Shown: positions 1 to 64,000 of the stretch, one piece after another | Layout of the letters: each line of letters begins with the position of its first letter | Numbering within the stretch: the first letter of the stretch is position 1 | Virus record (IMG/VR): IMGVR_UViG_3300028045_000008 | Location: 1-64,000 of that record | Direction: 5' to 3' (one strand) | DNA length: 64,000 bases | Source: a virus | Made by a program: the position numbers and the translations under genes | The notes under the pieces: model-generated | Told to the model about the DNA's origin: nothing | Seen by the model: only the letters and a program-made list of their open reading frames with translations | The model's database searches: none

Positions 1-2
1 GG

Positions 3-557
3 GTTTTTTCTGACGGAACCTTCTTGGATATAATCAGTGACTCACTTTTGTTGGATATTTCCGAACTTAATACCGAATTTGATGTTGAGAACTTCGAGAT
101 CGAGGTGTTCAAAGTGGAAAATAGCAAGCTACCAGGAACTAATAATCCAAATATAAGCACTCTAAATCAGCTTTTCTTCGAGAAAAGAGAAGAACAGGTG
201 CAAAACAATATTTTAATTTCAGATCGCCCAGATGATAAACTGATACCTACTGATCCAACATATGTGGAATACTACTTTGATGTGTTTTTAGATAACGAAA
301 TTGATGAAAACACAATTTGTGCTGCAATAAGCAATTTAAAATCAAATGGCATCTATGTCGACACCGATTTTGAGTGTCCTGAATCGCCATTTGTGGCCAC
401 CGCGATTAATCCTTATCTTGACCAGACAGATGCGACACTGGTTGTATGTAATGACGATGATATTGACAGCCCTCCCCGCGCCTCGATCGTTCAATCCGGA
501 GTATTCTCGACCGTACCAATTAAAGAATCCGATAATAGCGAGGGCGAAAATGACTAA
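3..557 (+). CDS. C-terminal part of an unidentified phage protein (cut by window edge)
   Basis: The reading frame is open back to the first bases of the window, so the true start lies outside it and the TTG at 24 is not a convincing start. About 184 residues are visible. They are acidic, with no membrane segment, no cysteine cluster and no motif I recognise. The stop at 555-557 is followed at once by an ACTATTTA box (560-567) that begins the next unit, so this is probably the last gene of an upstream tail or baseplate operon. The function is unknown; a virion role is inferred only from the neighbours. Confidence 0.6.
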   Translation, partial: VFSDGTFLDIISDSLLLDISELNTEFDVENFEIEVFKVENSKLPGTNNPNISTLNQLFFEKREEQVQNNILISDRPDDKLIPTDPTYVEYYFDVFLDNEIDENTICAAISNLKSNGIYVDTDFECPESPFVATAINPYLDQTDATLVVCNDDDIDSPPRASIVQSGVFSTVPIKESDNSEGEND

Positions 558-559
558 AG

Positions 560-567
560 ACTATTTA
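560..567 (+). promoter_or_regulatory. Putative late promoter box ACTATTTA
   Basis: ACTATTTA lies in the short gap after the preceding stop and 20 bases before the start at 587. It is one of about thirteen copies placed in gaps before virion genes. Confidence 0.55.
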
Positions 568-586
568 TACAATAAGGCGATGATAA

Positions 587-3500
587 ATGGCTATTAATGT
601 TAATACAAAAGATCTTTCTGGTAACATCCTTCCTACTGTTTATATATCGGAGATTGCTGTACGCACGGCAAAGATATCCAAGTTTAAACCTCAAGAAATT
701 GCTTCCGGCAACTTAAGATCCTCCGAAAAGACCAGCGTATCAAAAAAATCTATTCCTGGGAAACTTTTATCCACTGCAAATGTTAAGGTGACTGATACTC
801 CTAGTTCAAAATCTAGGCGCACATTCGATGGAAAGAGGAATACTTTGTCTGGATTGAGTGTGACGCTTTCTTTATCTATAAAGGATGTTGTCGAAAAAGA
901 TCAAGTTAGTACATGGCTCTTTAATAGTGATTTCACCAAATTCTTAAATATAAAAATAATACAAAGTACAGACCCCAGGCTAACAAAGAAGCTAGCCAAG
1001 GGAAATCTTAAGATTCTGAAAGACAGAAAGTTCAAAAGATATTATAAAGAAAAGATTTTATCAGTCCAGAAGGATAACTTAGAGAAAACCAGTAATAAAA
1101 CGGCGGATTTTGATCTAAAAGACTTTTCCAGTATCGTAACTGAGACCGGAGAGAGGGTATATGAGATCCCCTATGAAACCGAATTCACAATAAAGACGGC
1201 CAAGCCAAAGCATTTGGCATATTTCGCGTTCGTCTATGTTGACACGCGCCAGATGGCGAGATTTTATGGAATGGACTCAATCGGGATAAAATCGAAGCCC
1301 ATAAGAGGCCTCATGTCCGCAGAAGGAGTTATAAATAGGGGAGAGGTAAATACGAATACTTTTGTATTTTATTTGACAGAAACAAATCAAATCTGGGCCG
1401 GCCCAAAGCACAAAAGTGGTGGCAAATGGATGACTGGCAAGAGAGGCGATCCTCTCACCAAAGAACTGAGAAAAGAAGAAGTGACAAACAAAAAGATAAA
1501 TGATTATAGAGAAGTCAATGAGCTACAAAAAAATGATTTGATATTGAAAGCTGCTCTGAGGCAGGTCCAGAGGCTACAAAAAACTCAGTTAAACCGTGAT
1601 CGGGTCTCCTACGATGCTCCTGATTCATATATCTCAGCAGGGATAGTTTCTCCAAAACCAAGCGGAGAGGTTAATTTATTGTTTCATGTAGATATAAGAA
1701 AGCTAGTCAGAACTCAAAGCGCCTTTGGGAATATATTTGATCTAACTTCAAACAAAAGGGCGAAGGAAGAAATATATTTGTTATCAAATATCAAGACGAT
1801 GAAGATCCTGCGCCGCCGCGTTAAAAATGTCGAAGCGATTAATAGGCTCGGAACCACGGTATACTCAAATATCTTCGATTCATCTAGGGAGATAATAAAA
1901 ACCATAGTATATTCCGCTGATGAAGAGGGCGCACTAAAGAAGCGGCAAAGTGATCACGGTGGAATTCGTGAAATAGGAAATGTAGCGTTCTCTTCTGGCG
2001 TTCGAACCTTTACTGTAACTGATGACAGCATTTCTGATGTGACCGATGGAACATATCAATACGGCGTTTATATGGAGGTTGAAGATGGGACTGTTAAATT
2101 CTTAAATAAGCAGTTATCTAGAATGATTTCTGCCAACGATAGGCTGCGATTATATTATACTGACGCTTTAAATCCGAGATATTTAAAAGAAGACGGGAAG
2201 TTCAAGGATATATTTGCAAAAAGATACAAGAACTTGGCCAGATCATCGAACCAGATCGTTCCATGGGTTAGGGCAATCGCGACGTTCATCGATGTATATT
2301 CCTCCATCACAAACTTAAAACAATCCCCAAAAAAGCTAGCCAAAAAACTCAATTCGATGACGAACGCGGAGACTGGCAGTGCCACTGGGATATCAGCCCT
2401 GATAGCCTTGATGGATGAGGTAACTAATAAACTGGATGCAACTCTGGGAACAAAAAAGAGCCCAAGACAGTCGTCCTATCTAACATCAAAGAAGCAGGGC
2501 TCGCAACAATACAAAGTCTCGGTCATGACAATCGATAAATACTTCAGAGATCTTCATGATAGTGATATGATAAAGAATGTGGGCTTGGATTTTGTCGGAC
2601 GCCCCGGTATCGAGGATGTAGGAGTGAAAGCTCTTCTGGTAGATGATTTTTTTGGAAGAATCAAAGAGGAAAACTCGATATACTGGAAAGAAAGCGACAT
2701 TTCCACGGTTGGAAACAAGCTATCTTTAGAATTCCAGGATACTGTAAAGGTACCCAGCGATAAAAGGGAGTTGTTTAACTTATCAGAGACGGAGATGACC
2801 TTTCTCACCCCTTCTACGATCAGGGGTGGCAGTTATGCTATCGATCGCCTGAATGTCGGAAAATCAAATTGGGATTCTAGAAAGTATAGTGCTATGGCAA
2901 GCAACTTAGTAGCCACAAAGAGTGGAAACTTTATCAATAAAAATCAGAAAATTAACCCGACAAAGTTGGAAACCGAGAAAAACATAAAAGATTCTCCAAA
3001 TAATGGTTTAAGGAGTCAAGTTCAGAACAATTCTATGTCCAGTATCCTGGCACAGATGGGGGTGACGATTGTAGACCCTTCAGAGGTCGACCGCCGCAAG
3101 ACCCCACCAGTATCTATTCCAGTATCGGTACCGCCTCCGGGCGGAAAGCCCCCGACTTCTCTAGCCGGCGCCCAGAATAAGGGCGCCTCTCTGGACTTTA
3201 CCGTGAATACTAAGCCAGTTGGCCAGTCCGCACTTCAGTCTTTGACTGATTGTGATGGCAATCCAATACCATCAAACGCTATTTTCGATGATAGTGACCC
3301 CGCTGTGTATGTTACGAGCGAGGATGCTGATGTCGAAGTGGAGAGAATTGCGAGAAGAAAAAGAAAAGATAATAAAAAGATTCTTGATGAGACGAAGGCG
3401 GCTCTAGGGAATGTTTTTGCGAACAGAGCCGCCGCCACAGGCGCTATAAATCGACAGAGGTCACAAAGAAAATCTTTACAACGAAAAAAGAGAGTAAAAA

Positions 3501-4615
3501 CCTCATCTGTTTCTGATTATGAACTGGGTGGAATTAGGAATTTGGTTGACAATATCAGAAAATCTCCATTAAAGAAGGGTGATTTTGAGAAGATTCCAAA
3601 CCAAATAAGATCCCTAATGTTTTCGGAAAGCGATCAAGTAAACAATAATTTTCTAGATATGGAACAAGATCCAATGAGAAGCCCAGAAACATCTCAGATG
3701 ATGAGGTATAACTTCGATACTTTTGGAAAAATAGAAGCATTCATAGGATTCACTAAGGACTCTGAAGGTAATAACATTATTAATAAGCCAAAATTCGTCC
3801 CCCTGAAAAAGCGCCTTCTAGATCGCGCAAAATCGGGCGTTATTCTGTGCAGAATACAAAATTATGAGAATAAACAACTCAAGATAGGCCAAAATAGCGC
3901 CTTGAACATGAGGATTTATGATAACTGCTTCTTGATGTCGACCAAACAACTCTCATTGTTGCTCGTAAAGAAGAGAAAAATAGAAACAAAGATAAAAATA
4001 GCAAGAAAAAGAGAAGAGATCGATGCCGCCAAGAGAAAAGCGGCACTCGCAGCCTCTATGGCCGCGTCAAACAAACAAGAAATAAAAGAAACATCATTTA
4101 TAGATGATGAAATCGAGATAGTTTTGGTTGAGGAAGTCAAAAAAGGTGGCGAAACGGTCGCCGAATTCGAGATTGACGCTGCTACTGCTTCCGGTGTCCT
4201 AAGAGATAAAGAAAAAAAGAAGAAAAGAGTGAAAAAAATATCAAAAGGCGATGGATCAGTTACAATTGAGGTTGAAGCGGACATTGTCGAGGCAGATATT
4301 GAAAATCTAGTTGACTCCATCTCTGATCCGGACCTGGTTGATACAGTTCGTGGAGATTTTTCCGATTCTGGGTCCTCAAAGGAAGATAGTCAGCAAAACT
4401 CACTCGGTAATCTATTTTCTTCCAACAAAGAAGAAAAAGAAGAGGAAAAAGATACATTAACTTTGGGCGATATCGCAGGCCCCTCAATCGAGGAACAGAT
4501 CTTACAAGATTTGGATAAATCCGAACTACTACCAAGCATTGGTGACTATTCTGAATCAATAGTCGTAGAAGAGGAAGAAGCCGAAGAGCCGTTCTCTTTT
4601 GGTTTTTTAAAATAA
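587..4615 (+). CDS. Large virion protein, probably tail/baseplate, 1342 residues
   Basis: This is a very long soluble protein that I cannot assign to a family. The first roughly 800 residues look globular. A proline-rich linker lies near residues 840-875. The last third is highly charged, with Lys/Arg/Glu-rich probable helices (around residues 1120-1165) and an acidic C-terminus. Near residue 1210 there is a short basic stretch followed by ISKGDGSVTIEVEAD, which recurs almost unchanged in the next gene (near residue 500). The ATG at 587 follows an AAGG ribosome site and a putative late promoter box. Size and position beside other structural genes suggest a baseplate or tail appendage component; this is inference. 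Confidence 0.75.
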   Translation: MAINVNTKDLSGNILPTVYISEIAVRTAKISKFKPQEIASGNLRSSEKTSVSKKSIPGKLLSTANVKVTDTPSSKSRRTFDGKRNTLSGLSVTLSLSIKDVVEKDQVSTWLFNSDFTKFLNIKIIQSTDPRLTKKLAKGNLKILKDRKFKRYYKEKILSVQKDNLEKTSNKTADFDLKDFSSIVTETGERVYEIPYETEFTIKTAKPKHLAYFAFVYVDTRQMARFYGMDSIGIKSKPIRGLMSAEGVINRGEVNTNTFVFYLTETNQIWAGPKHKSGGKWMTGKRGDPLTKELRKEEVTNKKINDYREVNELQKNDLILKAALRQVQRLQKTQLNRDRVSYDAPDSYISAGIVSPKPSGEVNLLFHVDIRKLVRTQSAFGNIFDLTSNKRAKEEIYLLSNIKTMKILRRRVKNVEAINRLGTTVYSNIFDSSREIIKTIVYSADEEGALKKRQSDHGGIREIGNVAFSSGVRTFTVTDDSISDVTDGTYQYGVYMEVEDGTVKFLNKQLSRMISANDRLRLYYTDALNPRYLKEDGKFKDIFAKRYKNLARSSNQIVPWVRAIATFIDVYSSITNLKQSPKKLAKKLNSMTNAETGSATGISALIALMDEVTNKLDATLGTKKSPRQSSYLTSKKQGSQQYKVSVMTIDKYFRDLHDSDMIKNVGLDFVGRPGIEDVGVKALLVDDFFGRIKEENSIYWKESDISTVGNKLSLEFQDTVKVPSDKRELFNLSETEMTFLTPSTIRGGSYAIDRLNVGKSNWDSRKYSAMASNLVATKSGNFINKNQKINPTKLETEKNIKDSPNNGLRSQVQNNSMSSILAQMGVTIVDPSEVDRRKTPPVSIPVSVPPPGGKPPTSLAGAQNKGASLDFTVNTKPVGQSALQSLTDCDGNPIPSNAIFDDSDPAVYVTSEDADVEVERIARRKRKDNKKILDETKAALGNVFANRAAATGAINRQRSQRKSLQRKKRVKTSSVSDYELGGIRNLVDNIRKSPLKKGDFEKIPNQIRSLMFSESDQVNNNFLDMEQDPMRSPETSQMMRYNFDTFGKIEAFIGFTKDSEGNNIINKPKFVPLKKRLLDRAKSGVILCRIQNYENKQLKIGQNSALNMRIYDNCFLMSTKQLSLLLVKKRKIETKIKIARKREEIDAAKRKAALAASMAASNKQEIKETSFIDDEIEIVLVEEVKKGGETVAEFEIDAATASGVLRDKEKKKKRVKKISKGDGSVTIEVEADIVEADIENLVDSISDPDLVDTVRGDFSDSGSSKEDSQQNSLGNLFSSNKEEKEEEKDTLTLGDIAGPSIEEQILQDLDKSELLPSIGDYSESIVVEEEEAEEPFSFGFLK

Positions 4616-4642
4616 GCAGACATCTCTGAGGAAATAAATAAT

Positions 4643-7348
4643 ATGTCAAATTCCAAGAAAAATATATACATACTCACCGCAAATCAAGCCTCCTCAAGGG
4701 ATAAATTTAGGGAAGCCACGGGGAATTACTGGACAGTAATAGGAGAAGTTCCAGAATATGGAGATATGACATCGAGGATTGCCAAAATAGGCCCCGATCG
4801 TATAAGAGAGAAAAACAAGCCCAATACTGTGAAGAAAGACAAACTTTTAAGGATCATTCCAAGGAATCAGTATGTTGAGAAAACAAAAAATGCACCATTT
4901 TATGAAATAATCCATGAATTTGAGATATATTCTGATAAAGACATTTATGGGAATATCGATTCGTGGTCCCAATTCGTTAAAGACAACGTGAAGGTTGGAA
5001 AAAGATTCCAAGATTATTCAATCGAGATACATAATCCACTATCCGAGAACGAATTAGAGGGACAGAACTATAGCCCCTCTGCTATATTCGAAAAAGTCAA
5101 TTTTGATTACAACTATTATTCAGATATATACGAAGTCACCACAAACAATGCCAGATCTAAAGAAAATATCTTACCAAACCTGTATTTCTTTGCAGAAAGT
5201 CAAGATAACGAAGAAATGAACGAGGCTTTCGAAGCAATCACTGCTGGTGGCGCTCTTTCCGAGAATGATATCAAGGGTTTACGCCAATCAAGGCTCGAAT
5301 TCGCAAAACCATCATTTTTTGACGATTTCGGAAAAGCACAACGAGGAATTCCATCTAGCAAAAAGAAGAAGATGACAGAGAAGGCATCTAATATTATTTT
5401 CGAAACCAAAAGTGAAGAATTGCTCAAAAAGGCAGAGAGTATGTATTCTCTTTTCCCCATGGGTGTTGATATCCAGTTTATGTCGGATTTTATGAATGAG
5501 TTCACAGAGATTTTAGAGGATTCTAAACTGAGTACGTCGCTTTTGAGATATCTTTCAGAAATACCAAAGGAGCCATCCACTCCAGAATCAAAAAGGTTCT
5601 CGATTAAAAACTTGAGAATGAAGAGGTATTTCGAAAAAATAGGAAACCCACAGAACAGGAACCCTAAAGTTGAGATGGACTTCGAAAACATAACGGCGAA
5701 GGCGATCGATTTATTTTCTTGGTGGCAGAAAGTCTCCAAAGGAATAAAAACGAAGAAAGGGAAGACAACGGTCCTTGGGGATAAAGAGAAGGAGGGGATG
5801 TCAAAATTCGAGAGATTTTTATATTTGATGATCTTTTCTGGAAAACTCCAAACCATGATAAAGAAACACCAGAGAACTTATTTGGATATATCGGATGGCG
5901 ATCTTTCATATTCTGAGACATTTTGTTATAAAATAGAAAAATCACTAGAAAACGGCGCCCCCATACAAACTGTATGGCTCCCAAATACGAACGAGATAGA
6001 TCTCATAAGATATATTGACACACAAGTGAAATATAACAAGACATATAAATATAAGGTCACTGCTTATCAGATCGTAATGGGATCGGAGTATGAATACAAC
6101 AATCTACAATTTCCAGAAGAGTACAATGTCACTCCAAAGCGGAAAAAGAGGACAAAGCAGATTTCAAAGCCAGATGGGTCTGTGACTCTCGAAGTAGAGG
6201 CAGACATCACGCCTGCCGAAATAGAGATACCCTCCAATCTTCTATCTGGAGATCCTCAATCATCGTCACCCCTGGCGGCAAACACAAAACAGGTGAATCT
6301 GTCAAAAATCCCAGCACCTGGGGCCCAGAGCGTCCTCATAGACACCGGCGATTCAGACTTTGCTCAAAGAAAGTTCGAAGTCATGGTACCGTCACCAGAT
6401 GATACAGAAGTTTTTGGATTGAGTGATAAAAATAAATTTAATACAAAATATGCTAATAAACTATTCGTTCTGGCTGAAAAGAGGGAGAAAGTCAATGATG
6501 ATAAATACTTTAGAGCGACCATGGAAGTCCACGTCCGCCCGTCAATCAAGATAGTAGAACTTCCGTTTTTCGAGATCACTGGCAGAGTAATAGATGACCC
6601 TCCAGTACCTCCTCATGTGAATATTATTCCTTATCGTGGAATAAACAACAAGCTTTTGATAAATTTAAGTTCCAATGTTGGGAGGTATGATCTGCCTCCA
6701 ATATCATTTACTGGCGCAGAGCGTGAAATAGTAAGCGAGATTCGAGCAGCAAAGAGGCTCCCACCAGATAGTAATATAACATATAGCACAGATGATCCGG
6801 TTTCCTCATTCGAAGTATACCGGCTGTCGACACCGCCACAAACAATAGAAGACTTCGCTGGAAACCTCAGATCGGTATTAGAGACTGACATAGACGCGGC
6901 AACTGCACAAAAAGCATCCTCCGCATCAATTAAAGACTCTTTAACTCCGAACATGGATTATTATTACACTTTTAGATCAATCGACATACATGGAAAAAAA
7001 TCAAATCCAACAGAAGTATTTAGAGTTAAGATCATCGATAACGATGGTGCGGTGTATTCTATCATTGAGCATTATCAGATGAAAAAAAATAAACCACAAA
7101 AGCCAACAAAAAGAGGTAAAAAACTACTTAATATTGTTCCAAGATTTACTCAAACGTTAATTAACGAGAATAAGTCTAAAATGGGAGATGGATCTAGCGC
7201 ATTTAACGTGAAAAACGTAGTTTTGGGTCAGGAAGACCAGCCTTTATTTGGCGAAGGATTTAAAGTTAGACTCACTTCTATGAAGACAGGAAAGAAGATA
7301 GATATCAATATTAATTTTGATGTGGAGCTTGAGCAAAGACAAAAATAA
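4643..7348 (+). CDS. Large virion protein with fibronectin-III-like region, 901 residues
   Basis: This is an unassigned structural protein. The N-terminal half has no recognisable motif. Near residue 500 it carries a basic patch plus ISKPDGSVTLEVEAD, matching the preceding gene. Residues about 650-795 look like a fibronectin type III fold: a PPVPPHV entry strand and a late GKKSNPTEVFRVKI strand, the usual end of such domains. Such beta-sandwich modules are common in phage tail and baseplate proteins. The ATG at 4643 follows a GAGGAAA ribosome site in the 27-base gap after the previous gene, so the two are probably co-transcribed. A baseplate or appendage role is inferred. Confidence 0.75.
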   Translation: MSNSKKNIYILTANQASSRDKFREATGNYWTVIGEVPEYGDMTSRIAKIGPDRIREKNKPNTVKKDKLLRIIPRNQYVEKTKNAPFYEIIHEFEIYSDKDIYGNIDSWSQFVKDNVKVGKRFQDYSIEIHNPLSENELEGQNYSPSAIFEKVNFDYNYYSDIYEVTTNNARSKENILPNLYFFAESQDNEEMNEAFEAITAGGALSENDIKGLRQSRLEFAKPSFFDDFGKAQRGIPSSKKKKMTEKASNIIFETKSEELLKKAESMYSLFPMGVDIQFMSDFMNEFTEILEDSKLSTSLLRYLSEIPKEPSTPESKRFSIKNLRMKRYFEKIGNPQNRNPKVEMDFENITAKAIDLFSWWQKVSKGIKTKKGKTTVLGDKEKEGMSKFERFLYLMIFSGKLQTMIKKHQRTYLDISDGDLSYSETFCYKIEKSLENGAPIQTVWLPNTNEIDLIRYIDTQVKYNKTYKYKVTAYQIVMGSEYEYNNLQFPEEYNVTPKRKKRTKQISKPDGSVTLEVEADITPAEIEIPSNLLSGDPQSSSPLAANTKQVNLSKIPAPGAQSVLIDTGDSDFAQRKFEVMVPSPDDTEVFGLSDKNKFNTKYANKLFVLAEKREKVNDDKYFRATMEVHVRPSIKIVELPFFEITGRVIDDPPVPPHVNIIPYRGINNKLLINLSSNVGRYDLPPISFTGAEREIVSEIRAAKRLPPDSNITYSTDDPVSSFEVYRLSTPPQTIEDFAGNLRSVLETDIDAATAQKASSASIKDSLTPNMDYYYTFRSIDIHGKKSNPTEVFRVKIIDNDGAVYSIIEHYQMKKNKPQKPTKRGKKLLNIVPRFTQTLINENKSKMGDGSSAFNVKNVVLGQEDQPLFGEGFKVRLTSMKTGKKIDININFDVELEQRQK

Positions 7349-7377
7349 AATAATTCTACAACTAGTTAAATTAAATA

Positions 7378-7385
7378 CTAATTAT
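7378..7385 (+). promoter_or_regulatory. Variant late promoter box ACTAATTA
   Basis: ACTAATTA followed by TA lies in a 56-base gap, 19 bases before the start at 7405. It differs at one base from the ACTATTTA box seen before other virion genes, so it is a weaker candidate. Confidence 0.35.
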
Positions 7386-7404
7386 AGAGTAAGGAAGGAA
7401 AAGA

Positions 7405-8346
7405 ATGGCTTTTTTAGATAACAGTGGAGACATAATCCTAGATGCGGTTTTAACCGACACAGGTCGCGCGCGCCTAGCAAAAGGCGACGGTACCTTTAAG
7501 ATTGCGAAGTTTGCCTTCGGAGACGATGAGATAAACTATAACAATTATGACAAAAATAATCCCAGTGGATCAGCTTATTATGATTTGCAAATATTGCAGA
7601 CGCCCGTATTGGAGGCTTTTACCAACAATACAGCTATGCTAAACTCAAAATTAATATCTATCCCTAGAACAAATCTCATTTATTTGCCAGATATAATCTT
7701 GAATGAGGTATATGGCGGCGGAGGATCTTCTACGGCCTCTCCCACCGCCATGAATGAAGATGCGAATGCATTTTACGTCGCCGTCGACGACGAAACTTTG
7801 ACCGAACTGGCCTCTGTTTCTGGAGTAGTAAACGGTGTTGATGGCTCTGGTGGGACCTATGTCCGCACAGATCAGGGATTGGACACAGATGAAGTGTCTC
7901 CCAAGAGAGAACTGGACGCGGACTTAGTCGAGACTCAGTATCTGATCGAAATGGATACTCGCTTGGGGGAAATTCTATCTATAGACGGAAATACTCTGGC
8001 ATCTATCTCATTCATCGACGATGATCAAATCGCAAGCTATTACTTGTCTCTCGGTACCGACTTGAAATTTGTTGGAGAAATAACGAACGACAAGCCGATT
8101 AGCGATGGCGCCCCTGGGCAAGTCATTCGCGGACCCCGAGGCACAAAGATGGAATTTAAAATCCAAGCAAGCCTAGATTTGAACACTAGCACCTTCTTAT
8201 TCACCCAGTTAGGTTCTACTGTTTCGATAGATACAGGTGGTGCCTCTCCGGTGAGCTTCAACTATATTGACTCGAATATTCGCGTGACTGGTGTTACGAC
8301 AGGAAACCGGATCGACATCCCAGTCAGATTCGTGAAATTAGCATAA
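7405..8346 (+). CDS. Putative tail/baseplate structural protein, 313 residues
   Basis: The N-terminus (MAFLDNSGDIILDAVLTDTG, then RARLA) is of a type I associate with structural proteins of large marine myophages; the match is from memory and the exact role is not known. The rest is Gly/Ser/Asp-rich and beta-prone with no transmembrane segment. It begins after a GGAAGGA ribosome site and is followed 10 bases later by two more structural genes. The three look like one tail appendage operon. Confidence 0.7.
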   Translation: MAFLDNSGDIILDAVLTDTGRARLAKGDGTFKIAKFAFGDDEINYNNYDKNNPSGSAYYDLQILQTPVLEAFTNNTAMLNSKLISIPRTNLIYLPDIILNEVYGGGGSSTASPTAMNEDANAFYVAVDDETLTELASVSGVVNGVDGSGGTYVRTDQGLDTDEVSPKRELDADLVETQYLIEMDTRLGEILSIDGNTLASISFIDDDQIASYYLSLGTDLKFVGEITNDKPISDGAPGQVIRGPRGTKMEFKIQASLDLNTSTFLFTQLGSTVSIDTGGASPVSFNYIDSNIRVTGVTTGNRIDIPVRFVKLA

Positions 8347-8356
8347 GGAAAATAAA

Positions 8357-9319
8357 ATGGCAACAGTATTTAAAAATTTATTAAGCAACGACGTGGCGAC
8401 CACGAGAACGCTCCTGAACGAGGCGATTCCGATTACTGGTTCCATTGTGTCTGGAACATATATGGACGCAAATATTAAAAATTATGCACACGAAATGTTC
8501 CAAAGTGTTTATGACTATCCTTATTTGTCTTCCTCAGCAAATCACATCTTCGACATTTCCTATGGATATACGACAGGCTCCTCTTCTGATGTTCAGCATG
8601 AAAAGAAGATGAATATCTACAATCAGATGGCGCAAGTTTTGGTTGGATATAGTCCAGCCGGAAATATCAGAAAATTTGATCAAGATGGCAGTTTTACTGG
8701 CGGAACCAAACATAAGGATTGTGTATTTATCAACTATTCGAGATTGCTTGTCAAAGACGAGATCAAGAAAGGATCCTACACACTAACTGTTAATAGTGGA
8801 TCATCACAGATCACCCTAGCTGATCATGGTGCCCAGAATGATTACAGAGTTAACTCTCCCACAGGAGAGTATGGAATCCTGTATACATCTTCGTTAGCAT
8901 CGCCAGGTACCGGAGTCGGCCTTGTTTATTATCAGGCTGGTGTGGCTGTCATCACGGCATCGTCCGATATCTTCGAAAGCGGATCTAGCTATGCTGCGAC
9001 TTTCAATATTACCGGCGCCGCAGACGATGTCAGAAGGGTTTGGGAAAATAATGAGTTGAATAATACTACAGAATTGAACTCAACAATCTACTTTTGTAGA
9101 GCCAACAACAACGAGTTTAACTACTCTTCCAACCAGACATATTTGCAAGATAGTAAAATTGTGACGAAGAACGTATCTTCAGACCCATCTGTTGCTTATA
9201 TTACTACGGTTGGCCTTTATTCCGCAGACAATGAGCTTCTAGCAGTTGCGAAATTGAGTGAACCACTCAGAAAGGATCAAACTAACGAGCTTACGCTGCG
9301 AGTTCGCTTAGATTACTAG
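8357..9319 (+). CDS. Putative tail structural protein (paralogue A), 320 residues
   Basis: This is a Ser/Thr/Tyr-rich, beta-prone protein with no enzyme motif. Its last roughly 50 residues (from AYITTVGLYSADNELLAVAK) correspond in pattern to the end of the next gene (from TYISKVGIYDENRNLIGIAT). Both then have a hydrophobic, positively charged and aromatic ending, which suggests paralogues with a common attachment or trimerisation domain. The start follows AAGGAAAATAAA. A tail or baseplate surface role is inferred. Confidence 0.7.
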   Translation: MATVFKNLLSNDVATTRTLLNEAIPITGSIVSGTYMDANIKNYAHEMFQSVYDYPYLSSSANHIFDISYGYTTGSSSDVQHEKKMNIYNQMAQVLVGYSPAGNIRKFDQDGSFTGGTKHKDCVFINYSRLLVKDEIKKGSYTLTVNSGSSQITLADHGAQNDYRVNSPTGEYGILYTSSLASPGTGVGLVYYQAGVAVITASSDIFESGSSYAATFNITGAADDVRRVWENNELNNTTELNSTIYFCRANNNEFNYSSNQTYLQDSKIVTKNVSSDPSVAYITTVGLYSADNELLAVAKLSEPLRKDQTNELTLRVRLDY

Positions 9320-9328
9320 AAAAATGAT

Positions 9329-10489
9329 ATGGCATTCAAGAAATTTAATGAAAATGATGTTTTCTATAACAGGATAAAAACATATCCAGATAATCATTTT
9401 GCCATATATGATGGGAAAGTCTATCGCCAGAGGGAGACAGAGATCTCTGGAGCCTTTGTGTCTAGTACACCGAACACTCCAACCGGCTTTGTTTCTCTAT
9501 ACGAGATGAATGTCGACAGGGCCGCTGATAGCACCGGGTTGATTTATCCGTTTGTTGTAAAGAATGGGACTTTGTCCAATTTTAATACAATATCGACCTC
9601 TGAATTTGGCTCCTTTTCTTATGGCGACACGATCAGTGGTTCATACCCCCTTACTGCTTCAATAAGCAGAGAATACTTTCAGCTTGGACAGTCCCGGCGC
9701 CACGTTGATGCTTTGTACAACACTTTAAATTATTACAATTATGTGAGCAAGCACTATGCGTTTAGCTCCAGCTTGGGAAACAAAGCTACCCAAGAACTGA
9801 ATTTGATTTCTATTCCTTCGATATTCTACGGATCTTCGATAAAGAAAGGATCAGTCGACCTAAAATATTATATTTCGGGATCTCTTATAGGTCAGGCAAG
9901 GGATATAAATAAAAATGGCGAGTTGATTCAGGTTGGGCCATCCGGAAGTGTTGGCTCTGGGTCTGTTGCTGGTGTTGTTCTATATACGGAGGGTTTCCTG
10001 GTCCTAACCGGCAGTTGGGATCTAGACCCCACCCCCAGGAGGTACCTCGGTGATCCAACAAATTTATCTTCCTCCTCTTGGCTTTTTTATGGGGTCGGAA
10101 CCAACGATAGTATTGGATCTGGCTGGATTCCGTTTGTCAATTATGAAATGGATTTTCAAGGAACAAACTATGTCCCAACGATTACTATGCTCGCTCACGC
10201 CCCAAAGGGCACCATGAACCACTCAAACAACCCGACTTACGTGAGGTATGGACAATCGCAAACTAATAACTCTTCCTCTAACTGGTTTATTGAGCCAGAA
10301 TTGGCGATAAAGAATACTACAGAGTCTCCGTATACGAATACAGAAGCACCATTTGAAAAAACGACTTACATTTCAAAAGTAGGCATATACGATGAAAACA
10401 GAAACCTCATTGGGATAGCTACCGTTTCAAAACCAGTGAAAAAAACAGAAAATAGGGATTACACCTTCAAACTAAAAATGGATTTTTAA
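9329..10489 (+). CDS. Putative tail structural protein (paralogue B), 386 residues
   Basis: Structural-type protein rich in Ser, Gly and Tyr, sharing its C-terminal domain with the gene just upstream. It contains repeated YGSS/SGS-type beta segments and no catalytic motif. It starts 9 bases after the previous stop. Its TAA overlaps the ATG of the RuvC-like gene by one base, so a structural gene is directly coupled to the first gene of the DNA-metabolism block. A baseplate-attached fibre or spike component is the likeliest reading, at low certainty. Confidence 0.7.
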   Translation: MAFKKFNENDVFYNRIKTYPDNHFAIYDGKVYRQRETEISGAFVSSTPNTPTGFVSLYEMNVDRAADSTGLIYPFVVKNGTLSNFNTISTSEFGSFSYGDTISGSYPLTASISREYFQLGQSRRHVDALYNTLNYYNYVSKHYAFSSSLGNKATQELNLISIPSIFYGSSIKKGSVDLKYYISGSLIGQARDINKNGELIQVGPSGSVGSGSVAGVVLYTEGFLVLTGSWDLDPTPRRYLGDPTNLSSSSWLFYGVGTNDSIGSGWIPFVNYEMDFQGTNYVPTITMLAHAPKGTMNHSNNPTYVRYGQSQTNNSSSNWFIEPELAIKNTTESPYTNTEAPFEKTTYISKVGIYDENRNLIGIATVSKPVKKTENRDYTFKLKMDF

Positions 10490-11007
10490 TGATCTTAGGT
10501 CTTGATATCAGTACAAGTATCACGGGTATATGTGTGCTTGATGAAAATCGCGAAATAGTATTTAATGATTATGTTGATACTAGAAAACTTAAATGCTTTT
10601 TTGACAAAACTGAGAAAGTAAGGGATACACTTAGGGAACTATCAAAAGTGTATCCGATAGAACACATCTACGTGGAGCAATCACTCCAGTCTTTCCGTAG
10701 CGGATTTTCTTCTGCTAAGACTTTGTCCACCCTGTCTCGCTTCAACGGCGTAGTATCCTGGCTATGTTATGAAATTTGGAAAGTAAAGCCAGAATATGTA
10801 GCAGCCATTTCTGCAAGAAAGCTCTGTGGGATAAAGATTCCCAGGGGCGAGAAAGCAAAGGAGGTTGTTATTAAATATCTCCTTGACAACGAAGCATCTT
10901 TTGTGGTAGAATATACAAGACATGGGAACGTTAAGCAGCACTATTATGATATGGCAGATTCGATTGTCATAGCGAGAGCGGCTTCAAAAATAATGCTTGA
11001 CAAATAG
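10489..11007 (+). CDS. RuvC-like Holliday-junction resolvase
   Basis: 172 residues, the usual size for RuvC-type nucleases. The RNase H-like fold is shown by GLDIS at residues 4-8 (Asp6), YVEQS at 61-65 (Glu63) and YYDMADS near 152-158 (Asp154/Asp157). These are the four acidic metal-binding positions expected in this family. In a T4-like phage such an enzyme would resolve branched recombination/replication DNA before packaging, the job gp49 (endonuclease VII) does in T4. The start overlaps the upstream stop (TAATG). The family is clear; the exact substrate is inferred. Confidence 0.85.
   Translation: MILGLDISTSITGICVLDENREIVFNDYVDTRKLKCFFDKTEKVRDTLRELSKVYPIEHIYVEQSLQSFRSGFSSAKTLSTLSRFNGVVSWLCYEIWKVKPEYVAAISARKLCGIKIPRGEKAKEVVIKYLLDNEASFVVEYTRHGNVKQHYYDMADSIVIARAASKIMLDK
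10883..10912 (+). promoter_or_regulatory. Possible weak sigma70-type promoter inside the RuvC-like gene
   Basis: TTGACA at 10883-10888 and TAGAAT at 10907-10912 are separated by 18 bases. It lies about 115 bases before a better promoter of the same type that precedes the primase gene. It may be a tandem element or chance. Confidence 0.3.
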
Positions 11008-11025
11008 TTCATCCAATGTTATACT
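10997..11025 (+). promoter_or_regulatory. Consensus sigma70-type promoter before the primase gene
   Basis: TTGACA at 10997-11002, a 17-base spacer ending in TGT (extended -10), then TATACT at 11020-11025. The expected start of transcription falls on or next to the primase ATG at 11032. Confidence 0.75.
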
Positions 11026-11031
11026 ATAAAC

Positions 11032-11967
11032 ATGCAAGAAAAGTTATCGATAATAATAGACATACTCGGCACATTTCAGAGATCAAGTAGCGAATACTTA
11101 TTTAAATGCCCGTACTGCAAAGATAATAAACACAAATTCTCAGTCAATATAGAGAAGAATGTCTATAAATGTTGGCTTTGTGACGCCCGCGGCCGAAATC
11201 TTGGCCGGCTAGTAAAGAGATTCGGCACCTTTGCCGCAGAGGAGACATGGAAGGAGATTTCGGGAGACCGCCTTGATCTGAACGAATTCGATAACATGTT
11301 CGATGACCCCGCCAAAGAGATCCCGCAGGAAAAGATAATAGAAATGCCAGAATCTTTTAAGACGCTGACTTCGGATAGCCTGGATAGAACAGCGATAAAG
11401 GCCATGAACTACCTATTGTCCCGCGGCGTAAATCGATCAGATATACTGAGATGGAAGATCGGGTACTGCACGAAAGGAAAATATAAAAACAGAATTGTTA
11501 TACCGTCATTTAATGCCTCTGGCGACCTCAACTACTTTATTGCACGCTCCTATGTGGACGGTTACATCAGATATATGAATCCTCCAGCCCCGAAGGATAT
11601 TATTTTTAACGAATTATACGTCGACTTTGAAAAAGAGGTGGTCCTAGTTGAAGGCCTGTTCGACGCCATCAATACAGAAAACTCCATTCCAATCCTGGGC
11701 TCTTCCATAAGGGAGGGATCTAGATTGTTCAGAAAAATAATAAAGAAAGACACCCCCATTTTATTGGCATTAGATCCAGACGCTAAAAGTAAGTCACGCG
11801 CAATCAAAAGATTGCTATTAAGATACGGCATAGAGGTTAGAGAAGTGAAATATATCGATGAAAGGGACATCGGAGAGATGTCAAAAGAAGAAGTAATGAA
11901 ATTAAGCATCAATGCGCCAGTTGTAGGAGATTACGATAATCTCTTGTCGGCCATAACTGCAATTTAG
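11032..11967 (+). CDS. DNA primase with zinc-binding and TOPRIM domains
   Basis: 311 residues. The N-terminus has a four-cysteine zinc ribbon, CPYC at residues 26-29 and CWLC at 47-50, typical of DnaG/gp61-type primases for template recognition. The TOPRIM core follows, with VLVEGLFDAI near residue 203 (catalytic Glu) and LLALDPDAKS near 244 (DxD). It would make RNA primers on the lagging strand. No helicase domain is fused. There is no Shine-Dalgarno sequence before the ATG, and a consensus promoter places the expected transcript start at this ATG, so a leaderless mRNA is possible. Co-directional with the recombination nuclease downstream (10-base gap). Confidence 0.88.
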   Translation: MQEKLSIIIDILGTFQRSSSEYLFKCPYCKDNKHKFSVNIEKNVYKCWLCDARGRNLGRLVKRFGTFAAEETWKEISGDRLDLNEFDNMFDDPAKEIPQEKIIEMPESFKTLTSDSLDRTAIKAMNYLLSRGVNRSDILRWKIGYCTKGKYKNRIVIPSFNASGDLNYFIARSYVDGYIRYMNPPAPKDIIFNELYVDFEKEVVLVEGLFDAINTENSIPILGSSIREGSRLFRKIIKKDTPILLALDPDAKSKSRAIKRLLLRYGIEVREVKYIDERDIGEMSKEEVMKLSINAPVVGDYDNLLSAITAI

Positions 11968-11977
11968 GAGAAGTATT

Positions 11978-14900
11978 TTGAAGTTTGCACATATAGCAGA
12001 TACCCATATTAAAAATTTAAAGTATCATCACGAGTATAAGATCATATTCCAGAAAATATATGACTCTATTCGTGCAGAACAGGTTGATTACATTGTTCAT
12101 TGCGGCGATATTGCACACACTAAGACACAAATAAGTCCAGAATTTGTGGAGTTGTGCGCCGATTTTTTTAGAAATCTATCTTCTATAGCTCCAACCTATA
12201 TTATCCTGGGTAATCACGATGGAAACCTTCGCAACAGCAGTCGTCAGGACGCCTTAACACCCATTGTGGAAGCTCTGAACGATCCAAACATACATTTGCT
12301 TAAAAACTCTGGAGAAGTGCCTCTGAAGGGGAATATAACGCTAAATGTTTTGTCGGTTTTTGATGAGTCCGGCTGGGTGAAGCCATCGGATAAGGATAGA
12401 ATAAATATAGCCCTTTACCATGGGTCAGTATCTGGTGTAGTGACGGATACGGGCTGGGTAATGACTCACGGAGATCATCCTATCGAAATATTCGAAGAAT
12501 TTGATTACGCATTCTTAGGAGACATTCACAAGACTGATCAATCGATCGACATGCATGGAAAAATGAGGTACCCTGGGTCAACCATCCAGCAGAATCACGG
12601 AGAAACAGATGACAAAGGTTTCTTACTGTGGGAAATTCAAAACAAGGATGATTTTACTTGTCGACACATCGAAATCAAAAACCCCCGCCCATTTGTAACG
12701 ATTGAACTGACTCCAAAGGGGAAGATGCCAAAAGGCCTAAAAATACCTGAAAAAAGCCGGCTCCGCTTGGTTTCAAAAAATAATCTTCCACTGGATGTTA
12801 TGCGCAAAGCGACGGATGTGGCAAAAAGAAGATTCAGGCCCGAAAGTGTCACTTTCACTAATAGGGCCGCAGGCAGCAGGGGGAATGTAGAGGATATAAC
12901 AAATGGCTTAGAAGCAGAAGACCTCCGAAATATCAAAATTCAGGAATCGTTAATTAAAGAATATTTGAAAGATTATGAGCCAGATGGCGCCCTGATGAAA
13001 AGGATTTTGGACTTAAATCTAAAATATAACAAATTGGCGGAAGAGGGCGAAGAGGTTTCCAGGAATATTAACTGGAGTCTTAGAAAATTAGAGTTCGACA
13101 ACCTCTTTAACTACGGAGAGGGAAATTCTATTGATTTTGACAAGCTTGAGGGTATCGTAGGCATATTCGGAAAGAACTTTTCTGGAAAATCAAGTATCAT
13201 AGACTCTCTGTTATATACTATATTTAATTCTACCTCAAAGAACGATAGAAAGACCGTAAATATAATTAATCAGAATGAAGAGTCTGCCGAAGGTCAGGTG
13301 CATATAACAGTAGGAGATAAGGATTATTGTATTGCTAGGAGTTCTGAGAAGTGGACAAAGAATTTAAAGGGCGAGCAGACCATCGAAGCTAAGACTAATG
13401 TGACTTTCACCTCAATAGATGGTGAAACAGGCGCATGTGAAAATCTTAACGGCGAGAGTAGAACGAAGACGGATAAAAATATAAGAAAGATGTTTGGAAC
13501 TTTGGATGATTTCTTGCATTCATCTATGGCTAGCCAACTAGACTCCCTCGCTTTTATCAAGGAGGGGTCAACAAAAAGAAAAGAAATCTTAGCTAAGTTT
13601 TTAGACTTGAAGTTCTTCGAAGCAAAGTTCAAATTGGCTAAAGAGGATGCATCAAACACCAGGGGCGCCCTCAAGAAGCTGGAAAATAAGGACTTTGAAG
13701 AAGAAATTTCATTGGCCAAAGAAGAACTGGAAAAGAGCAACAATGATTTGAATGGAGTTAAGAAAGCGGTCGATAGATACAAGACAACCATTTCAGAACT
13801 CGAAAAAGAAATGTCTGAAGTCGGTGAAAAAATAAAGTCAGTACCCGCAGAGATAATCGATATTGCAAAAGTCCGCAAAGAACTGAGAGACAAAAAGAGA
13901 CAGATGGTCTCCATTAAGGATAAGAGCGATGAACACACCAAAAAAAGAGAGGATTATCGATATGATTACGAACAAATAGCGTGTTTTTTGAAGGAGTTCG
14001 ACGAAGAAGCCCTATACGGAAAACAGGAGAAGGTTGACGAATTCAAAGTGGCCATCGCGAACCTTGACGAATCTCTGTTTAGGGAGGAAAAAGATTTACA
14101 AGATAACCAAAAGAGAGTGCAACTGTTGAGTGGAATCCCATGTGGAACTTCTTTTCCGAAGTGCAAATTCATCCGAGATGCGTATGCATCAAAGGCCACT
14201 ATTCCAGTCAATCAGGGTAACTTGAGTGATTTAAATAAGCAGAAAGAGGATATAAGTTCGCAAATGAGCGACCTCGACCCATCTCTTATTGCTCTTCAAA
14301 TTGAGAAATATTGTGAAATTATCGATCGAAAGAACGAGCTTTCAAATTTGATAATGAACTGTAATCTAAATATCGAAAATAGTGCCTCCGCCATCGAGAA
14401 TCTTGTACTGCAAGTCGACAAGTTAGAGTCTAAAATTTCAACTTATGAATCAAATCGAGAGGCTATCGAAAATCTTGAGAAGCTTGTTGGGCGACAAGAG
14501 GAAATAAAATTTAAAAATGAATCATTAAGAGTAAAATTAACAGCATTCAACGATAAAATGATGGGGCTATATAAGCTGGTCGGATCTTTAGAACAAAAGC
14601 TGCAAAACGTTACACTTCAGCGGGAGGAATATTTAGATTTACGAGAGGAATATTCGGCCTACGACCTTTATATGAGAAGCATGCACTCGAATGGAATTGC
14701 CTTTGACGTTATCCGTAAAAAACTACCAGTAATCAATGAGGAGATCGCTAAAATTTTGGCAAATATCGTAGATTTTGAGGTATTTTTTGAAGATAATGAT
14801 AAGAGATTGGATATCTTCATCAAACATCCATCATATGATCCTCGCCCGCTAGAAATGGGTTCAGGCGCCGAAAAGACAATCTCTGCAATGGCTATCCGAT

Positions 14901-15130
14901 TAGCCTTGCTGAGTGTTTCTAGTCTTCCGAAGTCAGACATCTTTATACTTGATGAGCCAGGAACTGCCCTAGACGAGGAAAATATGCAAGGATTTATAGA
15001 TATCCTTGAAATAATTCGATCTTATTTTAAAACAGTGTTGCTGATCTCACACCTTGATAGTTTAAAAGATTGTGTGGATATGCAAATTACGATTGACAAG
15101 GGAAAAAAGTACGCTAGAGTGAGAGAGTGA
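11978..15130 (+). CDS. Single-chain Mre11-Rad50 (gp47-gp46, SbcD-SbcC) fusion
   Basis: 1050 residues in one frame. The first part is a Mre11/SbcD phosphoesterase: ADTHI (Asp8, His10), HCGDIAH (41-47), GNHDG (78-82), ALYHGS (His148) and GDIH (181-184). From about residue 365 a Rad50/SbcC ATPase begins: Walker A GKNFSGKSS (398-406), long charged coiled coils, a hook-like C722GTSFPKC729, a GSGAEK signature and Walker B IFILDEPGTALDE near 988. In T4 the two subunits are separate genes 47 and 46, which form the nuclease that resects ends for recombination-dependent replication. The TTG start at 11978 has AGGAG 7 bases upstream. The hook has six residues between cysteines instead of two. Confidence 0.93.
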   Translation: MKFAHIADTHIKNLKYHHEYKIIFQKIYDSIRAEQVDYIVHCGDIAHTKTQISPEFVELCADFFRNLSSIAPTYIILGNHDGNLRNSSRQDALTPIVEALNDPNIHLLKNSGEVPLKGNITLNVLSVFDESGWVKPSDKDRINIALYHGSVSGVVTDTGWVMTHGDHPIEIFEEFDYAFLGDIHKTDQSIDMHGKMRYPGSTIQQNHGETDDKGFLLWEIQNKDDFTCRHIEIKNPRPFVTIELTPKGKMPKGLKIPEKSRLRLVSKNNLPLDVMRKATDVAKRRFRPESVTFTNRAAGSRGNVEDITNGLEAEDLRNIKIQESLIKEYLKDYEPDGALMKRILDLNLKYNKLAEEGEEVSRNINWSLRKLEFDNLFNYGEGNSIDFDKLEGIVGIFGKNFSGKSSIIDSLLYTIFNSTSKNDRKTVNIINQNEESAEGQVHITVGDKDYCIARSSEKWTKNLKGEQTIEAKTNVTFTSIDGETGACENLNGESRTKTDKNIRKMFGTLDDFLHSSMASQLDSLAFIKEGSTKRKEILAKFLDLKFFEAKFKLAKEDASNTRGALKKLENKDFEEEISLAKEELEKSNNDLNGVKKAVDRYKTTISELEKEMSEVGEKIKSVPAEIIDIAKVRKELRDKKRQMVSIKDKSDEHTKKREDYRYDYEQIACFLKEFDEEALYGKQEKVDEFKVAIANLDESLFREEKDLQDNQKRVQLLSGIPCGTSFPKCKFIRDAYASKATIPVNQGNLSDLNKQKEDISSQMSDLDPSLIALQIEKYCEIIDRKNELSNLIMNCNLNIENSASAIENLVLQVDKLESKISTYESNREAIENLEKLVGRQEEIKFKNESLRVKLTAFNDKMMGLYKLVGSLEQKLQNVTLQREEYLDLREEYSAYDLYMRSMHSNGIAFDVIRKKLPVINEEIAKILANIVDFEVFFEDNDKRLDIFIKHPSYDPRPLEMGSGAEKTISAMAIRLALLSVSSLPKSDIFILDEPGTALDEENMQGFIDILEIIRSYFKTVLLISHLDSLKDCVDMQITIDKGKKYARVRE

Positions 15131-15137
15131 CTATTTA
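15130..15137 (+). promoter_or_regulatory. Putative late promoter box ACTATTTA
   Basis: The box begins at the last base of the preceding stop codon and lies 52 bases before the LamG fibre gene at 15189. It marks the switch back from DNA-metabolism genes to structural genes. Confidence 0.5.
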
Positions 15138-15188
15138 CAATTAAGAAAGACGCGCGTTTTTTTAATACAGATGGGGAGAGAATAAAAC

Positions 15189-16430
15189 ATGACCTTAACA
15201 GACGGACTAATCGCAAAATATGACTTCGACTCGGATCTTACTGATGACGTGGGATCTTATGATCTTACTGCATTCGCCGGCGCTATTGTTGACGGAGGCA
15301 AATTAAATCTTCCCTCTACCGCCGGCGGAGTCTATCCGAACAGCAGGATCCCAACCGGAGATCAATTTACCCTTTCTTTGTGGTTCGAAGATCTAAAAGA
15401 TCGCTCACAAGCACAAAGTGGGTGGATGATGTTCGACGGCACTGGGGTTGGATCTTCGGCGGGTAATTCGGGCTACAGCGTCAATCACTATCTCGCTGCC
15501 ATTTGGACTAATGACGAGTTAGGTGCGTACTATACACCCGGTAACGGCGGCACTTGGACCGGCTCAGGCTACTCAATGACGAGTATTAGCCACTCTGGAC
15601 GCCATCATTTTGTCATAGTATACGATAATGGCGCCTTAACTTATTATATCGATGGGCAGCAGGCCGGAAATACAATTCAATACCCAAATAATGCTGGAGA
15701 AATCCAAGTTTTCGGATCTTGGTCCTCCACTAATTATGCACCGGCCGATTCTTTAGACGAAATCCGTGTTTACAACAGGGTGATTTCTTCTGCCGAACTG
15801 TCTGAACTTTATACTGGCATTGCGCCAACACCGGCAGGAACCAAATACGATATTGATAATAACCCAGAAATAATTTCTTCCAGCGTTCCAACCGGAGCAA
15901 TGGGGATAGAAAAAACATCTGGCGACAATGGAATCTTTGTTTATTCCCAAAAGCCATACACACTTTGGCTCAAAGATTCTTTGGGCACCTGGAGTGTTCA
16001 TCAAACTTTTACATCGGAAAATCTCGTAAATGGCTCGTCTTTTAGGTGGGGAGTGGATCAGGCAGCTTATTTTCAAACATCTGAATCACCTCATGACATA
16101 TATGTATACACCCGCCAGGGCGCATTGTTGATCGATTCGACTCCTACTGACGGGAATAACGTGATTGATGCCCTCGTATTGGATGATACCTCGACTTTGA
16201 GTATCCTTGGGTCGTCCGCCGCGGCTACAACTGAATCCGTTCACACTATTTCGTCCGGCTCTCCTGTGACTATCGCAGACGGCTGTGATGCCTCTGTTGT
16301 TATCAAAGAAATCGACCCGATTACTGGCGTGGAAACGGTAAGAAGCGACTTCACGATCGAAAAGAACGTGGTAGTAACCGCCCCCGTAGGAACAGATGCG
16401 ACGAACATTAAGGTCGAGATTACTAAATAG
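15189..16430 (+). CDS. LamG/concanavalin-fold tail fibre or adhesin
   Basis: 413 residues. Residues about 1-205 have the LamG/pentraxin-like jelly-roll pattern: opening GLIAKYDFDSDLTDDVGSYD, then FTLSLWFED, HHFVIVYDNGALTYYIDGQ, and the closing DEIRVYNRVISSAELSELY. The rest is beta-rich and Thr/Val-rich. Such domains bind carbohydrate or protein ligands on the host surface, and are common in phage fibres and decoration proteins. It is preceded by a late-type box and a GGGGAG ribosome site and is followed by the lysis cassette. Receptor binding is inferred from the fold. Confidence 0.8.
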   Translation: MTLTDGLIAKYDFDSDLTDDVGSYDLTAFAGAIVDGGKLNLPSTAGGVYPNSRIPTGDQFTLSLWFEDLKDRSQAQSGWMMFDGTGVGSSAGNSGYSVNHYLAAIWTNDELGAYYTPGNGGTWTGSGYSMTSISHSGRHHFVIVYDNGALTYYIDGQQAGNTIQYPNNAGEIQVFGSWSSTNYAPADSLDEIRVYNRVISSAELSELYTGIAPTPAGTKYDIDNNPEIISSSVPTGAMGIEKTSGDNGIFVYSQKPYTLWLKDSLGTWSVHQTFTSENLVNGSSFRWGVDQAAYFQTSESPHDIYVYTRQGALLIDSTPTDGNNVIDALVLDDTSTLSILGSSAAATTESVHTISSGSPVTIADGCDASVVIKEIDPITGVETVRSDFTIEKNVVVTAPVGTDATNIKVEITK

Positions 16431-16438
16431 GAGAATTG

Positions 16439-16639
16439 ATGACAATGACACAAATGGCAAAAGGCACCTTAGATAAACTTTTAGAAAAGATTGTCTCAAG
16501 AAAACTATTGGTGTGGGGCACCGCAACAGCGTTGCTCTTCACTTCTAATCTTGAGAGTGAACACTGGCTTTATCTTAGTGCATTATACATTGGCGGACAA
16601 TCTGTAATCGATGCAATAGTTAAATTTAAGAGTGCTTAA
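16439..16639 (+). CDS. Small two-helix membrane protein, candidate holin
   Basis: 66 residues from the ATG at 16439, which lies 5 bases after AGGAG (16429-16433). A TTG just upstream is less likely. There are two hydrophobic segments, around residues 21-37 and 43-60, separated by a short charged turn. The protein has Lys-rich ends, the usual plan of a small class II-type holin. Position directly before a spanin-like gene supports a lysis role, but no endolysin is visible in this window and no family signature is decisive. The stop overlaps the next ATG by one base. Confidence 0.55.
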   Translation: MTMTQMAKGTLDKLLEKIVSRKLLVWGTATALLFTSNLESEHWLYLSALYIGGQSVIDAIVKFKSA

Positions 16640-17040
16640 TGATTAATATAAATTTTGGTGATGTTTTTAGATATTTAGCAGAATTTTTGTCAAAGAACTG
16701 GCAAGCTATAGGTCTTGTGGTCGTGGTTTGTCTATTTTTCTTGACAAAAAATGATTATGCTGCCTTGAAGAATTCGATGGACGTGATGAGCGTGAGCTAT
16801 CAAGAGCAAATATCTGCCCTAGAAGCCCTCCATGCCAAGGAAATAGCAGCCCGAGAAGAAGCAATTGCTGCTTATGAGCGTGAACTAGTTGAATTGACGA
16901 GAAAATATGAGGAAGAAATAAAAAATCTTCAAAGAAATAAAGAGGAGGATATCGAAGAATATATCCGAGACTTTGCGCTGCAGCCAGAAAAACTAGCAAG
17001 AGAGATAGAAGAACAATTTGGATTTGAATATGTTGAATAA
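16639..17040 (+). CDS. Inner-membrane spanin-like (Rz-like) protein
   Basis: 133 residues with one N-terminal transmembrane helix (about 22-40: IGLVVVVCLFFL) followed by a long Glu/Lys-rich coiled coil reaching to the end. This is the topology of the phage i-spanin Rz, which bridges the periplasm and helps disrupt the outer membrane. It overlaps the preceding candidate holin by one base and the following exported protein by 11 bases, the crowding typical of lysis cassettes. No classical Rz1 lipoprotein is nested in it. The role is inferred from topology and context. Confidence 0.6.
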   Translation: MININFGDVFRYLAEFLSKNWQAIGLVVVVCLFFLTKNDYAALKNSMDVMSVSYQEQISALEALHAKEIAAREEAIAAYERELVELTRKYEEEIKNLQRNKEEDIEEYIRDFALQPEKLAREIEEQFGFEYVE

Positions 17041-17464
17041 AATAATATTTTTGGTACTCTTTGCAACTTCTGTGAACACAGCCTCAGCAGGAGAGGGTAA
17101 ATTCACATTTGTCCAGGAAGATGAACCATCTCCGTTCGTCGGCACTTTGTTCGATCCAGAGGCAACAGCCAGATTGTTGGCAAATAATAAATTTTTGAAA
17201 GAAGAATATGATTTAAAGCTCGGATTTGAACTCTCAAAGCAAGAAAGAGAATTTAACTTGAAACTAGACCAGCTTCAAATAACCCTGGATACCCAGAAAG
17301 AGAGGTACGAGACGACTTTGGAGTTGAAAAACACAGAAATCGAACAATTAAATAAGATTATTGCGAAAAAACCTGGATCAAATGCTATGATCTGGGGAAT
17401 AATCGGTGGTTTTGTGGCCGGCGCCGCCTCCACTGTCGCGATTGTACATGCGGTGAACAAATGA
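17030..17464 (+). CDS. Exported coiled-coil protein with C-terminal membrane helix, lysis-associated
   Basis: The ATG at 17030 is preferred because it gives a clean signal peptide (MLNKIIFLVLFATSVNTASA) of about 20 residues; an in-frame TTG at 17018 would add four residues. Mature residues form an acidic stretch, then a long coiled coil, then a hydrophobic Gly/Ala-rich segment (about 118-142) near the C-terminus. There is no lipobox cysteine, so it is not a classical Rz1. Its overlap with the Rz-like gene suggests it is the periplasmic partner, or a u-spanin-like element with an unusual C-terminal anchor. The last bases overlap the next start (ATGA). Confidence 0.6.
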   Translation: MLNKIIFLVLFATSVNTASAGEGKFTFVQEDEPSPFVGTLFDPEATARLLANNKFLKEEYDLKLGFELSKQEREFNLKLDQLQITLDTQKERYETTLELKNTEIEQLNKIIAKKPGSNAMIWGIIGGFVAGAASTVAIVHAVNK

Positions 17465-17844
17465 AGAAAAGTTTAAATGATATTGCGAAGTATGAAGTCG
17501 CTATTTCCAAGAAATATGGAAAAGAAGCGATCAAGCACCCCCAAGCAGATTGGAACGATGAAAAAGAGAAGGAATATCAAAAACAGTCCAAAGCTCTCTA
17601 CGAGAAAGAGAAGGAAATTCGAGAAAAAACTGAAAAAATAGAAGTTGATGGATTTTTAATATCTAAAAAACTATTTACTAAAGATAGCAATCGAATTTGT
17701 CCGACATGTCATTCTTATTCTTTTGAGTTGAGAGACGACGTATACATGACAAAGTTTGATTGTTGTTTTAAATGCTACATTCAATGGGTAGAGGGCCGCG
17801 AAGAAAGATGGAAATCCGGATGGCGCCCAAAAGAGGAAAAATAA
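17461..17844 (+). CDS. Small zinc-ribbon protein of unknown function
   Basis: 127 residues. The N-terminal 65 residues are Lys/Glu-rich and helical. The C-terminal half has a probable metal site, CPTC near residue 80 and CCFKC near residue 101, resembling a rubredoxin-like zinc ribbon. It overlaps the upstream gene by 4 bases (ATGA) and is followed without a gap by the next gene, so it belongs to the unit leading into terminase. It could be a DNA- or protein-binding adaptor. I do not recognise the family. Confidence 0.6.
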   Translation: MKKSLNDIAKYEVAISKKYGKEAIKHPQADWNDEKEKEYQKQSKALYEKEKEIREKTEKIEVDGFLISKKLFTKDSNRICPTCHSYSFELRDDVYMTKFDCCFKCYIQWVEGREERWKSGWRPKEEK

Positions 17845-18363
17845 ATGGCTACAACACTAGAAATTATTCAAGGAATTACACAAGCTGCAGCAAACGCATA
17901 TGACGGCGCCCATGACGAACGATTTGTCACCGGTGATCCTAAAAAGATCGGTCTTTCTCGTGAAGAAGGGTGTGCTATAACGGATTCGCGCGTTTCCGAC
18001 GGCTTCGGTGTAAAGATAATCGGAGATATGCTCCAAGTTAACTATGAAGCAAATGTCAGGCTGTCTGATGTGTATGCCAATGGATTCGAAGAGGAGTGTG
18101 AAAGACGCCTTGCAGCAATCGCAGATTTTCTAAAGAAGGAATACAAAGTTATTACCGGAAAATCCCTCAGTCTAAATCCCCAAGGCGAGGCAGTTTGCGT
18201 CGTTCAGAATACATCAAGAGTCAGAACGTTCGTGATGGCACACAAAATGTTTAAGATCGGCGGCATGAAATCTGTTGAGACTCTCGGCGAAGGTATAATC
18301 GACCCAATCGCAGTGAGATACCAGAAATTTTTGAATGAAGGCTCCTTCGACAAAAGTGAGTAG
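17845..18363 (+). CDS. Conserved-looking protein of unknown function directly before terminase
   Basis: 172 residues, soluble, mixed alpha/beta, no membrane segment, no cysteine cluster. It starts after GAGGAAAAATAA and ends immediately before the terminase large subunit, the place where a small terminase subunit often sits. However, I see no helix-turn-helix and no long central coiled coil as in gp16-type small terminases. The terminase-subunit idea is therefore a hypothesis from position only. Confidence 0.55.
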   Translation: MATTLEIIQGITQAAANAYDGAHDERFVTGDPKKIGLSREEGCAITDSRVSDGFGVKIIGDMLQVNYEANVRLSDVYANGFEEECERRLAAIADFLKKEYKVITGKSLSLNPQGEAVCVVQNTSRVRTFVMAHKMFKIGGMKSVETLGEGIIDPIAVRYQKFLNEGSFDKSE

Positions 18364-19953
18364 ATGTCGTATACATTATCAAAGAAAGAGATAGTAGCAG
18401 AAATTTTAAAGTGTGGTAAAGACCCGGTTTATTTTACCAATAATTATGCAAGAATATCTCACCCACTCCAGGGCCTGATACCGTTCAAGACATATCCCTA
18501 CCAGACGGATTTGTTGTCGGACTTTAATGACTATCGCTTCAGCGTTATATTGAAGGCGCGCCAGTTGGGTATCTCTACTATAGTGGCCGCATATATTGTG
18601 TGGCTAATGCTATTTCATCGAGATAAGAACATCCTCGTAATGGCCACCAAGTTTGCAACTGCAGCAAACCTAGTAAAAAAGGTAAAAGCCATTCTAAAAA
18701 ATCTCCCTGAATGGATCGTTATATCTAATATTTCAATTGATAACAGAACTTCATTTGAGCTTTCAAACGGGTCTCAAATTAAAGCGGCATCCACTTCGGG
18801 TGATGCCGGCCGTTCTGAAGCACTGTCCCTTTTAGTACTCGACGAGGCCGCCCACATTGACAATCTGGGCGAGTTATGGGCCGGTTTGTATCCTACGATC
18901 TCTACTGGGGGTAGGTGTATAGCTTTGTCAACGCCAAACGGAGTTGGAAATTGGTTTCACAAGGTATATATTGAGGCAATAGAAACATCAAACGATTTTC
19001 ACCCTGTCAATCTTCCTTGGGATGTACATCCTGATCGAGATCAGGCTTGGTTTCAGAAAGAGACTAGGAATATGTCTCGCAGAGAGATAGCTCAAGAATT
19101 AGAGTGTAACTTTAATACTTCTGGGGAGAGTGTAATCCACCCTGATGATATTGCTTGGATAGAATCCTGTGTTTGCGATCCCAAATATAGGACCGGATTT
19201 GATAGGAACATGTGGATCTGGGAAGAATACCAGGCGGATTGCACCTATCTATTGGTGGCTGACGTAGCTAGGGGTGATGGTGCCGATTATTCAGTTTTTC
19301 ATATAATAAAATTGGAAACTATGGAAATTGTGGCAGAATACCAGGGAAAACCAAACCTTGACATGTACTCTACAATTCTGACTTCAGCCGGAAAAGAATA
19401 TGGTAATTGCTTGTTGGTGGTAGAGAATGTGGGAATCGGAATCTCTGTTTTGGAGAAATTGGCGGATCTACAGTACCCAAACTTATACTATTCCATAAAA
19501 GGCACACATGAGTATGTAGAATCGTACCAGGGGGAGACTAACAACTCCGCAGTTCCCGGTTTCACTACCTCCACGAAGACAAGACCCCTTATTATAGCAA
19601 AATTAGAAGAATTCATCAGAAACAAACTAATTAAAGTATATTCGGTTCGTTTTTCTAATGAATTACGAACTTTTATTTGGCATAATGGAAAGCCACAAGC
19701 AATGCGAGGATATAATGATGATTTAATCATGGCATTAGCAATCGCCTGTTGGGTAAGGGATACAGCACTAGGTGTCAACAAGAGAGAGATAGAATATAAG
19801 AAGGCGTGTTTGAGTTCGATAGTAAAAGTCGACACGAAAATAAACACAACAGTTCCAGGAATGGAAGGATATAAGAGAAAAGAAGTGTTTGAAGAAAAGA
19901 TGTTTAAAACAGCAGAAGAGTATAAGAAATATTCTTGGTTAATCAAAGGATAG
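18364..19953 (+). CDS. terL: Terminase large subunit (gp17-like packaging ATPase/nuclease)
   Basis: 529 residues. The ATPase domain has the variant Walker A KARQLGIST (64-72), Walker B LLVLDEAAHI (156-165) and the coupling motif LSTPNGVG (188-195). The RNase H-like nuclease domain has Asp300 in LLVADVARGDGAD, Glu354 in VVENVGIG and Asp452/453 in YNDDLIMALA. It pumps DNA into the prohead through the portal and cuts the concatemer. It is shorter than T4 gp17 (610), mainly at the N-terminus. The next gene is the portal, 3 bases downstream. Confidence 0.95.
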   Translation: MSYTLSKKEIVAEILKCGKDPVYFTNNYARISHPLQGLIPFKTYPYQTDLLSDFNDYRFSVILKARQLGISTIVAAYIVWLMLFHRDKNILVMATKFATAANLVKKVKAILKNLPEWIVISNISIDNRTSFELSNGSQIKAASTSGDAGRSEALSLLVLDEAAHIDNLGELWAGLYPTISTGGRCIALSTPNGVGNWFHKVYIEAIETSNDFHPVNLPWDVHPDRDQAWFQKETRNMSRREIAQELECNFNTSGESVIHPDDIAWIESCVCDPKYRTGFDRNMWIWEEYQADCTYLLVADVARGDGADYSVFHIIKLETMEIVAEYQGKPNLDMYSTILTSAGKEYGNCLLVVENVGIGISVLEKLADLQYPNLYYSIKGTHEYVESYQGETNNSAVPGFTTSTKTRPLIIAKLEEFIRNKLIKVYSVRFSNELRTFIWHNGKPQAMRGYNDDLIMALAIACWVRDTALGVNKREIEYKKACLSSIVKVDTKINTTVPGMEGYKRKEVFEEKMFKTAEEYKKYSWLIKG

Positions 19954-19956
19954 ATA

Positions 19957-21891
19957 ATGGCCGATAAAACTAAAAATCCAAATAATCCACAATCAGAACT
20001 CTTTAGGAGATTGACGAGATTATTCTCTGGTCCGATCGTGAACTGGAGAACCCAAATGAATCGCAAGATTCGCAGGACGTCTCTGGATAAATATGCGACC
20101 CAATTTAAGTCGGCATCCGGCCAACAATTTAAGAAATCTGAATATAGTCCATTCGACATCATGCATTCGAAAATAATGGCGCAGCAAAATCGTGCCGAAC
20201 GCTATGTTGACTACGAACAGATGGAATATATGCCGGAAATAGCTTCTGCTTTGGATATATATGCTGATGAGATGACCACACACACGGCACTGACTCCAAT
20301 GTTATCAATTCAATGCTCGAACGAGGAAATAAAAGCGATTTTACGATCTCTCTATGATAATGTCCTCAACGTCAATCATAATCTGTTTGGTTGGTGCCGC
20401 TCGATGTGCAAATATGGCGATGTAATATTATATATGGATATTGACGAGAGACTCGGTGTCAAATCTGTTATACCGCTGCCACTTAGGGAAATCGAGAGGA
20501 TGGAGGGGGAGGATCCAACAAATCCAAACTACATTCAATATCAATGGAACGCCGGCGGCATGACTTTCGAGAACTGGCAAGTGGCACACTTTAGGATCCT
20601 GGGAAATGACAAGAATACTCCTTATGGTACCTCTGTTTTGGACGCCGGCCGCCGCATTTGGCGCCAATTGGTTCTGATGGAAGACGCTATGATGGCATAT
20701 CGCATCGTCCGATCATCAGAGCGGAGAGTTTTTTATATTGATGTTGGAAATATCGCCCCACAAGACGTTGAAAACTTTGTACAAAAAACAATAACATCGA
20801 TGAAGAGGAATCAGGTAGTCGATGCAAATACTGGCCGCGTCGACCTCCGCTATAATCCGCTATCTGTCGAGGAAGATTATTTCATACCGATAAGAGGGGG
20901 AGAATCATCAAAGATAGACACGCTTCAAGGCGGACAGTTCACTGGAGATATTGACGATGTAAAATATTTGAGAGACAAGATGTTTTCTGCCCTAAAGATA
21001 CCTTCCTCTTATTTATCGAGCGACTCTGATGCTGCTGTAGAAGATAAAAACACTCTGGCTCAGAAGGATATCCGCTTTGCGAGAACAATCCAGAGGCTCC
21101 AGCGCTCCGCTATCACGGAACTGGAAAAAATAGGTATTGTGCATTTATATACTTTGGGGTTTCGAGGTGACGACTTAGTTAGTTTCAGACTTAATCTCAA
21201 TAATCCTTCAAAAATCGCTGAATTGCAGGAACTGGAGCATTGGAAGACAAAATTTGATATCGCCGGCGGCGCCACAGAGAACTTCTTTAGTAGACGCTGG
21301 ATAGCTCAAAACATTTTTGATTTGTCAGATGAGGAATTCGTCAGAAATCAACGTGAAATGTTTCACGATAGGAAGTACGAAGCAGCCCTCGCAGCAGCAG
21401 CAGAAGAGGTTGCAGAAGAAGGCCTCGGAGCCTCCGGAGGCGGCGACCTTGATATGGGGGGAGAAGAAGAATTCGACCTCGGAGGAGAAGAAGAATTCGA
21501 CCTCGGAGGAGAAGAGCCAGCCGGCGAGGAAGCGGAGGAATCCCCTCTTCTGGACGCCCCGGCCAAGAGAAATGATCATGGCCAGAAATATTCTGAAAAA
21601 TCACTCAAATCATCATCAAGAGGGAAAAAATATGTAAATAAAAAGCTCCGAGGCGGCGACGGACGAAATGGCCGCCCACAGGCTTATAAGAGCATAGCTA
21701 TTCCCAGCCAGAGAGAGTTAATTCCTGGCATGATGGATATGATGAGCTTGTCTCGTGGTATTTACGAGAACGAGCGACCTAATTACGGAAACGAAGAGAG
21801 CATTTTACTGGAATCCACCTTGGCCGTGAAAAGGGTTATTATGGATTTACAACAAAATTCGGAGATTAAAATAAATGAAGATGAAACATAA
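19957..21891 (+). CDS. 20: Portal protein (gp20-like)
   Basis: 644 residues of T4-type portal sequence. A dodecamer of it forms the DNA entry vertex, docks TerL and starts head assembly. Recognisable stretches are the YEQMEYMPEIASALDIYADE helix near residue 88, the wing/clip region around LPLREIERMEG, and the stem/crown region LRDKMFSALKIPSSYL near 333. The region of about residues 490-545 is an acidic Gly/Glu-rich insert made partly of a tandem GGEEEFDL repeat. The gene lies 3 bases after terL and overlaps the following gene by 17 bases. Confidence 0.93.
   Translation: MADKTKNPNNPQSELFRRLTRLFSGPIVNWRTQMNRKIRRTSLDKYATQFKSASGQQFKKSEYSPFDIMHSKIMAQQNRAERYVDYEQMEYMPEIASALDIYADEMTTHTALTPMLSIQCSNEEIKAILRSLYDNVLNVNHNLFGWCRSMCKYGDVILYMDIDERLGVKSVIPLPLREIERMEGEDPTNPNYIQYQWNAGGMTFENWQVAHFRILGNDKNTPYGTSVLDAGRRIWRQLVLMEDAMMAYRIVRSSERRVFYIDVGNIAPQDVENFVQKTITSMKRNQVVDANTGRVDLRYNPLSVEEDYFIPIRGGESSKIDTLQGGQFTGDIDDVKYLRDKMFSALKIPSSYLSSDSDAAVEDKNTLAQKDIRFARTIQRLQRSAITELEKIGIVHLYTLGFRGDDLVSFRLNLNNPSKIAELQELEHWKTKFDIAGGATENFFSRRWIAQNIFDLSDEEFVRNQREMFHDRKYEAALAAAAEEVAEEGLGASGGGDLDMGGEEEFDLGGEEEFDLGGEEPAGEEAEESPLLDAPAKRNDHGQKYSEKSLKSSSRGKKYVNKKLRGGDGRNGRPQAYKSIAIPSQRELIPGMMDMMSLSRGIYENERPNYGNEESILLESTLAVKRVIMDLQQNSEIKINEDET
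21463..21510 (+). repeat. Tandem 24-base repeat in the portal gene
   Basis: Two adjacent copies (21463-21486 and 21487-21510) encode the acidic octamer EEEFDLGG twice, with a partial third copy following. It lies in the low-complexity C-terminal arm of the portal. Confidence 0.85.
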
Positions 21892-22696
21892 TAAGAAGCG
21901 CAATACTGCCTTTATCTTTGACGCTCTAATAAGAGAGTTAACCAAGACAATTATTTCTAAGGATGAAAAAAAGAAAAAGGTTATCTTATCTCTCATAAAA
22001 GAAAACTTCCGCGGCAACGGCGTTCTTGCAAAAGACCTCGACCTCTATAAATCTATCCTTGAGACGAGGAAAGTGGACAAGAGGACAGCAGAAAAGATCA
22101 TCTTCGAGGCCAGAGTACAAAAGAGGGCTATAAATCATAAAGATTTGTTCAAAAAGCAATCAGAAGTGATCAATAAGATCAACAAGCTTGTGTCTCCAGA
22201 CGTCTTCGCAAATTTTATCCCAAACTATAAAGATATGGCAACAATCTTTCAGATCTTTCATCCAAAAACAAAAATGAGACAGCGAGTCCTGATGGAGAGC
22301 GACCTCATTAATAGGATGATCTCTGATGAAGAGAAGGAGAGGGAGTTGTTGAGGCCTATCGACAATCTGACATATAAGACTTTTGTCAAAAAATTCAATG
22401 AGAAATACGGATCATCCCTGTTGGAGTCACAAAAAGAACTCCTAAGAAGATATATCAGATCATTTGACGATAACGGCGTGGAACTAAAGATATTCTTAAA
22501 TGAAGAGATCCCCAGACTCAAAGAGGAGATGGAAGAGGCCGCAAATATAAAAGAGTTACAATCTGATAGCGAGATGCTCACTGGCGCCCAGAAGGTCTCC
22601 TCTATGCTTGAAAACATGGTAAAAAGACCAGTAGATAACGTTTTTATCCATGATATCTTGAAAATACAAAACTTAGTTAAGGAAATTAAAAGCTAA
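21875..22696 (+). CDS. Head-region protein of unknown function, 273 residues
   Basis: A basic, almost entirely helical protein rich in Lys/Glu/Leu, with no membrane segment or enzyme motif. The start overlaps the end of the portal gene by 17 bases, and its stop overlaps the next start by one base (AATG type), so expression is coupled to the portal. It could be a head-assembly or internal core protein. I do not recognise the family. Confidence 0.7.
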   Translation: MKMKHNKKRNTAFIFDALIRELTKTIISKDEKKKKVILSLIKENFRGNGVLAKDLDLYKSILETRKVDKRTAEKIIFEARVQKRAINHKDLFKKQSEVINKINKLVSPDVFANFIPNYKDMATIFQIFHPKTKMRQRVLMESDLINRMISDEEKERELLRPIDNLTYKTFVKKFNEKYGSSLLESQKELLRRYIRSFDDNGVELKIFLNEEIPRLKEEMEEAANIKELQSDSEMLTGAQKVSSMLENMVKRPVDNVFIHDILKIQNLVKEIKS

Positions 22697-23250
22697 TGGC
22701 ATCACTAACCGTCTACATGGGCTCAGAAGCCAATAAGAAGAGAATTACCCTAGAACTTAAAGCTAGAAAAACCTTGGATGGTAACATCTTGATATTCGAT
22801 CACCAGGAAATTGATATCGTCATCATGCCAAAGAAGAAAAAGGTGGTTGCATTTGCGAAAGATGATTTCTCAGATGCGGTTTATGAAGTCCAGAATAGGT
22901 TGTTTGATCATTTGAAAAGGCGAGGGATTATCTCTTACGACTCAATAAGGGGCGGAAGCGTATATGGCTCTTTTGAGGGGCTAATAGAAGAGTCTGCTGA
23001 TGCTAGTATCAATCCTATCGACTATACTCTTTATAATATACACACCTTCTTGAAAGAAGAGGCGCCATATTACAACTATCTTGAGGATTATGAAAAGATG
23101 CTCGATGATTATTATACGCAGCCTACGGACACCGACTCAACTGAACTCGGAGAGGTCCCCCAGGCCTCGGAGAAAGGCTCTTTGAAGCCTGGTTATAACT
23201 ATGAACCTTATTGGATGAGCTATATGCTTGAGGAAGATAAGGAAAAATAA
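22696..23250 (+). CDS. Head-region protein of unknown function, 184 residues
   Basis: The N-terminal 100 residues are mixed alpha/beta (MASLTVYMGS, then a basic PKKKKVVAFAKDD strand). The C-terminus is acidic and tyrosine-rich. There is no catalytic motif. It overlaps both neighbours by a single base (stop/start overlaps), placing it in the portal-to-protease head operon. A structural or assembly role is inferred only from that position. Confidence 0.65.
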   Translation: MASLTVYMGSEANKKRITLELKARKTLDGNILIFDHQEIDIVIMPKKKKVVAFAKDDFSDAVYEVQNRLFDHLKRRGIISYDSIRGGSVYGSFEGLIEESADASINPIDYTLYNIHTFLKEEAPYYNYLEDYEKMLDDYYTQPTDTDSTELGEVPQASEKGSLKPGYNYEPYWMSYMLEEDKEK

Positions 23251-23537
23251 TGAACCTCATATATTTTGTCTTGGCTAGCCATGGCCTGACACAATTGCTT
23301 TGTTATGCTAGAATCTTTGACAAAATTCGTCCTGAAGGTTACTTCTGGTGTTGTCCGATGTGTGTTGGGTTTTGGGTTGGTGTATTTTTATGTGGCATTA
23401 GCCCGTTAACTGAACTATTTACTTATGAACCAACTATCATGAACTTTTTAATTTGTGGTTGGGTGAGTTCTGGAACATCATATATCTTAAGTATGGTGTT
23501 TGGAGATGATGGCATAAACCTAAAAGAAAGGAGGTGA
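23250..23537 (+). CDS. Small membrane protein with CxxC motif (DUF1360-like)
   Basis: 95 residues. There are hydrophobic segments near residues 3-16, 37-52 and 62-82. WCCPMCVGFWVGV near residue 33 has the cysteine pair and aromatic/glycine pattern seen in DUF1360-type membrane proteins, from memory. It would sit in the host inner membrane. It overlaps the previous gene by one base. Its role is unknown; T4 head assembly also begins at the inner membrane, but a link is speculation. Confidence 0.6.
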   Translation: MNLIYFVLASHGLTQLLCYARIFDKIRPEGYFWCCPMCVGFWVGVFLCGISPLTELFTYEPTIMNFLICGWVSSGTSYILSMVFGDDGINLKERR

Positions 23538-23539
23538 GT

Positions 23540-23593
23540 ATGTCTAAAAGATGGATGATTCGTGGAGTTCGTCGTTGCAAAAACGGATGTTGA
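23540..23593 (+). CDS. 17-residue basic micro-ORF with a perfect Shine-Dalgarno
   Basis: The ATG at 23540 sits 5 bases behind AGGAGG within AAAGGAGGTGA (23527-23537), the strongest ribosome site seen in this window. It reads MSKRWMIRGVRRCKNGC and stops. The peptide is very basic and ends with a Cys-x3-Cys pair. It lies 2 bases after one gene and 21 bases before the prohead protease gene. It could be a real micropeptide, a translational-coupling leader, or a ribosome-loading site whose product is unimportant. Confidence 0.45.
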   Translation: MSKRWMIRGVRRCKNGC

Positions 23594-23614
23594 CTGCGTT
23601 GAAAAGGATTTAAA

Positions 23615-24232
23615 ATGAGTAAAGTTTTATTAAGAGAATACTATGCCCTCTGTGATGGGGGTGTCTGCCAAGATCTTTTGACTGAGGCAGAGAAAATAGA
23701 TGTACAAAAGAATGGTGCAATGTATTTGACCGGCTTGATGCAGTGCGCCTCGAAACCAAACGGTAATATGAGGGTATATCCAGAGGATATCTTGGCAAGA
23801 GAGATAAAAGTTTATCAAAAGCTTGTCAAAGAAAATAGAGCTTTGGGAGAACTAGACCACCCAGATGATTCGGTCATCAATTTGAAGAATGCTTCTCATA
23901 TTGTTACCAATATTTGGATGGAAGGCCCCGAGGTCAAAGGCACTGTTAAGGTCCTGAATACCCCATCTGGACAGATTTTACGCTCTCTGGTAGAGGGTGG
24001 TTGTCAACTTGGCATATCATCGAGAGGTTTGGGCTCTGTTCGGGAAATGTCGGATGGGTGTGTGGCTGTCGAAGACGATTTCCAACTCATCTGCTTTGAT
24101 TTCGTTTCAGAGCCAAGCACACCAAATGCATTTATGAATTTGCAGGAAGGCAAAGAATATAAAGAACCAAACATTTTTACTAAAGCAGATAGAATCAACA
24201 GAGCTTTAAATAGCATCTTGGGAGATAAATAA
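23615..24232 (+). CDS. 21: Prohead protease (gp21-like)
   Basis: 205 residues, the usual size. The serine protease motifs of this phage family are present: GELDHPDD with His82, and GISSRG with the nucleophile serine at 135/136. SHIV near 94-97 lies between them. It is assembled inside the prohead and cleaves scaffold and capsid proteins, typically after L/I-x-Glu, before destroying itself. The gene sits between portal and scaffold/capsid genes, the expected T4 order, although with several extra genes between. It starts with ATG after GAAAAGGA. Confidence 0.9.
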   Translation: MSKVLLREYYALCDGGVCQDLLTEAEKIDVQKNGAMYLTGLMQCASKPNGNMRVYPEDILAREIKVYQKLVKENRALGELDHPDDSVINLKNASHIVTNIWMEGPEVKGTVKVLNTPSGQILRSLVEGGCQLGISSRGLGSVREMSDGCVAVEDDFQLICFDFVSEPSTPNAFMNLQEGKEYKEPNIFTKADRINRALNSILGDK

Positions 24233-24233
24233 A

Positions 24234-24902
24234 ATGAGCAGAAATAAAAAATGGTCGAGCAATGATAAAAATCAACTGCTCGTTGAAAATTTTAGAAATT
24301 TTATGGAAGAGGGTGATTTTTCACCAGACGAAGATTTAAACGAGCGCTCTTGGGGTCAAATGGCCAAAGACGTTGTAAAGGGCGACTTTACTGGCAGCAA
24401 GCGAGAAGCTCAGACCCGAGAGACCGGAGAATATTGGCTTAAGGAAGTTGAAAAAAGGTTGCAACGCCCACATGATAATCTGAAGGGCGCCCTTGAAGAC
24501 ACACTTAAACACTCTTCGGTGAATACAGAACGCCTGCCTAAAGATCTCGAAGCACACGGCGCAAAAGACATAAAAGATTTAATCGATATTACAATCGGCT
24601 CGTATCGTCTTCAAAGCGCCGTGCGCGATCATAAAAGATGGGCCGATGGGATCATCGATGATAGTGAACGCGCTGAAGCTGCAAAGAAGAGACGAGCCCA
24701 GCGAGATTGGGATGCGACCGGTCGGGCGAAGCAGGACGCTCAAGATGCTAAAGATAGGTCGTACCACGCCCGAGGAGGTAAATCTCACAGTAGGAAGTAT
24801 GAACCAACTCGCGGCGACATTACACCCGGCAATAAGGATTACGGGGAAGAACGGCGCGCCACAACGGGAAGGTGGGACGAAGCGAAGAAGAGGAATAAGT
24901 GA
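24234..24902 (+). CDS. Head-region protein of unknown function, 222 residues
   Basis: This is a hydrophilic, highly charged protein. The N-terminal stretch QLLVENFRNFMEEGDFSP resembles short amphipathic N-terminal tags I recall from other large-phage head-region proteins; this is a weak recollection. The C-terminal third is Arg/Lys/Asp-rich, low in hydrophobics and probably disordered. It starts one base after the protease stop and overlaps the next gene by 4 bases (GTGA). An internal head or scaffold-associated role is possible but unproven. Confidence 0.6.
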   Translation: MSRNKKWSSNDKNQLLVENFRNFMEEGDFSPDEDLNERSWGQMAKDVVKGDFTGSKREAQTRETGEYWLKEVEKRLQRPHDNLKGALEDTLKHSSVNTERLPKDLEAHGAKDIKDLIDITIGSYRLQSAVRDHKRWADGIIDDSERAEAAKKRRAQRDWDATGRAKQDAQDAKDRSYHARGGKSHSRKYEPTRGDITPGNKDYGEERRATTGRWDEAKKRNK

Positions 24903-25318
24903 AAAAGAACGAACTACAAAAAATCCTAAAACCCCTCATCAAACAATGTATCAAAGAAGTGATCTTTGAAGAGGGGGTTTTATCAAACTTAATTAAAGAG
25001 ATCGCAGTTGGTATTGGGTCCCAACAAACGATTGTCGAGACAAGACAAACTCCTCCACCAGATTTCTCAAGACAAAGGGTTGAACTTCAAGAAGAAGCCT
25101 CTGACGCCCTAAAAGAGAAAAAAAGAAGATTAGAAGAATCAATGGGCGCAGGATTTAACGGCATATTCGATAATGTGGATCCAATCTCAAGAGCCGGCTC
25201 CCCAGGTTCTTCCAACTCTCAAAGTCCACTATCCGCTTATGCACCGAACGATGCTGGTGTAGATATTAGTGGGATTATGGCAATTGCTGGCGGAAAAAAT
25301 TGGAAAAATATGATTTAG
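24899..25318 (+). CDS. Head-region protein of unknown function, 139 residues, GTG start
   Basis: The first 45 residues form a hydrophobic-faced helix (LKPLIKQCIKEVIFEEGVL). The middle is a charged coiled coil. The C-terminus is Gly/Ser/Pro-rich and ends in a Gly/Ala/Ile-rich patch. It starts at GTG overlapping the previous stop. It is the last gene before a late-type promoter box and the long fibre gene. Unknown function; a head protein is inferred from location. Confidence 0.55.
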   Translation: MKKNELQKILKPLIKQCIKEVIFEEGVLSNLIKEIAVGIGSQQTIVETRQTPPPDFSRQRVELQEEASDALKEKKRRLEESMGAGFNGIFDNVDPISRAGSPGSSNSQSPLSAYAPNDAGVDISGIMAIAGGKNWKNMI

Positions 25319-25329
25319 TTTCTTATTTA

Positions 25330-25337
25330 ACTATTTA
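25330..25337 (+). promoter_or_regulatory. Putative late promoter box ACTATTTA
   Basis: It lies in a 42-base gap, 24 bases before the tail fibre gene at 25361, and is followed by TAT. Confidence 0.6.
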
Positions 25338-25360
25338 TATAGGTAAAGTGAACTAAATAT

Positions 25361-28300
25361 ATGTCAAGATTTCGACCAAGTAGAAATTACGTTAGTGGCA
25401 AAGTTGTATTTGATGGCGGTCCCGTAGATATAAGCGGAGATCTTGTCGTCTCTGGATCGATAACTGCCAATGAGTATAACGTAAATGTTATTAACACAAA
25501 CGTTACGCACATCGACGCCGATGGTAATACAAAGTTTGGCGATACACCAGATGATACACACCAATTTACGGGCTCCGTGTTCATCAATGGCCCACTATCT
25601 GCCAGCAGTATCATAGGAGGCGGCGCAACAACGCCTGGCGCCCCCAACACATCGGTTCAATTCAATGATGCAGGCGCCTTTGCAGGCGATCCAGATTTTA
25701 CATGGGATAACACAGCGAATATCTTAACTGTAAGTGGTGATATCACAGCGTCTGTGAATATTTCCGGAGCCTTCTTCTATGGCGACGGATCTGGACTCAC
25801 CGGAGTTACAGCAACAGCATCCCCGGCCGGCACAAACGCGGAGATTCAATATAATGCTGATGGTGCCCTTGGAGCAGATGCAGATTTTACATGGAGTAGT
25901 GGAAGTAACGCTCTAAGTGTCAACGGCTCCATAACATCTTCCGTCATTCTGATCTCCTCTTCGGACCCAGGCCCGCTTTTGACAATTTGCGGAAATGATT
26001 TGCCTTGCCTGATGTCCGTCGATACTTCAAGTAGCGTCGACGGCGGCGCCAGAGTACTGATTGGGATTTCAAATGACGAGATTCTTCTTCCAACTGCGAC
26101 CGCCAAGCGAGGCGCTCTTCACATAGAACAGGAATCGACCTCCTCCGCCGCCATCACCTCAAACGGCATTTCGGTATATACTTACGCACAGGAAGAATAT
26201 GAATCTTCCATACGATTGCATACATGGGACCCGCAACCTGGTAACGCTTCAAGCCTGTCTTTCTATACGAACGAGGGCACTTTTCCAAACGGTGGAGGGG
26301 TGGCCACCGGCCAAGCCCTCGGAAGAATAAACTTTGGTGGATGGGATGGAAACCAGTCGGTTCTGGGGTACTATGTTCAGGCGAAAGCTGATGAAAATTG
26401 GACCTTTGGAACAAAAAATGGATCATATCTTCAATTCTTTTCAACACCGGAGGGGAGGGGCGCTTCCACAAATTTAAAAGAGAGAATAAGGATGACCGGC
26501 GAGGGACACCTGGTTGTCTTTCCATATTCCGCCTCCAATGACGACGCAGACCTGATACAGAATAATTTCCTCTCAAGTCCTGGATCCCCAGCACTACAAG
26601 TTTACGGGCCTACCCTTTTCGGAAGCTCTTCCGCAAACACGCACATTTTCACCGGCTCAGTCAATATAGCTGGCGATTTAACTGCCTCAGCAAACGTATC
26701 TGCAAGCTTCTTTCATGGTGATGGCTCCAATCTGACAAATTTACCAGCAGGCACACCAGCAGGATCAGATACACAAATACAATTTAACAACGCAGGTGCC
26801 TTTGGAGCCTCCGCCGATTTGACCTGGGACGGCACAAATCTGTCTTCTTCGACCATCGTCCCAAACGCCACGATAACATATGATTTGGGATCCGCAGATT
26901 TAAGCTGGAACACTCTGTATACCGATAGCGTTATCGGGGATTTGCAGGGAGCAATCTTATTCGACGCCGTTAACGACGAAGGTGATTCGATCTCCAAAGG
27001 TCAGGCGGTATATATTAATGGTATATCCGGACAGACACCAACTGTCGCACTCGCCGCTTGTGATGACCCGGCTAAGATGCCGGCATTTGGTCTCGCCGCC
27101 GCCAATGCCATTAATGGCGCCGCAGTCCAGATTGTTACTTTTGGTAGCTTGCAGAATATAAATTTGACAACATTATACGGACAGTCCTTCTCAGGGGGAG
27201 ACACTGCATATGTTCAAACCGGCTCTGGTGGGACTTCTGGAAGTCTAACTCCCTTTGTTCCCACAGGTTCGAGCCACTTGATACAGAATTTAGGAATAAT
27301 AGTCCGTAACGGCGGTGGCGGCGATGGTCAAATCAAAGTCGGCGGCGCCGGAAGAACAAACGCAACCCCAAATTTAGATAAAGGGTATTTGTTTGTAGGT
27401 AACGATTCAAATCAGTCAGTTCAAGATAATACATTATTTGTTTCATCTTCTGCCGGCAGAGTTGGTATCAACAATATAAATCCAACACATGCTTTGGCTG
27501 TCACTGGCGATATTAGCGCCTCAGTTAATGTTTCTGCTTCTGCCTTTTATGGCGATGGCTCAAATTTAACAAATGTCAACGCCTCTCTTTTGATCGGAAA
27601 GTCTCTCTTTGTTGATAGTGTCAATGGCGACGATGGTACTGGGGTAAGAGGAGACGAATCCCTCCCTTATTTGACTATCGACGCCGCAATTACAGACTCT
27701 TTATCTGGAGACGCCATTTATGTTGGCCCAGGCATATACCCAGAATCCGGCCTATCTTTGCCATCTGGCCGGTCCCTAATCGGATCCGCAGGATACACTC
27801 GAACTTCGCTTGGTATAACATCCTCTGCCACAGACATCCTCACAACAGTCGACGATACTTGGGTCGAGGGCTTCACCTTTAATATTCCGACTGGTTCTGG
27901 AAATGCAGGTATCAGATATACTGGGGCAGGCGGTACGATGCAGGCTTATTCGCTAGCTTACGCTGGCGATGGCGCAAGTGGCCTTGGAGATGGATTTGTA
28001 AAGACGGGCACAGGAAAGGTTATTGGATCAGAAGTCAGACTGACAATGGGTGGATTAAATTCTGTTGTGAGATCGGACCAGGGCGTCATGGCCTTTGAGT
28101 CAATCCACGTTCCCGTCGCCACCGGCGATATAGAGCATGTAGCCTTGGTTGAGGGATCCTCTCGCGCCCAACTTATTAATTTTAATGCTGGAAACTCAAA
28201 TGTTGTAAACACTATAACTGTAACAGGATCCGCAACCGCAATATGTCTAGCCGTGAATTGGTTCGATGTCCAAAACGGACTTAATATCCAGCAAGATGGA

Positions 28301-29734
28301 GTAAACGTTGAAATAAACGGCGGAAAGATCCAGCCATCTGCCTACTCTGTTACGATGAATAACTCCGAAACATTTACTAGTGCTTCAGTTATCTCTCTGA
28401 CTAACATCAATTCACATCCAGATTTTAACTTCCCACCTTCTGCTCTCAACGCCCAGTTCGAAGTGACGTTTGCAACCACAGAGAATACAGATCATTATGC
28501 CTCCGAGACTCTCTTTGGTACTGACTTTGCGGCGGGATTCCCAGAAAAGGGCTCTGCGATCTCTGTGGGCAATGGCCCATCTTATGCCACTGGAATGAAA
28601 GTATACACTAGCGACGGAACAGACACGACGACAACAACTGGGTCTCTGATCGACGTTACAATTTCGGCATCTTCCCACGCTGACACGCCGTTTACCTTTC
28701 AGGGCGGATCCGCGAATCATTGTATATATTTCGGCTCGACAAGGGTTGACGTAAACTCAGACCCACTCAAATATTATGGGATCAATGTTGATACATCCAT
28801 TGGTTCATTGACTGGTGCCTATGTATACGAGGTATGGGATGGTACCGAATGGGCCGATGTAGACTACCAATGTACCTCTGTAACGGAAGGATATAGATAT
28901 GCCAATAATCCTTTCATGAGAACAGACAATGATGAATTCATTAGGTTCGGCATCGAGCACCCAGACACCGTCTGGGCAACTTCTTCTATCGATGGCAACA
29001 ATGCATACTGGTCTCGCTGTAGAATCACTACCTCTGCCAGTTTGCCACAGTTCAGGAAGTGGTGGCTGACTCCAACACATTTATCTATAAGCGATAAAGG
29101 GGTTAGACAATCTCATGGTGAATCAATCTGGGAGGCAACGCTTGTCGGCGCCGGAAATATTTTTGGAGAGTCCGGTGGTGTCGTAACTGCCAACAATAAC
29201 GTCGGCTCTGGCGCCGCCCCAACCGGATGGACCCACCGGATGCCCAACTCGCTGCTGAATCAAGATGGAGATGCTATTTATACCCAATTTGCACTTCCTG
29301 CCGGAATTGATACATCGCTGCCGCTCAAGTTTAAAATTATTTACTCCCTAGATGATAGTGGCGCTTCTGTCCAGTTCCCATCTGGAACTCTGTCCGCCCT
29401 CCCACTTCAAGTTACTGGCATAGATGTCGCTGACCCAGACGGCGGAAAGATCCCAATACCAAGAATATTCGACAATACTGAGACTCTGACATCGAAAGTC
29501 GCGCCCATGGCCCTCACAGAGGGATTACAACCCGAAGGCGCCACTCTTGGCGATGATTTGAGCAATAGATTATTTTCTATTACTTATAAATATTTGTCGA
29601 TTGAAGAATACTATGAAGATGATATTATTGCAGTTCGGTTCGAACTAGAAGATGACGGGGATCCAGCCTACGATGTAGCTATATGGGCGGTTATCGTCGT
29701 GGGGCATAAATTCACAGAAGGGAAGCGACACTAA
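25361..29734 (+). CDS. Long modular tail fibre with beta-helix region, 1457 residues
   Basis: Three copies of a fibre module occur: a strand such as [24 protein letters not shown] or [12 protein letters not shown] (near residues 93, 161 and 470) ending in F/LTW. Three FYGDGS- or FHGDGSNLT-type motifs lie near 140, 452 and 730, typical of phage fibre shafts. Residues about 750-950 ([12 protein letters not shown], then YLTIDAAI and [10 protein letters not shown]) look like a right-handed beta-helix of the pectate-lyase/DUF1565 kind, as in tailspikes. The C-terminal 500 residues are beta-rich and probably the receptor-binding tip. No catalytic residues can be assigned. The stop overlaps the next start by one base. 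Confidence 0.85.
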
Positions 29735-30552
29735 TGGCAGGTAGTTTTAATTTATTATATAGTCAAGCGTTCTCCGCGACAGATACGATTGTTGTTAATC
29801 ATTCTCTCGATAGGTATCAGTTTGGTGTTATCATTTCTCTCGATGGATCCGCAGATAGTTCACAACTTATCTCTTCTATCCAGTTAGACTCAGGAGATCC
29901 GAGAAATTCCCTAACGATCACACTGACCTCTTCTCAGACCGGCCTTGTCAAGATCGTCGATACGGACTACTCGTGGGCAAACATGCCAACTCCAGAAGAG
30001 AGCGCAGGACTTCCAGATGTTATGATTTCCGGCTCAGCAGCCGCCGGGGATCTCACAGGGACGTATCCGAACCCAAGTTTATCTACCACCGCGGTAGCCG
30101 CAGGATCATACACCTCAGCGGATATTACTGTTGACGCCCAGGGCAGATTAACAGCGGCCTCAAACGGATCTGGTGGGGGGGCTTTCGGGCAAGACTACCA
30201 AACAGCGATTTCAACCGCAAGAAGTACGACAACTTCCGCAACATTTCAGACAAAAGTTACTTTGACAACACCATCGTTAACGGGGACATATAGAGTTGGC
30301 TGGACATCGGTTATAGATATGGATAATAATAAAAAGTCAGTTTTGGCAAGATTACAAAACACCACAGACGCCGCCACAATTGGGGCCGAACACAGTATGG
30401 AACCAAAAGACCCCACCGATAGGGTTATTGCTGGCGGCTTTGCAGAAGTTACATTTTCGGGAGCCTCTAAGACATTTGAAATACAATATTCCGCAACTGG
30501 AAATACAGCAGGAATTCAAGATGCGAGAATCGAGATTTGGAGGGTTAGTTAG
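29734..30552 (+). CDS. Tail fibre accessory/distal protein, 272 residues
   Basis: Residues about 100-145 contain [20 protein letters not shown] followed by [15 protein letters not shown], a module very common in phage tail fibres. The N-terminal domain is beta-rich ([20 protein letters not shown]). The C-terminal domain is a possible jelly roll ending ARIEIWRVS. It overlaps the long fibre gene by one base (TAATG), so it probably forms part of the same fibre or caps it. Confidence 0.75.
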
Positions 30553-30653
30553 TGTCATTTCTTAATTATATGGCGCCAACTGCAGCCAGAAGTGGAACAT
30601 GCGTTAAAAATCATAAAGGTGCTACTATTTATAGTGTTCGGAGACAAAGTTAA
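30552..30653 (+). CDS. 33-residue small ORF filling the gap between fibre genes
   Basis: The GTG at 30552 overlaps the TAG of the fibre gene by one base, and its TAA ends directly before the ATG at 30654, so it tiles the gap exactly. The peptide is basic, with one cysteine and no membrane segment. An internal ATG at 30570 gives 27 residues. There is no good Shine-Dalgarno, and a late-type promoter box (30624-30631) lies inside it, so the gap may be regulatory instead. Confidence 0.3.
   Translation: MSFLNYMAPTAARSGTCVKNHKGATIYSVRRQS
30624..30631 (+). promoter_or_regulatory. Putative late promoter box ACTATTTA
   Basis: It lies 22 bases before the start at 30654 and is followed by TAG. Confidence 0.5.
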
Positions 30654-31211
30654 ATGAATTATTTTTATTCCTTATCCACAGATTTTCCACAAGGTGTCAA
30701 TAGTGGAGAACTACATGTTGAAATAGGCGGCTCTATTAATATTAGTTCTCCAATAAACGGTATCACTATTTCTGGCGATACCGTGAAAATATCATTCGAT
30801 GAAGAGCTAACTTTGGGTGAGAAAAGCGATTTAGACAACATCATAACGACATACTCACCTCCGCCCGCAATCGATATAGTGAGAGAAGAGAAGCATTATG
30901 AAATCGATGAAAAAACTTATGAAATTATAGAAAAAGGCTTTCAATTTGATGGCAAATCTTTTGGGCTGGATATGAGATGTCAAATCGAGTGGGTTTATTT
31001 AAAGATGTTCGAAGCAGAACAGGTGTGGCCAGCAAGAATCAAGACCATGACTGGCGAAATTTACTATTTGCAGCAAGCTGATTTGCACAGTTTTGCACTA
31101 ACTGCGTTTAATAAGATAAGAGAAGTTTTTGATAACTCAATAACTTTAAAAGAGAGTGTTAACACATCCTCAACAGAAGAAGCAATTCTCAATATAGAAG
31201 ATACGAGATAA
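30654..31211 (+). CDS. Tail-fibre-assembly-type protein (DUF4376-like)
   Basis: 185 residues. The N-terminal half is beta-rich. The C-terminal half (about residues 95-170: FDGKSFGLDMRCQIEWVYLK, then MTGEIYYLQQADLHSFALTA) follows the pattern of DUF4376-type domains found in phage tail-fibre assembly or fibre-adjacent proteins, from memory. Its position directly after the two fibre genes fits a chaperone or attachment role. The start follows a GGAGA sequence. Confidence 0.55.
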   Translation: MNYFYSLSTDFPQGVNSGELHVEIGGSINISSPINGITISGDTVKISFDEELTLGEKSDLDNIITTYSPPPAIDIVREEKHYEIDEKTYEIIEKGFQFDGKSFGLDMRCQIEWVYLKMFEAEQVWPARIKTMTGEIYYLQQADLHSFALTAFNKIREVFDNSITLKESVNTSSTEEAILNIEDTR

Positions 31212-31222
31212 TTGGAGTAAAA

Positions 31223-31501
31223 ATGTCTAAATCTAAGCCTTCTAACCTAACGGAAAGACCAAGGGGCAAGCACGATAATGATTTGCGAATGATTCGCAGG
31301 TTTATGAAGAAAATAAAGAAATTCAGAATACTGGATGACTACAGGGAGACTTTGATATTCGAAAAGGACTCTACAAAAAAGAGAAAAGCCAGGAAAAGAA
31401 GAAAAAAGGTTCTCGATAAGTTGAGGGATGAATATCAGAAGTCGATGGAATTCAATGATGATCTACCTAAACTTCCAAAAGAGAGAAAAAGAAGAAGATA
31501 G
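31223..31501 (+). CDS. Small very basic protein, 92 residues
   Basis: Nearly half of the residues are Lys or Arg, arranged in probable helices (residues 25-75) and ending in a basic tail. The ATG follows TTGGAGTAAAA. It may bind DNA or RNA, or be an internal head protein; I do not recognise a family. It is the last gene before a late-type box. Confidence 0.6.
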   Translation: MSKSKPSNLTERPRGKHDNDLRMIRRFMKKIKKFRILDDYRETLIFEKDSTKKRKARKRRKKVLDKLRDEYQKSMEFNDDLPKLPKERKRRR

Positions 31502-31512
31502 AAATTTTAAAA

Positions 31513-31520
31513 ACTATTTA
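31513..31520 (+). promoter_or_regulatory. Putative late promoter box ACTATTTA
   Basis: It lies 35 bases before the start at 31555 and is followed by TAT, in an AT-rich 53-base gap. Confidence 0.6.
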
Positions 31521-31554
31521 TATTATATAAGAGAAATAACGGGAGCTTGTATAA

Positions 31555-31947
31555 ATGAGCATATATCAATATAGGGCCGGATTGCAAAATGTGGGATCTT
31601 ACCAGGTGGGTGGGACCCCTTACTTGACAGGCGGAATCGTTTCGGACAATGAGGTTATGATTGAATTTCCGAATGTAACAAAGAACATCTTAGTTTCCAA
31701 TACTTCTGGGACTATTGGCCTTAGAGTCCACTTTAACTCCACTGGTTCCGGAAATGTAATCGGCGGCCACCACTATTTCACTCTTTCGAATAAAGGTGAT
31801 AACGTAACATTCAATCAAAAATGTAAACAAATATTCATATCCCTCGAAACCCCCGGCACCGATGGTTCTTACGAGTTAGTCGCAGACTTGACAGGTATCC
31901 TGCCAAAGGAAATGTTTCCTCTGACTGGGTCTGGATTGACTGATTAG
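31555..31947 (+). CDS. Putative head decoration/structural protein, 130 residues
   Basis: A compact beta-rich protein. The N-terminus MSIYQYRAGLQNVGSYQ is of a type I associate with small structural proteins next to capsid genes in marine myophages, from memory. It has its own late-type box and lies just before scaffold and capsid, so a head decoration or outer capsid role is a reasonable guess. There is no enzymatic motif and no membrane segment. Confidence 0.6.
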   Translation: MSIYQYRAGLQNVGSYQVGGTPYLTGGIVSDNEVMIEFPNVTKNILVSNTSGTIGLRVHFNSTGSGNVIGGHHYFTLSNKGDNVTFNQKCKQIFISLETPGTDGSYELVADLTGILPKEMFPLTGSGLTD

Positions 31948-31982
31948 AGAAAAATATATTTTATTTTTGTAAAACAAACTCT

Positions 31983-32011
31983 TTATAAAAAGGTCTTTTT
32001 AAGTTTTATAA
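31983..32011 (+). terminator. Possible AT-rich hairpin before the scaffold gene
   Basis: TTATAAAA (31983-31990) and TTTTATAA (32004-32011) are perfect inverted repeats around a 13-base loop containing a T run. It sits just before the late-type box at 32013. As an all-AT stem it would be a weak terminator at best. Confidence 0.3.
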
Positions 32012-32012
32012 G

Positions 32013-32020
32013 ACTATTTA
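32013..32020 (+). promoter_or_regulatory. Putative late promoter box ACTATTTA
   Basis: It lies 31 bases before the scaffold start at 32052, and probably drives scaffold and capsid together. Confidence 0.65.
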
Positions 32021-32051
32021 TCTTTGAGGTAATTTTTTAAGGAGTTCACAG

Positions 32052-33032
32052 ATGTCTTCACTTTTGGAACAAGCTATAATAGACGCATCAGCATTAAAAG
32101 AGGCTGCTGTAAAAAACGCGGAAACGGCAATATTGAATAAATATTCAAATGATATCAAAGAGGCGGTTGAGAGCCTTTTGGAGCAGGAGGATGATTTCTC
32201 CGACGCTGCCATGGACACCGACACCGAGGCCGAAACGCCGGACATTAAATTGGCTGGCGCCCCACCGGAAGAGAATGTCGAGGAAGTCATTACTCTTGAC
32301 TTTGAAGAGTTAAAAGAGATGGCAGAGACTTTGGCAGAGAAGGATCAGGAACTGATCGGGAACGAATACCAGCATGCCGCTGCCGAAGAAGAGGCTACTA
32401 CGCTGCCCTCTCCGGAAGAGGACGTCGAGGCAGTTTCTGTTGACGTGGCTCTAGAAGAAGATATGGATTTATCGGCCCTGAGTGACATCTTGGAAGAATT
32501 AGTGGTTGATATCGATCCACGCAAATCAGGCTGGGCCGGCACCCCAGAAAGTATTATGGCGCACAACGAAGAGTTGGAACTAGCGCGCCTCTCGTCTACC
32601 GAGGCGCAAGAGAAGGCCGCCGCGTTGAAAGACGCTGTAGAGAGACTTTCTGAAGAAAAACAAACTTTAAAAAATAAAAACACAAAGATTATTGAAGCTT
32701 TTAAGGCTTTAAAAGAGAATTTTGATAAAGTAAATTTATCAAACGCAAGATTACTCTATACAAATCGCATTTTGACAAACGACTCCTTGAATGAGCGACA
32801 AAAACATAAAATTGTCGAAGCTTTGTCTACTGCTATTTCTATTGAGGAAGCAAAGGTTATTTTCGAGACTCTAGAATGCGCAGTGGGTAGTGTATCAGGT
32901 AAAGCGCGACCACAATCACTCCGCGAGACTATTGAACGACCTTCTGCCACTTTACCTAGAAGAGCACCAGCTAGAAATACAGAAACTCCAGTAATGGAAA
33001 GGATGAAAATTCTAGCAGGTATTAAAAATTAG
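32052..33032 (+). CDS. 22: Prohead core/scaffold protein (gp22-like)
   Basis: 326 residues, very acidic in the first half and coiled-coil in the second, the composition of T4 gp22-type scaffolds. It is placed between the protease-side head genes and the capsid gene, 25 bases upstream of the latter. It would form the transient core on which gp23 assembles and then be degraded by the prohead protease. Candidate L/I-x-E cleavage sites occur (for example LLEQ near residue 43 and ILEELV). The Arg-rich end (near residues 300-326) may contact capsid. A strong ribosome site (AAGGAG) precedes the ATG. Confidence 0.85.
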   Translation: MSSLLEQAIIDASALKEAAVKNAETAILNKYSNDIKEAVESLLEQEDDFSDAAMDTDTEAETPDIKLAGAPPEENVEEVITLDFEELKEMAETLAEKDQELIGNEYQHAAAEEEATTLPSPEEDVEAVSVDVALEEDMDLSALSDILEELVVDIDPRKSGWAGTPESIMAHNEELELARLSSTEAQEKAAALKDAVERLSEEKQTLKNKNTKIIEAFKALKENFDKVNLSNARLLYTNRILTNDSLNERQKHKIVEALSTAISIEEAKVIFETLECAVGSVSGKARPQSLRETIERPSATLPRRAPARNTETPVMERMKILAGIKN

Positions 33033-33057
33033 ATAACAAATTAGGAGATAATAAAAA

Positions 33058-34764
33058 ATGTCTATTTTAAATAAATTAACTGAAGGTATCGTTCGACGCG
33101 ATCTTTCTAAAGAAGGTGCCGCTCTTCTCTCCAAGTGGGAAAAGACTGGTCTTCTTGAAGGGATTTCAAATGAGCGTGCCAAGCACGGAATGGCTTCGTT
33201 GCTTGAAAACCAAGCCAAAGAGCTTCTTCGTGAAGCATCCACAATGGCTGGCGCCGGCGGCGGTGACGTCGAAGGCTTCGCTTCTGTGGCTTTCCCAATT
33301 GTCCGCCGAGTATTCGGTGGATTGATCGCAAACGACCTCGTTTCGGTTCAACCTATGAGCCTCCCATCGGGACTCATTTTCTTCCTTGACTTCACTTATC
33401 ATAATAATCGCCTCGACACAGCGAGGAATACTTCGGTATACGGTGGTGGACAAGTTGCTTCGCAAATCACTGGCGGCGTTTCGCTCGCTGGAAACGAAGC
33501 AGAGCAGAGCTTTTACGCCCTGAACAACGGATACACAAGTCCGACTGGTACCGTAGGTGGCCTTTCTATTACAGCAGTTCTTTCTGGTGTTGTCGGTGAT
33601 CCAACTGCAGGTGACGATGTCGATCGCATTTGTCGTTTTGATCCCGATTTGGTAGGCGCCGCAGTAGCTATCGCACCCGTTACCTTGTCAGACCTGACGG
33701 ACGGCCAGTTAAACATCAAAGATTATGTAACAATCACTCTTAATCTTGATGGTACCATGAATCCTGACCAAGTACGTCGACTAACGCGAGATGTCAACGC
33801 AAATGATGTCGCTGCTGGCCTTACCGCCGGCGATCTTGTCCTTGTTTGTTCGACCGGACTGGGCGCAGGAGAAATTGCAAACTCTGTAACTTCCATAGAG
33901 TCCGCAAATTCCGCCTCTTTCGTAATCGATGACGCCTTCCAGGCAGCCGGTGCTATTGGTTCAGTTGAAGGTATCGACATTTGGGGCCTTGAGAACGAAG
34001 AGCGCATCCCAGAAATCGACATCAAGGTCGATTCCGTGGCTGTCACTGCGAAGACCAAGAAGCTCAAAGCTAAGTGGACGCCTGAACTGGCACAAGATCT
34101 GAATGCTTATCACAATCTCGATGCAGAGGTTGAGTTGACCAGTATTCTGTCTGAGCACATCGCTCTTGAAATCGACCAAGAAATCTTGGAAGACCTCATC
34201 AAGGGTGCTACTGCTGAAACCCTCCACTGGTCCAGGTTTCCTGGAAAATTCGTGAATCGCCAAACCGGCGCCGCCTTGGATTCCATAACTAACGGTTTCC
34301 CAGACTTCACCGGCAACGTTAGCGAATGGTACGAGACCCTCGTTGAAACTATTAACGACGTCTCCGCACAGATCCACAGAAAGACTCTTCGTGGTGGCGC
34401 TAACTTCATCGTTGTTTCACCTGAAGTTGCAAACCTCCTCGAATTCACTGCTGGATTCCGCGGCTCTGTCACTCACGATGATGATCGTGGGCAAGTTGGA
34501 GCAGTTAGAGTTGGCTCTTTGAGCAAGAAGTTTGACGTGTATGTCGATCCTTACTTCCCGAGAAACGTTGTTCTCGCTGGTCGCAAGGGTTCTTCGTTCC
34601 TCGAAAGTGGATACGTTTACGCTCCTTATGTGCCTCTCCAAATGACTCCTACCATCTTTGGTACCGAGGATTTCGTGCCGCGCAAAGGCGTCATGACTCG
34701 TTACGCTAAGAAGATGGTTCGTCCTGATATGTATGGACTTGTCATTGTTCAAGATCTCGCATAA
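33058..34764 (+). CDS. 23: Major capsid protein (gp23-like)
   Basis: 568 residues with the T4 gp23 plan. The N-terminal helical propeptide (residues about 1-59) ends in LLREA, an L-x-E site expected to be cut by the prohead protease after Glu59. This compares with Glu65 in T4. The HK97-fold body begins with FPIVRRVFGGLIANDLVSVQ and ends with a beta-rich YAPYVPLQMTPT region. Codon use differs from many neighbours in being richer in C-ending codons, fitting a highly expressed protein. It is followed by a strong terminator. No separate gp24-type vertex paralogue is visible in the window. Confidence 0.95.
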   Translation: MSILNKLTEGIVRRDLSKEGAALLSKWEKTGLLEGISNERAKHGMASLLENQAKELLREASTMAGAGGGDVEGFASVAFPIVRRVFGGLIANDLVSVQPMSLPSGLIFFLDFTYHNNRLDTARNTSVYGGGQVASQITGGVSLAGNEAEQSFYALNNGYTSPTGTVGGLSITAVLSGVVGDPTAGDDVDRICRFDPDLVGAAVAIAPVTLSDLTDGQLNIKDYVTITLNLDGTMNPDQVRRLTRDVNANDVAAGLTAGDLVLVCSTGLGAGEIANSVTSIESANSASFVIDDAFQAAGAIGSVEGIDIWGLENEERIPEIDIKVDSVAVTAKTKKLKAKWTPELAQDLNAYHNLDAEVELTSILSEHIALEIDQEILEDLIKGATAETLHWSRFPGKFVNRQTGAALDSITNGFPDFTGNVSEWYETLVETINDVSAQIHRKTLRGGANFIVVSPEVANLLEFTAGFRGSVTHDDDRGQVGAVRVGSLSKKFDVYVDPYFPRNVVLAGRKGSSFLESGYVYAPYVPLQMTPTIFGTEDFVPRKGVMTRYAKKMVRPDMYGLVIVQDLA

Positions 34765-34797
34765 TAGCTAAATAGCTGAAAATAAGAGAATTTAATG

Positions 34798-34828
34798 CCC
34801 TCCCACTTTTTGTGGGGGGGTTTTGTTT
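34798..34828 (+). terminator. Strong rho-independent terminator after the capsid gene
   Basis: CCCTCCCAC (34798-34806) pairs with GTGGGGGGG (34812-34820), giving 9 pairs with one U-G, around a 5-T loop, followed by TTTTGTTT. It ends the scaffold-capsid unit. Confidence 0.92.
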
Positions 34829-34836
34829 ATGTGGAA

Positions 34837-34844
34837 ACTACTTA
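34837..34844 (+). promoter_or_regulatory. Putative late promoter box, variant ACTACTTA
   Basis: It lies 9 bases after the capsid terminator and 19 bases before the start at 34864. A unit must restart here, so this placement is strong support for promoter function. It should drive the neck genes and the PrkA triad. Confidence 0.6.
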
Positions 34845-34863
34845 GTCTAGGAGGCCCCCGAAC

Positions 34864-36132
34864 ATGGCATTACCAACTTTAACACCGGCAAGTCAGATGA
34901 GCAAGGCTATCTTACCACCGACTGGCAATGTGGATGATGTCTCTGTCGCAGTGCCTTACGGCATGTATAATAGCTCCCCCGGTTTTCTATCTGGCGCCGC
35001 AACCCAGGTGGCTTATACCTATAAGAAGCTGGGAGGAGATGTTCTCGATATCGAGCTTAAATCTGCTAATGTCTATGCGAATTACGAAGACGCGGTTCTT
35101 GAGTATAGTTACTTGGTCAATCTTCACCAAACAAAAAACATCCTTTCTGATGTCCTTGGTCAGGCAACTGGAACATTTGATCACAATGGCGAATCTCTAA
35201 CTGGGCCCGAAAATGTAAATTTAAAGTATCCACGCGTTATGTTCGAGTATGCACGCCGCGTCGGCGATGGAATATCTTTTGAAGCAAATGTTGGTGGAAC
35301 TATCCCTATTTACTCCGCTTCTTTTAAACTGGAGCAGGATAGGCAAGACTATGACTTGCAAGCCATAATATCATCTTCCGCCGCGACCGGAGTGGGAGCA
35401 ACCGGAGATCCGGTACCGTATGCCGGCATTGTGGGGGATAAAAGAGTTATCGTAAAGAAGGTTTACTATAAGACGCCTCACGCCATGTGGAGATTCTTTG
35501 GGTATTTCGGAGGACTAAACGTGGTTGGCAATATGAACTACTATGGGCAGTTTACTGATGATTCCTCATTTGAACTGATCCCGACTTGGCAAAACAAGCT
35601 CCAAGCTATGGCTTTCGAGGATAATCTGTGGACAAGGTTATCTCACTATTCTTATGAACTGAGAGATAATAAGCTAAGAATATACCCCGTACCTCAGTTG
35701 CTGAGTACTTATTTATATATGTGGGTTGAATTTTCCGTCATTCCAAATAGTTGGGATGAGCCCAGCAACTACAAATCTGGGACTGATGGAATAAACAACT
35801 TAAATACTATCCCTTTTGATAATCTGCCGTATGAGAATATTAACGCCATTGGAAAGCAGTGGATTCGAAGATTCGCACTCGCTTTGTCCAAGGAAACTCT
35901 TGGTCAGATTAGGGGAAAGTTTCAGACTATTCCCATTCCAGGGGAATCTGTAACTCTTAATGCCTCTGATTTACTATCTCAGGCAAAAGATGAGCAGGAT
36001 AAGCTGAGAACAGAATTGAAAGAGATTATGGACCAGTTAACTTATGTAGAGGTGGCCAAGAGTGATGCAGATAAGGTTGAGTCCGTTGGGAAGATATTTA
36101 AAACTATTCCAAAACTTATTTATCAAGGATAA
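34864..36132 (+). CDS. Neck/head-completion structural protein (gp13 position)
   Basis: 422 residues. The C-terminal region IRRFALALSKETLGQIRGKF, followed by TIPIPG and a helical end, is a pattern I recall from virion structural proteins of several large marine phages. It is the first gene of the unit after capsid and precedes gp15-like and gp14-like genes, so a gp13-type neck function is plausible. It is longer than T4 gp13 (309), so homology is uncertain. AGGAGG lies 9 bases before the ATG. Confidence 0.6.
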   Translation: MALPTLTPASQMSKAILPPTGNVDDVSVAVPYGMYNSSPGFLSGAATQVAYTYKKLGGDVLDIELKSANVYANYEDAVLEYSYLVNLHQTKNILSDVLGQATGTFDHNGESLTGPENVNLKYPRVMFEYARRVGDGISFEANVGGTIPIYSASFKLEQDRQDYDLQAIISSSAATGVGATGDPVPYAGIVGDKRVIVKKVYYKTPHAMWRFFGYFGGLNVVGNMNYYGQFTDDSSFELIPTWQNKLQAMAFEDNLWTRLSHYSYELRDNKLRIYPVPQLLSTYLYMWVEFSVIPNSWDEPSNYKSGTDGINNLNTIPFDNLPYENINAIGKQWIRRFALALSKETLGQIRGKFQTIPIPGESVTLNASDLLSQAKDEQDKLRTELKEIMDQLTYVEVAKSDADKVESVGKIFKTIPKLIYQG

Positions 36133-36135
36133 ACT

Positions 36136-37011
36136 ATGAGCAGCGAAAAAGAAAAGTTCCAAGGTTTTCGTCCCTATTTCAAAGAAGAAATACTAGATGA
36201 CAAGCCAGTTCCGCTGAAGGACATCTCGCTGATGCCATCAACTGTAGAGACCATAGATTTGGCTCTTTACGACTGGGTGAACGAAGAAATGGATCTATAC
36301 TGCACAACTAACGAGGGATGGAAAAAAGTGCCAATAATCTGGTCAATGCCAGAACGAGCATATCAGACAAAAAACGATAAAGACCTTAGAAATTCTAATA
36401 ACATCTTCACTTTTCCAGTAATATCAATTGAAAGGACTTCGCTTATAAAAGATCCTGCGATGAAGGGTGTCGCATGGGCCCACCTACCGCAATACAACGA
36501 TCCTAGAGGGGGCGCCATCGAAGTTTCTAGGAGAATCCAGCAAGATAAGACATCCAACTTCGCAAACGCTACGTCACAGAGAAGATTCAAGCAGCAGAAT
36601 TTCCCACTCAATAACAAGAAGGTGGTTTACGAAACTATCACTATGCCAATCCCGACATATGTTGTAGCGACTTATTCTATGGTTATCAGTACTGAATATC
36701 AGCAGCAGATGAACGAGATATTTACTCCATTTCTTACAACTACAGGCCAAATCAATAATTTTTTCATTCACCGTGATGGTCACAAATTTGAAGGGTTCAT
36801 TCAGAATGATCCCGCACTAGATAACACTTTATCAAATCTGGCTGAAGAAGAGAGGAAGTTCAAGACCACTATCGATTTGAAGATACTGGGATACCTGCTG
36901 AGCGCTGGAAAGAATGACGAGCGCCCTAAAGTCACTATTAGGGAGAATGCTGTCGAAGTTAAGATGCCCAGAGAGAGGGTTATATTCGGTGATAAGAAGG
37001 AATATAAATAA
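36136..37011 (+). CDS. 15: Tail terminator/sheath stabiliser (gp15-like)
   Basis: 291 residues, close to T4 gp15 (272). The pattern matches that family: VPIIWSMPERAYQTKND near residue 62, FPVISIERTSL near 93, then YETITMPIPTYVVATYSMVI near 165 followed by a TEYQQQMNEIFTPF helix and FFIHRD. This corresponds to the gp15 order of a VPI strand, an LPRI strand, an IYELSIFTRYEDDM helix and an ILPYF segment. In T4 gp15 caps the tail tube and sheath and joins them to the neck. It starts 4 bases after the previous stop and overlaps the next gene by one base. Confidence 0.65.
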   Translation: MSSEKEKFQGFRPYFKEEILDDKPVPLKDISLMPSTVETIDLALYDWVNEEMDLYCTTNEGWKKVPIIWSMPERAYQTKNDKDLRNSNNIFTFPVISIERTSLIKDPAMKGVAWAHLPQYNDPRGGAIEVSRRIQQDKTSNFANATSQRRFKQQNFPLNNKKVVYETITMPIPTYVVATYSMVISTEYQQQMNEIFTPFLTTTGQINNFFIHRDGHKFEGFIQNDPALDNTLSNLAEEERKFKTTIDLKILGYLLSAGKNDERPKVTIRENAVEVKMPRERVIFGDKKEYK

Positions 37012-37835
37012 TGGCTGATGACAATAAATGGAGCAAGCCATCAAATCCGCCACCACCGCTTTTTCTTGGAGAGAACGAGAGAAACTTAGTTAAGCAGGTT
37101 AATGATGAGTTAATCGAGCGTGTCATTGGCCAAGCCATTACTTATCTCCCTGTTTCTATGGAAAGAACAAATTTCCACCCACTATATGGTGAAGCAATTG
37201 AAAAGAGTTTCATGCCTCCAGTTAGGGTGTATGCCCTTGTAGAATTTGAGGGAATCACCACCACCACGGATCACTACGGCCTAGATAAGGAGTATCCCAT
37301 AACGGTAAGATTTCACGAGAGGAGACTCCACGAAGATCAGGATCTCTATGTCAGAGAAGGGGATTATGTTCAGTACGGAACATCATTTTTTGAAATTGTG
37401 TCTCTCAAGGAAGATCGTCAGCTTTTCGGACAGGTAGACCATCTTTTCCAGATTGAGGCCAAATGTATAAAAACGAGAAAAGGCCTGATAGACCTGAATG
37501 TTCTTCCATCTGACACCATCGCCGCTATCCTTGAGTCGTCCGAAACATCATCTGAGTCCGAGGAATCTGGTGGATCTGGTGGATCTTCGATCGCCAGGAT
37601 ATGTTATGTCAACGACGCCACGGTGGATATAGCACCGGATACGTCTCTCAACGGCTTTCTGGGAGTGGGAGAGCTATCTACAGTCACCGCCGCAGTATAT
37701 GAGAACGGCATGAGACAAAAGCTAACAGGACTCCCGGCTACCGGAGACTATTATATCGATGATGGCGAATTATATAGCATCGTGGAGATTGAGGAAGGAC
37801 AACGTGTCTTAGTGGAGGTTTTAACTTTAGTATGA
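37011..37835 (+). CDS. Neck/head-closure protein (gp14-like)
   Basis: 274 residues. The N-terminal region (about 40-150) has a strand ITYLPVSMERTNF, a mixed beta core and a REGDYVQYGTSFFEIVSLKE segment. This resembles the T4 gp14 pattern of a YYVPREY strand and a P-x-EGDLIYFPM...LFEI segment. A Ser/Gly-rich linker (residues 180-200) leads to a C-terminal beta domain of unknown role. It would help close the filled head and join the tail. The last 4 bases overlap the DUF444 gene (ATGA), so neck and triad genes are translationally coupled. Confidence 0.55.
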   Translation: MADDNKWSKPSNPPPPLFLGENERNLVKQVNDELIERVIGQAITYLPVSMERTNFHPLYGEAIEKSFMPPVRVYALVEFEGITTTTDHYGLDKEYPITVRFHERRLHEDQDLYVREGDYVQYGTSFFEIVSLKEDRQLFGQVDHLFQIEAKCIKTRKGLIDLNVLPSDTIAAILESSETSSESEESGGSGGSSIARICYVNDATVDIAPDTSLNGFLGVGELSTVTAAVYENGMRQKLTGLPATGDYYIDDGELYSIVEIEEGQRVLVEVLTLV

Positions 37836-39034
37836 GTACATTTCGCGAGCATAAATCAGTTGCTGACCGCTCTGCTGCAGACCGTAAGCGCCATAAAAGA
37901 AAGATCGAGAAAGCCCTTAAAGAAGGCATCAAGGACGTGGTTGCAGACGAGTCGATTATCGGACAGGACGGAAAAAAGAAAGTAAAAATCCCCGTTAAAG
38001 GAATTAAAGAGTATCAATTCATTTACGGAGAAAACAAGAGTAATAAAAAAGCAGCTTCAGCGGGAGATAAACAGGTAAAAAAAGGGCAAATACTAAGAAA
38101 AAAGCCACAGAAAGGAAAGGGATCTGGAAAGAAGGCGAGTAATGAGCCCGGCGAGGAATACTATGAAGTAGAGATAACGTTGGACGAACTCGCAGAGTAT
38201 TTATTCGAAAACCTAAATTTGCCAGACCTACAAAAAAAGAAATTTAGATTTATCAAGGACAAAAAGCTTAGAAGAAAAGGGTACCGAAAGAAGGGGATCC
38301 GAACGAGACTCTCTAAGAAAGAAACGATAAAAAGAAAAATAAGAAGAAAGAAGCGTGCCATCGCAAGCGGAACTTTTGATCCGAATGGGGAAGAGAGATT
38401 CCCATTTCACCAGGATGACCTAAAATATAAACATATGAAGGAAAAGGACGTTGAAAGCAGTTCTGCTGTAGTCTTTTTCTTGATGGATGTATCAGGCTCT
38501 ATGGATAAACAGAAAAAGTACCTGGCTCGAAGCTTCTACTTCCTGTTATATCAATTTTTGCGGTACAGATATGAGAATATAGAAGTGGTCTTCATATCCC
38601 ACTCAACTGATGCCAAAGAAGTCAGCGAATCAGAGTTTTTTGAAAGAGCAACCTCCGGAGGCACCCTGATGTCTTCTGCTCTTGAGATGGAGAAGGAAAT
38701 TATAGAAAAGAGATATCACCCATCGTCGTGGAACATTTACACCTTTTATTGTGGTGATGGCGAAAACTGGTCGATAGATAACAAGAAATCACTAGACCTC
38801 ATAAAGAGTCTGTCTGAAATTAATCAGATGTTCTGCTATGCTGAGATCAATCCATTTCTGGCTCACGGATCAGATAACGATACATATTTCGCATTCAATA
38901 GTTCTCTGGATCCAAGCAGTATGTGGACTCGTCTGGCCCCACTTGAGAGTGAGGGGATAAAGAGAGTGAAGATCGCCGAGTCTAAGGACATTTGGCCTTC
39001 TTTTAATAAAATATTTGGAGGAGACCTCCCATGA
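37832..39034 (+). CDS. yeaH: DUF444 / YeaH-YhbH family protein with vWA domain
   Basis: 400 residues, close to bacterial YeaH/YhbH. The first 200 residues are strongly basic, as in the family. From about residue 212 a von Willebrand A domain starts with a complete MIDAS: D219-V-S-G-S223, T278 in SGGTLMSSAL, and D309 in YCGDGENW. In bacteria this family is encoded beside the PrkA kinase/ATPase and SpoVR. E. coli YeaH acts with YeaG under nitrogen starvation. The gene overlaps gp14-like by 4 bases and SpoVR by 4 bases, and sits in a late neck operon. All key metal residues are present, so it looks functional. Its phage role is unknown. Confidence 0.92.
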   Translation: MSTFREHKSVADRSAADRKRHKRKIEKALKEGIKDVVADESIIGQDGKKKVKIPVKGIKEYQFIYGENKSNKKAASAGDKQVKKGQILRKKPQKGKGSGKKASNEPGEEYYEVEITLDELAEYLFENLNLPDLQKKKFRFIKDKKLRRKGYRKKGIRTRLSKKETIKRKIRRKKRAIASGTFDPNGEERFPFHQDDLKYKHMKEKDVESSSAVVFFLMDVSGSMDKQKKYLARSFYFLLYQFLRYRYENIEVVFISHSTDAKEVSESEFFERATSGGTLMSSALEMEKEIIEKRYHPSSWNIYTFYCGDGENWSIDNKKSLDLIKSLSEINQMFCYAEINPFLAHGSDNDTYFAFNSSLDPSSMWTRLAPLESEGIKRVKIAESKDIWPSFNKIFGGDLP

Positions 39035-40335
39035 AAGACTGGACCATAAAAGAGTTACAAAGATATGACAAGGAAATCTGTAAAATTGCAGAAGAAAAAT
39101 ATGCCCTCGATTGGTTTCCTATAGAATATGAGATTCTAGATTATCATGAGATGCTGGGCGCCATGGCCTACAGTGGCTTGCCAACTCACTATCGTCACTG
39201 GTCATTCGGAAAAAACTTTGAAAGAACTTCTACTCGATACAATCTTGGAATGGAGGGCTTACCCTATGAGATGATCATAAACAGTAATCCAAGCATAGCC
39301 TATCTGATGCTTGAGAATCCAATGAGCATCCATCTGCTGACTATGGCTCACTGTGTTGGTCATTCTGATTTTTTTAAAAATAATCGCATGTTCAAAGAGA
39401 CAGATCCATCAAATATTATATCTAGGTTTAAATCTGCCTCAAAAAGAGTAAGAGATTATATAGAGGATCCCAGCATTGGAATCGATAGAGTGGAGGCGAT
39501 CTTAGACGCTTGCCACTCCATACAGTACCAAGTACCAAGAATTCCAGGCATTGTGAGAAGCCCAGCTAGCTCGAAAGAGGATAAAAACAACGAAGACAAT
39601 AAAAATTTGATTGGCGATTTGTTCCGTTTCGAAAATATTGAAGACTACAACTTGCTTGGTTTTATAAAAAACAATTCTCGCAATCTTGAAGACTGGCAAA
39701 GAGATCTGGTGGGGATGGTAGAGAGAAGGTCCTCGTACTTCATACCACAGGCTAGGACAAAGATTATGAATGAGGGCTGGGCTGTGATGATTCATGAAAA
39801 AATAATGAATGATCTAAACTTGCCGGACAAATATCAAATAGCCTTTTTGAAATCACACAACCAGGTCGTCCGTCCAATGTTGGGTAGGATCAATCCTTAT
39901 CATCTTGGCTACAACATGTTTAAGAAGATAGAGAGGGATCACGGATTCGAAGAGTGCAAGCTGGTTCGCGAGATTCATGACGATGAAGCGTTCATAAGAA
40001 AGTACTTGGATGAGGAAATGTGTAAAGAATTGAATCTCTTTAGCTACTCTTACAATAAGCCAGGTAGAAAATACGCAATTAATGACATTTCTGACAAAGA
40101 AGGGTGGAAAAGCGTGAGGGACGCCCTAATTAGTAATGTGGGACTTAACAGCGTCCCAGTTGTGCGCGTTGATAAATTTAATAAAAAAATGAATATTTTA
40201 TATCTAAAGCATGAACATGATGGTCGCGACTTGGAGATTAGCTACGCAAACAAAGTGTACGATCACATTAAATTTTTGTGGGATGATGATATAATATTTA
40301 CTTCCATTCTGGAAGGTGAACTATGGGAATTTTAA
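39031..40335 (+). CDS. spoVR: SpoVR/YcgB family protein
   Basis: 434 residues, against about 470-510 in bacterial SpoVR/YcgB, so it is nearly full length. Diagnostic motifs are THYRHWSFGKNFE (52-64), YEMIINSNPSIAYLMLEN (79-96) and AHCVGHSDFFKNN (106-118), followed by the DACHSIQY helix. SpoVR is needed for normal spore cortex in Bacillus; YcgB in E. coli belongs to the RpoS/nitrogen-starvation group with YeaG and YeaH. The biochemical activity is not established to my knowledge. The start overlaps the DUF444 stop (ATGA), and AGGAG lies just upstream. It is soluble with no signal peptide. Confidence 0.94.
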   Translation: MKDWTIKELQRYDKEICKIAEEKYALDWFPIEYEILDYHEMLGAMAYSGLPTHYRHWSFGKNFERTSTRYNLGMEGLPYEMIINSNPSIAYLMLENPMSIHLLTMAHCVGHSDFFKNNRMFKETDPSNIISRFKSASKRVRDYIEDPSIGIDRVEAILDACHSIQYQVPRIPGIVRSPASSKEDKNNEDNKNLIGDLFRFENIEDYNLLGFIKNNSRNLEDWQRDLVGMVERRSSYFIPQARTKIMNEGWAVMIHEKIMNDLNLPDKYQIAFLKSHNQVVRPMLGRINPYHLGYNMFKKIERDHGFEECKLVREIHDDEAFIRKYLDEEMCKELNLFSYSYNKPGRKYAINDISDKEGWKSVRDALISNVGLNSVPVVRVDKFNKKMNILYLKHEHDGRDLEISYANKVYDHIKFLWDDDIIFTSILEGELWEF

Positions 40336-40336
40336 A

Positions 40337-42271
40337 ATGACAAAAACAAATGAATTTTTAGAGATTATTGAGAAGAAGAATAAAGAAAAGAACAAAAGCA
40401 AGTTTTCTGGGACCTTTTCGGAATATTTGAAGCTCGTTGAGGAGGATGGAACCATTTCCATACTAGCTCACAAAAGGCTCTATGAGACCATTAAAGCGGA
40501 AGGCGTGACTAGGATGTCTCCAGAAGACGGCCGATGCGCAAACCTATTCAATGGTGAAAAAATAAGAACTTATGATTATTTTCAATCAAAATTCTTTGGC
40601 ATGGAAAGATCTTTGGCAAAAATTATGAGATATCTACATTCTGCAGCCATGAGGGGAGAGGAGAGCAAGCAAGTTCTTCTTCTGCTAGGCCCAGTCGGCG
40701 CCGGAAAGTCAGCACTCATCGAACACGTTAAACGCGCCCTAGAGTCCGCAGGCTCCTTTTATCAGATCGCAGGCTGTCCCATCCAGGAAGAGCCGCTACA
40801 CTTGATACCGAGAAGTCTCCGAGCAGAATTTAAAGATCTTTATGGTGTCAACGTCGAGGGGGATTTGTGTCCGGTTTGTCGACACAACCTGTTGAACGAA
40901 TATGGCGGAGATTATCTAAGTATGCCCGTAATCGAATCCACCTTCTCTGTGAGGGGTCGCCGCGGCGTAGGCGTTGTTCCTCCCATGGACGCGAACACCC
41001 AAGATACCAGTATCCTGATTGGATCAGAGGATATCTCTAAATTGGATTTGTACCCAGAGGATGATCCCAGGGCCCTGAGTCTAAACGGCGCATTCAATGT
41101 CGGAAATCGTGGTATTGTAGAATTTGTGGAGGTGTTTAAAAATGAAATAGAGTTCCTTCACACTATGATTACGGCAACTCAAGAAAAATCCGTCCCATCA
41201 CCAGGTAAAGGCGCCATGATTTATTTTGACGGTGTAATCCTGGCCCATTGTAACGAAGCTGAGTGGAATAAGTTCAAGTCAGAAAATACAAATGAGGCAA
41301 TTCTTGATAGAATTGTCAGAGTTAACGTTCCTTATTGTCTTGAAATCGGTGAAGAGCAGAAGATATATCAAAAAATGCTTGATGAATCTGATTTCGATGC
41401 ACATATCGCCCCACACACCCTAGAGATAGCGGCAATGTTCGCTGTTTTGTCGCGTCTAAAGATATCTAACAAGGTTGACTCTATTACAAAGATGAAGATT
41501 TATAATGGAGAGGAGATCGTTGAGAAGGGATATATCAAAAAAATAGATATTAACGATCTAAGGGAAGAAGCGAGAGACGAAGGTATGACTGGACTTTCAA
41601 CTAGATTTATCATGAAGTCTATTGATGCCGCTTTAGCCGATTCAGATAAAAACATGGTCACCCCGATATCAATTCGTGATGCGCTCGTGAAACAGGTCAA
41701 GGAGCAGGTAGTTGTCGATGACTTGAGAGAGAAATATCTATCGTTTCTCCAAAAAGAGCTTCACGATGAGTACTTGAGAATACTGGAAAAAGAAATAACA
41801 AAAGCATTTGTTTCAGCATATTCGGAACAGGCAGAATCCCTTTTCGACAATTATCTTGATCATGCGGAGGCATATGTTAACGCAACTAAGGTAAAAGACA
41901 ACGTCACTGGAGAAGAGATGTCTGCAGATGAAGACTTCCTTTCCTCAATCGAAGAACAAATAGGAATCGTTGGATCAGCCAAAGACAACTTCAGGGCAGA
42001 TATCACTGCTTATATGTTCGCAAAACTGAGAAGAAAGGAAAAAATTGACTGGAGAGCTTATGGTCCACTCAAGGAAGCAATCGAAAGTAAGCTGCTGGAT
42101 TCAGTGAGAGATATCTCCAGAATTGTAACCAAGTCGAAATCCAGAGACAATAAACAGAAAAAGAAATATAATGAAATGGTTAAAGTGTTAATCGAGGATC
42201 ACGGATATAACGAAGATTCCGCAAACGAGATTATTAAATATGCCTCAAATAACCTTTGGCGCGATAGCTAA
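40337..42271 (+). CDS. prkA: PrkA / YeaG family AAA+ kinase (or protease)
   Basis: The ATG at 40337 (GGGA upstream) is preferred over an in-frame GTG at 40316; it gives 644 residues, the normal family length (about 630-640). The AAA+ domain has Walker A GPVGAGKS (118-125). EGDLCPVCRHNL (174-185) is a cysteine pair I recall in Bacillus PrkA but not E. coli YeaG. VLAHCNEAEW and ILDRIVRVNVPY follow. The C-terminal kinase-like region (about 400-644) is complete and ends LIEDHGYNEDSANEIIKYAS, as in YeaG. PrkA was described as a serine kinase and later as an ATP-dependent protease affecting sporulation. It starts one base after spoVR and is followed by a terminator. Confidence 0.95.
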   Translation: MTKTNEFLEIIEKKNKEKNKSKFSGTFSEYLKLVEEDGTISILAHKRLYETIKAEGVTRMSPEDGRCANLFNGEKIRTYDYFQSKFFGMERSLAKIMRYLHSAAMRGEESKQVLLLLGPVGAGKSALIEHVKRALESAGSFYQIAGCPIQEEPLHLIPRSLRAEFKDLYGVNVEGDLCPVCRHNLLNEYGGDYLSMPVIESTFSVRGRRGVGVVPPMDANTQDTSILIGSEDISKLDLYPEDDPRALSLNGAFNVGNRGIVEFVEVFKNEIEFLHTMITATQEKSVPSPGKGAMIYFDGVILAHCNEAEWNKFKSENTNEAILDRIVRVNVPYCLEIGEEQKIYQKMLDESDFDAHIAPHTLEIAAMFAVLSRLKISNKVDSITKMKIYNGEEIVEKGYIKKIDINDLREEARDEGMTGLSTRFIMKSIDAALADSDKNMVTPISIRDALVKQVKEQVVVDDLREKYLSFLQKELHDEYLRILEKEITKAFVSAYSEQAESLFDNYLDHAEAYVNATKVKDNVTGEEMSADEDFLSSIEEQIGIVGSAKDNFRADITAYMFAKLRRKEKIDWRAYGPLKEAIESKLLDSVRDISRIVTKSKSRDNKQKKKYNEMVKVLIEDHGYNEDSANEIIKYASNNLWRDS

Positions 42272-42298
42272 AATATATTAAAAAATAACATTTAAATT

Positions 42299-42333
42299 AA
42301 GCCCCTTATTTCATTTAGAAAAGGGGCTTCTTT
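42299..42333 (+). terminator. Rho-independent terminator after prkA
   Basis: AAGCCCCTT (42299-42307) and AAGGGGCTT (42321-42329) form a perfect 9-pair stem with a 13-base loop, followed by CTTT. It closes the neck-triad unit. The remaining gap to 42468 holds a further 7-pair hairpin (TTGGTTT 42413-42419 with AAACCAA 42424-42430), a T run, and no clear late-type box. Confidence 0.75.
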
Positions 42334-42468
42334 ATGTCTTTTCGTGTAGTGACCTCCTATCTACGGGCGAATGAGTGTGCCTGGCATACTTGTTCTTGGT
42401 TTTTTTAAACTTTTGGTTTATCAAAACCAACATATTTCAATTTCAAACATTGAGGAGGAAATAACAAT

Positions 42469-44964
42469 ATGGCTTTTAATTTAAACAGTTTCCAGCAATG
42501 GAAAACTTATATGTCCTCATGGGGTAGTCCTGTGAATTTAGATCACATTTACGACTATGCTGGATATATCTATGGCGGAAGCAACTTAGATGTTGACGAA
42601 GCTTCAATCCCATCTTCGTGGCTTGGTACGGCTGGAGACAGACGCTACCCTGCCGCTGACACTCTTGAAATGGGAATCACTGGTACTGCCTATGACGGCA
42701 GCGCCTATGATAAAGTAATCAAGTATACTTGGGCTGGTTTGACCGTTAATGGTGGTGGAAACAATGACATATTTATCACGCCGTCCCACATCAAAGATGC
42801 AGGCGGCGCGTATGTCGCGACATCGGCAGATGAGCAGGCAATGTATCGTATTCGTATCTCGAACGGACCAACTTATGCAATGCTAACTATAGAACCAAAT
42901 TTCCCATCGACCGGACCACAGCCTGGGCCGTTCTCTCCGGGAACCGCGGTTTCTATCAATACTATGGTATTTGATGCTGATAATTATGACGCTCTTGCCA
43001 ATAGCGGTCAAGCTCATAATTATGTCAGTGATTATACAGGCGGCCCACAAACCATTTCAGTTGTCAAAATAACTGAAAGTGGCGAAGATGCAACTCTTGC
43101 TGGCCAGGATGTCGGCGACACTCTTTCTGTATACGGCAGCGCAGGCTGGCTCGCTACTCCTAGTGGTCAAACTCGGAAATATCAGTGGAATCTTGATGGA
43201 GTCGCAGTAGCCGGCGTAACCGGAACCTCGTACACTACAGATACTGCTGGAACCGTCACTGTGACTGTTAGCGATGACGAATTCGTCACCTCTTCGACTT
43301 CAGACGGCGTCTCAGTAAATGCTGGCGCTCAAGGAGCGTTCGTCTTAGATGAAGACTTTGAGTCAACCGATGTAGGATCTCTTCCTAGCGGCTTTACCAC
43401 CTCTGGCGATGCCGGATGGGAAGTTGTGGCTAACGGAGGAGCCTATGAAGGAACCAAGCATCTAATATCTCAGGATATCGACGATTCCCAGGCTTCCGTT
43501 TTGGTATATTCTCTGACTATCACTGAGGCTGCGGTCTTGAACTTCTGGTGGAATGTTTCCTCAGAAGCTAACTATGATAAACTGCATTTCTATGTAGATG
43601 GTGCCGAAGAAGGATCCGGCATCTCAGGAGCACCTGGCTGGGCTAAAGTGACATACACTTTTAACGCGGCAGGAACTTATGAACTAAAGTGGTCCTACAC
43701 AAAAGATAGTTCGGCAGATGGCGGGGATGACCTCGGTATGCTGGACAAAATCACAGTACAAAACATTAATGAAGACACAACAGGAGGAAACATTATGTCT
43801 AAAACTAGAATTAACATTCGTCAGGTCGACCTGGAATTAGCAGGCGGCGCTGAAGAATATGAAACAATGGCAGAGGCAGTTGCCGCTGAGGGCGCAGCCC
43901 TTTACGGTAAACTGGTCCCTGCAAAATTTGACCCAAAATACATGGGTGTTAGCTTGAGCGTGGTAGATTTTAAAGCCGCAGCATCTGGCTATACGATTGT
44001 AAACAGGGATGCCCTTGACGACGTTCGAACAACGCTCGAAGGCGCAGATACAACTCTTCAGTCGAACATCGATGCTGAAGCTGCACGCGCATTGGCAGCA
44101 GAAGCTGCCCTTCAGGGTAACATCGATGCTGAAGCAGCAGCCCGCACAACAGCAGATACAACTCTTCAGTCGAACATCGATGCTGAAGCTGCACGCGCAT
44201 TGGCAGCAGAAGCTGCCCTTCAGGGTAACATCGATACTGTTGACGCTCGCGTCACCGCGATCCTCTCGGGTTCATCCGACGGCCTCGACACATTTATCGA
44301 AGTTGTCGCAGCCTATGAGGCTGCTGATGGTAGTCTTGAGACTTCCATCACCAACCTGTCGACCGTAGCAGCAGACGATCGCGCAGCAATCCGCTCCGAG
44401 TTTGAAGCAGCAGATACAGCCCTCCAGGGTAACATCGACGCACTAGGGGCGTATGCTGGTGTTGAAATTCTCTCCGCTTCTGACGACCGTGCATTAATCC
44501 GCACTGAATTCGCAGCAGCAGATGTAGTTCTTCAGAATCAAATCACCTCGAACGATACTGATATCGCTACTAACGCAGCAGATATTTCTTCTGAAGCTGC
44601 ACGCGCATTGGCAGCAGAAGCTGCCCTTTCCGCCAGTGTTACCACTGAGCAGACTAGAGCATTGACAGCAGAAGCTGCCCTCACCACTGATGTCAGTGAG
44701 CTAAACGCTGATATACTTGCCCTATACGGAAGACACTTCAGAGCTAGCTCTGTCGTAGGTTCCGATGGCACTTATGAGGTTGCCCTAGGCGACCTCGCAG
44801 ACGAAGGTTCATTGCAGGTATTTGTCAACGGTATACTTATGGTAACCACTGTTGATTATACTGTGTCCTCCGCCGCCGGCGTTATGACCGTCAGTGTCTT
44901 GGGCTGTGAAACAGGTGATGATGTCACTGTCATGGGCCAAAAGCAGGTCTCTCTCACATCGTAA
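42469..44964 (+). CDS. Composite tail fibre: Ig-like plus coiled-coil repeats, 831 residues
   Basis: The N-terminal part (residues 1-440) holds an Ig/PKD-like domain (YQWNLDGVAVAGVTGTSYTT near 243). A beta-sandwich follows of the kind seen in surface proteins (LNFWWNVSSEANYDKLHFYV near 362, LKWSYTKDSSADGGDDLGML near 405). From residue 443 the sequence restarts with MSKTRINIRQ behind a perfect internal AGGAGG. It then runs through Ala-rich heptad-like repeats (ALAAEAALQGNID and similar) to a C-terminal beta knob (LQVFVNGILMVTTVDYTV). It looks like two fibre genes joined in frame. GAGGAGGAAA precedes the first ATG and a strong terminator follows. Confidence 0.82.
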   Translation: MAFNLNSFQQWKTYMSSWGSPVNLDHIYDYAGYIYGGSNLDVDEASIPSSWLGTAGDRRYPAADTLEMGITGTAYDGSAYDKVIKYTWAGLTVNGGGNNDIFITPSHIKDAGGAYVATSADEQAMYRIRISNGPTYAMLTIEPNFPSTGPQPGPFSPGTAVSINTMVFDADNYDALANSGQAHNYVSDYTGGPQTISVVKITESGEDATLAGQDVGDTLSVYGSAGWLATPSGQTRKYQWNLDGVAVAGVTGTSYTTDTAGTVTVTVSDDEFVTSSTSDGVSVNAGAQGAFVLDEDFESTDVGSLPSGFTTSGDAGWEVVANGGAYEGTKHLISQDIDDSQASVLVYSLTITEAAVLNFWWNVSSEANYDKLHFYVDGAEEGSGISGAPGWAKVTYTFNAAGTYELKWSYTKDSSADGGDDLGMLDKITVQNINEDTTGGNIMSKTRINIRQVDLELAGGAEEYETMAEAVAAEGAALYGKLVPAKFDPKYMGVSLSVVDFKAAASGYTIVNRDALDDVRTTLEGADTTLQSNIDAEAARALAAEAALQGNIDAEAAARTTADTTLQSNIDAEAARALAAEAALQGNIDTVDARVTAILSGSSDGLDTFIEVVAAYEAADGSLETSITNLSTVAADDRAAIRSEFEAADTALQGNIDALGAYAGVEILSASDDRALIRTEFAAADVVLQNQITSNDTDIATNAADISSEAARALAAEAALSASVTTEQTRALTAEAALTTDVSELNADILALYGRHFRASSVVGSDGTYEVALGDLADEGSLQVFVNGILMVTTVDYTVSSAAGVMTVSVLGCETGDDVTVMGQKQVSLTS
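43782..43797 (+). promoter_or_regulatory. Internal Shine-Dalgarno and start codon in the fibre gene
   Basis: AGGAGG at 43782-43787 lies 7 bases before an in-frame ATG at 43795. Translation from here would give a separate 389-residue fibre protein (43795-44964). Confidence 0.55.
44044..44235 (+). repeat. Direct repeat of 84 bases, period 108, in the fibre gene
   Basis: Bases 44044-44127 and 44152-44235 are identical. They encode DTTLQSNIDAEAARALAAEA and the following residues. A shorter third copy (about 38 bases, including GAAGCTGCACGCGCATTGG) recurs near 44592-44629. The repeats build a coiled-coil shaft. Confidence 0.9.
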
Positions 44965-45011
44965 TAGCTTAAACTATTAAAGCGATATTCCAATCTTATT
45001 GAAATATTGCC

Positions 45012-45048
45012 GGGCTCTCCCATTAATTTGGGAGGGCCCTTTTTTTTA
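45012..45048 (+). terminator. Strong rho-independent terminator after the fibre gene
   Basis: GGGCTCTCCCA (45012-45022) pairs with TGGGAGGGCCC (45029-45039), 11 pairs with one U-G and a 6-base loop, followed by a run of eight or more T. Confidence 0.93.
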
Positions 45049-45049
45049 A

Positions 45050-45057
45050 ACTACTTA
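45050..45057 (+). promoter_or_regulatory. Putative late promoter box, variant ACTACTTA
   Basis: It directly follows the T run of the terminator and lies 32 bases before the start at 45090. It is the same variant as after the capsid terminator. Confidence 0.6.
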
Positions 45058-45089
45058 AGAACGAACAATGAAAAGGGGGATCGAAAGAT

Positions 45090-45467
45090 ATGTTCGAAAA
45101 GATAAAGAGTTTTTTTACCACTAACAGCAACGCGAAGTCAGAAGTCGAAGAAGCCCTACAAGAAGAAATCCATGAGGCCCCACCAGAACCACCAAACACT
45201 TTGGAGATCCCATGGGAAGATGTAACACCGCTAAAGAACATTGACAATGCCAGGAAAAAGCTTCATGATAAAATTAAAGATATTCTATACAATGCAAAGA
45301 TGACAGAGGCCAAGGCTTTCCAGACTTTAGATCTTTATCGAGAGATTGAAAAAGAAAAGCTGAAAGAACTACATGAGAAATACAACATCCCATCAGATGG
45401 AAGTTACGACCTGGAATTGCCGGCGATAACCGGAAAGCAAGGATATTTCAAAAAAAGGAATAAGTAG
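45090..45467 (+). CDS. Small helical protein of unknown function before the sheath gene
   Basis: 125 residues. The N-terminus MFEKIKSFFTT is amphipathic, a Pro/Glu-rich linker lies near 28-45, and a helical Lys/Glu-rich region covers 50-105. No family is recognised. It has its own late-type box and terminator boundary, and the next unit is tail sheath and tube, so a tail-related role is inferred. Confidence 0.6.
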   Translation: MFEKIKSFFTTNSNAKSEVEEALQEEIHEAPPEPPNTLEIPWEDVTPLKNIDNARKKLHDKIKDILYNAKMTEAKAFQTLDLYREIEKEKLKELHEKYNIPSDGSYDLELPAITGKQGYFKKRNK

Positions 45468-45509
45468 TCCTATTCTGGAATATTTAATATGACTTTGAAA
45501 AAAGAATAA

Positions 45510-45517
45510 ACTATTTA
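45510..45517 (+). promoter_or_regulatory. Putative late promoter box ACTATTTA
   Basis: It lies 40 bases before the tail sheath start at 45558 and is followed by TAG. Confidence 0.65.
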
Positions 45518-45557
45518 TAGTATAACAGGATTTTATTCCCCGTAGGAGAAATTTTAA

Positions 45558-48425
45558 ATGTCAGTCAAAAAGTTCAAATTTGTATCGCCCGGCGTATTTT
45601 TAAGCGAAGTTGACAACTCGCAATTACCGGCAGCAGAACGAGAAATCGGCCCACTTGTCGTTGGTCGTACCCAATTTGGCCCAGCCATGAGACCAGTCAC
45701 CGTTCAATCGTTTTCTGAATATGTCGAGACTTTTGGTAATCCGGTACCAGGCGGCGCCGGAGGAGATGTGTGGAGAGATGGGAACCAGCAGGGCCCAACA
45801 TATGCTGCATATGCAGCCCAAGCATATCTGAAGTCTGATGTCGGACCAGTGACAATGATTCGCCTTTTGGGAAGTCAAAATCCAGAGTTTCTTGGAAGTC
45901 CGGTGGCAGCAAACCGCGCATCCGCTGGGTGGGCAACGGAAGGGACAATTTCTCCCGGTAACGACGGTGGGGCCTACGCCCTGGTTGTCTGCAATAGCTC
46001 CTCATCTCCAGCAGGAGTGGCTCAAGATGCTGTCGTCGCGGCAATCTGGTACATGGACAGTGGTTCTATCTCTCTTAGCGGAACACTCGCCGGCCCAGCC
46101 GGCGCCACTGGACAGACAGGGTCATACGCCTTGTTCAAAAACAATGGCTCCTCCTTCAACCCAGAATACACAGCTATAATAAAAGACTCTCTTGGGAATG
46201 TGGTTCACAAAACAGCATTTAATGCTGATCCCGATTCCGCTAAGTATATCAGAAATGTCTTCAATACGAATCCTCAGTTAGTGAACTCTGACGTAGTGGA
46301 CACTACGGTTTTTAATCGCGGTGAAAATCTGTATTGGCTCGGAGAAACTTTCGAGAATACCATGGCAAAGCTCGTTTTGGGCGGAGACATAACAAACCCA
46401 GACGCAATGATTGTAGCCCTCGGAAACGCTGCTGGAACCGTCAGTAGATCTGATATGAAGCAGAATTATCAAGAAGCAGCCACCGGCTGGTTCATCTCGC
46501 AAGATCTAACTTCAGATGCCGCATCTTACGTCGCTTCCAACCAGAACAATCTGTTTAGAATTGTCGCTAGAGACGCTGGAGAGAACGCCCAGAACACTTT
46601 AAAAATATCAGTACAGAATATCAAACCATCTACCAGCTTACTGGATCAATATGGTACTTTCGATGTTGTGGTGAGAAGAGCAAACGACACAGACAACGTT
46701 GTTAAATACGTCGAGAGATATACAAATCTATCTTTGAATCCTTCATCTGAAAACTACATCGGAGTTAAAATTGGTGATAAATATACCATTTATGACGATG
46801 ACCAAAAGAGACTTAGAGAATATGGACAGTACGACAATCAATCGAAATACATTCGAGTAGAAATTAGAGATGATGTTGCCACTGGCCTGACTGATCCAAA
46901 AGCTCTACCATTCGGAGTCAGAGGACCAAAGGTCCCAGCAACAGTAACTATCGAGTCCGGTTCCGTGTCTATCACCACTCCAGGCGATGCAGATTCTATA
47001 TTGGTCACCGGCTCAGTGGCTGCTGACACGAAGGCTTCCCCTACATCGATGTATGACGCAGGCGGATACGCACAACACACATGCTCCATTCAGTGGCCAG
47101 CAGTGACTCTCCGCCTCTCAGCTTCTGACGGCGGCCTTGGAAACCCAACTGACGCATTTTTCGGCGCGCAGTCATCAACCCAGCTTTCCGTCAATGACAA
47201 TCTTAACTTTGATCCAGGCTGGGGAGATCTTCTGAGATCATTTCCTACCGCCCTTGAGGGAACTCTTGTAGATTCGTGGGTATTCTCCCTGGATGAAGTT
47301 GTCACTTCTGGTTCAGCGACAGCCTTCTGGAAAGACGGCTCAAGAGCATCGCTTGATTCGGCCACTGCACAGGGGGATTATACTTCTATTTTGACAGATG
47401 GTTATGACAGCTTTACGGCCCCCCTTTACGATGGGTTTGACGGCCTCAATATCAAGGAGATCGAACCATTTAGAAACAGTGCCATGGGAGCCACTGATAA
47501 CGAGTACTCCAACTACGCATTTAACGCAATTCAACAAGCTCTCAACAGTATTTCCGACCCAGAAGTTGTAGAGTATAATCTACTCGCAGTACCTGGGCTG
47601 ACTAACACAAAATTGACGCAACATATGATAAACATTTGCGAAGACAGAGCAGACGCTCTCGCAGTCGTCGACCTCGAAGATGTGTATGCTCCTTTTACAG
47701 AGAATACTAAGGCATTTCAGGAAAGAGTTAGTACCCCGAATGACGCAGTGAACGCACTTAGACTGAGGCAAATTGATTCTTCTTACGCATGTACCTATTT
47801 CCCATGGGTCCAGGTCCGAGATACTATCGCCTCTAGATTACTCTGGGTCCCGCCTTCCGTAATAGGACTTGGCGTCATGGCGAACTCCGAGGCCAAATCA
47901 GAGGTATGGTTTGCACCTGCAGGATTTAATCGTGGAGGTCTTACAGAGGGCTCTGCCGGATTACCAGTCGCAGGCCTGACATATAAGCTGACCTCGAAAG
48001 ACAGGGATCTTCTTTATGATGCGAGTGTTAATCCAATCGCCTCATTCCCATCGGAAGGCATTGTCGTTTTCGGACAAAAAACTATGCAGGTTAAGAGATC
48101 AGCACTCGATCGAATTAACGTGAGAAGGTTGATGATCTTCATTAAGAAACAGGTATCCAGAATATCTTCTGGCCTCTTGTTTGATCAGAACGTTAGCGTG
48201 ACTTGGGAGAGGTTCCTAAATCAGGTTAATCCGCTGCTGTCAAGTATCCAGTCGAGATTGGGATTGACCGAATTTAAGGTTGTTCTCGATGAGACGACCA
48301 CTACTCCGGACTTGGTAGATCAGAACATCATGTATGCTAAGATATTCTTGAAGCCTGCAAGAGCTATTGAGTTTATCGCAGTTGATTTTGTGATTACGAG
48401 ATCTGGCGCATCTTTTGATGACTAA
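45558..48425 (+). CDS. 18: Contractile tail sheath protein (gp18-like)
   Basis: 955 residues, larger than T4 gp18 (659), with extra beta domains in the middle. The N-terminus KKFKFVSPGVFLSEVDNS, followed by VGRTQFGPAMRP, is the typical sheath start. The C-terminal third is also diagnostic: VWFAPAGFNRGGL, a long conserved block, INVRRLMIFIKKQ, then EFKVVLDETTTTPDLVDQN and FVITRSGASFDD. It forms the contractile tube around gp19 and powers injection. It is preceded by a late-type box and TAGGAGAAA. The tube gene follows after 54 bases. Confidence 0.94.
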   Translation: MSVKKFKFVSPGVFLSEVDNSQLPAAEREIGPLVVGRTQFGPAMRPVTVQSFSEYVETFGNPVPGGAGGDVWRDGNQQGPTYAAYAAQAYLKSDVGPVTMIRLLGSQNPEFLGSPVAANRASAGWATEGTISPGNDGGAYALVVCNSSSSPAGVAQDAVVAAIWYMDSGSISLSGTLAGPAGATGQTGSYALFKNNGSSFNPEYTAIIKDSLGNVVHKTAFNADPDSAKYIRNVFNTNPQLVNSDVVDTTVFNRGENLYWLGETFENTMAKLVLGGDITNPDAMIVALGNAAGTVSRSDMKQNYQEAATGWFISQDLTSDAASYVASNQNNLFRIVARDAGENAQNTLKISVQNIKPSTSLLDQYGTFDVVVRRANDTDNVVKYVERYTNLSLNPSSENYIGVKIGDKYTIYDDDQKRLREYGQYDNQSKYIRVEIRDDVATGLTDPKALPFGVRGPKVPATVTIESGSVSITTPGDADSILVTGSVAADTKASPTSMYDAGGYAQHTCSIQWPAVTLRLSASDGGLGNPTDAFFGAQSSTQLSVNDNLNFDPGWGDLLRSFPTALEGTLVDSWVFSLDEVVTSGSATAFWKDGSRASLDSATAQGDYTSILTDGYDSFTAPLYDGFDGLNIKEIEPFRNSAMGATDNEYSNYAFNAIQQALNSISDPEVVEYNLLAVPGLTNTKLTQHMINICEDRADALAVVDLEDVYAPFTENTKAFQERVSTPNDAVNALRLRQIDSSYACTYFPWVQVRDTIASRLLWVPPSVIGLGVMANSEAKSEVWFAPAGFNRGGLTEGSAGLPVAGLTYKLTSKDRDLLYDASVNPIASFPSEGIVVFGQKTMQVKRSALDRINVRRLMIFIKKQVSRISSGLLFDQNVSVTWERFLNQVNPLLSSIQSRLGLTEFKVVLDETTTTPDLVDQNIMYAKIFLKPARAIEFIAVDFVITRSGASFDD

Positions 48426-48438
48426 AAGAAAACTAACA

Positions 48439-48446
48439 ACTATTTA
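48439..48446 (+). promoter_or_regulatory. Putative late promoter box ACTATTTA
   Basis: It lies 33 bases before the tail tube start at 48480. A separate promoter would allow extra tube synthesis. Confidence 0.6.
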
Positions 48447-48479
48447 AGAATATACAGCACATAAGGAGTATTTTAAAAT

Positions 48480-49064
48480 ATGGCATTCTGGACAGACGCT
48501 CAAAATAAAGATCCAAAAAGAGCATTTAGATTTATGGTTCAAATCGGCGGCATGGAAAATGGCGCTACTTGGTATGCGAAGGCAGTACAGAAACCATCGA
48601 TAAAGGTTGAAGAGGCTGATCACACTTTTCTAAACCACAAGTTCTATTATCCTGGCAGAACAAGCTGGGAGGCTATAGAAATTACTCTGGTTGATCCGGT
48701 CAGTCCGGACGCTGCAGCAAATACTGCGGCAATTATTCGTGCCTCTGGATATACTCCACCCAAAGATGTTAATGATGTGACAACTATGTCTAAAGCGTCT
48801 GCGGTCAAGGCACTCAATGGAGTAGTCATTAAGCAGATAGATTCAGTTGGCGAAACTCTTGAAAAGTGGACTCTTTGGAATGCTTTTCTCACAGGCGTTA
48901 CCTATGGCGATTTAAGTTACAATGAAGAGGGCCTTACCGAGATAAAAATGACAGTACGTTTTGATTGGGCTGTGCTTGAGACTCTTAATGAATCAAAAAC
49001 GGGACAAACCACACCATCCGGCGCCCCCGCCGATGGAAAAACATTCTTTAAACCAGGAAGCTGA
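48480..49064 (+). CDS. 19: Tail tube protein (gp19-like)
   Basis: 194 residues (T4 gp19 is 163). The start MAFWTDAQNKDPKRAFRFMV, the YAKAVQKPSIKVEE strand and the FYYPGRTSWEAIEITLVDPV strand are characteristic of gp19-type tube proteins. It polymerises into the inner tube through which DNA passes. AAGGAG lies 11 bases upstream of the ATG. The order sheath-tube-baseplate proteins is the normal T4 order. Confidence 0.92.
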   Translation: MAFWTDAQNKDPKRAFRFMVQIGGMENGATWYAKAVQKPSIKVEEADHTFLNHKFYYPGRTSWEAIEITLVDPVSPDAAANTAAIIRASGYTPPKDVNDVTTMSKASAVKALNGVVIKQIDSVGETLEKWTLWNAFLTGVTYGDLSYNEEGLTEIKMTVRFDWAVLETLNESKTGQTTPSGAPADGKTFFKPGS

Positions 49065-49089
49065 TAAATAATTTTAAGAGAGGTGTATA

Positions 49090-49947
49090 TTGGCTAGAAA
49101 TAAAGACCGATTAGGTCTTGGAAAGGACGTGGAGAGTAATGATCCTATCTCCCCTTCCGCAGCAATGAATTCGGATGGCCCGCTCATATTCGAGACCCCA
49201 TCTGAATTCGTCGAACTACCGACAAAGGGTCGATTTTATCCACAAAATCATCCACTTCATAACCAGGAGCATGTCGAAATAAAGCACATGACCGCAAGAG
49301 AGGAGGACATTCTGTCTTCTAGATCTCTCTTGAAAAAGGGTGTTGCTCTAGACAGGTTTGTTCAGAGTGTTTTGAAAGATAAGAGGATAAAAGTAGAAGA
49401 TCTCTATATTGGAGATAGAAACGCTATACTCATAGCCGCCAGGGTTACTGGTTATGGCGAGGAGTATGCAACGCAGATCACATGCCCTTCTTGCATCAGT
49501 GTCGAGAAACATTCCTTTGATTTGGACCAGAGAGTCTTGACAGAGGGTGCTATCGCCGAGGATTCTGATGCAGAATTTACAGACACAGGGACTGTGACGA
49601 CGAGATTGCCTATATTCAAGGTTAAAGTTGAACTTCGACTTCTGACCGTGAAAGAAGAGAATTATTTGAGTCGCTTGACAAATAATAAAAAAGACAAGAA
49701 TCTTCCCGATACGAAATTAACTGATATGTTGAAAATGATCATTGTATCTGTTGAGGGGAAAGAAGATTCAGCCACAATTGCTTCTCTAGTGGATAACCTT
49801 CCCGCTAGAGATTCTAAACACTTGAGAGATATCTATACCAAAGCTATCCCAAATGTTAGCATGAGACAGAGATTTGAATGCTCCTCATGTTCTTACGAAG
49901 GTGAAACGGAGGTTCCGCTTAATGCGGAGTTCTTTTGGCCTAAGTAA
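49090..49947 (+). CDS. 26: Baseplate hub/assembly protein (gp26-like, T4_baseplate family)
   Basis: 285 residues (T4 gp26 is 208). The conserved region FVELPTKGRFYP (near 37-48), MTAREEDILSSRSLLKKG (near 66-83) and VTGYGEEYATQITCPSC (near 118-134) matches the T4 baseplate family that includes gp26. A zinc-ribbon-like pair CPSC and a second CSSC near 260 are present. It starts with TTG after GAGAGGTG. Its end overlaps the next small gene by 26 bases. Confidence 0.8.
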   Translation: MARNKDRLGLGKDVESNDPISPSAAMNSDGPLIFETPSEFVELPTKGRFYPQNHPLHNQEHVEIKHMTAREEDILSSRSLLKKGVALDRFVQSVLKDKRIKVEDLYIGDRNAILIAARVTGYGEEYATQITCPSCISVEKHSFDLDQRVLTEGAIAEDSDAEFTDTGTVTTRLPIFKVKVELRLLTVKEENYLSRLTNNKKDKNLPDTKLTDMLKMIIVSVEGKEDSATIASLVDNLPARDSKHLRDIYTKAIPNVSMRQRFECSSCSYEGETEVPLNAEFFWPK

Positions 49948-50119
49948 TGAATACATAGAGAGCGTATATGAGGAAATCTTCACTCTAAAATACCATGGTG
50001 CTTGGTCATTTTATGAAGCTTATAGTTTGCCGATTCAGATAAGACGTTGGTTCTTGAATCGCCTGGTTAAGCAATTTGAAATGGAAAAGCAGCAGATGGA
50101 GAGTTCTTCAAAGAAATAG
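49922..50119 (+). CDS. Small tail-assembly protein, 65 residues
   Basis: The ATG at 49922 is chosen because GGAGG (49908-49912) lies 9 bases upstream inside the gp26-like gene. An upstream ATG in the same frame would add an unlikely Arg-rich leader. The core YHGAWSFYEAYSLPIQIRRW followed by a charged helix resembles the short chaperone-like proteins that follow gp26-type genes in many phages. It overlaps gp26-like by 26 bases in another frame and is followed by a terminator. Confidence 0.7.
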   Translation: MRSSFGLSNEYIESVYEEIFTLKYHGAWSFYEAYSLPIQIRRWFLNRLVKQFEMEKQQMESSSKK

Positions 50120-50120
50120 G

Positions 50121-50150
50121 GGCCGAATTTTTACTTTTCGGCTTTTATTT
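50121..50150 (+). terminator. Rho-independent terminator before the tape-measure unit
   Basis: GCCGAA (50122-50127) and TTCGGC (50137-50142) form a 6-pair stem with a 9-base T-rich loop, followed by TTTTATTTT. A late-type box follows at 50160. Confidence 0.7.
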
Positions 50151-50159
50151 TATCAAATA

Positions 50160-50167
50160 ACTATTTA
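50160..50167 (+). promoter_or_regulatory. Putative late promoter box ACTATTTA
   Basis: It lies 17 bases after the terminator stem and 20 bases before the start at 50188. It is the third case of a box placed directly after a terminator. Confidence 0.65.
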
Positions 50168-50187
50168 ATACAGTGGAGGGGTTTGTC

Positions 50188-50547
50188 TTGAACAATATTC
50201 TAAACGAAGATCAAATTGTTAAAATTAAAATAGATTTTGACGAACTTAGAAAGAATGAGATAAATGAGAGTTTTTTGGCCATGTTCGCCGGAACCATAAA
50301 GAGTATGATGAAATATATATTCGCGACCGGCCCAGGTAGTCATGTTCCTAAAGATTTTTTCGAATTCAAGGGCAGGAGAGGAGACATTAGTTCTTTTGCG
50401 CGCACCCTTGGCAACGAGAAGAAGTACTTAGAGGCGTTCAAGAAAAATGGCCTAGACCATCCAGAAACTTATAGATCAAAGAGCGTATTAGATAAATCCA
50501 TAAAGAATTTCGAGAAGAGCACGGGCTTAAAGTGGCCCTATAAATAA
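50188..50547 (+). CDS. Small tail-region protein before the tape measure
   Basis: The TTG at 50188 is preferred: GGAGGGG (50176-50182) lies just upstream, while the in-frame GTG at 50173 would leave only 5 bases after the promoter-like box. This gives 119 residues, soluble and helical, with the C-terminus KNFEKSTGLKWPYK. There is no recognised family. Its position immediately before the tape-measure gene suggests a tail assembly chaperone, but no slippery frameshift sequence joins it to a neighbour. Confidence 0.65.
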   Translation: MNNILNEDQIVKIKIDFDELRKNEINESFLAMFAGTIKSMMKYIFATGPGSHVPKDFFEFKGRRGDISSFARTLGNEKKYLEAFKKNGLDHPETYRSKSVLDKSIKNFEKSTGLKWPYK

Positions 50548-50563
50548 GGGGGTGTTTAGATAA

Positions 50564-52795
50564 GTGAGTAGTGAATCCGACATACCCGATGCCGCCACGA
50601 CGATGACCCTGCTGGAGTACATCGCCGCCCAAGAGCAGATAATACAAAACTCTAACGATATACGGAAGCGCCAAGAAGCCTTTTATGCAGCCGAGGAGGC
50701 CCGCCTGAAGTTACAGGGCAAGTCAATTTCTATGGAGGCTGACGCGCTCAAGAACCGGCAGGCCGCGGCCGATGCCTGGGATCAGACCTTCGAGAACATG
50801 CTGGGTGTCAGCGATAAGTGGAAATCTTCCATGATAGGGAAGCTCATGCAACCCGGTGGTCTAAATGGTTTCGTCGATAGTCTTCAACGGACATTCACCG
50901 CCAGCAATCTTGCCGTATCTTCTTTGACAAAAGCCGTTGAGATAACAGCCGCACTGGTCGGAGCGAGCTTCGCTCTAGCAAAAATGCAAGACGATACTCT
51001 GGTGGCTTTCAATAAATCCACTGGCGCCGCCAGGCTTTATGGAGACGAGCTACTTAATCTAGAATCTAGTATGAATCACCATGGTGTGAGCCTAGAGATT
51101 GCTAGCGAATCTTATGGGTCCATGGTCAAGAATGTGAAAGGCCTCAAAAATATGTCAGCCGCTTCGCGAACAGACCTCGCAGAAACAACTGCTGTTCTAG
51201 ATAAGTTTGGCGTGTCTGCCGACACTACAACCCAGAACTTTGAATTTCTAACCGCAGCCATGGGCTTTTCTGCTTCAGAAGCAAATGACTTCTCAAGAGA
51301 AATGTTTTTACTTGCTCAAGAGATAGGTATGCCCCCCGCAGAAATGGCCCAGGGCCTTCAAGAGGCCGCACCAGCCATGGCCAAATTTGGATCCCAGAGT
51401 GATGAAATGTACAAGAAGCTCGCAGTGAATGCACGCGCAGCAAACATGGAAGTTAGTCAGTTATTGGGTATCGTTGAGAAATTCGATACTTTTGAGGGCG
51501 CAGCCCAATCAGTCGGGCAACTCAACGCAATACTTGGTGGTCCATTTTTGAACTCTATGGAGATGGTCCAGACTACGGATCCGGTAGAGAGAATGAAGCT
51601 TCTTAGTGACGCCGCAAACCAGGCAGGCGCAAGTTTTGACGACATGGGATACTATGAGAGAATCGCACTCACTGAGGCGATGGGCCTAAAAGATGTATCA
51701 GAACTGGCTTTAGTTATGGCAGGGGGATTTGACGAGACGGTTCCTGCCATAAAGCAATCACAAGCAGAATTGGCAGCAATCGCAAAGCAATCAGCCGACT
51801 TCAACACTTTGTCGGAAGAGATGACTCAACTGATGAGAATGTTTGCCACAAGCTTATTGACGTGGGTTATCCCGTCTATTAAGTGGCTAGCCCAGAAACT
51901 CCAGGATCTCAATCAATTTTTCGGTGGATATTTAATGCCAGCCCTAGGTCTCCTCGCCGCCGCATTTTTCCTCGTCGCCAGCGCCGTTTTCGCACTTATC
52001 GCTCTCGCCGGCCTCGCCTTACCCATCCTCGGCGGAATCGCCGCAACAACGGGCGCCACGGCACCTGCCGCCGGCGCCGCTGCCGCCGGCATAACAACAT
52101 TCGCCACGGCACTTGCTGCAGCCACGCCGGTAATCGCGACCGCCGGCGCCGCCCTCGGGAGCTTTGTTCCGGTCATCTTGGCCATTGGGGCAAGTATTTT
52201 TATGGTGGGAGCCGGTATCATGGCCGTTGGAGCCGGCATCATGTTGGCCCTCGGCGGAGTCGCCGAGGTGATAGGGGCAGTCCTTGGCGGAGTCGTCACG
52301 CTCCTAAGAAATTTGGATCCCACTACAATATTTCAAAAAGTCTCCGCGCTGAATAGCCTATCTGCCTCATTCTCTACTTTAGTGCTCTCTGCCGCCGCCA
52401 CTCCGTCCGCTTTGTGGCCACTGATCAACGCCCTAAACGCTATCGAGGGTGATAACTTAATCCCGGTGGCAGATATGTTTAGTAGCATTAACTCAATTCT
52501 CGATAAAGACCTAGAAGGTCTGATGAAAGTGGAACAAGCAATCGCCAATATAGCCACTTCCATAAATTCAATCGATAGCACGGAAAAAGTATTCGCAGTA
52601 AAACAACTGATTGATTCTGTCAACGCAGCTACATCCAGAGACACCACTCCAGGCCCCGCGTCAACATCACAGGATCTCCCACCCCACACGGCAGCAGCCC
52701 TCAATAGGCCGATTCAGATCTCTCTAAACGTTGCCGGCAGAGAGTGGATAAGCCTGCAGACAGAAACTTTAGATAAGCTGCTAAACCAATATTAA
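50564..52795 (+). CDS. Tail tape-measure protein
   Basis: 743 residues with GTG start after AAGGGGGTG. The N-terminal 420 residues are helical with repeated Ala/Leu/Ser pattern. Residues about 450-580 are a long Ala/Gly/Ile/Val-rich hydrophobic region able to span membranes. A helical C-terminus follows. This plan, and the position between tube/gp26-like genes and baseplate-tube proteins, fits a tape measure that sets tail length and may form a channel during injection. At about 0.15 nm per residue (known for other phages) it would give a tail near 110 nm. The hydrophobic region is unusually GC-rich (GCC/GGC codons). Confidence 0.85.
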   Translation: MSSESDIPDAATTMTLLEYIAAQEQIIQNSNDIRKRQEAFYAAEEARLKLQGKSISMEADALKNRQAAADAWDQTFENMLGVSDKWKSSMIGKLMQPGGLNGFVDSLQRTFTASNLAVSSLTKAVEITAALVGASFALAKMQDDTLVAFNKSTGAARLYGDELLNLESSMNHHGVSLEIASESYGSMVKNVKGLKNMSAASRTDLAETTAVLDKFGVSADTTTQNFEFLTAAMGFSASEANDFSREMFLLAQEIGMPPAEMAQGLQEAAPAMAKFGSQSDEMYKKLAVNARAANMEVSQLLGIVEKFDTFEGAAQSVGQLNAILGGPFLNSMEMVQTTDPVERMKLLSDAANQAGASFDDMGYYERIALTEAMGLKDVSELALVMAGGFDETVPAIKQSQAELAAIAKQSADFNTLSEEMTQLMRMFATSLLTWVIPSIKWLAQKLQDLNQFFGGYLMPALGLLAAAFFLVASAVFALIALAGLALPILGGIAATTGATAPAAGAAAAGITTFATALAAATPVIATAGAALGSFVPVILAIGASIFMVGAGIMAVGAGIMLALGGVAEVIGAVLGGVVTLLRNLDPTTIFQKVSALNSLSASFSTLVLSAAATPSALWPLINALNAIEGDNLIPVADMFSSINSILDKDLEGLMKVEQAIANIATSINSIDSTEKVFAVKQLIDSVNAATSRDTTPGPASTSQDLPPHTAAALNRPIQISLNVAGREWISLQTETLDKLLNQY

Positions 52796-52828
52796 GATAT
52801 TTAATGGCTGCATCTTTTTAGTTGACAC

Positions 52829-52836
52829 TCTATTTA
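52829..52836 (+). promoter_or_regulatory. Putative late promoter box, variant TCTATTTA
   Basis: It lies 25 bases before the start at 52862, in a 66-base gap, and is followed by ATA. It has one mismatch from the consensus. Confidence 0.5.
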
Positions 52837-52861
52837 ATAAACAGAAGGAATACATTTTGTA

Positions 52862-53809
52862 ATGGCTAATTTTGGAAAAAATAGAAAAGATTTAACTTTT
52901 CAAGATCCGAGTGATTTATACGCAAATCAAAAAGAACTATTTATTGAGTTTGAATATATCTTTGGAAACCCAGAAACCAACAAGGTCGCCTTCAAAGCGT
53001 TTATAACAAACTATTCGGATGACTTTGTGTCCGAGTGGAATCCTGAAGCCGTATATGGGCGCCCCGACCCAATTCAGACCTTCTCGCATACCACGAGAAA
53101 GATCCAGATCGATTGGAAAGTCCCATCTGCAGATCTTGTAGAGGCCAGAGAGAATATGGCCAAGGCATCTCAAATGATGAGATTTCTTTATCCCACATAC
53201 ACTGACGCCGGAAACGCCTCCACTATCCACAAGCCGCCTTTGTTGCGCTTTAAATTTGTCAATTTGGCAAAAAAGAATAATTCACAAGGGCTCTTGGGAA
53301 GGCCAGGTGGGTTCTCCTTTAAGCCGGATATGGAAGAGGGCTGGTGGGACGCAGATTTCAATTTGGGATCATCTGGCATGACTAACCTGTTATATCCCAA
53401 GTTACTGACCTTTAGTTGCACCTTTGAAGTGCTTCACGAGCATCACCTAGGTTGGCACGATGGAAACTGGGAGGTTATCCCGGCCATACCATTCGTGTTG
53501 GATACGGAGAGGGATTCTTTTCCGTTTTTATCAACAGCTACCAGCGCAAACACCATCCTCGGCCTGAATACAGCAGAGGAAAAATTGAAAGAGTTTACAG
53601 ACAATTACGAAGATGCAGATGTTCTCGGCCTCCCTCCAGAAGATTCGACTGTTCGAGCCCAAGAAGAAGACTCATCATCGATTTCTGATGAGGCAAAAGC
53701 GGCAAAAAGCGCAGGACCAGAGACTTTGCCGACCAACTTAACTCCTGAAATAACTGAAGAACAGATGGCCCTTGAAAACGAATTCTTTGACCCCCAATCT
53801 ATCTCGTAG
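52862..53809 (+). CDS. Baseplate/tail-tube initiator protein (gp54/gp48-like)
   Basis: 315 residues, close to T4 gp54 (320). The central part FITNYSDDFVSEWNPEAVYG, RPDPIQTFSHTTRKIQIDW and VPSADLVEARENM is a tube-like fold with a strand pattern seen in tail-tube initiators. TFSCTFEVLHEHHLGWHDG and VIPAIPFVLD follow. The C-terminal 70 residues are acidic and probably disordered. It lies directly after the tape measure and before a gp53-like gene, the expected place for the proteins that connect baseplate and tube. The exact T4 counterpart is uncertain. Confidence 0.65.
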   Translation: MANFGKNRKDLTFQDPSDLYANQKELFIEFEYIFGNPETNKVAFKAFITNYSDDFVSEWNPEAVYGRPDPIQTFSHTTRKIQIDWKVPSADLVEARENMAKASQMMRFLYPTYTDAGNASTIHKPPLLRFKFVNLAKKNNSQGLLGRPGGFSFKPDMEEGWWDADFNLGSSGMTNLLYPKLLTFSCTFEVLHEHHLGWHDGNWEVIPAIPFVLDTERDSFPFLSTATSANTILGLNTAEEKLKEFTDNYEDADVLGLPPEDSTVRAQEEDSSSISDEAKAAKSAGPETLPTNLTPEITEEQMALENEFFDPQSIS

Positions 53810-53820
53810 GAAAATATAGT

Positions 53821-54171
53821 ATGTCTAATAGAAATAACAACAGAGTAATCAGAACCAATGGCGCCCAGATTTATAAAGAGAAACTGAAAAAGAAGGGCTT
53901 AAAAAAAGTCCAACAATATACAACTCCAATTTTTAATGAACTGACAGCAAAGAAAAGAGGTTCTCTAGAAAGAGTGAGGCATATATGGACTCGCGGAGAT
54001 CGCTTGTATAAGCTGGCTTCGAAACACTACGGAGATCCAGAATTGTGGTGGCTCATCGCCTGGTATAATCAAAAGCCAACTGAAAGTCATTTTAAGCTTG
54101 GTCAAACTGTCCTGATACCACTTCCCCTCGAAGATATTTTGGGATATTATTATCAAAGCGAAGTGAGATAG
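53821..54171 (+). CDS. 53: Baseplate wedge protein with LysM-like domain (gp53-like)
   Basis: 116 residues. After a basic N-terminus, the last 75 residues have a LysM-like pattern: WTRGDRLYKLASKHYGDPEL, then WWLIAWYNQKP and LGQTVLIPL. This matches gp53-type wedge proteins, in which a LysM fold is a structural and not a wall-binding element. It starts 11 bases after the previous gene and is followed after 3 bases by the large baseplate protein. Confidence 0.75.
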   Translation: MSNRNNNRVIRTNGAQIYKEKLKKKGLKKVQQYTTPIFNELTAKKRGSLERVRHIWTRGDRLYKLASKHYGDPELWWLIAWYNQKPTESHFKLGQTVLIPLPLEDILGYYYQSEVR

Positions 54172-54174
54172 GGA

Positions 54175-57100
54175 ATGGGACACTATCTTAATTTGCTGGA
54201 TGAGCTACCTGCAGAATCGCCCAGCGGGTGGGCCGCTGGAGCAGTAGGTAAAGCTGCAATTAGATCTTTGATAGAAGGCGATCTTTGGTATACATATGCC
54301 AAAGCCTCCCTAGGCTCTGTCGGTGGCATACAAACAGGTGGAGGCACGCACGGGGGGAGCACGAAAGAGAACCAGGGCTTCTTAATAGACGTTGCGAAAG
54401 CTATAGCGAAAGATTTGATAATAACAAAGACCTCAGATCTTCAAGCAGAATGGGATATGTTTATGGCCGGCACCCAAACTTTCAAGGAGTTCTATAGAAA
54501 TACAAACATATCACTCGACGCCCTCACCGATGCCTCCAGCTTGGATGACTCTGATAAAATTCGGAGAAATAATCCGGATACTTTGGCAGTAGATTTTTTA
54601 GCATACAATCTCATTAATAGCTCTACTTTCGCTAGCATAATATCCGCAGCAAAACTGGCTCGGAAACTCGGATACTTCAGCGGCGCCGGCATCGACGAAG
54701 TCTTCTACGATGCCAAGGCCCGCGCCTCCGCCCTCCTTGAAATGATCGGCGTAAAAGATGAGCAAGACTTACAAGCTTTAGAGGAAAGATTCAAGCAATC
54801 ACAACAATCAGCATCAGAAGCTAAAGCAGCATCAAAAGAAGATATAGAGAAGACAGAACAAGATATCAAAATTCACATGCAAGCCCTATTGGCTTCTTCT
54901 TTGGTAGAACTCTCAAAATTTAATAAAAATAATCGATCGTTAATGATGCCTCGATATTCAAAAACATATCTGCTCGACGGCCCTCCCTCTGAACTGGTGA
55001 ACAAATTAACATATGTACCAGGCTCAGAGAGCTTTATTAACTTGACAGTACCGGAAGCCTCCTCTTTGGTTCCGATGATAAAGCTTTGGAAAGTTCGATA
55101 TAACTCAAAAGGCGCTCTTGATCCTGATTTACCAGCAATCCCGTTAATCTTTAAAACTTTTACTGATACTGATTCCGATTTTATATCCGGTCATGGCGCC
55201 GGAAGGTCCGGTGTTGGAATAAAGTCTTTTGATTGGCAATATAACGGGACAAACCCAGCAACCGTAAAAAACGATATAACAGCCAAACTCGTATTATATT
55301 TTCAGAATTTCAATGATCTCTTGAAGGAACAAGAAGGCGGTTTTAAGTATGTTGATTTGCTGATTAGAAGCAGCCCAACAAGTGTAGAGGACAAAGAAAA
55401 GCCAATAGAGGACCAGAATGAAACAGACTGCCCAGAGAACGAGTCAACCACTGAAGGCGATTCTAAACATTACGAAATAAAGGCTACAGTCGGCTGGGCC
55501 CCAAACGTGCAATACGTTGAAGAGCATGGCAATCCTGACCTGGCAACTAGCATAAGAAATCAACAAGTGAGCTTGTTCCTGACACTAGTCGAGCACGAGT
55601 TTAAGATTACTCAACAGGGCACTTTTGAACTCACAATTGATTATCGAGGAAGAATAGACGGTATTATGATGGATAAACGAGCAGATGTCATTTTGGACGG
55701 AGAAGTTCGAAAGCAAATGTCTAAGCTGACCAAAGATCTCAAAGAGGCAGAATCAAATTGTTTCAAAGACGAAATAGGAGAAATAAAGGAGAGGATAGAG
55801 GATGTGAAAACAAGGGCGAAATTTGAATCACATACTAAAATATTCCAAGACCTGTTAGTCACCGGCCGCCTTTATTATGCTAAAATTAGCACAGACGATT
55901 GGGACGCTGCAGGCCAAAAAATAATAAATCTTAAGAAAGTCGACATTGGAATTCCAGCCGACGGCTCGACTGATCTGAAAGTACTGTATAAGGCATCTGA
56001 TGATATTCTGAACAAAGAGATGCAAATTGCTTTTGGCGACCGCCCAGATGTCATCGAGGGTGGTTGCGGTACCTCATACCAGAGTACTGCCGCCCTTGCA
56101 GCCTGGTACCTTGGAAACGTTGCTACCGCAGCCCATGCTGACAACGCCCTTACTTGGTGGAACCCGGTCGCCCATCTCGCTTCCGAGGGATTCCAATTCG
56201 CCGGCATAATCAACGAGGAGCCTGCCGCCTGGGAGCTATCCCAAGAAGATTCCGATTGGTGGAAATGCTTCAAGTTACAATATAATACCACAACTGGTCA
56301 GGAGCAACCCGAAGAAAAACCACTAGCCATCAAGCCCGTAGAATTTAAGCTTGGTCAACTTGGCGAGACATATGGTCTCCGCGAAGAAGACGGCTCTAAG
56401 ATTATCCCCTATTTCTTTCTTGGGGATTTGATAGACATTGCAGCCAGAAAGGCCCTCGGAGGCGAAAACTCGACAACAGATGAGAGTGAGGATGCCGCAG
56501 ATTTTCACCCAAATCGAGTTCAGAATCTGCAGATAATATTGGGATGTTTGGAGATAGCCCCTTATAGCGACCAAGATAGCTGGGAATATATTAATATTGG
56601 AGACATTCCAGTATGCCTCCCCTACTTCAGAGATTGGTGGGCGCGCCATACTACAAAGTCTTCAAAAAACAGTTACCCCCTAATTCAATTCATTCGAGAT
56701 TGTCTCAAAGATTTCGCGATGGAAGCTTTGGGCGATGATCTTTTCGATGGCCAGCGCTCTCAAAAGCTCATGATAAGGGACGCATCTATTAGTGTCCCGG
56801 CAAAACCAGGCGGAGGCAATCCGATAGAGGATCGGATCAACAAGGGGCTCGATAATGCAAACGAAAGGCGCCTGCTCAAAGCATCTAGGTTGGATCTAAA
56901 CAAGATAGATAACACTAGTCCGATGCAGGCTGTTAACCCGACCAACTTAACTCCAAATGACATGTATTTCTATAAGGTATTTTATTTGGTGAATGATTCC
57001 CCAGATTATCTAAATGGAAATAAACAAGAGGATTCAAAAAAGGGTATACAGCACATAGTCATGGGTTCTAGATCTGGGCTTCTAAAGGAAGCTAGTTTTT

Positions 57101-57537
57101 CAAGGTCGACCTCTCCCGGCCTCCGAGAACAGAGAGTGATAGAAGAGTCAGAATTTAATCCGCTGTCTCACCTGGCAGACGTTTATAATATAAGTGCCAG
57201 GATGATAGGAAATACTATGTTCTTTCCAGGCCAATATATTTACTTAAACCCAATCGGCTTCGGCACCAAACTTGGCAACCCTGCGGACCCCGGCTCTCCA
57301 TCTCGTGCGATGGGCCTGGGAGGTTATCACTTGGTAACGCAAGTTTCTAGCTTCATAGATGAGGGAAAATTCGAAACAACCGTCGAAGCTCTATGGGAGA
57401 CAAGTGGTGGCCCTTGCGCCCGCAGAAACGACAGAGGGCAAAAGACAGAAAAAGGGAATTGTTCCAGCGATGCTTCAAATACGGCTCTCTCTAGTCCGAC
57501 ACCCTCCCCCGAAAGCAATATAGAACTTCCAGAATAA
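54175..57537 (+). CDS. Large baseplate protein, probable hub, 1120 residues
   Basis: No full-length family is recognised. There are two regions (near residues 345-400 and 425-480) with repeated pattern FDWQYNGTNPATVKNDITAK and VGWAPN, suggesting duplicated beta domains. A helical coiled coil lies near 200-240 and another near 500-560. The C-terminus has YNISARMIGNTMFFPGQYIY, then GGYHLVTQVSSFIDEGKFET, the usual ending of phage hub/D-type proteins (a strand pair before T-V-E-A-x-W). It follows gp53-like directly. Hub function is inferred from this ending and from position. Confidence 0.6.
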   Translation: MGHYLNLLDELPAESPSGWAAGAVGKAAIRSLIEGDLWYTYAKASLGSVGGIQTGGGTHGGSTKENQGFLIDVAKAIAKDLIITKTSDLQAEWDMFMAGTQTFKEFYRNTNISLDALTDASSLDDSDKIRRNNPDTLAVDFLAYNLINSSTFASIISAAKLARKLGYFSGAGIDEVFYDAKARASALLEMIGVKDEQDLQALEERFKQSQQSASEAKAASKEDIEKTEQDIKIHMQALLASSLVELSKFNKNNRSLMMPRYSKTYLLDGPPSELVNKLTYVPGSESFINLTVPEASSLVPMIKLWKVRYNSKGALDPDLPAIPLIFKTFTDTDSDFISGHGAGRSGVGIKSFDWQYNGTNPATVKNDITAKLVLYFQNFNDLLKEQEGGFKYVDLLIRSSPTSVEDKEKPIEDQNETDCPENESTTEGDSKHYEIKATVGWAPNVQYVEEHGNPDLATSIRNQQVSLFLTLVEHEFKITQQGTFELTIDYRGRIDGIMMDKRADVILDGEVRKQMSKLTKDLKEAESNCFKDEIGEIKERIEDVKTRAKFESHTKIFQDLLVTGRLYYAKISTDDWDAAGQKIINLKKVDIGIPADGSTDLKVLYKASDDILNKEMQIAFGDRPDVIEGGCGTSYQSTAALAAWYLGNVATAAHADNALTWWNPVAHLASEGFQFAGIINEEPAAWELSQEDSDWWKCFKLQYNTTTGQEQPEEKPLAIKPVEFKLGQLGETYGLREEDGSKIIPYFFLGDLIDIAARKALGGENSTTDESEDAADFHPNRVQNLQIILGCLEIAPYSDQDSWEYINIGDIPVCLPYFRDWWARHTTKSSKNSYPLIQFIRDCLKDFAMEALGDDLFDGQRSQKLMIRDASISVPAKPGGGNPIEDRINKGLDNANERRLLKASRLDLNKIDNTSPMQAVNPTNLTPNDMYFYKVFYLVNDSPDYLNGNKQEDSKKGIQHIVMGSRSGLLKEASFSRSTSPGLREQRVIEESEFNPLSHLADVYNISARMIGNTMFFPGQYIYLNPIGFGTKLGNPADPGSPSRAMGLGGYHLVTQVSSFIDEGKFETTVEALWETSGGPCARRNDRGQKTEKGNCSSDASNTALSSPTPSPESNIELPE

Positions 57538-57552
57538 AGGGCAATAATAGAA

Positions 57553-58839
57553 ATGGCTAACAATTTTTTAATCAATAATGATATTTTTTTCGGAAAGAAT
57601 GATTTAGATTCACAAGATCACTTTTATTCTAGAATGGCTTATTCTGTTTATGCTTTCCGGGATCACGAAGAGATGAAGAAGAAGGGGGTGATTAGAGATT
57701 TCTGGTTTGCAGAGAATATGCTATATGGAAAGATAAACGCATCGTTTTTCGCTATTGAGCCTCGCCATGAGAGATTGGTACCCATTCCGGGAACTGATGA
57801 TCAATTTACTTTCCCTTTTATTATCTCTGCGTATGGGGAGTTCGAAAAAGAGATCAGGAATGCCATTTTATCTGGAAAAATCGGAAGCATGCCGTTTTTG
57901 AGAAAACTTAAAGTTCACAAATCAACAGAATCAATAAATCGACTATACTCTAACTTAGCTACCATCATAACATCCAGAATGGTCAGGTTCTTAACTCAAA
58001 CTAGAAGGTCAGATAAAATATTTAGCTTTGAGGACTTTATGCTACATTTCGAAGACTTTGTTCTGGAATTCAGCCTAAATAATATCGTAACAAAATCTTC
58101 TTTTGTGATGTCTAATGACGTCGGCCTCCCACATACTGGCCTGTCACTTGAACTCGCCGACGCGGATTATGCATCTGATTTCGAAAAAATCGAGAACTTC
58201 ATAGATGATCCAGAATATGCATATTACCTCAAGGTAGCCGAAAAATATGGATTTTATGTGGATAAGAACGTGCCCTGGCGCCTTGTTGCTAATCTATCAT
58301 CACGACCCATGCAACTCTTCATAGAAGAGACTGGCGCGCCTAGCGACCTACAGTCGCTGCTTACCGCTAACTTTAGAAAAGCCTATATGAATGACCTAGG
58401 ACTTCTGAAATTCTCGGCATATAACGCTTATAGTACCATAGTTTCATCGCGCCCGAATGTCTCGAAGTCTTTTCAAGAAGGCGGAAAGCTCTTCACTTCA
58501 TTTAAAAAAAGAATGCCTGTGACTCCTGATGAAGTCGACATTCTATATCCAGATGAGAAGTGGCTTCAACTATACATCAAGGTCAAGAACAATGAAAAGA
58601 AATTAAATTTTAATGAGCCTGAGATCAAGAGAATAACAAAAAATTCAATTAGTTTAAAGAATTTGCTTGACACGAGGGAAGCAATGGGCTATATTAATAG
58701 AGTATTTCGAGATATTCCGTCACTAGAAGGATCCTTTAATGATTTGCAAAATAAGAATTTCTTTAAGGGAATCAAGGACCGCCCATTCTCGGATTATAGA
58801 AATTTCCTAACTAAGACAGCTAAAATAAAAAAGAGGTAG
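57553..58839 (+). CDS. Structural-region protein of unknown function, 428 residues
   Basis: A soluble, Phe/Tyr/Lys-rich mixed protein with no recognised domain. It begins 15 bases after the probable hub gene, behind AAAGGGCAATAATAG. The 3-prime end contains a consensus sigma70-type promoter (58667-58695) that probably serves the DNA polymerase gene downstream, so this gene marks the border between tail and DNA blocks. A baseplate function is inferred from position. Confidence 0.65.
   Translation: MANNFLINNDIFFGKNDLDSQDHFYSRMAYSVYAFRDHEEMKKKGVIRDFWFAENMLYGKINASFFAIEPRHERLVPIPGTDDQFTFPFIISAYGEFEKEIRNAILSGKIGSMPFLRKLKVHKSTESINRLYSNLATIITSRMVRFLTQTRRSDKIFSFEDFMLHFEDFVLEFSLNNIVTKSSFVMSNDVGLPHTGLSLELADADYASDFEKIENFIDDPEYAYYLKVAEKYGFYVDKNVPWRLVANLSSRPMQLFIEETGAPSDLQSLLTANFRKAYMNDLGLLKFSAYNAYSTIVSSRPNVSKSFQEGGKLFTSFKKRMPVTPDEVDILYPDEKWLQLYIKVKNNEKKLNFNEPEIKRITKNSISLKNLLDTREAMGYINRVFRDIPSLEGSFNDLQNKNFFKGIKDRPFSDYRNFLTKTAKIKKR
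58667..58695 (+). promoter_or_regulatory. Consensus sigma70-type promoter before the DNA polymerase
   Basis: TTGACA (58667-58672), 17 bases, TATATT (58690-58695). It lies inside the 3-prime end of the upstream structural-region gene, about 145 bases before the polymerase start at 58842. Confidence 0.65.
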
Positions 58840-58841
58840 TA

Positions 58842-60032
58842 TTGCTTTTCCAGACGCTTGACGATAAAAGAGAGTGCGTTGGTATATATTGTGATGGCGC
58901 TCTTTCGTTTGATATTTCTATCTTGGCCGGCCTGACTCACACCTGGTCATACTCTAGTTTCCTCTCTGGCCATGAAGTGGAATATGCCAAGATATACTGT
59001 GGGGGATTATCATTGCGAGAAGCGTGTCCAACCCACCTAACAGAGCGCTGGGAGCGTGTTGAGGAAAAGCTCAAAGCTTTGCTCAAATCTTTTCATACGG
59101 CCCGTGTATCGCTCAATGAGAACTGTTTTTTTGACTTAGTGCCTAAAAGGTTTCTTTTAGAAATGTGCTATGTGAAGGATATGATCTGTAAGCATGTTTT
59201 TGAAAACTATGAGAAGCCAGCGAACTATGAGCATACACTCTCTCTGATCAAAAATATTGAAGACATTAAGTACAGGAAATTGAATATAAATCCCAAAAAC
59301 CTGTCATTCTATAAGTCAAAGCACAGGAAGTTCTCACGAAAACTGAGAGAGATAGGGCCTTATTGCAAATTCAATATTAATGGCACTAAGACAGGCCGCC
59401 TGACAACTACTGCAGCTAGCTTCCCAATCTTGACTCTGGATAAGGAGTTTCGCTGCGTAATCGAGCCCTCGAATGATTACTTTGTCGAACTTGACTTCAA
59501 TGCAGCAGAGTTGAGAACACTCTTGGCGCTCCAGGGAAAACCCCAGCCAGTTGAAGATATCCACGAATGGAATATTAGAAATGTCTTCCGCGGCGCCGGC
59601 ACCAGGAATGAGGCCAAGAAGAGGATTTTTGCTTGGCTATATAATCCTAAGAGTCATGATCGTATGTGCGAGAAGATATACGATCGAAACACTGTGGTAC
59701 AAAAGTACTTCACCCAGGGCCAAGTGAGAACCTTTTTTAACAAAGTAATTCCTTCGGAAGAGAGAACAGCCCTGAACTACATCATTCAGAGCACATGTGC
59801 CGAGAATGTTTTGAGACAAATGGCGAAAGTATCTAATTATTTAGTAGGGATGGACTCACACCTGGCTTTTCCAGTACACGATTCAGTGGTTTTAGACATG
59901 ACAAAGGAAGATTTAAGAAGACTTCCTGAGATTATAGAGATATTTTCGAACACAGAGTTGGGAAAGTTTAAAGTTAATGTGAGTCATGGCCCAAATTTTG
60001 GCAAACTAGTAAACATGGAGGTTCAGCTTTGA
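58842..60032 (+). CDS. Short family A DNA polymerase without a visible exonuclease domain
   Basis: 396 residues, with the catalytic part from about 175. TKTGRLTT (182-189) precedes motif A VELDFNAAELR (Asp218, Glu223), motif B RNEAKKRIFAWLYNP (Lys260, Phe263, Tyr267) and motif C AFPVHDSVVLD (His346, Asp347). The metal-binding aspartates are kept, but the usual motif C glutamate (HDE in Pol I) is serine. The N-terminal 170 residues show no intact 3-5 exonuclease motif. T4 itself uses a family B enzyme. The TTG start at 58842 follows GAGG by 5 bases. It could be the replicative enzyme or a repair/gap-filling polymerase. Confidence 0.85.
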   Translation: MLFQTLDDKRECVGIYCDGALSFDISILAGLTHTWSYSSFLSGHEVEYAKIYCGGLSLREACPTHLTERWERVEEKLKALLKSFHTARVSLNENCFFDLVPKRFLLEMCYVKDMICKHVFENYEKPANYEHTLSLIKNIEDIKYRKLNINPKNLSFYKSKHRKFSRKLREIGPYCKFNINGTKTGRLTTTAASFPILTLDKEFRCVIEPSNDYFVELDFNAAELRTLLALQGKPQPVEDIHEWNIRNVFRGAGTRNEAKKRIFAWLYNPKSHDRMCEKIYDRNTVVQKYFTQGQVRTFFNKVIPSEERTALNYIIQSTCAENVLRQMAKVSNYLVGMDSHLAFPVHDSVVLDMTKEDLRRLPEIIEIFSNTELGKFKVNVSHGPNFGKLVNMEVQL

Positions 60033-60868
60033 ATATTATAGGCCTGGGTTCCGCAGGAGTTAAGATTGCGGATTGTTTTGGAAAATATCCTCAATATGAT
60101 ATCTATAAGATCGATGTGGGCCTGGAGGGAGAGCGCTGTTATGCACTTCCTGAGTGCGATTCAGCCGAAGAGTATGAAACCGTCAAACTCCCGAGGATAA
60201 AGACCTTCTTCAAGGGACTCAAGGGCGAGGCGCTTGTCATCATTGGCGGGTCTGGAAAGGTATCGTGTGCCTCACTTCGAATTCTTGAAAATATCAGGAG
60301 CCTGTCAATCTCGATTATGTATATAAAGCCAGACATGTCCCTGTTGGGTGGTACTCCGCTGCTCCGCGAGAAGGTTGTATTCGGGGTACTCCAGGAATAC
60401 GCGAGATCCGGAGTTTTTGAGAAGATGTATCTTATATCAAACGAAGCACTGGATGAAATTATCGACGGCGCGCCAATTATCGGATATCACGATAAGCTGA
60501 ACGAGGTATTGGTACCAGCATTCCATATGATAAAGGTCTTTGATAATACAGACCCCGTGATTGGAAAGATTGAGAAGTCAAAGATAACACATCGAATTAC
60601 TACCATCGGCATATACGATGCAGCCAAGAATAAGGAAAAAAAGTTTTTTTCGCTTGACAATGTGAGAGAAAAATGCTATATTTATGGTATCAATGAAGAA
60701 AAACTTAAGAATGATGGTAAATTGTTTAAAAAAATAATGAGTCAAATAAAGTCAAAATCGGAAGAAAATGTTAAGGTATCTTATGCCATTTATTCTACTG
60801 ATTATGATTACGATATCGCATATGTCATCGAAAGGACTCCATGCATTCAAAATAAAAATAACGAATAA
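60029..60868 (+). CDS. Tubulin/FtsZ-like protein (divergent)
   Basis: 279 residues, TTG start overlapping the polymerase stop by 4 bases and preceded by TGGAGG. The start IIGLGSAGVKIADCF (residues 3-17) resembles the first glycine-rich loop of FtsZ/tubulin relatives. VIIGGSGKVSCASLRILE (70-87) sits where the GGGTGSG signature would be. The order of strands after that (SIMYIKPDMSLL, then MYLISNEALDEII) is compatible. The signature is degenerate and the protein is shorter than FtsZ (about 380), so polymer formation or GTP binding is not assured. A Rossmann-type protein of another kind remains possible. A consensus promoter lies in its 3-prime part. Confidence 0.55.
   Translation: MNIIGLGSAGVKIADCFGKYPQYDIYKIDVGLEGERCYALPECDSAEEYETVKLPRIKTFFKGLKGEALVIIGGSGKVSCASLRILENIRSLSISIMYIKPDMSLLGGTPLLREKVVFGVLQEYARSGVFEKMYLISNEALDEIIDGAPIIGYHDKLNEVLVPAFHMIKVFDNTDPVIGKIEKSKITHRITTIGIYDAAKNKEKKFFSLDNVREKCYIYGINEEKLKNDGKLFKKIMSQIKSKSEENVKVSYAIYSTDYDYDIAYVIERTPCIQNKNNE
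60654..60682 (+). promoter_or_regulatory. Consensus sigma70-type promoter inside the tubulin-like gene
   Basis: TTGACA (60654-60659), 17 bases ending in TGC (extended -10), TATATT (60677-60682). It is the distal member of a tandem pair upstream of the SSB gene. Confidence 0.65.
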
Positions 60869-60883
60869 AGTTTCAGAAAGTCC

Positions 60884-60912
60884 TTGACAATCTGGGGAGG
60901 TTATGTTATATT
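60884..60912 (+). promoter_or_regulatory. Consensus sigma70-type promoter for SSB
   Basis: TTGACA (60884-60889), 17 bases ending in TGT (extended -10), TATATT (60907-60912). The expected transcript start is near 60919, giving a leader of roughly 100 bases before the SSB start at 61023. Confidence 0.82.
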
Positions 60913-60921
60913 AGTATTACA

Positions 60922-61001
60922 ATGATGGCAGTATTGCTGTCATTATCTTAAACAAAATTAGCAGAATAAGAGATTTGTTATTCTGACTTTAGCCAATCGG
61001 C
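60922..61001 (+). promoter_or_regulatory. Structured leader of the SSB mRNA (two to three hairpins)
   Basis: Hairpin 1: 60922-60931 with 60937-60946, 10 pairs including two G-U. Hairpin 2: CAGAATAA (60962-60969) with TTATTCTG (60978-60985), a perfect 8-pair stem with an 8-base loop. A minor GCC/GGC stem lies at 60992-61001. In T4 the gene 32 leader carries a structured operator through which gp32 represses its own translation, so a similar control is plausible here. Confidence 0.6.
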
Positions 61002-61022
61002 AAACTACTAGGAGAAAAATAA

Positions 61023-61814
61023 ATGGGATTAGATTTAACAAAAATTCAAGCACGGCTTGATAACGTAAAGAGCAACGGCAAAGCCGGAGGTTCCTTCTGG
61101 CGCCCACAGGATGGTCAGCAGGTTATCCGTATCGTTCCGACTTCGGACGGTGACCCTTTCAAGGATTATTGGTTTCACTATAACCTCGGCCCAGAGCAAC
61201 GCGGTGGATTGATATGTCCGAAGAAAAATCATGGAGATGATTGCCCTATCTGTGACTTCAAGGATCAGCTTTGGAAGGAATATAATAGCACGCAAGACAC
61301 AGACACTCTTAAGTTGGCCAAGGATATGACACCTCGACAACGCTTCTTCTCTCCAGTAATGGTCCGAGGGGAAGAGTCTGGTGGAATTCGAATCTGGGGA
61401 TATGGCAAAGAAGCTTACACCTCGTTGTTGAATCTGGTTCTAAATCCCGAATACGGAGATATCACTGACGTCGACGCAGGGACAGATCTGACTTTGACGT
61501 ATGGCAAGCCTCCTGGCGCTAACTTCCCAAAGACAACTTTGACACCTCGGCGCCGCACTTCTCCGCTTTGTGATGAAGCTGTTGGCGGCGATGAAGAGTG
61601 CTCACGCCTGCTGGAGAATATTCCAAACTTCGACAATCTCTTTCCGACCAAGTCCTTAGAGGAGGTTCAAGAGGCCCTCGATTCCTTCATGGCTTCGCTT
61701 GGAGACTCCGCCGACCCTGTCGCCGGAATTGATCTAACAGACTCGGAAGCTTATAAACCAGCCTCTAGTTCAACTGAAGTTTTGTCAGCTTTCAACGAGC
61801 TAACAGGAAATTAA
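61023..61814 (+). CDS. 32: Single-stranded DNA-binding protein (gp32-like)
   Basis: 263 residues (T4 gp32 is 301). The OB-fold start FWRPQDGQQVIRIVP (25-39) and a metal site built from Cys65, His70, Cys74 and Cys77 (CPKKNHGDDCPIC) are typical of gp32-type proteins in marine T4-like phages. The C-terminal 50 residues are moderately acidic, the expected partner-binding tail, but less acidic than in T4. It covers single-stranded DNA during replication and recombination with UvsX. It has its own consensus promoter and hairpin leader; AGGAG lies 8 bases before the ATG. Confidence 0.9.
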   Translation: MGLDLTKIQARLDNVKSNGKAGGSFWRPQDGQQVIRIVPTSDGDPFKDYWFHYNLGPEQRGGLICPKKNHGDDCPICDFKDQLWKEYNSTQDTDTLKLAKDMTPRQRFFSPVMVRGEESGGIRIWGYGKEAYTSLLNLVLNPEYGDITDVDAGTDLTLTYGKPPGANFPKTTLTPRRRTSPLCDEAVGGDEECSRLLENIPNFDNLFPTKSLEEVQEALDSFMASLGDSADPVAGIDLTDSEAYKPASSSTEVLSAFNELTGN

Positions 61815-61828
61815 AAACATGCCGCAGG

Positions 61829-61852
61829 GAGGCACGGGTTTACAGGTGCCTC
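61829..61852 (+). other. Hairpin between the SSB and FKBP genes
   Basis: GAGGCAC (61829-61835) and GTGCCTC (61846-61852) form a perfect 7-pair stem with a 10-base loop. No T run follows, so it is more likely an attenuating or mRNA-stabilising element than a full terminator. Confidence 0.5.
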
Positions 61853-61876
61853 AAACTTAAAAAATAAAGGATTATT

Positions 61877-62320
61877 ATGTCGACAGTAAAAAATGGTGAT
61901 CACGTTTTGGTTAATTACCGCGGGACACTTGAAGATGGAGCAGAATTTGATAACTCATATACTCGCGGAGAGCCCTTGGCAGTCAAAGTGGGAGATGAAA
62001 GGTTGATCGCCGGCTTTAGCAACGCTATTGTAGGTATGTCAATCGGAGAGAAGAAAGAGGCGCTGCTAGCCCCAGAAGATGCCTATGGCCCACCCAACCC
62101 CGCCGCAGTGACACACATCGATCGTTCTGCGTTCCCGGAAGATTTGGAACTACAAGTTGGTATGCCAATCCCACTATCGAATGCAGAAGGCTCAACGGCA
62201 GTCGGACATGTAACTCAAATTAATGAGCAAGCTATTACGGTCGACTTGAACCACCCCCTTGCAGGAAAGAGCCTATTGTTTGAAATTGAACTGGTCGAGA
62301 TCACAGAAGAAGGAACATAG
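61877..62320 (+). CDS. FKBP-type peptidyl-prolyl isomerase (SlyD/FkpB-like)
   Basis: 147 residues. The FKBP core is visible as VLVNYRGTLEDGAEFDNS (11-28), then LIAGFSNAIVGMSIGEKK and a closing LLFEIELVEI strand. Between them AYGPPNPAAVTHIDRSAFPE marks the IF (insert-in-flap) chaperone domain of SlyD/FkpB-type enzymes. It lacks the His/Cys-rich metal-binding tail of E. coli SlyD. It would catalyse prolyl cis-trans isomerisation and hold folding clients in the cytoplasm. Its place between SSB and UvsX, ending one base before the UvsX start, suggests co-expression with early DNA proteins. Confidence 0.9.
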   Translation: MSTVKNGDHVLVNYRGTLEDGAEFDNSYTRGEPLAVKVGDERLIAGFSNAIVGMSIGEKKEALLAPEDAYGPPNPAAVTHIDRSAFPEDLELQVGMPIPLSNAEGSTAVGHVTQINEQAITVDLNHPLAGKSLLFEIELVEITEEGT

Positions 62321-63439
62321 ATGGCTAAAAAAACAACATCACCTGGTAAGCTATCTCTGGGAGATATGCAGAAGATTATCAATAAAAAGGCGGGAATGAA
62401 CGTTGCCCATAACCTGAAGGAAAAGAATCCGACAGAAGTTACGCAATGGATTCCGACGGGATCTCGTTGGCTTGATTCTATTATTTGTCGAGGAAAGCTT
62501 TCCGGAATTCCGGTGGGCAAGGTTACGGAAATCGCCGGCCTTGAAGCGACTGGGAAGTCATATATGGCCGCTCAGATCGCAGCAAACGCCCAAAAGATGG
62601 GAGTGGATGTTGTTTATTTTGATTCGGAATCGGCCATTGACCCAACCTTCCTTGAGAACACCGGATGCGATCTCGACAAGTTACTTTATGTTCAAGCAAC
62701 CTCTGTCGAGTTCGTTCTGGAAACCATGGAGGAGCTTCTTGGTTCAGACAACCAGATCCTCTTTATCTGGGATTCTCTGGCATTGACTCCCGCAATTTCC
62801 GACGTCGAGGGGGATTTCAACCCTCAGTCATCTATGGCGATGAAAGCTCGTATTTTAGCGAAAGGTATGTCGAAGTTGACACTAGCAATCGCAAACACTA
62901 AATCGACTTTCCTAGTCCTAAATCAGCTAAAGACAAATATTACCCGCTCTCCCAGCGAGGCTATGACTACCCCGTATGTTACTCCCGGCGGAAAAGCCAT
63001 GATTTATGCGTATTCTTTACGCATCTGGCTCACCGGTCGCAAGGCAAAAGCTAGTTTCGTCTTGGATGATAATGGATTCCGCATTGGGTCAGAAGTCAAA
63101 GTAAAGCTTGAGAAGTCAAGGTTCGGAACACAGGGTCGACGCTGCAACTTTCGAATTTTATGGGGAGGAGATCAGGTCAGCATCCAAGATGATGAGTCCC
63201 TTTTTGAGGCCGTCAAGGGCTCTGACAACATCAAGCAATCCGGCGCCTGGTTTACAATGGTTTTCGACGACGGATCGACTGAAAAGTTCCAAGCCTCAAA
63301 GTGGGCCGACAAGATGCAGGACGATAAATTTCGACAAAGAGTATATCAGATCATCGATGAAGAGATCATTTATAAATTTGATAATCGGCAAGGAAAAGCA
63401 GAAGATTTTTACGAAAATGAAGAGACTATAGAGATTTAA
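62321..63439 (+). CDS. uvsX: RecA-like recombinase (UvsX)
   Basis: 372 residues (T4 UvsX 391). Walker A GLEATGKS (73-80), Walker B ILFIWDS (146-152), the QLKTNI segment near 204 and the PGGKAMIYAYSLRIWLT region near 224 are typical of UvsX/RecA. It forms filaments on gp32-coated single-stranded DNA and drives strand exchange for recombination-dependent replication, together with the Mre11-Rad50 fusion that makes the ends. It starts directly after the FKBP stop. No UvsY-type mediator was identified in the window. Confidence 0.93.
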   Translation: MAKKTTSPGKLSLGDMQKIINKKAGMNVAHNLKEKNPTEVTQWIPTGSRWLDSIICRGKLSGIPVGKVTEIAGLEATGKSYMAAQIAANAQKMGVDVVYFDSESAIDPTFLENTGCDLDKLLYVQATSVEFVLETMEELLGSDNQILFIWDSLALTPAISDVEGDFNPQSSMAMKARILAKGMSKLTLAIANTKSTFLVLNQLKTNITRSPSEAMTTPYVTPGGKAMIYAYSLRIWLTGRKAKASFVLDDNGFRIGSEVKVKLEKSRFGTQGRRCNFRILWGGDQVSIQDDESLFEAVKGSDNIKQSGAWFTMVFDDGSTEKFQASKWADKMQDDKFRQRVYQIIDEEIIYKFDNRQGKAEDFYENEETIEI

Positions 63440-63464
63440 CATAACCTAAAAGTAGGAGAGAGAG

Positions 63465-63770
63465 ATGAAACAATTATTTAAAATCGCCTTACTGGCAATG
63501 GCAATCGTTTTGCCACTCGATGAAGCAGCCGCCTGTGATAGGTGCGAATCGACTAAGGTGTGGGTAGACGCCTACCGAGATAGTCATGGTCACTATCATG
63601 AAGCTCACTGGAAGATCGTCGAACTATGCCGACCACCAGCACCGCCCGTTCGCCCCCGTGTAATCGTCCGAGTACCAGTGGTAACATTCCACACTAGCCG
63701 CTCTCATCATCGCCATGTCCAGACACGGTCGCACCACGCACCAACTCGCCATCATCACCACCGACGCTAG
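63465..63770 (+). CDS. Exported histidine-rich small protein
   Basis: 101 residues after TAGGAGAGAGAG. The N-terminus (about 1-23, MKQLFKIALLAMAIVLPLDE plus AAA) is a signal peptide; a cysteine follows directly (AAAC), which only partly matches a lipobox. The mature part has CDRC near 24-27, a Pro/Arg/Val linker, and a C-terminus with about a dozen His in the last 30 residues. This composition suggests metal binding in the periplasm or envelope. I do not recognise the family. A superinfection-exclusion, lysis or metal-handling role would all be guesses. Confidence 0.7.
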   Translation: MKQLFKIALLAMAIVLPLDEAAACDRCESTKVWVDAYRDSHGHYHEAHWKIVELCRPPAPPVRPRVIVRVPVVTFHTSRSHHRHVQTRSHHAPTRHHHHRR

Positions 63771-63795
63771 CTAAACTTGCTCACCAATTTGTCCT

Positions 63796-63834
63796 TTGAC
63801 TTGCCAGTTGACTATATTATAGTATGGCAAGTCA
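63796..63834 (+). promoter_or_regulatory. Promoter-like site flanked by a perfect 10-base inverted repeat
   Basis: TTGACT (63796-63801), 16 bases, TATAGT (63818-63823). TGACTTGCCA (63797-63806) and TGGCAAGTCA (63825-63834) are exact inverted repeats 18 bases apart that enclose the -10 region. This could be an operator for a repressor, or an RNA hairpin for transcripts coming from upstream. Confidence 0.5.
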
Positions 63835-64000
63835 CAAGAACAAGTTAAAGCATCACAAGCTACTATTCGAATTGAAGTTTCTTTATGCAGATTTGGAATA
63901 CCATACTGCTGCCTTACAAGATGCGGGGAATAACTTCCAGAAGGAAGTGATGAGTAGGATGACAAATCCTTCACCAACCCCACCAGCTTCAAGTGCCCCA
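63824..64000 (+). CDS. Start of an unidentified protein (cut by window edge)
   Basis: An ATG at 63824 opens a frame that is still open at the window end (59 residues visible: MASHKNKLKHHKLLFELKFL and on, ending in a Pro/Ser-rich stretch). It is basic and helical at first. There is no Shine-Dalgarno, and the ATG lies within the inverted repeat and directly after a promoter-like -10. The real start may therefore be further downstream, or the gene may be read from an upstream transcript. Confidence 0.45.
   Translation, partial: MASHKNKLKHHKLLFELKFLYADLEYHTAALQDAGNNFQKEVMSRMTNPSPTPPASSAP

What the first reader, a model, noticed from the sequence alone, without database searches (positions are those of the whole stretch)
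11978..15130. Mre11 and Rad50 fused in one 1050-residue chain with a CX6C hook
A complete phosphoesterase (Asp8, His10, GNHDG, GDIH) and a complete SMC-like ATPase (GKNFSGKSS, signature, Walker B) lie in one uninterrupted frame. In T4 and bacteria these are two subunits (gp47/gp46, SbcD/SbcC). The apex of the coiled coil has C722 and C729 separated by six residues, unlike the usual CXXC zinc hook. A fusion fixes the stoichiometry and may change how two complexes join.
Basis: partly seen in the sequence, partly recalled or inferred. Interest (0 to 1): 0.66.

Follow-up and report, generated by a model that had tools for sequence, protein, structure and literature searches.

The report
Phage Mre11-Rad50 fusion with variable hook
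A marine tailed phage makes the two halves of a universal DNA-break repair machine as one protein; such fusions were reported in 2011 and are common in ocean phages, but the small cysteine clasp at the tip of this one is unusual and has changed type several times between related phages.

Summary
One uninterrupted 1050-codon frame (11978-15130, TTG start with an AGGAG site) encodes an Mre11 nuclease, capping domain and Rad50-binding helices, an about 8-residue linker, and a complete Rad50. C722 and C729 lie in the predicted apex loop. It is not a sequencing error: about 100 full-length homologues are fused at the same place, and hundreds more were detected. The fusion is not novel. Yoshida, Claverie and Ogata (2011, PMC3175470) described Mre11/Rad50 fusions from Mimivirus R555, inferred that the abundant marine homologues belong to phages near primase genes, and noted the same His-to-Asp change at a metal ligand. 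This window shows such a gene in a contractile-tailed phage with UvsX-, gp32- and RuvC-like genes, fitting a T4-like recombination role. What I did not find described is the hook. 75 of 101 homologues have Cx6C, 8 have Cx7C, 14 have CxxC forms and a few have others. On trees, one CxxC form changes about 6 times while the flanking coiled coil stays with its own lineage. That points to repeated exchange of a short apex segment. The spacing as a zinc site and any role in partner choice are untested.

The parts
11978..15130 (+). Mre11-Rad50 fusion gene, 1050 aa, TTG start
   Evidence: same frame in about 100 homologues
11966..11970 (+). AGGAG ribosome-binding site 7 bases before the TTG start
   Evidence: GGAG-type site before TTG/GTG/ATG starts in nearly all of 25 homologues
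11978..12673 (+). Mre11 nuclease domain, residues about 1-232; GDIH at 181-184
12692..12862 (+). capping-domain region, residues about 239-295, followed by a low-confidence stretch 296-312
   Evidence: AlphaFold2 secondary structure and pLDDT; assignment by position
12932..13045 (+). helix pair 319-333 and 337-356, the expected Rad50-binding helix-loop-helix
   Evidence: order matches the description in PMC3175470
13046..13069 (+). fusion linker, residues 357-364, with invariant R362 and N363
13070..13609 (+). Rad50 ATPase N-terminal lobe, Walker A GKNFSGKSS at 398-406
13610..14131 (+). ascending coiled-coil arm, residues 545-718
14132..14164 (+). apex loop (hook), residues 719-729, C722 and C729 in IPCGTSFPKC
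14165..14683 (+). descending coiled-coil arm, residues 730-902
14696..15127 (+). Rad50 ATPase C-terminal lobe: signature, Walker B, D-loop, H1025
11032..11967 (+). DNA primase gene directly upstream, conserved neighbour
   Evidence: phrog_47 E 6e-49; a primase homologue lies on 88 of 93 related loci with more than 1 kb upstream, directly adjacent in 51
10489..11007 (+). RuvC-like Holliday junction resolvase
   Evidence: phrog_159; found on 76 of 93 of those loci
62321..63439 (+). UvsX-like recombinase
   Evidence: phrog_97 E 6e-56
61023..61814 (+). single-strand DNA binding protein
   Evidence: phrog_1192 E 5e-27

Best explanation
This is the phage's only detected Mre11-Rad50 (gp47-gp46, SbcD-SbcC) machine, made as one chain and belonging to the R555-like fusion family known since 2011. 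Two chains would pair as in other Mre11-Rad50 complexes: Mre11 domains side by side, Rad50 heads closing on ATP, and coiled-coil arms joined at the apex by metal held between C722/C729 of each chain. The complex would process and hold DNA ends so that the phage's UvsX and single-strand binding protein can start recombination-dependent replication. Shown here: domain order, intact ATPase motifs, seven of eight metal ligands with an invariant Asp at the eighth, apex position of the two cysteines, conservation of the fusion, and partner genes in the same genome. Inferred: dimer form, metal binding by Cx6C, nuclease activity and role in replication. The apex segment appears to be exchanged between phages as a short unit (inferred from trees).
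For: Domain matches. Catalytic columns: D8, D44, N79, H80, H148, D182 and H184 in 101 of 101, H10 in 100. AlphaFold2 model mean pLDDT 80.5 with the expected order of domains. Best viral fold matches span the whole chain and are giant-virus proteins: Tupanvirus, Harvfovirus, Yasminevirus, Catovirus. PDB matches include Mre11 and Rad50 structures from Chaetomium, E. coli, Thermotoga and archaea. UvsX, single-strand binding protein, RuvC-like, primase, DnaB-type helicase, DNA polymerase and contractile tail sheath genes in the same genome. One match only in the 114-kb record. Fused rows form one side of a branch against 12 unfused phage pairs. Prior description.
Against: No biochemical evidence. 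The 114-kb record is linear and probably a fragment (relatives reach 190-204 kb), so a second, unfused pair elsewhere is not excluded. The model is a monomer with pTM 0.52; its coordinates could not be read and no dimer was modelled. Asp182 in place of His might alter nuclease activity.
Confidence: 0.85

Rival explanations
1. The long frame is a sequencing or assembly error that joins two genes.
For: Mre11 and Rad50 genes are adjacent or nearly so in that order in T4-like and other phages, so a lost stop could join them.
Against: The same fused frame is found in about 100 independent contigs and in the sequenced phages Microcystis Mel-JY01 and, more remotely, Tenacibaculum pT24 and PTm1, Chryseobacterium MA9V-1 and Sphingomonas PAU. 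Junction residues are invariant.
Confidence: 0.01
2. The two cysteines of the apex are not a metal hook. They stabilise the loop within one chain (for example a disulfide or intramolecular metal), and the arms join by other contacts.
For: Cx6C is more widely spaced than the canonical motif. Three of the 101 homologues have neither a CxxC nor a Cx6C or Cx7C pair at the apex: L093 and L101 have Cx1C and L096 has Cx3C.
Against: Both cysteines are kept in the PC-type hooks, C729 is invariant in the alignments, and relatives exchange Cx6C for CxxC at the same place, which suggests that the two forms do the same job.
Confidence: 0.25
3. The fused protein is a structural or end-tethering ATPase whose nuclease is weakened, because the metal ligand matching His206 is Asp.
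For: GDIH is invariant in 101 homologues, and the same change was noted in Mimivirus R555.
Against: All other ligands are invariant or nearly so over wide divergence, which is unlikely for a dead enzyme. Asp can bind Mn2+ (general knowledge). Two unfused T5-like phage SbcD proteins also have GDLH.
Confidence: 0.12

Closest known systems
Mimivirus R555-like Mre11/Rad50 fusion proteins (Yoshida, Claverie and Ogata 2011, PMC3175470)
   Same: Same domain order in one chain, same Asp in place of P. furiosus His206, a linker of similar size, marine phage carriers predicted with primases on the same scaffolds.
   Different: Phage version is shorter (1050 against 1351 aa). R555 itself was not available, so its hook was not compared. 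The 2011 work had no complete metagenomic homologue of the R555 type, because the scaffolds were short.
Fused genes of deposited phages: Microcystis Mel-JY01, Tenacibaculum pT24/PTm1/PTm5, Chryseobacterium MA9V-1/-2, Sphingomonas PAU
   Same: Single gene spanning both parts, annotated as AAA protein, DNA repair or metallo-phosphoesterase.
   Different: Mel-JY01 is 31% identical and has a CxxC hook (EYDPKCKHCC). The others were found through the remote fusion L004 at about 23-24% identity to that protein, not directly with this one.
T4 gp47/gp46 and other two-gene phage Mre11-Rad50
   Same: Same domains, same gene order, same kind of recombination partner genes.
   Different: Two chains. 11 of 12 unfused phage pairs read here have a CxxC hook; Moorella phage MTATph1 has C-x7-C.
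E. coli SbcCD and cellular Mre11-Rad50 with CXXC zinc hook
   Same: Fold of nuclease and ATPase.
   Different: Two chains; conserved CXXC hook (PMC9569753; PMC6969161).

Membership tests
R555-like Mre11/Rad50 fusion proteins | Mre11-like domain N-terminal to Rad50-like domain in one frame | tested here: met
R555-like Mre11/Rad50 fusion proteins | Asp replacing P. furiosus Mre11 His206 | tested here: met
   D182, GDIH in 101 of 101; stated for R555 in PMC3175470
R555-like Mre11/Rad50 fusion proteins | Whole-chain similarity to giant-virus fusion proteins | tested here: met
   Tupanvirus A0A6N1NVE8 E 1.7e-61, 24% identity over 1318 columns; R555 itself not compared
Mre11/SbcD nuclease | Eight metal-binding residues D,H,D,N,H,H,H,H | tested here: inconclusive
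   Seven of eight present and the eighth is Asp; activity not testable
Rad50/SbcC ATPase | Walker A, signature, Walker B, and a two-arm coiled coil between ATPase lobes | tested here: met
Canonical Rad50 zinc hook | CXXC at the apex | tested here: not met
   C722 and C729, Cx6C
Canonical Rad50 zinc hook | Two cysteines in the apex loop between the arms | tested here: met
   loop 719-729 between helices 676-718 and 730-766
Canonical Rad50 zinc hook | Zinc-mediated dimer | not testable with these tools
   needs biochemistry or a structure

The most novel reading that the evidence does not exclude
The apex hook is an exchangeable specificity element. Related phages carry different homologous hook types (Cx6C, Cx7C, CxxC), swapped by short-range recombination, so that Mre11-Rad50 complexes of one phage join with themselves and not with those of a relative infecting the same cell.
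Probability: 0.15. Interest if true: 0.65.

Novelty: new variant of a known kind. Interest (0 to 1): 0.38.

Why it matters
The fusion confirms with long phage contigs what was inferred in 2011 from short reads: single-chain Mre11-Rad50 is a normal, abundant phage recombination protein. A single-chain complex with a fixed 1:1 ratio is a convenient object for structural work. The mixed hooks offer a natural experiment on what the Rad50 hook does. If the apex can change repeatedly between Cx6C and CxxC while everything around it is kept, then the hook is a replaceable clasp, as artificial hook-to-hinge swaps in yeast suggested (PMC6969161), and selection may act on which clasp is carried.

Tried and rejected
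Sequencing error: rejected by the family. Plasmid relatives: only short Mre11-like matches in Burkholderia plasmids, no fusion found this way. Bacterial chromosomal homologues: 14 loci in genome contigs, most of them short MAG contigs; the WOR-3 chromosome copy (L116) ends in a run of N and looks like misplaced phage sequence. Whole-coil exchange as the cause of hook change: one pair (L074/L099) looked like it, with heads 91-98% and most of the coil 34-62% identical, but synonymous sites are near saturation, and coil trees place the DxC-hook rows with largely the same neighbours as head trees, so only the apex is proposed to switch. Convergence of the CxxC hook: unlikely, since HEYDPxCxxC...FVK shares 13-20 of 22 residues between independent branches, and 13-15 with Mel-JY01. 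Rfam found no intron in the L003 insert. Literature search with exact phrases for the fusion found nothing; a word search found the 2011 paper.

Full report
The observation. The frame at 11978-15130 is open for 1050 codons without a stop. It starts with TTG preceded by AGGAG, and nearly all of the 25 homologues examined have a GGAG-type site before a TTG, GTG or ATG start at the same place. Pfam places a metallophosphoesterase at 1-185 and SMC_N at 368-1027; PHROGs places the phage SbcC family at 300-1048. The cysteines are at 722 and 729.

Anatomy. AlphaFold2 with a 32-row alignment gave mean pLDDT 80.5 and pTM 0.52. It shows the nuclease (about 1-232), a capping region (239-295), a low-confidence stretch (296-312), two helices (319-333, 337-356) where the Rad50-binding helix-loop-helix should be, an eight-residue link, the Rad50 N-lobe from strand 365-374, arms of about 174 residues each (545-718 and 730-902), and the C-lobe. 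The apex loop is 719-729, so C722 and C729 lie exactly in it. Fold search finds giant-virus whole-chain relatives first and Mre11 and Rad50 structures in the PDB.

Is it an artefact? No. Every complete locus of the close family carries one fused frame. Junction residues R362, N363 and W366 are invariant down to 24% identity. In the phage collection, Mel-JY01 has the same fusion. A huge-phage record has it interrupted by an inserted frame with a TnsA-like endonuclease domain. Tenacibaculum, Chryseobacterium and Sphingomonas phages have remote fused versions. On a tree with 12 two-gene phage pairs the fused rows fall on one side of a 99% branch, so one origin within this sample is not excluded; long branches limit this.

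Prior knowledge. Yoshida, Claverie and Ogata (2011, PMC3175470) described Mimivirus R555 as an Mre11/Rad50 fusion, listed twelve more in bacteria, plasmids, eukaryotes and a Bacillus phage, and showed that R555 homologues abound in aquatic viral metagenomes. They inferred phage carriers from neighbouring genes including primases. They also noted the Asp in place of His206 and a linker of 9-12 residues. The present gene fits this: Asp182, a short linker, and a primase directly upstream. A primase homologue lies on 88 of 93 related loci with more than 1 kb of upstream sequence, and directly adjacent in 51. The fusion is therefore not new.

Context and likely role. The carrier is a phage with a contractile tail sheath, a T4-type terminase and its own replication genes: a DNA polymerase III alpha-type polymerase, DnaB-like helicase, primase and exonuclease. 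UvsX-like recombinase, single-strand binding protein and RuvC-like resolvase are present. Only one match to this protein exists in the 114-kb record. By analogy with T4 gp46/gp47, as established for T4 and summarised in PMC3175470, the protein most likely resects and tethers ends for recombination-dependent replication. This role is inferred.

The hook. Among 101 full-length relatives, 75 have PC[GS]-x5-C (Cx6C), 8 have Cx7C, 11 have a distinct DxC-x2-C form (typically HEYDPDCxYCCENxFVKDA), 3 have other CxxC forms, and 4 were not classed by these patterns. One of those 4, the remote L004, has CVTC in its aligned apex region, which brings the CxxC forms to 14 or 15 depending on whether it is counted. 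11 of 12 unfused phage Rad50 proteins read here have CxxC, and the Moorella phage has Cx7C. On a tree of the heads the DxC-x2-C label needs 6 changes, all forced by well-supported branches; shuffled labels average 10.6, so the label follows kinship in part but has switched repeatedly. Trees of Mre11 alone, Rad50 heads alone, coil without hook and near-hook coil also need 6. The coil next to the hook keeps largely the same neighbours as the heads, so the apex changes while its flanks do not. The CxxC hooks of different branches share 13-20 of 22 residues, too many for chance re-invention. The best reading is two or more homologous hook forms exchanged or retained across the family; I favour local recombination, but incomplete sampling, fast tree methods and alignment at the apex are limits. 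A hook-to-hinge replacement works in yeast (PMC6969161), so a replaceable clasp is plausible.

Verdict. The fusion is real but belongs to a known kind. The Cx6C hook is real, typical of this phage family and not reported in the papers I could search; that search was small. Its repeated change is the part worth following. Interest is moderate.

Noticed in passing
L003:4665-5580 (LR756508.1, 484-kb phage): The fused gene is interrupted after the GDIH motif by a separate 305-codon frame with a TnsA-like endonuclease domain, probably a homing insert; no Rfam intron was detected.
   Followed up: partly
L116 (CP070664.1, WOR-3 MAG chromosome): A 61%-identical fused gene sits in a bacterial chromosome record but ends in a run of N, which suggests phage sequence scaffolded into the MAG.
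   Followed up: partly
genome 76874-77875 (L128:12874-13875): Adenylosuccinate synthetase-like gene: phrog_1211 (2-amino-adenylosuccinate synthetase) is matched, but NCBIfam scores for both PurA and PurZ are below cut-off; whether this phage makes diaminopurine DNA is open.
   Followed up: partly
genome 87304-88872 (L129:3304-4872): Phage-encoded GroEL-type chaperonin; an FKBP-type isomerase lies at window 61877-62320.
   Followed up: no
window 39031-40335 and genome 104339-107004 (L130:339-3004): A SpoVR-like protein, and an AAA ATPase next to a DUF2201 VWA-like protein, in a phage genome.
   Followed up: no
window 45558-48425: Tail sheath of 955 residues; the best matched PHROG sheath profile is 496 positions long.
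   Followed up: no
L139 and L142 (unfused T5-like Vibrio and Providencia phages): Their SbcD proteins also have GDLH in place of GHxH, so the Asp ligand is not restricted to fusions.
   Followed up: partly
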